DNA of 32,869 nt from the IMG/VR virus record IMGVR_UViG_3300030390_001658, positions 445 through 33,313 of that record. One strand, written 5' to 3'. Position numbers and translations under genes: made by a program. Under the pieces are notes generated by a model. That model had not been told where the DNA came from. It searched no databases and was given only the letters and a program-made list of their open reading frames with translations. How positions within the stretch are numbered: position 1 is the stretch's first letter; every line of letters starts with the position of its first letter. Positions 1 through 32,869 of the stretch are shown here, piece after piece. This stretch comes from a virus.

Positions 1-680
1 TCCAAAAACTGACTCCATTAAAAACATATCTTCAACCCAACCTTTGTAATCTGTGTAAGGCGTATCTGTTACAACGTCCATATCCTGCCTATAAAAACCG
101 AAGCTTTCAAGATTAAACAAGCCTTCAACGTTTGCTGATTTTGTTATTGTATTAACGTCTGCCCGCGCGTTTGTTGTGAACGTGTTTAAGTTGTTTAAGT
201 CGTCAACTTCAATTGATAATATATAAGAATCACCGTCATTTAAAAGGGCTTTCTGTGAAGCGTTAAAACGTGTCGTAAAATTAATCTTTAATTGATTTGA
301 AGGAACACTTCCCGCAACAACAAGTAAATCTTCAATTGCTGTTGAAGAAACTGCGGTTGCGTTTCTACTTGTTAAAAGTGAATCAATTACAAAGTTTTCT
401 TCAAAAGTTTTTGTTGATGAAATACTATTTGCATCAGGTAACTTTGAAAAATAAGCTACTACTTTGTGATCAAAATTTAAATCAATTCCCGTTGGGCTTG
501 AAACAAATATTTCAACGTCCGTATCGTTTAAAGCGTCTAAAGAAGTTAAAACGTTTCCTGTACTATCCTTATAAGTAATCGAATCAACCATAAAAGCGGG
601 CTGATTTCCGTTAAAGTTTTCATCAAAGCCGCCTGAATTACCCAGTGTTTGATTTTCAAAAACAAATTTTCTTTCATTTG
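1..680. repeat. Left copy of the variant terminal overlap
   Basis: These 680 bases align without gaps to 32190-32869 with 25 mismatches by my count (about 96.3% identity). The reading frame of the tail gene is the same in both copies. The match runs exactly to both window ends, which is what a circular or terminally redundant contig gives when its ends come from slightly different variants. The implied unit is 32,189 bp. Confidence 0.9.
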
Positions 681-1440
681 GATTTTGTGAAGTTTTACCG
701 CCTTTAAATCTAAACGCATATTTTAAAGAACCCCCATTTTTTAAAAGTGAAATATTTGATCCACCTTCAAAAACAGCCCGTTCCGAATCTAAGAAATAAG
801 GAAAGTTTTTAAAATTATGTTTAAACTCAAACTGCTGAACCCGTCCGCCACCTGAAGAAACTTTTCTTACTTGAAAACTACCATTTTGCCCCGTTATTGG
901 GTTCGCTGAAAATTGCGCTGTTTTAAAAGCGTTTGGCGTTGGTGTGTCAATATTATCAACACGAAATTGCATAAGTGAACCATCTTGAAGATTTGATTCC
1001 GTAAAAGCATCTTCATTTTCTAAAAGATTGTAATTAAATTCAACCCCTTGAAGGTTTGTTATTCCGTGAATTTCAATATTAATTGCGCTTTCATTACCTA
1101 AACCCGAACCGTTATAAATTAAAATAGTATCATTAACCGAAGCAATCGTTCGAGTTGAAGTAGTTGCGCCCGTATTGTGGACCACTTCGATATCGTCGCC
1201 ATCAGTAAATCCATCTTCCAAAAAAGAACCGTTTGGGCGCGTTATTATATTTCCTGATATTGTAAAAGGAACGCCTGTAGCTGCGAAACTGCTCCAAGAT
1301 AACTCAAGCCCGTAAATCGCCTGTAAATTATTTATTGCATTAGCTTTTAAAAACGTATCAAAAACAGTTAGATTATCTGTAAAAGTTGAACCGTTTACAA
1401 TTTCCTTGAATATTTTTCTTGAATTTACTATGAAAGGCAT
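1..1440 (-). CDS. Large tail protein, N-terminal 480 residues (C-terminus cut by window edge)
   Basis: The frame is open from an ATG at 1440 to the window edge, giving 480 residues with no stop. Its first 13 bases overlap the end of the upstream 99-residue gene, which suggests coupled translation. It follows the tape measure and hub-like genes, so a distal tail or tail-tip role is inferred from position. The protein is rich in Gly, Asn, Ser and Thr with beta-type patterning; I see no signal peptide, membrane segment or catalytic motif. Residues from about 255 onward match the N-terminal part of the gene at 31233-32869 closely (12 differences in about 226 residues). The two pieces are probably one 798-residue protein split by the contig ends. 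An ATG at 591 is an internal Met, not the start. I do not recognise a named family. Confidence 0.8.
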   Translation of the reverse strand, partial: MPFIVNSRKIFKEIVNGSTFTDNLTVFDTFLKANAINNLQAIYGLELSWSSFAATGVPFTISGNIITRPNGSFLEDGFTDGDDIEVVHNTGATTSTRTIASVNDTILIYNGSGLGNESAINIEIHGITNLQGVEFNYNLLENEDAFTESNLQDGSLMQFRVDNIDTPTPNAFKTAQFSANPITGQNGSFQVRKVSSGGGRVQQFEFKHNFKNFPYFLDSERAVFEGGSNISLLKNGGSLKYAFRFKGGKTSQNPNERKFVFENQTLGNSGGFDENFNGNQPAFMVDSITYKDSTGNVLTSLDALNDTDVEIFVSSPTGIDLNFDHKVVAYFSKLPDANSISSTKTFEENFVIDSLLTSRNATAVSSTAIEDLLVVAGSVPSNQLKINFTTRFNASQKALLNDGDSYILSIEVDDLNNLNTFTTNARADVNTITKSANVEGLFNLESFGFYRQDMDVVTDTPYTDYKGWVEDMFLMESVFG

Positions 1441-1727
1441 TCTTCTTTGATTTTGATAAACTGATTCTGTACTTCTTCTAATTTAGCAATAATTTTGTTA
1501 TTTATTGAATCAATATCAATTTCCCCATTCATAGATTTTTCAGAAGGAAATTCAATTTCCCTCATTGATTTTTCTATTTTGTTAATTCCTTCATTAAAAA
1601 CCCCTACTTTATCAGAAGGCATTTTTGTAATTTCTAACTTCAATTTTTCAATTAAATTTTTATATTGTTTTTCTGTGTTCCTGTAAACAGAATTTAACAT
1701 TTCAATTTGAGAATCAATTTCTTTCAT
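1428..1727 (-). CDS. Small coiled-coil protein of the tail module, 99 aa
   Basis: This short, highly charged protein is rich in Glu, Lys, Ile and Asn and has heptad-like spacing through most of its length, so one or two long helices or a coiled coil are likely. It sits 7 bases after the 595-residue hub-like gene and overlaps the start of the large tail protein by 13 bases, so it belongs to the same transcript and is probably translationally coupled. It could be a small structural spacer or an assembly chaperone for the neighbouring tail-tip proteins. I recognise no family and see no Cys pair or membrane segment. The function is inferred from position only. Confidence 0.75.
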   Translation of the reverse strand: MKEIDSQIEMLNSVYRNTEKQYKNLIEKLKLEITKMPSDKVGVFNEGINKIEKSMREIEFPSEKSMNGEIDIDSINNKIIAKLEEVQNQFIKIKEECLS

Positions 1728-1734
1728 TTTGTTT

Positions 1735-3522
1735 TTATTTGTTTGCGTTAAAGATAGTTTCTTTTAAATTCTTATCGTATGGCTTTCTTACTCGATATGT
1801 TGCTTCGGCTGAATCGCTACCAAATTCCCATTCTATCGCGTCCATTCGTACCGCGTTGCCGTCCTGATCTAAAAAGTAATTGTTTTTAGTTAATTCCTTA
1901 AAGTTTGTAAATCCAAAAGGAATTGAAACGTCATCAAAAATACGCCATTGATTACGAAAATTATTTGTAACGGGGCTTAAATCACCGTTTAATTTCAGGA
2001 TTGTTTCAGCGTTTAAATCTTTTCGGCTGTTTCTTGAAATAATTTTAAAGGGTTTGTTTTCAACTTTTGCATCTTGTAAACTTAAAAGTTTTGGAACGCT
2101 TGTAAAATCACCTGAAATTTTTAAAGATTCTTGAAGGTGATTAAAGGCTTCATTTAATGAAGAAGGTTTTTTTCCAAATAAACGCCCAATATTAGCAAGT
2201 AAATTGCTCCAGTTTTTTATATATTTTTCAATTAAGTTTTCAGTTTCTTTTTTAGTTCCTAAAGAATAAGGTATTTCAATTCTGTTTAAACCAGTTAGTA
2301 AATCTTGCAATTGTTCCCCACTTGTTAAATGTTCAACAACTGCGGTTGAATCGTAACCTTCTGAATTTTCCCGCGTCCATTCGTCTAATGGATCGTTTTT
2401 AAAACTTACAAAAGTTGTTGCGTTTATTTCTTCCCCGTTTGGTCGTTGTTTATGTATAAACGTATCAGGCAAACGAAAATTTGCAGTGCTAGAATTAAGC
2501 CAAAAATTGTCATTTAAAAGATTTTCAAAGTTTGCTGTTGTTCCGTCAATTTGAAATTTACCGCCCGCAATTTTTTCAAGTGCTTTCAAGAAGTCCCCCG
2601 CAATATATCCTGTATCGTCCGCAGAAAAATAACCAGTATTATAAACCGCACTTGAAAAGGCGTTGTTATCAACCCGTTCTTTAAAACTTGGTAAAATATA
2701 CCACTGTTTTAATTCCCTCATTGAAGATTTAAACTCATAACCCAAGTAACCACAAACCGCACTTGATAAGTCAAACAAACTGCAAACTTTTGCTTTTCGT
2801 GGCATTGGTAAGAAAAGTTTTAAAAGCGTATTAATTTGAAGAACTAAAGAAGTTAAATTTGCAACAACTGCAATAACGTCAATAATAAAAGCCGCAGCAG
2901 CATAAACGCCCCCCGCAAGTGGTCCTGTAAAACCCCCAGTTACGTGTGCTAAAGCGTTAACTGTAATACTTGAAGCACTTTTTGTCGTTGATATTAAATT
3001 TAAAGTTAATATTGTTATTTGGTAAGAAATCGCAAAAGATTCCAAAAGGTCAAAAGGTTTTTGCCTAACATAAAGCAAATCGAAAAGAACCGATTCAGGA
3101 AGAAACCCTTCTTGTTTAATTAAATCAAAAGTAACCCCTTCAGCCCTTGATTTAAAATTTATTAATTGGTCGTTTTGCCTAAACCCAACTTGGGCATTGT
3201 AAGCTTCGTTTGTATCATTGGGCGTTAAATCAATAAAGGTTTTATTGTCTGTGAAGCCATCAAAAACAACTTCTGAAGAACCGCCTTCTGAAATTTCAAA
3301 AATTGCGGGCATTCCCTGAAAATAGCCGTTACCGTTACCGTTTAAACCGTCGTCAATCCATTGCATAAAATCCCGCGCTGAATCACCCACCAAAGTAAAG
3401 TTTTCAGTTGTAATGTTCGCCTGTCTGCTTCCATTATCCCACGTCATTAAAACTTTAACCCCTTTCCAATCCTTTGGCGGTTGTACGCTTTTACCGTTTA
3501 ATATAAAATCAAGTGAAGCCAT
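1735..3522 (-). CDS. Putative tail hub / distal tail protein, 595 aa
   Basis: It lies directly after the tape measure gene (2 bases apart), where siphophages encode their distal tail and hub proteins, so a tail-tip structural role is inferred. Residues 1-130 are beta-rich with few hydrophobic runs. Residues about 163-240 contain long apolar stretches (ITILTLNLIS; YAAAAFIIDVIAVVANLTSL), unusual for a soluble hub and compatible with a segment that inserts into a membrane or packs in the tail core. The C-terminal half is again hydrophilic and beta-rich. The sequence is too divergent for me to assign to Dit, Tal or a T4 gp27-like fold. No lytic domain motif is visible. Confidence 0.72.
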   Translation of the reverse strand: MASLDFILNGKSVQPPKDWKGVKVLMTWDNGSRQANITTENFTLVGDSARDFMQWIDDGLNGNGNGYFQGMPAIFEISEGGSSEVVFDGFTDNKTFIDLTPNDTNEAYNAQVGFRQNDQLINFKSRAEGVTFDLIKQEGFLPESVLFDLLYVRQKPFDLLESFAISYQITILTLNLISTTKSASSITVNALAHVTGGFTGPLAGGVYAAAAFIIDVIAVVANLTSLVLQINTLLKLFLPMPRKAKVCSLFDLSSAVCGYLGYEFKSSMRELKQWYILPSFKERVDNNAFSSAVYNTGYFSADDTGYIAGDFLKALEKIAGGKFQIDGTTANFENLLNDNFWLNSSTANFRLPDTFIHKQRPNGEEINATTFVSFKNDPLDEWTRENSEGYDSTAVVEHLTSGEQLQDLLTGLNRIEIPYSLGTKKETENLIEKYIKNWSNLLANIGRLFGKKPSSLNEAFNHLQESLKISGDFTSVPKLLSLQDAKVENKPFKIISRNSRKDLNAETILKLNGDLSPVTNNFRNQWRIFDDVSIPFGFTNFKELTKNNYFLDQDGNAVRMDAIEWEFGSDSAEATYRVRKPYDKNLKETIFNANK

Positions 3523-3524
3523 AA

Positions 3525-6500
3525 TTAAAAAAGTCGTCCGTTTTTGTAGTGCTTGCGAAGTTTTCGCCCTTGCTCTTTTGTTTCTTTTATTAAATGCTTG
3601 TTAATTGGATCAATAGAAAAATCAATTGATTTCTGGTTATTAATAAAAGCTTTCTTTAAATCTTTTAATTCATTAACAACTTCTTTATTATCGTTAATCA
3701 TGACGTTGTTAACGCTTTGAACTTCGCCCGCATATTTGTGATAATCAAAACCGCCTTTTTTGTAAATAACGCCCGCATTAACAAGTTCAGCGTTTGAAAG
3801 CCCTTCAAGTTTTTGGTTGTCATTTCCTTGAATTATTCTTTCTGTACCGTGAACCCTTACCGCGTACCCGTCTTTTCCGTCGTAAAATTTATTCTCCGCT
3901 AAATCCTGTGAAACTTTTTCCGTTCCAGTAAAGAACCCCGCAAGGTTTGAAATGTTACCCGCTAAAGATTCGCTGTTTGAAATGTTACTTGATAATTGAT
4001 TTGAAGCGGTTTGCGCGGGTTGTTCGTCACCCCTACGCGCTGCGGCAATAGTTAATTCCAACCCCGCAAGAATAACGGCTTGCGCTGTTTGCCTTCTTAT
4101 AGTTCGCGCCCTTTCCTGTTCTAAGTTTCTTTGATTGTCTGCTTCTTGCGCTAAAGATTTGCTTGCTTCTTTATTACCTGAAGCGGCTAAAGTTGTCAAC
4201 CTATCTTGATTTTTTGAAGAAGCTTCAATTCTTGCATCTAAATTTTTATTTGTAATATCGTTTAATCTATCAAGTAACTTTTCGCCCGCTTCAAAAGCTT
4301 TTGCAATTGTTTCATCTTGAAATTTACGCTTTTCTTTTTCTGCGTCTTCATTTGATTTAACTTCTTCTTCAAGGGCTTTTAATTTTTCCTTCCCTCTTTT
4401 TTCCCTTATTTCATCTTCTTTTTTGTCGTCTTTTTCAGCTTGCTTTGCTGTTTCTTTTTTAATTCCTCCAATATCTAAAAGAATTCTTCTTTCTCTTTCA
4501 AGCTGTTTAATTTTAAAAGATTGTTGCTTAATTTCAAATTCAGTTGTTGCTTTCCTTTGTTTTGCCCTTGCTTCTTTTATTTTTTCATCAATTTCTTCAA
4601 GCTTTCCTTTCTTTTCTATTTCTCCGCCTTCTGAACCTTCTAATTCTTTTCTTTTTCTTAATTCTTCATTAACTTTTTTAAGTTGAAATTCAAGTTTAAT
4701 TTGTTGTTCTGTTGCTTTTACTTCAGTAATAATTCCCGCTTTTGAAGAAACTGTAAACTGTTTTAAAAACTCTAATCTTTGCCTTTCTTCTTCACTTAAA
4801 TTTTGCTTTACTTTAAGGGTTTCAAGTTCAAAATCTGTTGTTTTCTTTAAGTTTTCAAAGCTTTCTTTATTAATTGCAGCCTGTAATTCGCTTAATTCTT
4901 TTTCAAGTCGAATCCTTTCTTCAATATCTGATTTTAAACCTGTTAAAGATTCTTTTGAAAGCTTTCTGATAATACCAAACCTTCTTTCAATTCCTTTTAA
5001 ATTATCTTCTTGGGCTTTGTTTAGTTCTTTTTGTGATTCTGTTGCTTCGTCTGTTGACTCCGATAAAGAATAAAACAAACCAATTAAAACAGTTACCGCT
5101 GCAATAACTAAACCTATAGGGTTCGCTTTCATTGTAGTGTTTAACGCTCTAAAAGCAACCCTAACCCGCTTAATTCTTCCACTAAACAAATTCATTGCAA
5201 CTGAAGCAATTTTTGTTGAAACAGCATAAGCTTTTGTAGCTAAACTTATTGCAATAACTGTTGTTTTATAAGCAATAAAAGAACTAGTCGCAACAAGTAA
5301 AAGTTTTAAAATAGTTCCTAAATTTTCACTTAAAAATTTTATTCCTTTTGTGAATTTATCAAGTGCGCCCGTATTTTCAGAAACGTTGATTAAAATTGTT
5401 TCAAAGTTAGATCCTAAAATATTTAATTGCGCTGAAGCACTTTTTAATTGTTCATCAACTAATTTCTTCAAAGAACCTTTTGAAAGGTTGTCAAATTCAT
5501 TTGATAAAGTGGCAACTTTTTCTTCATTATCCGCAAGAATTAAACCCAAAGTAAAAGCTTCTTTCCCAAATAGTTCAGAAGCAACCGCGACTTTATCCTG
5601 TGAATTTCTTATTGTTTCTAAAGCTGTATTTAAGTCTAAACCCTTTCCGATTAATCGAGCAAAAGAAGAACTTAATAAACGCCCCGCCCTTGAAGCCTTA
5701 ATATTTGCGTCTTTAAGCGTACCAATTAAAGCCCCTGTTTCCCCTATTGTTAACCCTACGGCTTTCGCTGTTGGCGCAATAAAACCAAGTGATTCACTAA
5801 TTCCCTGAAAATCTAAAGCTGTTGAACTTCTTATGTTTGCAATAACGTCCGCAAATTCTTGACCGCTTTCCGCGCCTTTTCCGAATGCGTTTAAAGTTCC
5901 CCCTAATAAGTTCGCGGTTTCTTCAGCCGTTGAACCCAACGCAATACTTAAATTGTTTATAGGTGTTAACAAAAGATTAACTTCTTCTTTTGTTTTACCC
6001 AAACTGAATAAGGTTGTGGCTAATTTCGCAACGTCGTTTGAAGTCCTAACCGAACCCCCCGCAACTTTTAAAATTTCTTCCCTTACCCCTTTTAATTCTC
6101 CACGTGTTAATCCTGAAATCCCCGCCATTACGGAAAGTTCTTTATCAAAATCAACTATGCTGTTAAAGCCTTTTCTTACCGCTGAAGAAAGTAAAGAAAT
6201 ACCACCCGCAACCCCTAAAATTCCCATTCCTGAACGGAAAAGGTTGCTTACTCCACTCCAGGCACTTTTATAATTACCAACGTTTCGCTGTGCGCGCCCT
6301 GTTGCTTCTTCAAGTTTTCGGATTTCGCTTTGTTGCTTTTGAATCTGTTTAACTAAAACCTTTCCAACTTGCGTGTTTTCGCGTTCTTCTTTGCTTAATT
6401 GGTCGTAAGCTTTTGTTGTAAGGCTTAATTGTTGCCTAAGTTGTTTAAGGCTTCCCTGTTCAGCTTTATTTTTATCAATTAACTTTTTCTTTCTTGCAAG

Positions 6501-6953
6501 TTGTTTTTCTTCTTCAACCCTTAATTTTTCAGCGAATCTTTTTCTTGAAGCTTCATCTTTTTGCCGTTGTTTTATTAAATCATTTGCAAGTTTTAACCTT
6601 TCACGCTTTTCAAAATTTACTGTTTTTTCAATTTCGCGCCTTCGGTCCTGTTCAATTTTAGCCTGTTTCTTGCTTTCAATTTCAGCAATTTTTGAAAGTT
6701 CTTTTTGTGCTTGCTTTTGTTCTGTTTGTATTCTTTTTAACGCGTTCGCCTGTTCCTTTTGTTCGTTTAATTTTTGAACATCAGCACCCGTTGAAAGTTT
6801 ATTGTTTGAAATATCCTTTTTTAAAACCCCAGCAAGTTCTTTAATGTTTGCCGTGCTTTTATCAATATGTTCATCTAAAAGCTTGAAGAAATCAATTAAC
6901 GGCTTCCCGAAACCTTCTTCAATAAAATCTTTATTATTTAATTTCTTGCTCAT
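3525..6953 (-). CDS. Tail tape measure protein, 1142 aa
   Basis: This is the longest gene. Residues about 40-235 are an almost uninterrupted Lys/Glu/Gln-rich coiled coil. Next comes the Gly/Ala-rich stretch typical of tape measure proteins (around GMGILGVAGGISLLSS) and a region of alternating Leu/Gly/Ala motifs (LATTLFSLGKT, LGSTAEETANLLGGTLNAFG) matching the TP901/PhageMin-type tape measure domain. Two strongly hydrophobic segments follow, near residues 560-590 and 625-645, then a second long coiled coil (about 660-900). The ATG shares one base with the stop of the upstream gene (TAATG). By the usual rule of about 0.15 nm per residue, the tail would be near 170 nm. The protein fills the tail tube and sets its length. 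Confidence 0.93.
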   Translation of the reverse strand: MSKKLNNKDFIEEGFGKPLIDFFKLLDEHIDKSTANIKELAGVLKKDISNNKLSTGADVQKLNEQKEQANALKRIQTEQKQAQKELSKIAEIESKKQAKIEQDRRREIEKTVNFEKRERLKLANDLIKQRQKDEASRKRFAEKLRVEEEKQLARKKKLIDKNKAEQGSLKQLRQQLSLTTKAYDQLSKEERENTQVGKVLVKQIQKQQSEIRKLEEATGRAQRNVGNYKSAWSGVSNLFRSGMGILGVAGGISLLSSAVRKGFNSIVDFDKELSVMAGISGLTRGELKGVREEILKVAGGSVRTSNDVAKLATTLFSLGKTKEEVNLLLTPINNLSIALGSTAEETANLLGGTLNAFGKGAESGQEFADVIANIRSSTALDFQGISESLGFIAPTAKAVGLTIGETGALIGTLKDANIKASRAGRLLSSSFARLIGKGLDLNTALETIRNSQDKVAVASELFGKEAFTLGLILADNEEKVATLSNEFDNLSKGSLKKLVDEQLKSASAQLNILGSNFETILINVSENTGALDKFTKGIKFLSENLGTILKLLLVATSSFIAYKTTVIAISLATKAYAVSTKIASVAMNLFSGRIKRVRVAFRALNTTMKANPIGLVIAAVTVLIGLFYSLSESTDEATESQKELNKAQEDNLKGIERRFGIIRKLSKESLTGLKSDIEERIRLEKELSELQAAINKESFENLKKTTDFELETLKVKQNLSEEERQRLEFLKQFTVSSKAGIITEVKATEQQIKLEFQLKKVNEELRKRKELEGSEGGEIEKKGKLEEIDEKIKEARAKQRKATTEFEIKQQSFKIKQLERERRILLDIGGIKKETAKQAEKDDKKEDEIREKRGKEKLKALEEEVKSNEDAEKEKRKFQDETIAKAFEAGEKLLDRLNDITNKNLDARIEASSKNQDRLTTLAASGNKEASKSLAQEADNQRNLEQERARTIRRQTAQAVILAGLELTIAAARRGDEQPAQTASNQLSSNISNSESLAGNISNLAGFFTGTEKVSQDLAENKFYDGKDGYAVRVHGTERIIQGNDNQKLEGLSNAELVNAGVIYKKGGFDYHKYAGEVQSVNNVMINDNKEVVNELKDLKKAFINNQKSIDFSIDPINKHLIKETKEQGRKLRKHYKNGRLF

Positions 6954-7432
6954 TATTTTGCGCTTTTATCTGCGTTTTCTTGCATTTGGTTTATATAGCT
7001 GTAAAGCTTTGCAACGGGCGTGGTAAATGTATCAATCTGGAAGCCCATATATTTTTCAACATAACCAACTGTTTTATCAATGTCAAAACTTTCTTCTTCG
7101 CCTTGAGAATCTTGTTTTAGTTTCATTTCTTCAGCCTTAATTCTGTTTTGAATCAAAGGATTACTTGAAGTTAATTCTTCTAATTTAAGCAAAAGAATAG
7201 TTTTTTCAATCAATATGCGATTCATAAACTTATCATTCATAGCAAACCTATCGATAAACTCCGCTTCTAACTTAACCCAAAGCTTTCTAAGCGCGTCAAA
7301 TTCTTCTTTTGTAACATTAACAACTTCAATGTTTTCTTCCTTTAAGAGGTAAAGCAAAGAACCCGAAAACTTAACTTTATAAAAGTTAAATATTGGTAAG
7401 GTTGAAAGAGAATCAAAAAACTTTAATTTCAT
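6953..7432 (-). CDS. Putative tail assembly protein preceding the tape measure, 159 aa
   Basis: This mostly helical, acidic protein is encoded immediately before the tape measure, the usual place for tail assembly chaperones (lambda gpG/gpGT or their analogues). It is linked to both neighbours by one-base TAATG overlaps, so the three genes are translationally coupled. I see no obvious programmed frameshift signal joining it to another frame. The product ends in a hydrophilic tail (ENADKSAK). The assembly chaperone role is inferred from position; no family motif is recognised. Confidence 0.72.
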   Translation of the reverse strand: MKLKFFDSLSTLPIFNFYKVKFSGSLLYLLKEENIEVVNVTKEEFDALRKLWVKLEAEFIDRFAMNDKFMNRILIEKTILLLKLEELTSSNPLIQNRIKAEEMKLKQDSQGEEESFDIDKTVGYVEKYMGFQIDTFTTPVAKLYSYINQMQENADKSAK

Positions 7433-7863
7433 TATAATTTGTTTAATAGGTAAAACTTTAATTCAATATAAATTTTTTCTATTAATCTATTTTTGTCGAA
7501 ATCATTTAAACCTAATATGTCAATCCCGAAATTATCAAATAAATTATTATCTTCTTTCACGGGGTTCGCATCAAAAACTAATTCAGTTCCTGTTGCGTGA
7601 AAAGTAAAGCTTTCATAAAATTCGCCCGTATCTTTTAAGGTTATGTGATCAAATCTTTGCCCTTTTTCTTGCTTTATAACAACCGTAAAGGGCGCGTACT
7701 CACCTAAAGAAGCCCCTGTTGAATCTTCGCCCAAATTAAAAAGCCTTTCTTGCTCCATTTGAATAATAAACTCTTTTATTTCTGAAGTGTTTAAAATTGA
7801 AATTATAATCTTTTTGAAGTTTAAGCTTTTAAATTTTCTGATTGTTTCGCCTATATCACCCAT
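7432..7863 (-). CDS. Virion morphogenesis protein, conserved phage family, 143 aa
   Basis: The central part (residues about 36-85) carries a pattern that I associate from memory with a recurrent family in Bacteroidota phages: a Gly/Asp-rich GEDSTGASLGEYAP motif, then IKQEKGQRFDHITLKDTGEF. It resembles phage virion morphogenesis or tail completion proteins. It lies between the major tail protein and the tape measure and is coupled to the next gene by a one-base overlap. Its ATG sits directly after the T-run of a hairpin terminator (7864-7890), so its expression may depend on read-through. The exact role (head-tail joining, tail completion or tail assembly) cannot be decided from sequence alone. 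Confidence 0.72.
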   Translation of the reverse strand: MGDIGETIRKFKSLNFKKIIISILNTSEIKEFIIQMEQERLFNLGEDSTGASLGEYAPFTVVIKQEKGQRFDHITLKDTGEFYESFTFHATGTELVFDANPVKEDNNLFDNFGIDILGLNDFDKNRLIEKIYIELKFYLLNKL

Positions 7864-7890
7864 AAAAAAAGCCCTGATTTAACAAGGCTT
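7864..7890 (-). terminator. Rho-independent terminator or attenuator before the 143-aa gene
   Basis: Read on the minus strand, bases 7890-7869 form an 8-bp stem (AAGCCTTG with CAGGGCTT, one G-T pair) and a 6-base loop, followed by a run of T. The T-run abuts the ATG at 7863, so termination here would cut off the tape measure operon and read-through would express it. Confidence 0.7.
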
Positions 7891-7917
7891 AAATTAATCA
7901 AAATAAATTTATTGATT

Positions 7918-8142
7918 TTATTTTTTTACTGATTTCTTTCTTACTGGCTTTTTCTTACCATTTACCGCGCTAAAGATTTCCTTCAATGAAGGCTGTTTTG
8001 TTTCTGATTGGTGAAGGTATTGAACTTTACCAGTGAAAACTTCAGTAAACTTTTCAAGGGTTGTTTCTTTGATAAACTTTTCATTGAATCCCGTTTTAAC
8101 CCCTTCGAAGTAAACGAATCCTTTTATAACTTCTTTCTTCAT
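7918..8142 (-). CDS. Small Lys-rich-tailed protein after the major tail gene, 74 aa
   Basis: This 74-residue protein ends in a basic tail (GKKKPVRKKSVKK) like that of the small gene behind the capsid gene (PVKKVKKATVKK at 12732-12908). Both genes sit just downstream of a related terminator hairpin after a major structural gene. The N-terminal part is soluble and mixed alpha/beta with no recognised motif. The basic tail could bind nucleic acid or an acidic virion surface, but this is speculation. The gene lies between two hairpins (8167-8194 and 7864-7890) and so may form a short separate transcript. Confidence 0.7.
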   Translation of the reverse strand: MKKEVIKGFVYFEGVKTGFNEKFIKETTLEKFTEVFTGKVQYLHQSETKQPSLKEIFSAVNGKKKPVRKKSVKK

Positions 8143-8166
8143 TTTCTTTTAATTTAAAATAAATAA

Positions 8167-8194
8167 GGGGCTTAACAACTAAGCTAAAACCCCC
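8167..8194 (-). terminator. Terminator-like hairpin after the major tail protein gene
   Basis: On the minus strand, GGGG and CCCC arms enclose an inner CTTA/TAAG stem with a GTTGT loop and a 6-base bulge on one side, followed by the T-rich TTATTTATTTT. The same consensus (GGGG...CTTAAyTGTTAA...CCCC, with variations) occurs after the capsid gene at 12924-12955, so the two elements look related. Confidence 0.6.
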
Positions 8195-8230
8195 TATACT
8201 AACTTTATGAAAAACTAACTCAATTATAAG

Positions 8231-9142
8231 TTAAGGAATTAAAATTGTTTTTGCTTTAACATTTTGGAAATTTAATCCTGTTTTGCTACCAATTAAAGTT
8301 AAAACTTCTGCACTTGATTGCGTAGGAATAACAAAAGTGTAAACCCCAGTCACGCCCGCTTCAGCTACTGAAGTAATAACAACCGCTGAACCCGCTGAAT
8401 CTGTGATTGAAAAATCACTTGCAATTAATCCTGTAATTGGACAATCGAAACAATCAGTTAAAGTTGCTTTAAATCCTGTTGTTGAAATTGAATTATAAGA
8501 AGCCATAACATTAACCAAACCTTTGAAAGTTGCGCTTGTTAAAGGATCAAAATCTAAATCTTTTGCTGCTAAAACTCTAATGTCACCGTCTTGTTCTGTT
8601 TGTCTGTATCTGTAAGAAACTTTATGTTTCATAGACGTTGAATAAGTAGGCTTAATTAATTGAGCACTTAAACTTTTATCGTCAACCATTATTGGAAAAA
8701 TATATAAAGGATCGGTTGAACAATATTTGTATAAAATATTTCCGTCTTTATCAATTACATATTTACCCCAAGTTCCCGCACTTTGCCAAGCTTCAACTTC
8801 TGATAAAATACAGTTTGGTTCTTGAATAAAAAACCCTGTGAAATCTCTATCACCTTGCTTTACGTTAATGTTAGCCCCTGAATCTAAAGATTCAAAAACG
8901 TCGTCTGCGCGTTCGTCCACTATGTTGTCCATAAATGGCAACGGGTAAAACTTGTTTGAATTTCCTGAAGCGTTAATTTTAGCAACCCAAGAAGCTAAAA
9001 GTTTTGCATCTGCTTTACTAATTTTGTTTGCAACCCCTGAAGAATCAAATTCAGGAACCCAAATTTCAAATTTTTCAACTGCCATTAAGGTGCGACAGTT
9101 AATTGAAGAAATTGTTTTGTATAAATCTGTACAACAACCCAT
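8231..9142 (-). CDS. Putative major tail (tube) protein, 303 aa
   Basis: Position (after the tail terminator-like gene and before the assembly proteins and tape measure), size, and a strong terminator just downstream all fit the major tail protein. The body (residues about 1-225) is beta-rich and carries the motif MKHKVSYRYRQ. Residues about 230-303 look like an added Ig-like domain (ITGLIASDFSITDSAG...GVTGVYTFVIP), a common decoration on siphophage tail tubes. Cys are unusually frequent for this phage: C3, C4 and C16 near the N-terminus and a C-x2-C pair at the domain junction. The ATG at 9142 follows an AT-rich 60-base leader with no SD motif. Assignment is by position and fold pattern, not by a named family. 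Confidence 0.72.
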   Translation of the reverse strand: MGCCTDLYKTISSINCRTLMAVEKFEIWVPEFDSSGVANKISKADAKLLASWVAKINASGNSNKFYPLPFMDNIVDERADDVFESLDSGANINVKQGDRDFTGFFIQEPNCILSEVEAWQSAGTWGKYVIDKDGNILYKYCSTDPLYIFPIMVDDKSLSAQLIKPTYSTSMKHKVSYRYRQTEQDGDIRVLAAKDLDFDPLTSATFKGLVNVMASYNSISTTGFKATLTDCFDCPITGLIASDFSITDSAGSAVVITSVAEAGVTGVYTFVIPTQSSAEVLTLIGSKTGLNFQNVKAKTILIP

Positions 9143-9202
9143 AATAATAATTTAATTAAATTTAAAAATGTTTTATATAATTATTCTAAAATACAAAATT
9201 AT

Positions 9203-9919
9203 TTAGCATAAACACGAAAATTGCAAACTTTTCGCAATTGGTACGTCAATTTCGATTTCAACCCCTGTTAAATTGTTATCAAATAGCGTTTCTGATTGTT
9301 GCCTTGAACTTCTTATTACCTTAACGCCCCACTTTGAATGTTTGTTTAAATTATAATCTGAATCTTGCACGTAAATATGTGGCGTAATTCCTAACTGATT
9401 AATAAATTCTTCAGCCAAATCTTGCATTGAATCAACTGTTTTATATAAATCGTTAATAGTTGAATCAGAATAGTTTGCTTGGTCCATAAAGAACAGCCTT
9501 AAACGCGGTGTGAAGTCTATTAAATCACTTCTTTGAATTGAATACTTACTTCTTTTAACTTCGAACATTATAACAGCGGGATATTTTGTGTCTTGGTCAT
9601 TGCTTCCCGCTGTAATTTCGTTGTTCATATCAATAGGATCACCATAATAAAAATAAGGTTGCAAAGCTTCCCATTTAACTGCGGTTGTTAAGTCGTTACT
9701 TGTTTCAACTTTTATTGATACGTTTTCAACAACTTCAATAACGTAAACCGAAAAACCTAAAACGCTTATAAAATTACCCTTTTCAATATCAAAGGTTTTT
9801 AAAGTGTTTAAAGTATATTCGTTGCCATTCTTAACAACTGAAGAAATTGCAGCCGTTCGGCTTGCTCTAAGCTTATCAACTACGTTTTTAATTAGTGTTT
9901 CAACTGTTATTCGTGCCAT
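9203..9919 (-). CDS. Putative tail terminator / head-tail completion protein, 238 aa
   Basis: The gene precedes the major tail protein, where siphophages place their tail completion or terminator protein. The N-terminal 30 residues form a helix (VETLIKNVVDKLRASRTAAIS). A mixed alpha/beta domain follows with the segment TKYPAVIMFEVKRSKYS and a C-terminal beta part ending in GVEIEIDVPIAKS. This arrangement is reminiscent of tail terminator proteins, but the sequence match is not recognisable to me. The C-terminus ends in two Cys (CLC). The downstream spacer of about 60 bases before the tail gene is very AT-rich. Confidence 0.6.
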   Translation of the reverse strand: MARITVETLIKNVVDKLRASRTAAISSVVKNGNEYTLNTLKTFDIEKGNFISVLGFSVYVIEVVENVSIKVETSNDLTTAVKWEALQPYFYYGDPIDMNNEITAGSNDQDTKYPAVIMFEVKRSKYSIQRSDLIDFTPRLRLFFMDQANYSDSTINDLYKTVDSMQDLAEEFINQLGITPHIYVQDSDYNLNKHSKWGVKVIRSSRQQSETLFDNNLTGVEIEIDVPIAKSLQFSCLC

Positions 9920-9946
9920 TTTATTACTTATTAAAGTAGTTTATTT

Positions 9947-10612
9947 TTACATTAATAAAAAGAAATCTGCTCCAGTATCTGAAACGGGCGCGCTTAAACC
10001 TTTTATTTCTGTTCTATCAAGTGTTAAATTTCCAAAAACCGAAGTTGCCCGAACCGATACAGTCCCCGCGCTTTCACCCGCATTTGCTGAAATCGAACCC
10101 GTCGCAACCTGTCTATTTGTGTTGTGTGTTGTGAAAGTTCGATTTGTTCCCGTTGGTATTTGTTGCGTAGCTATAGCATTAACACAACAGGAAGTGATCA
10201 TGATAAGTGAATCTTCTTCAACTGTTAAATTACCTGTGTGCGGACTTGAAGAACCCCCTGTCCTCAATGAAGAACCAATTCCCCCGCAATCCGTAAAACT
10301 TCGAATGTGCATTGAAATAGGGTTAAACTGTGAACCGTTGAAATTAACCCTTAATTGATTGTTTCCCGTTGGCGGATTCTCTAAATAATAAAACGCCATT
10401 CTTTGACTTAATCCGTTCCTGTTTAATTGGTAAAGTTGTGTCATTGCAACGCCCCCATACGTGCACCCCGTATATGTTCGCGTGTTGCTCATTGTGAATT
10501 GTGCAATAATTAAACCATTTGAACCCGTGTTTTGCGTGTGGTTTTGCGTTTTGTTATTAGCTGCGGGCGTTTGGTTTAGGTTTGTCGCATTTCCTTTGGT
10601 TGGTGCAGCCAT
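9947..10612 (-). CDS. Putative virion decoration / adhesin-like beta protein, 221 aa
   Basis: The protein is rich in Asn, Thr, Ser and Gly and almost devoid of charged residues, typical of an exposed beta-sandwich. The segment TYTGCTYGGVAMTQLYQLNR resembles the YGGVxMT motif that I recall from phage and secreted concanavalin-like or adhesin proteins. It lies between the head connector and the tail completion gene, so it is probably a structural or decoration protein. Four Cys and a CC pair (TSCCVN) could form disulfides outside the cell. The ATG is directly adjacent to the stop of the upstream gene (TAA then ATG), which fits one operon. Confidence 0.62.
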   Translation of the reverse strand: MAAPTKGNATNLNQTPAANNKTQNHTQNTGSNGLIIAQFTMSNTRTYTGCTYGGVAMTQLYQLNRNGLSQRMAFYYLENPPTGNNQLRVNFNGSQFNPISMHIRSFTDCGGIGSSLRTGGSSSPHTGNLTVEEDSLIMITSCCVNAIATQQIPTGTNRTFTTHNTNRQVATGSISANAGESAGTVSVRATSVFGNLTLDRTEIKGLSAPVSDTGADFFLLM

Positions 10613-10894
10613 TTAAAGTTGATTTACATTTGTTATTGAAAGAAGCCCCATTTCGTCAATATTATCAACTTGGGTTCGTGCTTCATATACAAAAGAAGTT
10701 GTTTCAAAAAAATCTGAAACGCTTACAATTCCCAGTTCTAATTTTGTCCGGTTTGCACCTAAAAATTCACCAAGCGTTGAATCGTAATCTTCATTTATTT
10801 GGTTAACAATATTTTCATCAGTTGTTGTTCCGTAGTCTGAATATTTTAAACTATCAGAACCTTCAAGTTCTATTTTTGAAATAATATAGTACAT
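10613..10894 (-). CDS. Small structural-region protein, 93 aa
   Basis: I choose the ATG at 10894 (MYYIISKIEL) because it begins one base after the stop of the preceding gene, while the upstream ATG at 10921 would overlap that gene by 26 bases. The protein is acidic, predicted mostly beta, with no Cys, membrane segment or recognised motif. It sits in a row of fibre or decoration genes between the connector and the tail genes and is contiguous with both neighbours. A role in the neck or as a partner of the adjacent fibre protein is only a guess. Confidence 0.68.
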   Translation of the reverse strand: MYYIISKIELEGSDSLKYSDYGTTTDENIVNQINEDYDSTLGEFLGANRTKLELGIVSVSDFFETTSFVYEARTQVDNIDEMGLLSITNVNQL

Positions 10895-10895
10895 T

Positions 10896-11747
10896 TTAAA
10901 CTTCTTCTTTAATTGCAACAACGTCCCACTTGGTCCCCTGTTCGCTATAAATTAAACCAATATATAAAATTTTGTTTGCTGTTGTTGTTGTTGGTAAAGT
11001 TACCCCTATCGCTCTATAAATAGCGTTGAAAGTTAAAGCCCTTGAAGTTCCGTTGTCCGCAATTCTTAAAATTAACTTCATACCAGTTGAAGCCGTACCC
11101 GTTGGGGCTGCAATTGTTAAAGCTGTAGCCAAATCGTTAACGCTTTCCTGTTGGTTTTCGTCAATATTTGGGGTTAAAGTTGTCGCTGTTTCTGTGTTGT
11201 TGTTAATCGGATTTATTAAAGTTTTTCTTTTTATACTTTTTTTAACAAAAGAAGAAGAAGAATCTTCAATAATAAATTCGTCCTGATTTGCAACAGTTGT
11301 TTTTTCAGTTATTGCGGTTATTTCGTTTGCTTGGTTTACGTGGACCGCGTTAACGTCTGAAGTTGCGGGTAAGTTCCCAATAGTAATTTTTTTCTTATTG
11401 TTACTATTCGCAGCATCTTCAATCAATAAAAAATCGTTTGCCGTTGGAGTAGCTTTTGAAGCAACGCCCGCAATTTCGTTTGCTTGGTTTACGTGGACCG
11501 CGTTAACATCTTCACCACCTGAAGCCCCCGCTTGCGCTTCAGCCTGCCAAGTTCCGATTTGATCGGCAAAAACTTCATTACTTGCAAATGTAGGTGAAAC
11601 GTTTGAAAACAAATAACCGTTTCCGTCTGGAAAGTTAACTTTGTTGTCCCTTACTGTTATTTCAATTTCGTTTAAATTGTAATATTTAACAAAAGAATCT
11701 TCTTTAAATTTTAAAAAACCCCCTGCCCTTGAAAATACTTTTGCCAT
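10896..11747 (-). CDS. Repeat-containing head fibre or neck fibre protein, 283 aa
   Basis: The N-terminal 75 residues resemble the whole of the neighbouring 80-residue protein (shared GGxLK...EI..RDN...F.dG...F.....ADQiG pattern), pointing to an old duplication. Next come two copies of a unit of about 51 residues starting DVNAVHVNQANEI, with an LIED....KKKITIGNLP-type motif that I recall from many phage fibre proteins. The C-terminal part (about 190-283) is a separate beta domain (ILRIADNGTSRALTFNAIY). The ATG shares a base with the upstream stop (TAATG). The location just after head genes suggests a head or neck fibre that binds cell surfaces or decorates the capsid, rather than the main tail fibre. 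Confidence 0.7.
   Translation of the reverse strand: MAKVFSRAGGFLKFKEDSFVKYYNLNEIEITVRDNKVNFPDGNGYLFSNVSPTFASNEVFADQIGTWQAEAQAGASGGEDVNAVHVNQANEIAGVASKATPTANDFLLIEDAANSNNKKKITIGNLPATSDVNAVHVNQANEITAITEKTTVANQDEFIIEDSSSSFVKKSIKRKTLINPINNNTETATTLTPNIDENQQESVNDLATALTIAAPTGTASTGMKLILRIADNGTSRALTFNAIYRAIGVTLPTTTTANKILYIGLIYSEQGTKWDVVAIKEEV
11320..11507. repeat. Direct repeat inside the fibre gene
   Basis: The 35 bases at 11320-11354 recur exactly at 11473-11507, offset by 153 bases (51 codons). The repeat encodes VNAVHVNQANEI in both copies, while the rest of the 51-residue units has diverged. Strong DNA identity within divergent units suggests recent conversion or a constraint on this segment. 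Confidence 0.85.
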
Positions 11748-11989
11748 TATACGCCTGTGTTTGCATTAAAAATAAAATTTCCTACTTGGTCCGCAACTGC
11801 TTCTGGGTTTGCGTAACCTGTTACGGTATCAACATTAAAATCAATTCGTGTTCCTTCAGGTAAAAAAAGAAGCGTATTGTTTCTGATTTCAATTTGAAGT
11901 TCAAATAAATTAATTCGAGTTGATAAAATAACCCCATCTTTTGAAACTTTTAAAGCTCCACCGTTTTGTTCTATTGTGAAAACTGCCAT
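11747..11989 (-). CDS. Small paralogue of the fibre protein N-terminus, 80 aa
   Basis: It aligns end to end with the first 75 residues of the next gene: both have an early GG(A/F)LK motif, a central acidic-basic beta strand (LQIEIRNNT versus IEITVRDNK), a (P)EG or PDG turn, and an ADQ(V/I)G motif near the end. This suggests a duplicated virion attachment domain, here without repeats. It is linked to the next gene by a one-base stop-start overlap. It could be a capsid decoration protein or a partner that co-assembles with the fibre. Confidence 0.7.
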   Translation of the reverse strand: MAVFTIEQNGGALKVSKDGVILSTRINLFELQIEIRNNTLLFLPEGTRIDFNVDTVTGYANPEAVADQVGNFIFNANTGV

Positions 11990-11992
11990 AAC

Positions 11993-12727
11993 TTAACTAA
12001 TCATTCCACCAAAAAAAGATTTATTCTTCAGCTTTCCCGAAAAGATAGCAAATATATTATAAAGAATAATTGATTCATTTGATAAATTCAACCCAGTTAA
12101 GGCTGTAAAATTAAAAGAAACCCCATTAATAACAGAATCAAAAACATATTCAACCCCGTTAATTGTGAAGGAATCCCCCGCAACTATGTAAGTAGTATCT
12201 GAAACCGCAACAGTGTAAGTATTATCTAAATTATCAGTAACAGCCGTTGATGTTCTTTTTTGGTTGTTTTCACGTTCAATAAAATTTTGCGCTTCCCTGT
12301 AATAATTTACGCCCTTATTATTCTTTTCTTCTGAATAGGTTAAAGTTGCGTTTGCACTTAAATTTTCTGAATTCCTTGAAATCCCTGAAACGTTCCCGAT
12401 AATAGTGTTTTGAACGTCCTGATCGTTTACATAGGCGTTAAAAGTAAACGCCTTTAGCATTCGTTTTAATCCTGTATAATCAACTTTTTCTGTTCCGTGG
12501 GTATAAACAACCCCGTTTAATAAATCAATATATTTCTGAAGCGTTGGGCTTGGTAATTCAGCCCCAAAAGCAAGGTATAATTCAACCCCTAACAATTGTT
12601 TTAAAGTTTCTTCTTGAACGTCCGAAATATATATTTTAAAGTCATCTTTTGAAAAAGTGTTTTGCGTAATTCTAAATTCACCCGTTTTAAAATCTTCAGG
12701 TAATAAAATATTTGTAAATTGTGACAT
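11993..12727 (-). CDS. Head-tail connector (adaptor) protein with inserted domain, 244 aa
   Basis: The N-terminal 130 residues are helical and contain the pattern YISDVQEETLKQLLGVELY followed by YIDLLNGVVY and GLKRMLKAFTFNAYV, which I associate with gp6-like head-tail connectors of Bacteroidota phages. The gene follows capsid and a small gene, as expected for the connector. Residues about 160-225 interrupt the expected short C-terminus with a beta-rich stretch (NTYTVAVSDTTYIVAGDSFTI and onwards) before the helical end, so this connector seems to carry an extra Ig-like domain. The role would be to bridge the portal ring to neck proteins. Confidence 0.68.
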   Translation of the reverse strand: MSQFTNILLPEDFKTGEFRITQNTFSKDDFKIYISDVQEETLKQLLGVELYLAFGAELPSPTLQKYIDLLNGVVYTHGTEKVDYTGLKRMLKAFTFNAYVNDQDVQNTIIGNVSGISRNSENLSANATLTYSEEKNNKGVNYYREAQNFIERENNQKRTSTAVTDNLDNTYTVAVSDTTYIVAGDSFTINGVEYVFDSVINGVSFNFTALTGLNLSNESIILYNIFAIFSGKLKNKSFFGGMIS

Positions 12728-12731
12728 TTAT

Positions 12732-12908
12732 TTATTTTTTAACTGTTGCTTTCTTCACCTTTTTAACGGGCGCTTTGAATTCTTCAGCAAAACCTTTTTT
12801 AATTAAATCGTTTGCTGTTCTGAAAGGAAGATTTAAAACGCTTCCTGTTTCAATTTTATCAGTTCCAAATTTCGAACCGTCTAAAATCTTGATTTTTAAC
12901 TTTTCCAT
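12732..12908 (-). CDS. Small Lys-rich-tailed protein after the capsid gene, 58 aa
   Basis: I place the start at 12908 (MEKLKIKILDG), because the upstream ATG at 12938 falls inside the terminator hairpin that ends the capsid transcript. The C-terminal 13 residues are basic (PVKKVKKATVKK), like the tail of the 74-residue gene at 7918-8142. The central part has the pattern GSVLNLPFRTANDLIKKGFAEEF, a small helical fold that I have seen in similar small proteins beside phage capsid genes. Function is unknown; a minor head protein is plausible. It stops 5 bases before the connector gene. Confidence 0.72.
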   Translation of the reverse strand: MEKLKIKILDGSKFGTDKIETGSVLNLPFRTANDLIKKGFAEEFKAPVKKVKKATVKK

Positions 12909-12923
12909 ATTGTAAGATATTAA

Positions 12924-12955
12924 AAAAGGGGTTAACAATTAAGCCAACCCCTTTT
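12924..12955 (-). terminator. Rho-independent terminator after the major capsid gene
   Basis: Ten-base arms AAAAGGGGTT and AACCCCTTTT enclose a 12-base loop and are followed by T-rich sequence on the minus strand. The structure is symmetric, so it could work in both directions, but only the minus strand has genes. It separates the abundant capsid mRNA from the downstream connector genes. Confidence 0.8.
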
Positions 12956-12975
12956 AAAATTATTTATTGAACTAA

Positions 12976-14262
12976 TTAAGCCGTTTCAAGAACTGCTTTA
13001 TCTGTTGCAAAAACACCAGTAACAAATGCTGTTCTGTCGTTGTTCTTAACAAAAGTAACCCCTCTCCATTCTGCACGAATTGTTTTGAAGTTCTTAACAA
13101 AGTTGTCTGCGTTGTAACCAATTTCAATTGAAACAGCTTGCTTATTTAAAACGAATGATTTTGTAAAATCACCAATTAAATAATCACCTGCTGTTACTAA
13201 AGTTGTAGGAATAATCGGCGTACCGTCAAGGCTTAAATCACCCGCAACCATTGCCAATCTTTCAACGTATCTTTTATCCGTTGAAGAAACTTTTACCATT
13301 TTTAAAGCGGTAACATCTGAAGGATTCATAAAGATGTAATTTGGCGCGTCTTGATTTGCCAACATAATTTGATCCATTGCAACTGTTAAAACATCAACTT
13401 CGTTTGCATTGTCAACAATACCCGCAAAAGTACCACCTGCAAAAGCTGTTGCAACTGTTTTAATACCGTTCATTTGTGGGCTTACCCCTGAACCACCGTA
13501 TACCTGAGCTTCAACCGCTTTTAACAATTCTTTTGTTAATTCGTTTTGAATCGCTGTTTGCATAAAATCAACGTCATCAATCATTTCATCAGTAACAGTT
13601 ACAAAAGCCGTTGTTTTTTCAACTTTTTGTGAACCAACTACCAAATCAAAATCAATTTGATTTTTTGCAGCACCTTCAACAGTTTGCCCTGCTGTTCCTT
13701 CTTGGTTTGCTTGATAAACCCATTCAACAAGGTTTGAAGAAATTGCACCACCTGAAACAATATCTAAAAGCCTTACAGTTCTTGAAGGTATTTCATTCAA
13801 TCCTGCAATTCTTAAAGCCTGTGGAACTTGTCCTGTAGTGTTACCCGCGATAGACATATCACCAACCGCTTTAATGTCAAATTTTACATTGTCATTTGAA
13901 GAAGAAGAATTTTTCAAAGTTTTTAAAGCTTCAAGATTTCCTTCAAGGTTTGATTTTAAAGAATCTTTGAAAGATTTTGGTTCTTCAACTTCTTTAACAG
14001 AAAGCTTTTTCAACATAACCCCCTGCGCTTTTAAAACAGCGTTTAATTGGTCGTATTGCTTTGCGTGAATTCCCGCAAGTTCTTCTTTCATTGAATCAAT
14101 ATCTTCTTTTGAAGCTTTTGCTTCGATAAGTTCATTCAATTCTTCTTGTTTTTTAGCGTTGAATTCATTTAATAATTCACTCATTGCTTCAGCCTCTAAA
14201 CTCTTAAAAGCCGTTTCTTCAATTTTCTTTCCTGATAGGAAATCTTTAAATGTTAATTTCAT
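12976..14262 (-). CDS. Major capsid protein, HK97 fold, 428 aa
   Basis: The protein shows the standard plan of an HK97-type capsid precursor: residues about 20-95 form a charged coiled coil (the scaffold-like delta domain), then a Ser/Asn-rich linker near 118-125 where the prohead protease probably cuts, and the mature shell domain. Recognisable shell features include NEIPSRTVRLLDIVSGGAI, TAFVTVTDEMIDDVDFM, the conserved MNPSDVTALK motif near the A-domain, and the C-terminal FKTIRAEWRGVTFVKN. It is encoded directly after the protease and is followed by a strong terminator, as expected for the most abundant virion protein. No covalent cross-linking can be claimed from sequence alone. Confidence 0.95.
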   Translation of the reverse strand: MKLTFKDFLSGKKIEETAFKSLEAEAMSELLNEFNAKKQEELNELIEAKASKEDIDSMKEELAGIHAKQYDQLNAVLKAQGVMLKKLSVKEVEEPKSFKDSLKSNLEGNLEALKTLKNSSSSNDNVKFDIKAVGDMSIAGNTTGQVPQALRIAGLNEIPSRTVRLLDIVSGGAISSNLVEWVYQANQEGTAGQTVEGAAKNQIDFDLVVGSQKVEKTTAFVTVTDEMIDDVDFMQTAIQNELTKELLKAVEAQVYGGSGVSPQMNGIKTVATAFAGGTFAGIVDNANEVDVLTVAMDQIMLANQDAPNYIFMNPSDVTALKMVKVSSTDKRYVERLAMVAGDLSLDGTPIIPTTLVTAGDYLIGDFTKSFVLNKQAVSIEIGYNADNFVKNFKTIRAEWRGVTFVKNNDRTAFVTGVFATDKAVLETA

Positions 14263-14275
14263 TTTTTCTAAAATG

Positions 14276-15049
14276 TTAAAATGTTAAAAATAAATTATTG
14301 TTTTTATTTGAATCAGAATTTGAACGGCTTTCTTCTTTCAAAGTGCCTTTAATAGACGGCTTCAATTCAGTAAGTGCTTTCTGTATTTCACAAATTTGTT
14401 TAAATCGGGCTTCAATATTTTCAAGCCTTTCATCTGTTCCTTTACCGTTTTTAATGGCTTTTAAAAAGGATTCGTTTAATTGATTTAATTTTTCAATCAT
14501 TTCTGATTTGGTATTTAAACCTTTTGCAACGTCTAAAACGGGCGTAAACTCATTAGCTCCAAAAGTAACCCCTGAAACTTCCCAAAGTTTAACTTCTGAT
14601 ATTTCCCAGAAACCTTTTTCACTTGATTCTTCAACGAATTTAATTTTATCTTGAACATAGTTAAACCCAATTGAATGTTCGCGAAGAATCCCGTCTTGAT
14701 AATCAAGTAAAGCATCATTTCCCTTTGTGCTTTTCCCCAACCTTGAAACAACTTTCAACCCGTAAGAATCTTCAATCATTTCAATAGGTAGCCCAATTTG
14801 ATGTTCAAAATCATGATTCCTTAAATGTGCTATTTTTCGCCCTGTTGCTTGCGCCCCTCTTTCCTGTAAAGATTTAGAAAAAGAACCTTTTCTTATAACG
14901 TCGTTGTCTGAATCAATACTATCAAAAGCCGAAGCGTAAAAAACAACTTCACGGCTGTTTGTATCAATATCCTTTACTTCAAGATTAATATTTTTAACCC
15001 CGTAAGCCTTGGAAAGCTTGCTTTTAATATCTTGAACTTCTTCTTTCAT
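14276..15049 (-). CDS. Prohead (capsid maturation) serine protease, 257 aa
   Basis: It belongs to the HK97-type prohead protease family (peptidase U35/S78). Residues 34-61 carry the REVVFYASAF...D..ndVIRKGSF signature, the likely catalytic His is H79 in HLRNHD, and the likely catalytic Ser is S126 in REHSIGF. The protease domain ends near VSGVTFGANEFTPV (about 165). The remaining 90 residues are a charged helical tail that may act as a scaffold or targeting extension. It lies between portal and capsid genes and should cleave the capsid delta domain inside the prohead. Confidence 0.94.
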   Translation of the reverse strand: MKEEVQDIKSKLSKAYGVKNINLEVKDIDTNSREVVFYASAFDSIDSDNDVIRKGSFSKSLQERGAQATGRKIAHLRNHDFEHQIGLPIEMIEDSYGLKVVSRLGKSTKGNDALLDYQDGILREHSIGFNYVQDKIKFVEESSEKGFWEISEVKLWEVSGVTFGANEFTPVLDVAKGLNTKSEMIEKLNQLNESFLKAIKNGKGTDERLENIEARFKQICEIQKALTELKPSIKGTLKEESRSNSDSNKNNNLFLTF

Positions 15050-15078
15050 TTGGTGTTAAGTTAAATAATTAATTATAA

Positions 15079-16338
15079 TTATTCTAAATTATTGCTTTTT
15101 TGTTGCGTTGTTGCCCTTGTTCTTGAATATTCATCAAGTTCAGGCACGCCTTCAATACGCCCCAAACCTAAAGAAACCCTTGCTTCATTCTGTGAAATAA
15201 TCCCTGAATCAATTAATATTCCTGAAGTTTTTGCTTTTTCATTATAATCTTCTTGAAGTGCTTCAATCTTTGTTAAGTCATAATCAAGAAACAGTTCAGC
15301 GTTTTCAGCTTCTGAATAAGAAGGCGTTAAAAAACTGTTGTAAGATTCTTTCAACTTATTTAAAAATGGTATTATACAATCAGTATAAAAAGCTTTCTGC
15401 GCTTCTTTCCTGTTGTTAAAAGTTTTATTTGCTGGGTCGTTAAATAAAGAAGAATCAACTTTAAAAATGTTACAAATGGCACGCAAAGAAATAACGCCCT
15501 GATCCATAAGTTTTAAATCTTCAGCACTCATTCCCATTGGTATAAATTCAAGGCTTGCATTCGTGAACATTGGCGTTCCAAATTTAGCCCCGCCACCGTA
15601 ACGGCTTTTATAAAGTGTTTCAAGTTCTTTTGAATTTTCAGCGGTTAACCCGCGCCCCTCTTTACTTGTTACAATACCCATTGCGCCCCTGTTCTTTAAT
15701 ATTGAAGCCATTGCTTCCCATTTTTCAGTGCTTGAAGTGTATGCAAGCATTGCGGACTCTAAAGGGGAAAGCCCAACAAAAGAAGAAAAGGCTTCAAGTC
15801 GTGGGTCGTATCTTTTAATATGAAGAACTTCTTCTTCAGTAAATTCAATAGTATGTGAACCGTTTAACTGATAGCCTTTAATTGGTGTTATTGAATTGCC
15901 TGTTATTGGGGTTGTAATTTGTGAAGGAAGAACAGAAATTTCTGCAAAACCTGAAAAACCAACTGCTTCTGTTCCGTTTATATAAATGTTTCCTGTAGTG
16001 TTGTACATTATAGAAACCGATTCTTGAAACTCGGACCAACTTTGTAAATTGTTCGGTTTTTTTAAAAGTTCGTTTAATCTTGAAGAAGTATTTATTTCAA
16101 TTTCTTCACCTTTTTTTTCTTTTACAACCCAGTTGATTGAACCTACAGCTTCAGCAATTCGAGAAACAACCGCGTTCACATCTATATTTTCAACGTAACC
16201 TTTATTTATATATTTAGTTGCATTTTTTGAGCCGTATTGATAAGCTCCGAACCCATACTGAAAGCCTTCAAAAAGCTTGTTTGGTTCTGTTTTGTCTGAT
16301 CCTATGGCTTTTAAATAAAGGCTTTTTAATATGTTCAT
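15079..16338 (-). CDS. Portal protein, HK97 family, 419 aa
   Basis: The protein has the features of HK97-type portals (PF04860): an N-terminal NVVVSRIAEAVGS-like helix (here VNAVVSRIAEAVGSINW, about residues 54-70), the segment SVSIMYNTTGNIYING, the stem region with HIKRYDP, the ASILKNRGAMGIVTSKEG loop, and the C-terminal FKVDSSLFNDPANKTFNNRKEA pattern with the following helix. The length is normal for the family. It forms the dodecameric DNA entry ring at one capsid vertex and follows the large terminase gene by 26 bases. The last 15 residues are hydrophilic and probably disordered. Confidence 0.95.
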   Translation of the reverse strand: MNILKSLYLKAIGSDKTEPNKLFEGFQYGFGAYQYGSKNATKYINKGYVENIDVNAVVSRIAEAVGSINWVVKEKKGEEIEINTSSRLNELLKKPNNLQSWSEFQESVSIMYNTTGNIYINGTEAVGFSGFAEISVLPSQITTPITGNSITPIKGYQLNGSHTIEFTEEEVLHIKRYDPRLEAFSSFVGLSPLESAMLAYTSSTEKWEAMASILKNRGAMGIVTSKEGRGLTAENSKELETLYKSRYGGGAKFGTPMFTNASLEFIPMGMSAEDLKLMDQGVISLRAICNIFKVDSSLFNDPANKTFNNRKEAQKAFYTDCIIPFLNKLKESYNSFLTPSYSEAENAELFLDYDLTKIEALQEDYNEKAKTSGILIDSGIISQNEARVSLGLGRIEGVPELDEYSRTRATTQQKSNNLE

Positions 16339-16364
16339 ATCTTAAAAGTAAAAAAATATTCTTT

Positions 16365-17588
16365 TTAAAGTGCAAAAAATTCTGCTTGCGTTAATTCCCA
16401 CGCGCAATAATATCTGATAGCGTCAATTAAATGATTGTATTTATCAACGGGCTTATCTGCGCGCCTATCATTCCAAATATAGTTATTTAATTCAGTAATT
16501 AAGTTTGAAGAACCTTCTTCAATGATAAGTTCATAATCTTGCATTAAACGAATCCCCGCGCGTATTGAATCAGGACCTTTTATAGCCCCTTTAATATTGT
16601 AACCATAATCAAAAATTTCATCAATTAAACGCGGTTCTGCTGAATCTGCAATTATTAAATCATTCTTTGAACAAACTTCTTTTAAGACTTCTTCAATACC
16701 TGAAGTTTTTAATCCCGTTTCATAAAGGAATTCTTTTATATAAATCTTTTTTAATTTCTTATCAACTGCAACTTTTGCAAGCGTTGAAGGATCGTTTGAA
16801 TAACCGAAATCCATTCCAAAACCAAAAGGTAAATTTTCGTTAAATTCTCCAATTGTCCAATTTTCAAAGATAGCCCCTTCAGCTTTTTCTTTCCAAGCCC
16901 CTAAATAATTTGTTGCGTAGTATTTGGGCGTTGTTTCTTTTGCGTTTAAAGCTTTATCAATCCAAGATTTTGAAAGATATTCTTCTGATATACGCCAAGT
17001 AGTATGAATATGGTTAACGTCTTTATGGGTTGAAATTGGTATCTGAACCCCTTCAAATTCTTTATAAGTACAAGAATTTTTTAACCAACGTTTGAAAATA
17101 AAGTGGTCGGGCGTTGAAGGGTTCATTATCCAAATTACGCGGTTTTGTTTGTTAACCGTTCTTATTGAGTCGTCCACCTTATCAAAAGCTTCTTCGTCAA
17201 GGAAATCTTCACCTTCTTCAATTACGAATGTAGTAACCCCCGACAAAGATTTTAAATTTGCTTTCTGCGCGTTTGAACTTGCTTTGATTCCCCTGAACCA
17301 AACAAAAGAACCAGTTTGTAAATTAATAATATCTTTTGTAGTAATATGAAAGTGATCTTCAACCCCTAAACGCTCAATAGTTTTTTTAAATTCAGGAATT
17401 ATTGAAGTTTCTGCGGACGTCATTGTATAGCGCGCAAATAAAATCCCGTGTCCTGTTTCATAAGTTAACCGAAGAAGAAATTCGGCAACGTGGTGTGATT
17501 TAGCTGAACCCCTTGAACCCGTTAAAAGTGAATATCTTTTTTGCGTAGTGTAAAGGGGTTTGTATGAAGTTGAAACTTTACTTTTCAT
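16365..17588 (-). CDS. terL: Terminase large subunit (packaging ATPase/nuclease), 407 aa
   Basis: I place the start at the ATG at 17588, which overlaps the small subunit stop by 11 bases; an ATG at 17630 would overlap it by 53. The ATPase has a Walker A motif GSRGSAKS (residues 24-31) and Walker B TFVIEEGED (about 120-128), followed by the coupling motif WIMNPSTP. The C-terminal RNase H-like nuclease has three acidic positions in MDFGYSND, IIADSAEP and HLIDAIRY. The pattern fits the PBSX/Terminase_3 group. The enzyme translocates DNA into the prohead through the portal and cuts the concatemer. Confidence 0.95.
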   Translation of the reverse strand: MKSKVSTSYKPLYTTQKRYSLLTGSRGSAKSHHVAEFLLRLTYETGHGILFARYTMTSAETSIIPEFKKTIERLGVEDHFHITTKDIINLQTGSFVWFRGIKASSNAQKANLKSLSGVTTFVIEEGEDFLDEEAFDKVDDSIRTVNKQNRVIWIMNPSTPDHFIFKRWLKNSCTYKEFEGVQIPISTHKDVNHIHTTWRISEEYLSKSWIDKALNAKETTPKYYATNYLGAWKEKAEGAIFENWTIGEFNENLPFGFGMDFGYSNDPSTLAKVAVDKKLKKIYIKEFLYETGLKTSGIEEVLKEVCSKNDLIIADSAEPRLIDEIFDYGYNIKGAIKGPDSIRAGIRLMQDYELIIEEGSSNLITELNNYIWNDRRADKPVDKYNHLIDAIRYYCAWELTQAEFFAL

Positions 17589-18120
17589 TTTCTTCAACCC
17601 AGTTAATAACAGGAATACTTTTAACTTCAACAGATTGAAGAAGCTTTTCGGGTTCGTTTAATCCAAACATTTTTGAAAGCATTTCCAAAGCCTTTAATTT
17701 ATCGTGAAGTTTAAATTGAACAATATCTTCTTTAATACCGTTGAAAGTTTTCTGCGTTACTTTAATATCTGAAATACTTGCTTTTTCTTGTTTTGTTAAT
17801 TTTTCAAAATCTTTTACTTTCATCCAATTATCAAACATATTTGAAACGCTTGAAAAGCCTATATTTTTTAATTCAATTGCAACAGCAAGCGCACTAATAC
17901 CCGCGCTTTCCATTATATTACTTTTAATTCTTTTAATTTCATTTTTTATTATAGGGCTTATTAATAAATGCGAAGCGGTTGTTTGCGCTGATTTTTCAGT
18001 ATAACCCGCAAAAATTGCTGATTCTCTTTTTTTCCCAGTCTTGCAATATTCTAAACAAAACTTTTCTTCCATTATTGTTAGTTGTGTTCTTTCCTTCTTT
18101 GTTTTTTTCTTTGTAGCCAT
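17578..18120 (-). CDS. terS: Terminase small subunit, 180 aa
   Basis: It matches the Terminase_2 family: a basic N-terminus (MATKKKTKKERTQLT) followed by a helix-turn-helix region with the typical EEKFCLEYCKTGKKRESAIFAGY signature and SAQTTASHLL (residues about 17-55), then an oligomerisation domain of long helices. It recognises the packaging start site and delivers DNA to the large subunit. It is the first gene of the late operon and follows a palindromic intergenic region (18145-18212), a natural place for a packaging site or for late transcription control. Confidence 0.92.
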   Translation of the reverse strand: MATKKKTKKERTQLTIMEEKFCLEYCKTGKKRESAIFAGYTEKSAQTTASHLLISPIIKNEIKRIKSNIMESAGISALAVAIELKNIGFSSVSNMFDNWMKVKDFEKLTKQEKASISDIKVTQKTFNGIKEDIVQFKLHDKLKALEMLSKMFGLNEPEKLLQSVEVKSIPVINWVEENEK

Positions 18121-18144
18121 AATTTAAGATAAAAAAAATAAAAC

Positions 18145-18164
18145 AAAGCCATTGAAACGGCTTT
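18145..18164 (-). terminator. Terminator hairpin between methyltransferase and terminase genes
   Basis: On the minus strand AAAGCC and GGCTTT form a 6-bp stem with an 8-base loop, followed by GTTTTATTTTTTTT. This is a good intrinsic terminator for the transcript ending with the methyltransferase gene, 25 bases before the small terminase ATG. Confidence 0.7.
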
Positions 18165-18212
18165 TAACATTCTATAATAATAACCCTAAAAAGGGAAATT
18201 ATTATTTCAATG
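18150..18212. repeat. Nested inverted repeats upstream of the terminase genes
   Basis: An outer inverted repeat (CATTGAAA at 18150-18157 with TTTCAATG at 18205-18212) encloses an inner imperfect hairpin (18174-18205: ATAATAAT, a two-base A/A mismatch, CCCT, AAAA loop, and complements). Its position between early genes and the small terminase makes it a candidate packaging (cos/pac) or regulatory site; a simple terminator remains possible. Confidence 0.65.
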
Positions 18213-18216
18213 TTAG

Positions 18217-18870
18217 CTACAAGACTACTTCAGTTCTTTTAAGTATCTCCTCGCATAATTGAGGTGGTATTTTACTTCTGTTATAGTTTCCTTTTAATCC
18301 TTGCGTCCCTGTTTGGCTTCCCCTCGGTGCTGGTTGGTGGTGGCAGTTAGTGTTTCCATTGAAGCACTCTTTTCTAGGTTTCCATCCGTTAGGGTTAAAT
18401 ATACTATAAATGTTATTACTCCATATATCTGTTGGTTTTGCTCTAAAATCTCCATAAGTACAATACCATACGGTAGTTCTTTCAAGTTCTGAAACAACAT
18501 TTAATTTTCTCAATTTACCTCTAGGATTTTCAATATAGTATTTTAAATCATGGTTTAATTTTAAAAAGTATTCGATTATATTCAAAGTTGATTGAACAAA
18601 TTTAACACCTCTCAAAGCGTTTTCACTTTTTGGCGTGTGGTCTTTATTCCAATGTTTGCCAATACTAGCCACACTAAAATAAGTACATGGAGGAGATGCC
18701 CAAATAAAATCAGGTATAAAAGGCACTTTTCCAACATCAAAATCATTTATGTCAATAACATAATCAATCTTTTCAAAATCATTTATATCAGAAGAAAAAA
18801 CTTCATGCCCTTGCTTTTCAGCTTCCTTACCTATACTTCTTGATCCAGCAAATAATTCTAATACTTTCAT
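18217..18870 (-). CDS. DNA (cytosine-5) methyltransferase, compact phage type, 217 aa
   Basis: Motif I is LELFAGSRSIG (residues 4-14), which binds S-adenosylmethionine. Motif IV is ASPPCTYFS with the catalytic Cys at C62. Motif VI appears as ENPRG (114-118), with ENP instead of the ENV of bacterial enzymes. A later WYCTYGDFRAKPTDIWSN stretch (135-152) corresponds to the conserved region typical of small phage C5-type methyltransferases. At 217 residues the target recognition domain is almost absent, and a Cys/His-rich segment (CFNGNTNCHH, 169-178) may take part in target binding. No restriction enzyme is encoded nearby, so the likely role is protecting phage DNA from host enzymes. It overlaps the upstream gene by 4 bases. 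Confidence 0.88.
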   Translation of the reverse strand: MKVLELFAGSRSIGKEAEKQGHEVFSSDINDFEKIDYVIDINDFDVGKVPFIPDFIWASPPCTYFSVASIGKHWNKDHTPKSENALRGVKFVQSTLNIIEYFLKLNHDLKYYIENPRGKLRKLNVVSELERTTVWYCTYGDFRAKPTDIWSNNIYSIFNPNGWKPRKECFNGNTNCHHQPAPRGSQTGTQGLKGNYNRSKIPPQLCEEILKRTEVVL

Positions 18871-19076
18871 CTTTTTTCTATTTTTTGTAAGTCCTCAATA
18901 AAACTTTGTATGTTTAAAAGAATGTTTACTTTTTCCTCTAATTCATCAGAACCATCTAGAGCATCAATACACCACCCTATTTTGCAATACATTACTTCTG
19001 TGATTTTCCAATCTTCAAAATTATCACTATCCCATTTATTTCTGTGTTCTTCTATTATCCTTTCTAATGCTTTCAT
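18867..19076 (-). CDS. Small acidic protein upstream of the methyltransferase, 69 aa
   Basis: The stop codon overlaps the methyltransferase ATG by 4 bases, so the two are probably co-translated. The protein is helical and acidic with two Cys and two Trp in the first half (EDWKITEVMYCKIGWCIDAL). No known family is apparent. Tight coupling to the methyltransferase suggests an accessory role, or simply membership in a block of small host-interaction genes. It is itself coupled to a 38-residue gene upstream. Confidence 0.68.
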   Translation of the reverse strand: MKALERIIEEHRNKWDSDNFEDWKITEVMYCKIGWCIDALDGSDELEEKVNILLNIQSFIEDLQKIEKR

Positions 19077-19189
19077 ATAGTTTTTTTGTAATTTTCAATA
19101 TGTTTGTTTCTGTAATATTCAATATGTGATTCACCTACAACATCATAGTTATTTTTACTTTCGTTATAGTGCTTAATTATATCATTCAT
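19073..19189 (-). CDS. Very small hydrophilic protein, 38 aa
   Basis: An ATG at 19189 opens a 38-residue frame that ends with an ATGA overlap onto the next gene, the same coupling used by its neighbours, which is the main reason to believe it. The product is rich in Asn, Tyr, Lys and His (MNDIIKHYNESKNNYDVVG at the N-terminus) and has no recognised motif. An AT-rich leader precedes it, downstream of the inverted repeat at 19241-19262. It could be a real micro-protein or a leader peptide for the next gene. Confidence 0.55.
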   Translation of the reverse strand: MNDIIKHYNESKNNYDVVGESHIEYYRNKHIENYKKTI

Positions 19190-19236
19190 ACAATTTATTT
19201 GTCAATAATACCATGCAGTAGCTAACAAGGTGTAAA

Positions 19237-19262
19237 ACGCAATAAAAAAAGCGTTTACACAA
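19237..19262 (-). terminator. Imperfect hairpin with T-rich loop after the 115-aa gene
   Basis: On the minus strand TGTAAACGC and GCGTTTTACA can pair with one bulged base around a T-rich loop. It lies just past the stop of the 115-residue gene, so it may be a weak terminator, an RNA processing site or an operator. There is no good T-run after the second arm, which lowers the confidence. Confidence 0.4.
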
Positions 19263-19265
19263 ACG

Positions 19266-19613
19266 TTAAAAAGATTCTTCAGCCCATTCAACTAAATCTT
19301 CTAAATCTTGAAGGGCTGTTTCATTTCCCTTCAATAAATTTCTTAATTCCTTCCTGTGTGTGTAAGCATCCCAACGGCTTACTTTTTCACCGTTTAAAAT
19401 CTTGGTTGCTGTTGTTGATACCTTAAAAACAAAAGGAAATTCTTTTTTCAATTCTTCAGTTGAAGGGTTTTTTTCATTTACTTCAAACCAAAATAAAACC
19501 CCTTGATTTGTGTGTTCCCAGTCAAAAGCATTTATTAAATCTTCGCTTTCTGTTTTTTTGTTTTGTATTGCTAAAGCTTTTGCTTCAGGGCTTTTTATTT
19601 CTTCAATTCTCAT
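19266..19613 (-). CDS. Uncharacterised acidic protein, 115 aa
   Basis: A soluble, acidic protein with aromatic clusters (FDWEHTNQGVLFWFEVN, residues about 29-45) and a helical C-terminus ending EDLVEWAEESF. The middle holds VSRWDAYTHRKELRNLLKG. I recognise no family. Its ATG overlaps the stop of the upstream zinc-ribbon gene by 4 bases (ATGA). It lies in the block of small accessory genes between the replication genes and the methyltransferase, where phages often keep host-takeover or anti-defence functions; that role is only inferred from context. Confidence 0.72.
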   Translation of the reverse strand: MRIEEIKSPEAKALAIQNKKTESEDLINAFDWEHTNQGVLFWFEVNEKNPSTEELKKEFPFVFKVSTTATKILNGEKVSRWDAYTHRKELRNLLKGNETALQDLEDLVEWAEESF

Positions 19614-19774
19614 TTCTTTTTGTTTAAAGGTTTAACCCATTCTTCAAGCCTATTTTCGCATTCTTTTTTGTCGCAAATTCCTTTGTTGGGTAAAGGAACA
19701 TAATCTTCACAAATTGCGCACCTAATCCCGTCAATTGAATATTGCGGGGCTTTATATTTCAATTTGTATTCCAT
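19610..19774 (-). CDS. Small zinc-ribbon-like protein, 54 aa
   Basis: An ATG at 19774 opens 54 codons ending in a 4-base ATGA overlap with the next gene. Four Cys are arranged C19-x2-C22-x11-C34-x4-C39, which can hold one zinc ion as a small ribbon or knuckle (DGIRCAICEDYVPLPNKGIC and DKKEC). The C-terminus is basic (NKKK). Such tiny zinc proteins often bind nucleic acid or a protein partner. Coupling to the neighbour and the ordered Cys pattern make it a credible gene. Confidence 0.7.
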   Translation of the reverse strand: MEYKLKYKAPQYSIDGIRCAICEDYVPLPNKGICDKKECENRLEEWVKPLNKKK

Positions 19775-19783
19775 TGATTAAAA

Positions 19784-20056
19784 TTATCTTCTTTCTTTTT
19801 GTAAGTTTCTTAATTTAAAGAAGCCGTTAAAATCAGGAAATTCAAACATCATTTTCCTTGCGTAATCAGGTGCAAAATTATTGTTAACCTTAAAGCCGTC
19901 GTTTCCAATTGCCCCAGTGTGCCACCTGATTAACTCAAGAATACCTTTTGCCCCGTAAGTTTCAAAGCCTTTCAATCTTGTTTGCTTTGATAGTTCAATA
20001 AAAGCTTTCCAGATTGCGGGGTTTTCATGATCATATTTTTTAAAATCTGTTTTCAT
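19784..20056 (-). CDS. Conserved phage protein of unknown function, 90 aa
   Basis: The pattern IWKAFIELSKQTRLKGFETYG, then AKGILELIRWHT, a short variable loop, and DYARKMMFEFPDFNGFFKLR is one that I recall from small phage and prophage proteins often found in the replication or regulatory region. It is soluble and mostly helical. Its start follows the leader AAAACTAAACAAAATG, a form seen before several genes here. I know of no established biochemical activity for this family, so I give none. Confidence 0.72.
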   Translation of the reverse strand: MKTDFKKYDHENPAIWKAFIELSKQTRLKGFETYGAKGILELIRWHTGAIGNDGFKVNNNFAPDYARKMMFEFPDFNGFFKLRNLQKERR

Positions 20057-20072
20057 TTTGTTTAGTTTTTAA

Positions 20073-20303
20073 TTAAATTTCAATAATTTTCTCACCCTTT
20101 AAAACTACGCCTGTAAACATCACTTCAATTAAAATTAATATAACAGCTACTAATTGAATTTGACCGCTTTGCAAGTCTTTAAACTCATTCATAAACCAAT
20201 ATAAATCAACTTGATTCATTAACAACCCAACAGCATAAACGGGAATAAAAACCGCTAAATTTAAAACTGTAATAACCTTTAAAAATCTTAATACTTTTTT
20301 CAT
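20073..20303 (-). CDS. Small membrane protein with two predicted helices, 76 aa
   Basis: Two clear hydrophobic segments are visible: about residues 9-29 (KVITVLNLAVFIPVYAVGLL) and 49-68 (IQLVAVILILIEVMFTGVV), joined by a short polar loop. Basic residues (KKVLRFLK) precede the first segment, consistent with a cytoplasmic N-terminus and an N-in/C-in hairpin. It is encoded far from the lysis genes, among early or middle accessory genes, so superinfection exclusion or another membrane-level interaction is more likely than a holin role. This is inference from context. Confidence 0.7.
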   Translation of the reverse strand: MKKVLRFLKVITVLNLAVFIPVYAVGLLMNQVDLYWFMNEFKDLQSGQIQLVAVILILIEVMFTGVVLKGEKIIEI

Positions 20304-20314
20304 GTTCTTTTTAT

Positions 20315-20497
20315 TTAAAATTTAAAACCTCTTTGAACTGCTTCTTTGTATGTAATTATATTTGAATTTCCAATTATTTCAATGTTCGGTTCTGAATAAA
20401 AAACTTCAACTTTTATAATTCCTGAACTTTTATTTGTGTTAATTGCAACCCATTTTTTAACGCTTGTTAAATTATTTTGAATTGGTTGTTTTATCAT
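20315..20497 (-). CDS. Small uncharacterised protein, 60 aa
   Basis: A short beta-rich protein (VKKWVAINTNKSSGIIKVEVFY) ending in a helix (ITYKEAVQRGFKF). It begins 24 bases after the preceding 47-residue gene and ends 11 bases before the membrane protein gene. No motif or Cys pattern is recognised. The size and position fit the surrounding block of small genes transcribed from the promoter near 20.9 kb. Confidence 0.6.
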   Translation of the reverse strand: MIKQPIQNNLTSVKKWVAINTNKSSGIIKVEVFYSEPNIEIIGNSNIITYKEAVQRGFKF

Positions 20498-20521
20498 TTC
20501 AATTTATTAATTAAAAGGTAT

Positions 20522-20665
20522 TTATAAACAGCCGTTAAGAATTCGAAAAGTAAGTTCAGCGCGAAGTTCAACCAGTTCTTTTGATTCTTTCTTTGTAATA
20601 GAACCTTTTTTATTTGTTATTTGCTCCATTCTTTTTTCAATTTGTTTTTTTGTAATTAGTTCCAT
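20522..20665 (-). CDS. Small charged helical protein, 47 aa
   Basis: An ATG at 20665 opens 47 codons that fill the gap between two neighbouring genes. The product is a basic/acidic helix-rich peptide (MELITKKQIEKRMEQITNKK at the start) ending with one Cys (NGCL). Heptad-like Ile/Met/Leu spacing suggests a coiled coil. It follows the first gene after promoter P2. No family is recognised, but the fit between neighbours in the same direction supports it as a gene. Confidence 0.55.
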   Translation of the reverse strand: MELITKKQIEKRMEQITNKKGSITKKESKELVELRAELTFRILNGCL

Positions 20666-20708
20666 AGCGTTTTAATTTATTAAGAGTTAAAGCCCCGAAG
20701 GGCGTTTA

Positions 20709-20873
20709 TTAGTTTAATATTAAATTAATTCTTTTAGATATTTCTTTTTGTGCTTTTTCTGTTAACATTTCAGCTTTTGCTTCTTCAATTGTAGCTCCAT
20801 TTTTAATGGAGTTTGAAAAATAATCAAATCCAATTGTTTCAATTGCTAATGTAATTTTGTGTGAATTTTTCAT
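20709..20873 (-). CDS. Small protein led by promoter P2, 54 aa
   Basis: I choose the ATG at 20873 (MKNSHKITLA), because the earlier ATG at 20903 lies inside the promoter and would start upstream of the predicted -7 element's end. The product is a short helical protein (ATIEEAKAEMLTEKAQKEIS) without Cys or membrane segments. It is the first gene after the second copy of the early promoter, so it should be among the most strongly expressed of the accessory block. I recognise no family. Confidence 0.62.
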   Translation of the reverse strand: MKNSHKITLAIETIGFDYFSNSIKNGATIEEAKAEMLTEKAQKEISKRINLILN

Positions 20874-20889
20874 AATGTTTCTTTTTTTA

Positions 20890-20949
20890 TAAAGATAAGT
20901 CAAAAGAAAGGATTGACAGTAAAAAAAATGATTTATTTGTTCAGTCGGT
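20890..20949 (-). promoter_or_regulatory. Promoter P2 with upstream operator-like box
   Basis: On the minus strand there is a 27-base box (20949-20923, beginning ACCGACTGAACAAATAAATC), then a -33-like CTG (20919-20917), a 19-base spacer, and a -7-like TATCTTTA (20897-20890). The ATG of the 54-residue gene follows 16 bases later. The box differs from the one at P1 (26815-26841) at a single base, and the similarity continues through the spacer to the start codon. The layout fits Bacteroidota promoters (TTTG, N19, TAnnTTTG). Confidence 0.7.
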
Positions 20950-20951
20950 GT

Positions 20952-21185
20952 TTATTTATTGTTTTTAATAAAAGAATCAAAAGCTTTTTTAACTTTTGTA
21001 ACTGTTTGCAGGCTGTTTTTATAAGTAGTAATTGAAACCGCTGATTCTATTCTTTTAATATGCGTTTCAGCAAATTTTTCAGGATCAACAACAACTTCTG
21101 CTTTATTAAGCTTCAACGGTCCACTTCTTTTTTTAAACTCATTAAGCCATTGAATAATGTTTTTTTCTTGTTTGTTCCTGATCAT
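20952..21185 (-). CDS. Small basic protein before promoter P2, 77 aa
   Basis: A basic, helical protein (IIQWLNEFKKRSGPLKLNKA) with a C-terminal Lys-rich segment (TVTKVKKAFDSFIKNNK). Its first 44 bases overlap the end of the upstream gene in another frame; there is no later ATG, so either the overlap is real or a non-ATG start is used. It ends 3 bases before the operator box of P2, placing it at the end of the first early transcript. No family is recognised. Confidence 0.6.
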   Translation of the reverse strand: MIRNKQEKNIIQWLNEFKKRSGPLKLNKAEVVVDPEKFAETHIKRIESAVSITTYKNSLQTVTKVKKAFDSFIKNNK

Positions 21186-21375
21186 AAAATAAAATTATTC
21201 TTATAGTACATTTTTCATTTACAAAATCATCAAAATTATAACCAGTTTCAAAAAGTACTTTCTTCGGCTTCTTATCTTTGGTAACTCTTTCAACTGCTTT
21301 ATTAAGTTGTCTTTCAATCTTTTCAAGATCATCAAGTTTTGATTCTTTTATTCTAAAATTAAATACTTCTTTCAT
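21142..21375 (-). CDS. Small uncharacterised protein, 77 aa
   Basis: The N-terminal half is a charged helix (KLDDLEKIERQLNKAVERV) and the C-terminal half is beta-rich with aromatic residues (VLFETGYNFDDFVNEKC and IRIILFYDQEQ). The start follows AAAACTAAACAAATG, a leader shared with other early genes here. The protein ends in an unusual basic/aromatic tail (KKHYSMA) that overlaps the next gene. No known motif is visible. Confidence 0.62.
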   Translation of the reverse strand: MKEVFNFRIKESKLDDLEKIERQLNKAVERVTKDKKPKKVLFETGYNFDDFVNEKCTIRIILFYDQEQTRKKHYSMA

Positions 21376-21386
21376 TTGTTTAGTTT

Positions 21387-22148
21387 TTAAAATTTTATAC
21401 TTTTTAAAGTTTGTTTTGCTCTTAATTTTCCGTTAATAAATTGCTCTAAATATAATTTTGAAGCGCGTTCTTTTATCTTTCTTTCTGCTGAAGGTCCAAC
21501 TTCTTCAAGTTTTAATTCTTCAATTAAATTATTTATTGAAGTTTTGTTATTCATTGTTAAATCGTTTTTAAGCGATTGTTTTAAACTCTTTCTACTCCTT
21601 ATATTAAATTCATTTACTTCTTCCTTAGAAACGATTAAAACCCCCTTATTAATCATTTTTAAGAGTATTGAAGAAGCAATTGCATCTTCAAAAACAAGTT
21701 CTGAATTATTTTTTAACGCTTTTTCATAAGGTTTATAAAGGCAATTATTAATAAATTCTTCTTCAATGGCCTGAACTTCTTCAGGATTCAAAGGTTTTTC
21801 AGCTTCAACCCTTTCAAGTTCTTTGTAATATTTCAAAAGTGCTTTGTTTCTAAATGATTTGTAAGCGTTTAAAACATCAGATACAAATTTTTGGCTAAAA
21901 TTTTGATAAGCTCCAGTTGAAAAACTTAATTTTCCCGCGTTGTATTTCGCAAAAGCTTCACGAATTTCTGTAAAACTAAAATCTTTAAATTCTGTTTTTA
22001 TGAATTTTAGCAACTCTAAAGAAGCCCAATCTTCAAGCGGTTCATTTACGCCTGAATTAACAGATATTAATTTTAAAGCGGTTGCAACTTCTTTAAATTG
22101 GTTTTCGTTGTAATCCCTGATTTTTAATTTACAAAAGTGACCAGTCAA
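21387..22148 (-). CDS. Uncharacterised protein downstream of the replication initiator, about 253 aa
   Basis: The open frame extends up to an ATG at 22259, but that would overlap the initiator gene by 131 bases and the first 40 residues look like shadow translation. A TTG at 22148 (overlap 20 bases) is a better start, though not certain. The protein is helical, rich in Lys, Glu and Leu, with YNENQFKEVATALKLISVNS near the start, a central KALLKYYKELERVEAEKPLN, and a basic C-terminus. I see no Walker motif, so it is not an evident ATPase-type helicase loader. Position behind the initiator suggests a role in replication, for example replisome assembly; this is an inference. Confidence 0.65.
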   Translation of the reverse strand: MTGHFCKLKIRDYNENQFKEVATALKLISVNSGVNEPLEDWASLELLKFIKTEFKDFSFTEIREAFAKYNAGKLSFSTGAYQNFSQKFVSDVLNAYKSFRNKALLKYYKELERVEAEKPLNPEEVQAIEEEFINNCLYKPYEKALKNNSELVFEDAIASSILLKMINKGVLIVSKEEVNEFNIRSRKSLKQSLKNDLTMNNKTSINNLIEELKLEEVGPSAERKIKERASKLYLEQFINGKLRAKQTLKSIKF

Positions 22149-22923
22149 CAGGTTCTGTTCCTCTAAGCTTAGAATTTTCGATATTTTCCCGAAGCCTTGC
22201 TTGAACGCCTTTACTTTTATTTCCTGTTTCGCTTGAATTTTCAATAATTTCATCTTCAAAAGTTTTTTGATTTAGGTAGGTTAAAGGGTCTTTACGAAAT
22301 TTTTTTTCAGGTGTTGATTTTACGTAAGCGGGCAAAGTTTCAAAAATCTTTTCAATTTCTTGGTTTTTAAGTTTGAAGAATTTGATTTTAACTTTTTCTT
22401 TGTTTCTGCTCTTATCGTAAGTTTCCCAAAAATTAAAAAATAACGCTTCTTTTTCAGCGCAAGCGGTTTTTTCTTTATTTACTCTTTTCTCTTCTTCTCT
22501 CTTCTCTTCTCCTCTCTTCTCTTCTAATTGGCTTTGATTCGCTTTTGATTCGCTTAACGAAATTAAAGCGGTCGGTTTATTTGGCTTTTTATTCGCTTTT
22601 CTTGGTCGTCCGCCTAACTTTCCGTTTTGGCTGTTTGTCAATGATTTAGAAACCCTTTCTTCAAGTTGTTCATTAAGAAACGAAATTGAAATAAAATCTT
22701 CTTCAACATTAATAAAACCTTCTTCAATTAAAGAATTAAAACTTTCTTCAGTTGCAAACCTGAATCTTTTTTTAATCTTAGAAAATGAAAGCCTTCCTTC
22801 TTTGGACCAATAAAGCGCGCAAATATTAATAAACAAACCTTGAGTTTCTAAATCTTCAATTGTAATTTCCCCGTCCAACCATTCAGAAGTAATAAATTTA
22901 AAATAAGGTAATTCTTTTGCCAT
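22129..22923 (-). CDS. Phage replication initiator / replisome organiser, 264 aa
   Basis: Residues 1-100 match the winged-helix N-terminal domain seen in phage replisome organisers (DUF4373/Lin1244-like): WLDGEITIEDLETQGLFINI, CALYWSKEGRLSF, and FNSLIEEGFINVEEDFISI. A glycine/basic NSQNGKLGGRPRKA hinge and a very polar Glu/Lys/Arg linker follow (about 110-160). The C-terminal domain carries FWETYDKSRNKEKVKIKFFK and RKDPLTYLNQKTFEDE, typical of phage replication protein C-termini. It should bind the phage origin and recruit host helicase and polymerase, none of which the phage encodes. Iteron-like repeats lie inside this gene (22531-22594). Confidence 0.82.
   Translation of the reverse strand: MAKELPYFKFITSEWLDGEITIEDLETQGLFINICALYWSKEGRLSFSKIKKRFRFATEESFNSLIEEGFINVEEDFISISFLNEQLEERVSKSLTNSQNGKLGGRPRKANKKPNKPTALISLSESKANQSQLEEKRGEEKREEEKRVNKEKTACAEKEALFFNFWETYDKSRNKEKVKIKFFKLKNQEIEKIFETLPAYVKSTPEKKFRKDPLTYLNQKTFEDEIIENSSETGNKSKGVQARLRENIENSKLRGTEPVDWSLL
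22487..22601. repeat. Polypyrimidine tract and iteron-like repeats inside the initiator gene
   Basis: On the plus strand about 22481-22525 is almost pure C/T with repeated CTCTTCT units. Just beside it are GCTTTGATTC (22531-22540), GCTTTTGATTC (22541-22551) and GCTTTTTATTC (22584-22594). Lambda-type phages hold their origin as iterons inside the initiator gene, so this is a candidate origin; the repeats could also simply reflect the low-complexity Glu/Lys linker they encode. Confidence 0.4.
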
Positions 22924-22965
22924 TGGTTTAAGGTTTTAAACTTGTTTAATTTTAGTTAAATTTTT

Positions 22966-23118
22966 TTAAGGCTTAATTGAAAAAACATCAACGAATTTTA
23001 CCCCGTCAATTTTAACAATAATTAATTCCTTTTTTTCGTGCAACTTGTTAACCCAAGTTATTGATTTACCGATAGTTTGAGCGTAATTGCTTATTTTCTT
23101 ATATCTTTTCAAATCCAT
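22966..23118 (-). CDS. Small helix-turn-helix DNA-binding protein, 50 aa
   Basis: An ATG at 23118 opens 50 codons. The sequence ISNYAQTIGKSITWVNKLHEKKELIIVKIDGVKFVD has the layout of a short excisionase/MerR-like winged HTH: a helix, a turn, a recognition helix and a beta hairpin ending in IDGVKFVD. I recall similar small proteins (SNYAxxxGxSxxxVxxW...IdGvkFI) in Bacteroidota phages. It sits immediately upstream of the replication initiator, so it may regulate early genes or assist initiation. No integrase is encoded, which makes an excisionase role unlikely. Confidence 0.72.
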   Translation of the reverse strand: MDLKRYKKISNYAQTIGKSITWVNKLHEKKELIIVKIDGVKFVDVFSIKP

Positions 23119-23163
23119 ATGTTTAAATTTAAGTATTCAGTTGTAAACCTGCAACTATTTTAA

Positions 23164-23349
23164 TCAATTGTTTTTAATTATTTCGTTAAGCATTGAATCG
23201 TAATTATATGCGATTTGTACAACTTTACCTTCTTCAAGGTGCAATTCTTTCATTGCGTAATTTATAGACTCTAAAACCTTTCCTGATTCAGTCGTTTTTT
23301 CTTCTAAACAACAAATTAAAAACTTTCTTTCTTTCAATCCTTCAATCAT
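23164..23349 (-). CDS. Small uncharacterised protein, 61 aa
   Basis: The ATG overlaps the stop of the resolvase gene by 4 bases, so it is translationally coupled to it. It is a short acidic alpha/beta protein with a CC pair (FLICCLEEKTTES) and a C-terminal segment QIAYNYDSMLNEIIKN. No family is recognised. A 45-base spacer containing a small inverted repeat (AGTTG/CAACT around 23141-23158) separates it from the HTH gene. Confidence 0.62.
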   Translation of the reverse strand: MIEGLKERKFLICCLEEKTTESGKVLESINYAMKELHLEEGKVVQIAYNYDSMLNEIIKNN

Positions 23350-23720
23350 AGTATTATTAATTTTAATTCAATTCTTGGGTTGCTTCGATCGACCCCTTTT
23401 TTCATATTTAATTCGTAACAAAGATTGTCATTCTTAATTGCGCCTTCATTCTGTAAGGAATCAAGAATTGCTTTTGCTGAATTGTCCAAATCAGAAGCCG
23501 AAGTTTTAAAATAAACAAATAAGTCTAACCTGAAGGGCTTGCATATATTTGCACTTTTCAATTCTTTACTGTAACATGATCGCGCAAAGATTTCAAACAT
23601 TCGCACCTTTTCAGATTTTGCAAGCCCCGCTTTGTAACCGTTCGGGGTTTTTCTTCTTATTATTTTATAAGTATTAGATTTTGAAGGCGCGTTTGCGTGA
23701 ATTGTTGCTTTGTATATCAT
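23346..23720 (-). CDS. rusA: RusA-family Holliday junction resolvase, 124 aa
   Basis: RusA dimers cut four-way DNA junctions during recombination and before packaging. The signature SDLDNSAKAILDSLQ...AIKND is present. D77, D79, K83 and D98 reproduce the spacing of the E. coli RusA residues D70, D72, K76 and D91, so the enzyme is probably active. The N-terminal part (IHANAPSKSNTYKI) corresponds to the first strands of the RusA fold, and the length is typical. It lies with an annealing protein and a ssDNA-binding-like protein in one operon, forming a compact recombination set. Confidence 0.92.
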   Translation of the reverse strand: MIYKATIHANAPSKSNTYKIIRRKTPNGYKAGLAKSEKVRMFEIFARSCYSKELKSANICKPFRLDLFVYFKTSASDLDNSAKAILDSLQNEGAIKNDNLCYELNMKKGVDRSNPRIELKLIIL

Positions 23721-23729
23721 TTAAGTAAA

Positions 23730-24152
23730 TTAAAAAGGAAAGAAGTCTGAAATTTTAGTTTTTGAAACGCTTAAAACTTCCCAGTTAACAACAGAATCTT
23801 CAAACCTTGTTTCAATTTTTTCAAAAGCTTCTTTTGTTTCGTTGGCCTGTACAAGATAAACTTCATTTACAGGCTTTCCTTTTTCTGCTTCAGCATCTTC
23901 TGAAACAAAAGAAACTTTAACTTTGAAGAAATTGCTTTTTGATTCGTCAATAATTACGCTTTGAATATTCATTTTATCGCATTTTATAAGCTCGTATTCT
24001 GCAATATATTCTTCAAGTATTGTTTGAAGCCTTGTTTCTGCTTCAATGAAGGAAAGCGAATTTAAAACGTATTCTTCCGTGGCGCTTTTTATTGTGCCAT
24101 CTTCTGCGCTTTGCTTCAGATATTTAATTTTAGTTAAAAAGTATTGATTCAT
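23730..24152 (-). CDS. DUF4494 family protein, 140 aa
   Basis: The protein has the characteristic pattern of DUF4494, a family I know from Bacteroidota genomes and their phages: a first strand YFLTKIKYLKQSAEDGTIKS, EEYVLNSLSFIEAETRLQTI, FFKVKVSFVSEDAEAEKGKP, VYLVQANETKEA, and WEVLSVSKTKISDFFPF at the C-terminus. Its function is unknown. Here it lies between Gp157-like and RusA genes in the early recombination/replication operon, which suggests a link to DNA metabolism. The length is as expected for the family. Confidence 0.9.
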   Translation of the reverse strand: MNQYFLTKIKYLKQSAEDGTIKSATEEYVLNSLSFIEAETRLQTILEEYIAEYELIKCDKMNIQSVIIDESKSNFFKVKVSFVSEDAEAEKGKPVNEVYLVQANETKEAFEKIETRFEDSVVNWEVLSVSKTKISDFFPF

Positions 24153-24154
24153 AA

Positions 24155-24487
24155 TTAATTTTTTAAATCTTGGTGATATTGTTTAAATGATCTTTCTTTC
24201 AATTCGTAAATTCTTCCTTCTGAACCGCTCATTATTAATTTAAACTTTTCAGTGTTTTTTTTAAAGAACTTAACGCAACACTGTGATAAATCCCTTGTAT
24301 AATAATCGCGCCCCGTTTCCCTTTTAAAAAGATTTTCTTTGGCTGTTTCTTGGTCTTTATCAGATAAGATCGCAAAATAATCATTTGAAACCCTATCAAC
24401 CCCCTTGTTTTTAAGTTTTTGGTGTGAAACTCCAATTGAAAAACAAATTTCATTTTGTATTAATTTTCTTATTATTTCCTTACTCAT
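24155..24487 (-). CDS. Uncharacterised early protein, 110 aa
   Basis: A basic, mixed alpha/beta protein with two adjacent Cys (SQCCVKFFKKN) and a conserved-looking YTRDL segment. It begins 5 bases after the Gp157-like gene and ends 3 bases before the DUF4494 gene, so it belongs to the same operon. I recognise no family; the location suggests a helper in recombination or replication. Another frame that is open inside it looks like a shadow. Confidence 0.65.
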   Translation of the reverse strand: MSKEIIRKLIQNEICFSIGVSHQKLKNKGVDRVSNDYFAILSDKDQETAKENLFKRETGRDYYTRDLSQCCVKFFKKNTEKFKLIMSGSEGRIYELKERSFKQYHQDLKN

Positions 24488-24491
24488 TTTT

Positions 24492-24989
24492 TTATTTTAT
24501 TGATAGTGAATAATTAGTTGTTAAAGTTGCCCCTGTTACTTCTTCACCTGAAGAAATGGCTTCTTTTATTGCTTTCTTATCAGGTGATTTTGTTAACTTT
24601 TCAATAATAAACGCTTCAGGTAATAAATCAGAATCTTCAACAGTAACTGAAGTTGATTTTCTTTTTTTGAACGTATGTAAGCCAACAATTAAACCTTTCT
24701 TTTCATCACCGAACAAATTAACCGCGTTTAAAAGCCTTCCTTTTAAATTTAGTATCAATGTATTGCTACGCTTTTTCATTGCTGTTAAACGCTTAATTTC
24801 GTCGTCTATTGAAGTGATTGTTCCTTCTTCTTTCTTAATTATTGAATAGTAAGCAATTGATTTGCTTTCAAGTTGCCCTTCAGCAATTTCAAGCTGTTCA
24901 GATTGTTCTTCTGTGATTTCGCCTTCAGCTTCTTCGATTTGATAAAATAGGTTTAATAAATCGTTTTGAATTTCGTAAAGAGTTGCCAT
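24492..24989 (-). CDS. Gp157-like protein (siphovirus Gp157 family), 165 aa
   Basis: The N-terminal half is a long acidic coiled coil (ALYEIQNDLLNLFYQIEEAE-like start, then EEQSEQLEIAEGQLESKS, residues 2-60). It is followed by the conserved DDEIKRLTAMKKRSNTLI and a C-terminal beta part with LHTFKKRKSTSVTV, PEAFIIEKLTKSPDKKAIKEAI and GATLTTNYSLSIK. This order matches the Gp157 family (PF05565), first noted in Streptococcus thermophilus phages and common beside single-strand annealing proteins. The biochemical role is not settled; a function in phage recombination or replication is usual. Confidence 0.88.
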   Translation of the reverse strand: MATLYEIQNDLLNLFYQIEEAEGEITEEQSEQLEIAEGQLESKSIAYYSIIKKEEGTITSIDDEIKRLTAMKKRSNTLILNLKGRLLNAVNLFGDEKKGLIVGLHTFKKRKSTSVTVEDSDLLPEAFIIEKLTKSPDKKAIKEAISSGEEVTGATLTTNYSLSIK

Positions 24990-25001
24990 TTTGTTTTAGT
25001 T

Positions 25002-25121
25002 TTAATTGTTTATAGTTTGTTTTTTGATAAGCTTAATTTCTTCAAAAATATCTTTTAAAATAATATCAAATTTCCCTTTAACTTTAAGCCTTAAAATTGC
25101 TTCAATAATTAATTGTTTCAT
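25002..25121 (-). CDS. Very small helical protein, 39 aa
   Basis: An ATG at 25121 opens 39 codons filling the space between two operon genes. The product is an amphipathic, basic helix (MKQLIIEAILRLKVKGKFDI and then KDIFEEIKLIKKQ). The hydrophobic spacing is compatible with a single coiled-coil or peptide that binds a protein partner. There is no recognised family, and the small size makes the call uncertain. Confidence 0.5.
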   Translation of the reverse strand: MKQLIIEAILRLKVKGKFDIILKDIFEEIKLIKKQTINN

Positions 25122-25140
25122 TCTGTTTTTGTTTAATAAA

Positions 25141-25371
25141 TTAATCCAGTTCTTTCAATTCTTCTTTTAACTGTTCGTATTGTTCACGCGCTTTTGTTAG
25201 TTGCTTAATTAAACGCTCTTTTTCTGTTGAAACTCTTTTGAATTCAAAAATGATTCCTGAATAACTTGAAGATTCTATTGAAAAGGAATTAAACCCTTGC
25301 TTCTTTGCTATTAAACAGGCGTTAATTAATTCGTGAATGTTATCTTTGTTTTGTTGTGCTTTGAATTCCAT
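25141..25371 (-). CDS. Small coiled-coil protein, 76 aa
   Basis: The first half has a mixed alpha/beta pattern (INACLIAKKQGFNSFSIESS) and the second half is a charged coiled coil (STEKERLIKQLTKAREQYEQ). The start follows a leader TTTACAAAATG lacking an SD motif. It is located between the ssDNA-binding-like protein and the Gp157-like gene in the early operon. No family is recognised. Confidence 0.65.
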   Translation of the reverse strand: MEFKAQQNKDNIHELINACLIAKKQGFNSFSIESSSYSGIIFEFKRVSTEKERLIKQLTKAREQYEQLKEELKELD

Positions 25372-25414
25372 TTTGTAAAGTTTAAAGGGGCTGAATTAAT
25401 CAACCCCTGATTAA

Positions 25415-25762
25415 TTAGAAAGGCAAATCATTTGCTGAATCGTCAATTGCAATTGTTTCAGGTTGTGCAATTGATCCTGAAGAAGGTATTAAATCAATTT
25501 TCCAAGCTTCAAGCGTGTTGAAATATTTAACTTCACCCTGTGGGCTTGTCCAATCGCGCCCCCTTAAATTAAAGTTAACCTTTACAGAATCACCAAGTTT
25601 AAAAACATCTAGTAAATCGCATTTATCTTGCGTTAATTGAAAGCTTACCTTTTGCGGGTATTGGCTTGAATCTTCAATTACAAATTCTCTTTTTGTAAAT
25701 TTTGCGCTGATTGTTTCAGCGTCTTTTAAGACTATTAAAGTCCCTTCGTGTTGTAGCACCAT
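25415..25762 (-). CDS. DUF3127 ssDNA-binding-like protein with SSB tail, 115 aa
   Basis: The protein has an OB-fold-like pattern of DUF3127 (FTKREFVIEDSSQYPQKVSF, then KLGDSVKVNFNLRGRDWTSP and LEAWKIDLI), a family of Bacteroidota. Its C-terminus DDSANDLPF (107-115) is the acidic tip typical of bacterial SSB proteins, which docks partner enzymes. It probably coats single-stranded DNA for the adjacent annealing protein and substitutes for a phage SSB. It starts 11 bases after the annealing protein gene. Confidence 0.85.
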   Translation of the reverse strand: MVLQHEGTLIVLKDAETISAKFTKREFVIEDSSQYPQKVSFQLTQDKCDLLDVFKLGDSVKVNFNLRGRDWTSPQGEVKYFNTLEAWKIDLIPSSGSIAQPETIAIDDSANDLPF

Positions 25763-25773
25763 AGTTGTAAAAT

Positions 25774-26340
25774 TTAATTGTTTGATTTTAAATTATTATA
25801 TATTTCTTGAAGTTCTTCTTTCTGTTCTTCTTTTTCAAATTTGTATTTATAAAAAACTTTTTCAATTTGACCTTCATTTAACGCCTTGCACTTTTCAAAA
25901 ATGTCATCAGTCATTAAAATTTGAACAATTTCCCCTTCAGGTAAATCTTCACCCGCATATATGTACAATCCTAACCCGTGCAATGCTAAAGCTTTTGTTG
26001 TGCTTCTTTGTATTGCTTTATTTACGTCAAAACTTGTAATATTATCAAGAGGAATTGATTTGTTTTTAAAATCCATTATCGGCAAATAATCAATGTGTTC
26101 AATGTTTTCAATAGTGATTCCAATTTTCACCCAACAACTTTTGCCGTCTGTAAAATAATTACATTGATTTACATTTTCATAAACTTTTCTTTCAACATTA
26201 GGATAATTTTTTTTGACTTCAGCCCAAGCCCAAGCCCATGACAAATATGTTAAATTTCCTTTTTTTTCTGTTTTGTCGTTTACATTAATACTGCTAAGAG
26301 TATCAAAAACCGTTTTTTTTAGTTTTGTTTTGCTTTCCAT
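25774..26340 (-). CDS. Single-strand annealing protein, DUF1071/Sak3-like, 188 aa
   Basis: The hallmark is INVNDKTEKKGNLTYLSW with AWAWAEVKK (residues 18-44), followed by a beta-rich body, the LPIMDFKNKSIPLD segment, SFDVNKAIQRSTTKALALHG and LGLYIYAGEDLPEG (about 104-137). These define the DUF1071 family of phage recombinases (Sak3-like). The protein should anneal complementary single strands during phage recombination and concatemer formation, working with the DUF3127 protein and RusA. The C-terminal 50 residues are a charged helical region. Confidence 0.9.
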   Translation of the reverse strand: MESKTKLKKTVFDTLSSINVNDKTEKKGNLTYLSWAWAWAEVKKNYPNVERKVYENVNQCNYFTDGKSCWVKIGITIENIEHIDYLPIMDFKNKSIPLDNITSFDVNKAIQRSTTKALALHGLGLYIYAGEDLPEGEIVQILMTDDIFEKCKALNEGQIEKVFYKYKFEKEEQKEELQEIYNNLKSNN

Positions 26341-26344
26341 TTTG

Positions 26345-26767
26345 TTAGTTGTTTTTGTTTGTTAGTCTATATAAATAAGCCCCGCAATCAATTAAAAAGG
26401 GGCTTTCTTCGGCTTCTAATAAATCAACTACTTGATTAAGTTTCAAAGTATAAAGCCCGTTTAAGTCGTCGATAAAATCAAGCCCTGTTAAGTATTCTTT
26501 TTTAGTTGCAATTTTGTAAATGCTTAAAAAATCTTGGTAATCTAAGTTTTCACGCTCCAAAGTTCTAAACAAAGAAGTCTGCGATTTTCCCAACTGTTCC
26601 GCAATTGTTCCCAGTGAGTAACCGTTTATTTTTATAAAAAAGTGAATTATATCTTTTTGATTCTTTGCCTGAAGTTCTAACTTTTTGATCTTACCGCTTG
26701 AAGTTTTTACTTCATAACTTTTAAAATCAGCCCGCAAGAACTTTGATTTTTTGATAAATTTTTTCAT
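26345..26767 (-). CDS. Helix-turn-helix transcription regulator, 140 aa
   Basis: I choose the ATG at 26767 (MKKFIKKSKF), since the upstream ATG at 26800 lies inside promoter P1. A HTH region is visible at about residues 35-80 (NQKDIIHFFIKINGYSLGTI, then AEQLGKSQTSLFRTLERE), XRE-like in arrangement. The rest contains helical and aromatic segments with no enzyme motif. It is the first gene behind P1 and is a natural candidate to bind the operator-like box present at P1 and P2, giving autoregulation and coordinated control of the middle genes. It ends 4 bases before the annealing protein gene. Confidence 0.78.
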   Translation of the reverse strand: MKKFIKKSKFLRADFKSYEVKTSSGKIKKLELQAKNQKDIIHFFIKINGYSLGTIAEQLGKSQTSLFRTLERENLDYQDFLSIYKIATKKEYLTGLDFIDDLNGLYTLKLNQVVDLLEAEESPFLIDCGAYLYRLTNKNN

Positions 26768-26781
26768 ATTGTTTCTTTTTG

Positions 26782-26841
26782 TGAAGATACAACCAAACAA
26801 AGGAATAACAATAGAAAAAATGATTTATTTGTTCAATCGGT
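26782..26841 (-). promoter_or_regulatory. Promoter P1 with upstream operator-like box
   Basis: On the minus strand a 27-base box (26841-26815, beginning ACCGATTGAACAAATAAATC) precedes a -33-like TTG (26811-26809), a 19-base spacer and a -7-like TATCTTCA (26789-26782), then the leader ACAAAAAGAAACAAT and ATG at 26767. It is the same arrangement as P2 near 20.9 kb. The promoter follows tandem terminators, so it probably starts the early transcript. Confidence 0.72.
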
Positions 26842-26860
26842 TATAATCAAGAATATTATT

Positions 26861-26890
26861 AAGAAGAAAAAAGCACCCCCGAAGAGGTGC
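26861..26890 (-). terminator. Strong Rho-independent terminator with TTCG loop
   Basis: On the minus strand GCACCTC and GGGGTGC (one T-G pair) form a 7-bp stem closed by a TTCG tetraloop and followed by TTTTTTCTTCTT. It ends the late/lysis transcript directly before promoter P1. Confidence 0.85.
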
Positions 26891-26900
26891 AAAACTAAAC

Positions 26901-26919
26901 AAAAAACGGCTACAAAGCC
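26901..26919 (-). terminator. Second short terminator hairpin in tandem
   Basis: GGCT and AGCC pair around a TTGT loop and are followed by GTTTTTTG on the minus strand. The stem is short, but the T-run and the place between the last lysis gene and the strong terminator make a tandem terminator plausible. Confidence 0.5.
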
Positions 26920-26933
26920 AAAGAAACAAAGCG

Positions 26934-27176
26934 TTAACCCCAAAAACTAAATTTGGTTAAGAGTTTAAAAAGTTTTTCAGCGGTTTCAATTTCCATTGCA
27001 CCAAATGCAACAGAAACAATAATTATAATAGCTGTTATATATCCTAAATTTTTTGAATAATCTTTTACCCCTTCGCCATTATCAGGTGAAGCGGTTGAAT
27101 TCTTAACTGCTGAAGGAACGCCAAAAAGCAACCCATCAACTAAACCTTTTCCAAATCTGAATATTTTCTTTTTCAC
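26934..27176 (-). CDS. Putative holin-like membrane protein, 80 aa
   Basis: A single clear membrane helix (about residues 43-61, LGYITAIIIIVSVAFGAM) follows a basic, glycine-containing N-terminus (MKKKIFRFGKGLVDGLLFGV) that may itself lie along the membrane. The C-terminal part is amphipathic (ETAEKLFKLLTKF). It overlaps the endolysin-like gene by 4 bases, as holins or spanins commonly do. It is the last gene of the late transcript, before tandem terminators. A holin or another lysis membrane protein is likely; the exact type cannot be decided. Confidence 0.7.
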   Translation of the reverse strand: MKKKIFRFGKGLVDGLLFGVPSAVKNSTASPDNGEGVKDYSKNLGYITAIIIIVSVAFGAMEIETAEKLFKLLTKFSFWG

Positions 27177-27601
27177 GGGTTAAATATAACTATTTTATCC
27201 GAACCCGTAAAGGTGCAATCAATATGCAACCAAGTAACGGTTTTATGTGCGTTTTCCATTCGTGTAAGCCCTAATTTAATAAACTCGGCTTCATTCTGTA
27301 GTATATAAGCTTGGACCGCGATAGGATCAATTAATTCAATGTTAAACTTTAAATCCAAACCGCGCCCGAATTTGTGCGCTGAAAAAGAAGCTCCAATTTT
27401 AGTGTCAAAAGGTCGCCACCCTGAAAGGTTATAATTTCCCCCAAGATATTTGTCATTTACGGTTATTGAGCCGAATTGGTCGCGTAACCTTTGCGCAATT
27501 TTAACAATTCTAACATCAATAAAAGTTTTGTAGTTTCGCCCGTGATATTCAATAGGCAATAATTCAATATCAAAAAAATCTTTTGTTATTCTTTGAGCCA
27601 T
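27173..27601 (-). CDS. Endolysin, M15-type D-Ala-D-Ala peptidase, 142 aa
   Basis: It has the zinc ligands of the peptidase M15_3 group: SAHKFGRGLD with H76 and D83, and WLHID with H126. The segment SGWRPFDTKIGASFSAHKFG matches the usual active-site region. The domain fills the whole 142 residues, with no cell-wall binding domain or signal peptide, so release into the periplasm would need a holin. It should cut peptide cross-links in the murein. It overlaps the neighbouring genes on both sides (16 and 4 bases). Confidence 0.88.
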   Translation of the reverse strand: MAQRITKDFFDIELLPIEYHGRNYKTFIDVRIVKIAQRLRDQFGSITVNDKYLGGNYNLSGWRPFDTKIGASFSAHKFGRGLDLKFNIELIDPIAVQAYILQNEAEFIKLGLTRMENAHKTVTWLHIDCTFTGSDKIVIFNP

Positions 27602-27966
27602 TTTCCCGCTTGTTTTTTAGTTTTAAAAAGTTTTATTTCAACTTTGCCTTTAAGATATAAAGTTTTAACTAATAAATTCAGTAAAAATATTTGAATTTTA
27701 TTAATATTTTCATCAACAAAAGCAATCTTTTCAAGTTTACTTTGATTTCCGTTAATGTTTAAATGATCAATGGCTTTTAAATTTGAATTAACGCCCTTCT
27801 TTATGTCAATCATAAAGCGAAAAAAACCCAGTTCAATAAAAGTTTCATTTATTGAAATGATTGAAGCAACTGTTTCACGATTTAAAAAGGAATTTTTTTT
27901 TACTTTAATAATACAATAACCGAAGCTTGGTTTAATAAAAACGCTATGACTATCAAAATTAAGCAC
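27586..27966 (-). CDS. STAS/SpoIIAA-like protein beside the endolysin, 126 aa
   Basis: The start is GTG at 27966. The C-terminal 65 residues follow the pattern of STAS/SEC14 or SpoIIAA-like proteins that I recall from flavobacteria: LEKIAFVDENINKIQIFLL, then KTLYLKGKVEIKLFKTKKQA and GKWLKE at the end. The N-terminal part (ETVASIISINETFIELGFFR) fits the first strands and helix of that fold. I see no clear DSSG phosphorylation motif. Such domains bind lipids or act as partner-switch regulators; in a lysis cassette this is unexpected and could time or localise lysis. Assignment is by pattern only. Confidence 0.55.
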   Translation of the reverse strand: MLNFDSHSVFIKPSFGYCIIKVKKNSFLNRETVASIISINETFIELGFFRFMIDIKKGVNSNLKAIDHLNINGNQSKLEKIAFVDENINKIQIFLLNLLVKTLYLKGKVEIKLFKTKKQAGKWLKE

Positions 27967-28105
27967 TAAAAAAATTAATTGATTTAGAAAATAATATATA
28001 AAACAAAAAAGCCAAAACCAATATTTTGAATATCAACTTAAGCTTCAAATAAAAGTTTTTCCTGTAAACTGATACAATAAATATTACGTATAAAAACGCC
28101 CGCAC
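27959..28105 (-). CDS. Possible small membrane protein with GTG start, 48 aa
   Basis: A GTG at 28105 begins 48 codons right after the holin candidate's stop and ends with an 8-base overlap onto the STAS-like gene. The product is very hydrophobic: AFLYVIFIVSV at the start, a basic middle (YRKNFYLKLK), and a second apolar stretch (IFKILVLAFLFYILFSKS), so one or two membrane helices are likely. It could be another lysis membrane protein. The minus strand here is T-rich, which makes chance hydrophobic frames easy, so the call is tentative. Confidence 0.35.
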   Translation of the reverse strand: MRAFLYVIFIVSVYRKNFYLKLKLIFKILVLAFLFYILFSKSINFFSA

Positions 28106-28108
28106 TTT

Positions 28109-28309
28109 TTATTTCTTTTTTTCAGATTTTTCTTTCTTTATAAAAGTATAAATTGCAATTCCCGCCAAAACTACTGAACCAAGATTTGCAAGGCTTGAAA
28201 GTACAACTGAAACGTCATTAATTTGTAAACCTAAAAAACCAAGCGTAACAGCAAAAAAGCCTTCCTTAAAAAATACTTCATTCAGATTCATATCGTTTTT
28301 ATTATTCAT
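28109..28309 (-). CDS. Holin candidate, 66 aa
   Basis: The protein has two predicted membrane helices (about residues 17-31, GFFAVTLGFLGLQI, and 38-57, LSSLANLGSVVLAGIAIYTF) with a very basic C-terminal end (KKEKSEKKK). This is the pattern of a two-helix (class II-like) holin. An ATG at 28291 (MNLNEVFF) is an alternative start. It lies upstream of the endolysin gene in the late transcript. A 125-base gap with an inverted repeat lies on its upstream side. Confidence 0.65.
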   Translation of the reverse strand: MNNKNDMNLNEVFFKEGFFAVTLGFLGLQINDVSVVLSSLANLGSVVLAGIAIYTFIKKEKSEKKK

Positions 28310-28314
28310 TTTTC

Positions 28315-28428
28315 AGGGGTTTAGTTTTTACAATAGTTATTATTTAATCTTTTAAGGCGTTAATTATACAAAACGTATAACTAAATCAATTAAAAGAAAT
28401 TATTCACTACAAGCAACCCTAAACCCCT
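28315..28428. repeat. Long-range inverted repeat between two late genes
   Basis: AGGGGTTTAG (28315-28324) and CTAAACCCCT (28419-28428) are perfect complements about 94 bases apart in a 125-base noncoding gap. Inside lies a shorter hairpin (TTATAC, AAAAC loop, GTATAA near 28355-28371). The structure could fold in RNA as a stem that spaces the holin start, or act as a terminator/processing site. Confidence 0.55.
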
Positions 28429-28434
28429 TTTTAA

Positions 28435-28635
28435 TTACTCTTTTAATTCAGGTATTGTTTCAACTTCTTCAAATTCCCCCTCTTCATTCAATCCAATGTT
28501 TAGAGCGTTTAAAATCACCCCCATTGCTTGATTTGCTTGCGAAGCTTGCGCGGTTGATTTTATCAGCCCTGAAGCTTGCGATCCTTCGACAATTCCAAAA
28601 ACTATTTTTAAAGAATCGTTTAATTGTTCGTTCAT
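28435..28635 (-). CDS. Small acidic-tailed protein, 66 aa
   Basis: The protein begins with a short helix and continues with a small-residue region (SGLIKSTAQASQANQAMGVI) and a strongly acidic C-terminus (GEFEEVETIPELKE). There is no Cys, no membrane segment and no recognised family. It lies between the fibre genes and the holin candidate, so it may be a fibre-associated or lysis-associated factor. The upstream spacing is 24 bases. Confidence 0.62.
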   Translation of the reverse strand: MNEQLNDSLKIVFGIVEGSQASGLIKSTAQASQANQAMGVILNALNIGLNEEGEFEEVETIPELKE

Positions 28636-28659
28636 TTTTATTTGTTTGCTTTGGGTAAT

Positions 28660-28860
28660 TTACGAATTTTTTTTCTCGTTTTCTAATACAATAAGCCTTT
28701 CATTCATTTCTTCTTCATTCGTAAATTGTTCAACATTTGGTTGCCCAGTTGTTAAGGTATTACCAACCCCAACGTCACCGCTAAATAAAACGCTTAAATC
28801 GTTTGAATAAATTATGTAATAAATTGTTCCGTGTTCGGGTTTAATTGTTGTTGTTGCCAT
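28660..28860 (-). CDS. Small protein behind the receptor-binding candidate, 66 aa
   Basis: A beta-rich N-terminal part (GTIYYIIYSNDLSVLFSGDV) is followed by a variable polar segment and a charged C-terminal helix (EEEMNERLIVLENEKKN). Small genes behind fibre genes often encode fibre assembly chaperones, and the size and position fit, but no family motif is visible. The gene starts 15 bases downstream of the BspA-repeat gene and is a member of the late transcript. Confidence 0.65.
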   Translation of the reverse strand: MATTTIKPEHGTIYYIIYSNDLSVLFSGDVGVGNTLTTGQPNVEQFTNEEEMNERLIVLENEKKNS

Positions 28861-28875
28861 TTTATTATTTATTTT

Positions 28876-29787
28876 TTAAATCCCACCTCCGTCTGTAATC
28901 GTCCAGCCTAAAGTTCCTGTTAAATAGTTTCTAATATCTTCACTTTCACCCCCTATTTCATACCTTGCAGTGCCAAAATGTGCAGGAACATTATTTTGCA
29001 ATGTTTTTGTTGGTGCGCCTGCCGTCCACCCTGTCCAACCAACTAAACCATTTTGATAATTACTATCGTTTAAGTTAGTATTTAAAAATGTGTTAAATAC
29101 GCTTATAAGATTTGAAACATCCCAATTTAAAATTGGCTGATTAAATTGAGTATCTTTTACCATTCTATTAATAGTTGTAGCACTTGAAAAGTCCCATAAA
29201 CTTAAATCAACGTTAAAAGGACTAAGCCTAAAACATGAAGTAAAATCTAAAACGTTTGAAACGTCCCAATTCCCCACAGAATTAGGAAAATTTAAACTTG
29301 TGCAACCGACAAACATTTCGTTAAAACTTAGAACATTACTTAAATTAGGATAATCAGTTGCGCTTATTATAGTTAGATTAGTACACAAACGAAAAGCTCT
29401 AAACATACTGTTTAGTCCTGAATAAGTCCCCCAATTTATAATTTCTATTATTTTATTTGCGTCATATTGGTAAAAGTTATACCTAACAACGCCACTTATA
29501 TATAATATTTTTATTGTATAAACACCGTGCGCGCTATAATTATGAGTAATTAAACCGCCTGAAGTTATATTATTTACAGTCCCATCGCCATAGTCAATTG
29601 TATAATTAACTGTTGGACCAGTTGTTGGCAAATACCTGAATGTAGCTCCACTTCCTAAAGCTGTGTTAATTTTAAAAATAAATTCATTTTCAACATTCGG
29701 CCAAACTTGATCCGAACCAATAAAAACCTTGTTTATTGTTGTCGTTCCTATTTTTGGGTTTGTTATGTCTATTCCTCCAATTTTCAT
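28876..29787 (-). CDS. BspA-repeat tail fibre / receptor-binding protein, 303 aa
   Basis: The N-terminus (GGIDITNPKIGTTTINKVFI and GSDQVWP) resembles the anchor of small fibre proteins in related phages. Residues about 35-100 carry a PKD-like turn (YTIDYGDGT). From about 125 to 235 there are repeats of BspA/DUF285 leucine-rich type, with recurring WDVSN or WDFSS boxes (174-178, 198-202, 222-226) and MF/CF hydrophobic positions. Such repeats bind surfaces and proteins in Bacteroidota and mycoplasmas, so the best guess is host receptor recognition. The ATG lies in a one-base overlap with the upstream fibre gene stop. Confidence 0.82.
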   Translation of the reverse strand: MKIGGIDITNPKIGTTTINKVFIGSDQVWPNVENEFIFKINTALGSGATFRYLPTTGPTVNYTIDYGDGTVNNITSGGLITHNYSAHGVYTIKILYISGVVRYNFYQYDANKIIEIINWGTYSGLNSMFRAFRLCTNLTIISATDYPNLSNVLSFNEMFVGCTSLNFPNSVGNWDVSNVLDFTSCFRLSPFNVDLSLWDFSSATTINRMVKDTQFNQPILNWDVSNLISVFNTFLNTNLNDSNYQNGLVGWTGWTAGAPTKTLQNNVPAHFGTARYEIGGESEDIRNYLTGTLGWTITDGGGI

Positions 29788-30281
29788 TATACTATGAAAT
29801 AAATTGTATCAGCGTCGGGCGTTAATGCGTTGTATTCCGCTTGCGTTACCGCTGAAAGGTTGTAAATGTTGTAAGTTGTTCCAGTGCTTTTTTTTAAAAA
29901 ATTTGATACTGAAGTTCCAACCCTTACAACTCCGCTATCATTCCAAAAATCCCCCGCACTTAATCCCGCTGAAGCTGTTGGTAAATTTGGCGCGTTTATG
30001 TTAGCGTTTAAAATTATATTTGAATCAATATTTAACGTTCCGTTTGTGAAAGTTAAAGTATTCGAGTTTAAATTGTGCGAAAAGCTACCGCCTAAAGTTA
30101 AACCGTTCGTGTTTAAAATATTGCTTGCGTTTGCCTGAATAAAGGCTTGAAACTGCGTAAATTCTAATTTTTGAGATTCAAAAACATCAGGTGAAGTTGA
30201 AATTCTTTTTGAAACATCAACTAAATCACCATTTGCAAAAGTTGCAACCGCATTTGTATATTCTGAAATTTTACCCGCCAT
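29787..30281 (-). CDS. Tail fibre-like protein, 164 aa
   Basis: The start GKISEYTNAVATFANGDLVD and a later SKRISTSPDVFESQKLEF region resemble the N-terminal attachment parts of phage fibre proteins. The middle is a low-charge Asn/Thr/Leu repeat region, and the C-terminus SAVTQAEYNALTPDADTIYF is a widely occurring end motif of phage fibre or head-fibre proteins. It lies between the 316-residue tail protein and the BspA-repeat protein. It probably links the tail tip to the receptor-binding protein. Confidence 0.75.
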   Translation of the reverse strand: MAGKISEYTNAVATFANGDLVDVSKRISTSPDVFESQKLEFTQFQAFIQANASNILNTNGLTLGGSFSHNLNSNTLTFTNGTLNIDSNIILNANINAPNLPTASAGLSAGDFWNDSGVVRVGTSVSNFLKKSTGTTYNIYNLSAVTQAEYNALTPDADTIYFIV

Positions 30282-30285
30282 AATA

Positions 30286-31236
30286 TTAAAAATAATTTCG
30301 TTTAATAGTGTTTCTTTGTCTTTCCCCGAATTGAATTTTAATAACTGCGCACTTGTTAAAGATGAAATCTTTTACTTCTTCAATTCCTGTTGCCTTAATT
30401 TCTTTTTCAGTTAAAACCCAATGGTTAAAGAAGTTGTATGAAGTTACAATTATTTTGTTACCAAGTATTAAATCCTTTAATAAAATAGTTGAATTGGTAT
30501 AACTTAACGGCTCACTTTCAAAAGTGTAATTAAAAAGAACTTGATCTTGCACTTGCTCGAATTTGTGCGCGCTTGTTTCGTGTTCGTCTGTTATAAATTC
30601 AGGGTTATTATTATACCCTATGTTTCCCTTCAACCTTATTTGCTGTTCAATGTTTAATCCTGTAAAATCAATTTCATTGTCTAAAATACGCCCATTTTGA
30701 AACCAAGTAAAACGGGTTGAACCTTCTGCGCGTGTGTTAGCGTATATTTTCAAATCGTAATTACTTGAATATTCTGAAACAGTACCACCGCCCAAAATGT
30801 TTGTTTCAACTCTTATTGAATATAAACCTTCTCCGTAACTTTGCAAAACTTTTTGCCATTCTAAAAATAACGTTGAAAGTTTTAACTGTTGTAAATAAGT
30901 TCCCGCGGGTAACAATTGACCAAAAGAAGAATCTGTAATTTGTATTAAATCAATACTATTTTTTTGAAGCCAAAAATTAACCGTTCCCGAATTAGCCAAA
31001 GAAACCCCGAAGAATTTACTTTTATCGTTTTTTATGTCTGAAGTAAAAACAGATTCCGCAAGAACTAAATTATCAATGCTGCAAGAATCACACAAACAAG
31101 AACCCGCGCAACTTGATAAGCTATTAATCGCACCCGTAGGGGTTAAAGTTGTTATTGCTGAAACTCCAAAAGTATTTTTAAACAAATAGCCATCTAAAGG
31201 CATTGGGGTTGCGTTTGTTTGGTCCGTTATTATCAT
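30286..31236 (-). CDS. Tail tip protein with a Cys cluster, 316 aa
   Basis: The protein is mostly beta-rich with a conserved tail location. Residues 43-52 hold a compact Cys cluster (CAGSCLCDSC, C43, C47, C49, C52), which could bind a metal ion or form disulfides. Later segments such as SYGEGLYSIRVETNI, FTWFQNGRILDNEIDFTGLN and KIQFGERQRNTIKRNYF show beta-sandwich character with a basic C-terminus. The ATG overlaps the stop of the 798-residue tail protein by 4 bases (ATGA), so both are translated together. No named family is recognised. Confidence 0.72.
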   Translation of the reverse strand: MIITDQTNATPMPLDGYLFKNTFGVSAITTLTPTGAINSLSSCAGSCLCDSCSIDNLVLAESVFTSDIKNDKSKFFGVSLANSGTVNFWLQKNSIDLIQITDSSFGQLLPAGTYLQQLKLSTLFLEWQKVLQSYGEGLYSIRVETNILGGGTVSEYSSNYDLKIYANTRAEGSTRFTWFQNGRILDNEIDFTGLNIEQQIRLKGNIGYNNNPEFITDEHETSAHKFEQVQDQVLFNYTFESEPLSYTNSTILLKDLILGNKIIVTSYNFFNHWVLTEKEIKATGIEEVKDFIFNKCAVIKIQFGERQRNTIKRNYF

Positions 31237-32869
31237 GATTCTTCTTCTTTTGTTGTTCCTGATTCAGTTGCTTTTGTTGTTCCGTCCTCCATTAATTTAC
31301 CATCAACAGCACTACCAAATTTAATAAAAGGGCGTACTGAAATAGTAAACTTATTATCAGATAAAACTGAAGCGGTTGCTTCTTTTATAAGCCCTTCAAA
31401 TTCTAAACTTGAACCGTTATTTGTAACCTTTAATTTTGTTTCTGTAATTAATGGCTGAATTATATTACTAGCCAAAGGTATAATTAAAGAATCTGTTTCT
31501 TGAATTTTGTGATTCCCTCCACTTTCAAACTTTTCAAGTCTTAAATCACCGTTAACAACAGCCGTTAAAGGTATTGCGGTTGATAAGTTGCAAGTTCCTT
31601 TTACAATCGTGTCCTGTGAACGGTTAATTGTTTGGTCTGGATAGGCTATTCCAGAAAGCGTTTGCAATTCAATACTTGCTGAACTGTACATTGAAGCCCC
31701 GTTTTCGTTATAATCAAAAACTTCAATTGAAGGCAATCTTTCCCTGTATAAAGTAGATGTTAAAAAATTATCATTTGAAACGCTTGCTTCAATAAAAACT
31801 TTTATTTGATAATTGCTAATTCCTGAATAGTTTGATAAATTTTGGTTTAACCCGTCGTTTGGTTGTGTATTATCAAAGAACACGCCATCAACATTTAACA
31901 AAGCTAAATAATCAGCGTAAGACAAACGAAAAGGGTAGTAACATTTAAAAAGTTGTTTTGTTCCGCTTACCCCGTCGTTATAAAGTTGCATTTTATTAAA
32001 CCTATCACTTGAAGGAAGGTTATAATTTAAAGAAATATCTTTTGAAATTTGTTGAACCCCTGAAGCTTGCGGGCTGTTTTCTAAAACAAACCTTTGTGAA
32101 TAAATATCAAAATGCGATTCCGTAACCGTATTAAAAGCAACCAGTTTAAAAGTTAAATCTTGAATTTTTGCGTTTAATGCTTTATCAAGTCCAAAAACTG
32201 ACTCCATTAAAAACATATCTTCAACCCAACCTTTAAAGTCTGAATAAGGCGTTTCTGTTGCAACGTCCATATCTTGCCTATAAAAACCGAAGCTTTCAAG
32301 ATTAAACAAGCCTTCAACGTTTGCGGATTTTGTTATTGTGTTAACGTCTGCCCGCGCGTTTGTTGTGAAAGTGTTTAAGTTGTTTAAGTCGTCAACTTCA
32401 ATTGATAATATATAAGAATCACCATCATTTAAAAGGGCTTTCTGTGAAGCGTTAAAACGTGTCGTAAAATTAATCTTTAATTGATTTGAAGCAACACTTC
32501 CCGCAACAACAAGCAAATCTTCAATTGCTGTTGAAGAAACTGCGGTTGCGTTTCTACTTGTTAAAAGTGAATCAATTACAAAATTTTCTTCAAAAGTGTT
32601 TGTTGATACAATACTATTTGCATCAGGTAACTTTGAAAAATAAGCTACTACTTTGTGATTAAAATCTAAATCAATTCCCGTTGGGCTTGAAACAAATATT
32701 TCAACGTCCGTGTCGTTTAAAGCATCTAAAGAAGTTAAAACGTTTCCTGTACTATCCTGATAAGTAATCGAATCAACCACAAAAGCGGGCTTATTTCCGT
32801 TAAAGTTTTCATCAAAGCCGCCTGAATTACCCAGTGTTTGATTTTCAAAAACAAATTTTCTTTCATTTG
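31233..32869 (-). CDS. Large tail protein, C-terminal 545 residues (N-terminus cut by window edge)
   Basis: The frame is open from the right window edge to the stop at 31233. The GTG at 32780 is inside the gene and corresponds to an internal Met of the left copy. The N-terminal 226 residues match residues about 255-480 of the gene at 1-1440 with 12 substitutions, and the two join in frame to a 798-residue protein. The rest is beta-rich, with a SYQIKVFIEAS-like strand, DSTGNV and NGDLRLEKFES segments, and a Glu/Thr-rich C-terminal end (TTKATESGTTKEEES). Probably a baseplate or tail-tip component. No catalytic motif is seen. Confidence 0.8.
   Translation of the reverse strand, partial: NERKFVFENQTLGNSGGFDENFNGNKPAFVVDSITYQDSTGNVLTSLDALNDTDVEIFVSSPTGIDLDFNHKVVAYFSKLPDANSIVSTNTFEENFVIDSLLTSRNATAVSSTAIEDLLVVAGSVASNQLKINFTTRFNASQKALLNDGDSYILSIEVDDLNNLNTFTTNARADVNTITKSANVEGLFNLESFGFYRQDMDVATETPYSDFKGWVEDMFLMESVFGLDKALNAKIQDLTFKLVAFNTVTESHFDIYSQRFVLENSPQASGVQQISKDISLNYNLPSSDRFNKMQLYNDGVSGTKQLFKCYYPFRLSYADYLALLNVDGVFFDNTQPNDGLNQNLSNYSGISNYQIKVFIEASVSNDNFLTSTLYRERLPSIEVFDYNENGASMYSSASIELQTLSGIAYPDQTINRSQDTIVKGTCNLSTAIPLTAVVNGDLRLEKFESGGNHKIQETDSLIIPLASNIIQPLITETKLKVTNNGSSLEFEGLIKEATASVLSDNKFTISVRPFIKFGSAVDGKLMEDGTTKATESGTTKEEES
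32190..32869. repeat. Right copy of the variant terminal overlap
   Basis: This is the partner of bases 1-680, offset by 32,189. The 25 differences are scattered but denser near 32234-32270 and 32593-32666, and more than half change the protein. Some are paired, for example NFD versus DFN in the same stretch. Confidence 0.9.

Follow-up and report, generated by a model that had tools for sequence, protein, structure and literature searches.

The stretch of DNA analysed here (the window) comprises 32,869 nucleotides, bases 445-33313 of a 33313-base virus record, and carries nearly the same promoter-like sequence, with nearly the same upstream box, ahead of two separate sets of genes. Why a phage should keep two such copies, and whether they act as one signal for early transcription, are the questions that this locus raises.

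The phage host is probably a member of the Bacteroidota. When the portal protein was compared with 395 genomes of the phylum, every hit was distant (20-27%), which singles out no host. The ends of the window (1-680 and 32190-32869) are direct repeats of 680 bp with 96% identity and 25 differences. They point to a probable genome size of about 32.2 kb, in circular or terminally redundant form, with strain variation at the join; the virus record is not classed as having end repeats despite these sequences. Within the gene at 10896-11747 there is a direct repeat of 64 nt (80%), at 11295-11358 and 11448-11511, and no other near-exact repeat inside the window is as long.

Two copies of a box and promoter

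The box occurs twice on the minus strand, at 26815-26841 (P1; ACCGATTGAACAAATAAATCATTTTTT) and at 20923-20949 (P2; ACCGACTGAACAAATAAATCATTTTTT) in plus coordinates, and the copies are identical at 26 of 27 positions. Read on the minus strand it is ACCGAyTGAACAAATAAATCATTTTTT, the single P1/P2 difference falling at the degenerate base. This repeat is beyond chance. No other site in the window comes closer than 8 mismatches, and when the sequence was shuffled 60 times with dinucleotides preserved, the longest repeat with one mismatch or none never exceeded 25 nt (mean 20). Similarity between the two sites spans 96 nt (20854-20949 and 26746-26841; 74%), and a search with the P1 region against its own 33-kb record returned the P2 copy at E = 7.6e-19.

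The minus-strand order is the same at each site: box with T run, -33 element, -7 element, A-rich leader and ATG. The box stands above the promoter, about 75-85 nt from the ATG. Immediately downstream of it lies the -33 position, which reads TTG at P1 (26809-26811, minus strand) and CTG at P2 (20917-20919, minus strand), followed by TATCTTyA as the -7 element (TATCTTCA at P1, 26782-26789; TATCTTTA at P2, 20890-20897; both minus strand). The preliminary description had reported a 27-base box duplicated with a one-base difference, similarity running on through the -7 and the leader to the start codon, and genes that all lie on one strand; the first two are confirmed and the third holds for all sizeable genes, which are on the minus strand. 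It had also found the box to be no clear palindrome, and we agree; a 17-bp palindrome seen in relatives sits upstream of the box.

P1 lies just downstream of a strong predicted terminator, GCACCTCTTCGGGGGTGC followed by TTTTTT (26873-26890, minus strand; -12.1 kcal/mol, z -5.2), and a second, weaker terminator-like hairpin is present upstream at 26907-26920 (minus strand). These hairpins close the preceding genes, including that of an endolysin-like protein. Behind them, P1 appears to head an operon for recombination and replication, which begins with a 140-residue helix-turn-helix (HTH)-like protein and continues with the Sak annealing protein, a DUF3127 single-strand DNA-binding protein (SSB), a Gp157/Gam-like protein, a DUF4494 protein, RusA and a replication-initiation-like protein. 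The genes that follow the first, together with small ORFs, occupy 20952-26340 on the minus strand. Gene content, by itself, suggests that the box promoters are early.

The box family in related phages

A search with the HTH-like protein led to two IMG/VR records, L083 and L084, in which the protein is 87-89% identical and the box is again found ahead of its gene. In L083 the box is present at P2 as well, and L083 and L084 each carry a third copy, P3. A further record, L099, was found by scanning for the core of the box; its terminase is just 38% identical to that of the window over the aligned part, so L099 is a different phage. The box family therefore numbers eight copies in four IMG/VR records: P1 and P2 of the window, P1, P2 and P3 of L083, P1 and P3 of L084, and P3 of L099. 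Of the four records, three are closely related fragments, so part of the box conservation may reflect shared descent or homogenisation of copies. In the preliminary description, absence of the box from close relatives that share the gene order was to count against the proposal; in L083 and L084 the box is retained.

All eight copies lie upstream of a gene start and are oriented with the genes. The GAAC of the core ACCnAnnGAACAAATA stands 45-46 nt before the -7 element in every copy, and the distance from GAACAAATA to the -7 element is likewise 45-46 nt in all eight, with most spacers just 64-81% identical. Invariant columns account for 13 of 16 positions in the core and 8 of 36 in the spacer (Fisher p 1e-4, a value that is indicative since the copies are not independent). 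The -33 element is TTG in seven copies, the exception being the CTG of the window's P2, and the -7 element is TAnCTTTA in seven and TATCTTCA in one. With suitable spacing, these elements fit the housekeeping promoter consensus of Bacteroidota, TTTG around -33 and TAnnTTTG at -7 (PMC7366714), except at the last base of the -7, which is off consensus throughout.

Just upstream of the box, all six copies found in relatives show a 17-bp palindrome, TTTAGAATsAwTmTAAA, in perfect or imperfect form (for example at approximately L083:2479-2496, L083:4368-4384 and L099:117-133). At the window copies it is decayed or absent, and intact in neither. Support for reading the palindrome as a Fur-type site was sought and none was found.

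Viral contigs yielded no further genuine copy. They contained no match to the exact 27-base box, while the core gave 66 stretches, of which three real records remained and the others were devoid of promoter context; a relaxed box-plus-promoter pattern gave 56 stretches and the identical three records. In genome contigs the strict box-promoter pattern had no intergenic match and one chance hit, in a Psychroflexus coding sequence, and the lack of intergenic matches argues against a host regulon. INPHARED held no match to the HTH-like protein and no convincing match to the promoter, and Rfam gave no match. Two other genes were tried as tracers for relatives and set aside: Sak is mobile and led to unrelated phages, and Gp157/Gam was close in L083 and L084 alone, with others at 41% or lower.

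Small genes behind P2 and P3

P2 adjoins the stop codon of the gene at 20952-21185, immediately 3' of it. No strong terminator was found just upstream of P2, so read-through from P1 may cover the P2 genes. Directly behind the promoter are a 54-aa gene (20709-20873, minus strand) and a C-UUCG-G hairpin that would form a weak terminator (20692-20703, minus strand); similar hairpins close the P2 and P3 genes of L083. Homology between the window and L083 stops at the P2 leader or start codon and resumes about 540 bp later in the window and about 220 bp later in L083, such that the flanks are conserved and the genes behind the promoter are swapped.

At P3 the site is empty in the window (25128-25130, minus strand), whereas the relatives carry a complete cassette of box, promoter and gene. 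Relative to window positions 25128/25130, the insert measures about 366 bp in L083 and about 515 bp in L084, lies between homologues of 25141-25371 and 24492-24989, and is a clean insertion made up of a terminator, the palindrome, the box, the promoter, one gene and a hairpin. The stretch upstream of P3 is 97-99% identical in L083, L084 and L099, divergence begins between the -33 and -7 elements, and the genes that follow are all different (56 aa in L083, 106 aa in L084 and 54 aa in L099). Since the P2 gene of the window is 80% identical to the P3 gene of L099, the two slots appear to share a gene pool. No known family was found for the small P2 and P3 genes. P2 and P3 look like slots for exchangeable genes more than like the start of a second, conserved operon.

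These results divide the claim that one signal turns on both the replication operon at P1 and, at P2, a block of small genes running through to the methyltransferase. The shared part stands, in that a common promoter and upstream site precede early-type genes and are kept in relatives. The coordinated P2 block is not supported: the UUCG hairpin follows the first P2 gene, P2 and P3 are cassette-like, and the methyltransferase (18217-18870), 2 kb beyond the P2 gene, belongs to a segment (18217-19265) without an equivalent in L083. This gene probably does not belong to the core of P2.

Other features in and around these genes are recorded here as separate observations. The window's methyltransferase is missing from the available part of L083, and a different DNA methyltransferase of 261 aa with a TSPPYD motif is encoded at L083:9215-10000, between homologues of 21387-22259 and 21142-21375. 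At 19205-19176 on the minus strand, ahead of a 69-aa gene and the methyltransferase, stands a perfect TTGACA-18-TATAAT of the E. coli type, which is unusual in a phage of Bacteroidota; this segment is absent from L083, and because the sequence overlaps a short ORF it may be due to chance. The mostly non-coding gap between the methyltransferase and the terminase (18130-18214) is 90% conserved in L083, with differing upstream genes, and is a possible late promoter region. The record L234, from another phage, encodes a distant P2-gene homologue with a similar -7 element and leader and no box; a perfect palindrome, ATATATTTCCGTATACGGAATATAT, is found there just upstream of the -7 element TATCTTTG (approximately L234:7914-7942).

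Possible role of the box and known counterparts

As a whole, the data are best explained by a standard early promoter with a protein-bound upstream site combined with swappable cassettes, a reading that we consider somewhat favoured by the evidence and far from secure. Under it, a Bacteroidota housekeeping-sigma promoter (TTG / TAnCTTTA) would be joined at a fixed distance to a recognition site, ACCnAnnGAACAAATA, at about -66 to -48. A protein, most likely phage-encoded, would bind this asymmetric site, contact RNA polymerase and raise or time early transcription. P1, insulated by its terminator, would start the recombination/replication operon, and P2, as well as P3 in relatives, would head small self-contained cassettes of a promoter, one short gene and a hairpin. 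The cassette genes are swapped between phages, and the probable route would be homologous recombination at the promoter repeats, with Sak perhaps assisting. Constant spacing, together with a conserved core upstream of the -33, speaks for a protein in contact with RNA polymerase, and the position is typical of an activator. A counterpoint is the CTG of P2, where TTG would be expected.

The candidate binder is the HTH-like protein encoded by the first P1 gene (26345-26767, minus strand), one of two 140-residue proteins in the window, the other being the DUF4494 protein (23730-24152). Its Pfam match to HTH_38 is below threshold (E 0.075), its AF2 model has helices at 37-88 with a mean pLDDT of 62.5, and XRE-type proteins are among its best Foldseek matches, at E 0.2-1 and none of them significant. 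A search of solved structures by sequence returned nothing useful, and 300 genomes of the Psychroflexus family yielded one weak partial hit. Because the HTH assignment is weak, binding of this protein to the box is a possibility that we hold tentatively and do not expect on balance. Its predicted recognition helix is identical in the window and the relatives, so that, were it a binder, the box would be a better candidate site than the palindrome. A promoter that has to fire on entry could not rely entirely on its own protein product.

In phages the first gene of an operon commonly regulates that operon, and the constancy of both the recognition helix and the box would also suit a negative-feedback operator, at which the HTH-like protein, as the first P1 product, shuts the box promoters once early products suffice. 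We regard this as unlikely, given that the site lies about 15 nt or more upstream of the -33, outside the core promoter, that its strict distance to the -7 element suits polymerase contact better, and that XRE-type repressors usually bind palindromes as dimers whereas the box is asymmetric. Less likely still is an UP-type element for the alpha subunit of host RNA polymerase that works without a dedicated regulator. Although the A/T-rich AACAAATAAATCATTTTTT lies just upstream of the -33 and a T run is present in all copies, G and C are among the most strictly conserved bases (ACC, GAAC), in contrast to UP elements made of A/T alone, the A/T stretch beside the -33 varies more, and the strict pattern has no matches ahead of host genes. 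Least probable is a box with no regulatory role, in which recent duplicates or gene-converted copies were homogenised by inter-phage recombination, as swapped genes next to the repeat and homology through the leader might suggest, since the core was preserved and the neighbouring -33 to -7 spacer changed in sequence but not in length.

An early promoter with a protein-bound site and cassettes could also be taken further, with a new type of phage-encoded activator acting on the asymmetric box with the unusual Bacteroidota sigma factor, and the promoter serving as a docking site that swaps accessory genes, possibly for host takeover or anti-defence, into early expression. We think this extension doubtful; if true, copies of the box could list accessory genes in uncultured phages. 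A limited literature search for Flavobacterium phages brought up no relevant work on early promoters, and the control of transcription in the group therefore seems to have been little described. The repeated promoter with its fixed upstream site offers a marker of early genes, a regulator open to testing and a means of fishing out swappable early genes with no assigned function.

Among known systems, T4 middle promoters have a MotA box that replaces the -35 and lies at about -30. The box promoters are similar in having a phage-specific site at a fixed distance from a host-type -10 element, but here the -33 is present and the box is further upstream. Morons are genes inserted into phage genomes together with a promoter and a terminator of their own, and P3 of L083 and L084 is comparable as an extra gene with its own promoter and hairpin between genes that adjoin in the window phage. 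Unlike a moron, P3 uses the phage's own early-operon promoter family, and one slot holds different genes in each relative.

By analogy of arrangement, the closest counterpart appears to be the promoter early stem-loop (PeSL) cassettes of T4-like phages, reportedly the subject of work by Arbiol in 2010 and Comeau in 2014, followed by the SAS/ESAS of cluster K mycobacteriophages. PeSLs are described as composite promoter-terminator motifs that mediate modular shuffling (cited in PMC4503421), and PeSL-like shuffling is suggested also for a haloarchaeal virus (PMC3950731). The likeness lies in a repeated early promoter beside a terminator, between exchangeable small genes with no assigned function, and in gene content that differs behind the same promoter among the window, L083, L084 and L099. 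The composite is seen as a terminator directly upstream of P1 and P3 and a hairpin after the P2 and P3 genes, with no terminator directly upstream of P2. The phage type, host phylum, sigma factor and sequence differ from those of PeSLs, there are two to three copies per genome here versus a much higher density in T4-like phages, and the box family has a conserved asymmetric upstream box at fixed spacing. PeSLs belong to T4-like phages and carry the T4-type early promoter. Given an HK97-type portal and capsid, Terminase_3 and tape measure proteins and Bacteroidota-type promoters, the present system is not a PeSL member, though it would be PeSL-like in function. Along with the suggestion for the haloarchaeal virus (PMC3950731), the box promoters suggest that promoter-terminator cassette shuffling occurs also in phage groups unrelated to the T4-like phages.

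In the SAS/ESAS system of cluster K mycobacteriophages, the 11-19 SAS copies contain AGGAG and occupy ribosome-binding sites, with 3-7 bp separating them from the start codon (PMC3203893). Both systems are asymmetric, keep one orientation, are confined to the non-structural half, precede genes of different families and are absent from the host, and SAS too sometimes have a 17-bp inverted repeat just upstream (PMC3203893). The box differs in standing above the promoter, about 75-85 nt upstream of the ATG, and in having no AGGAG. Judged against these systems, the box promoter is new in sequence and, by analogy, would not be a new kind of arrangement.
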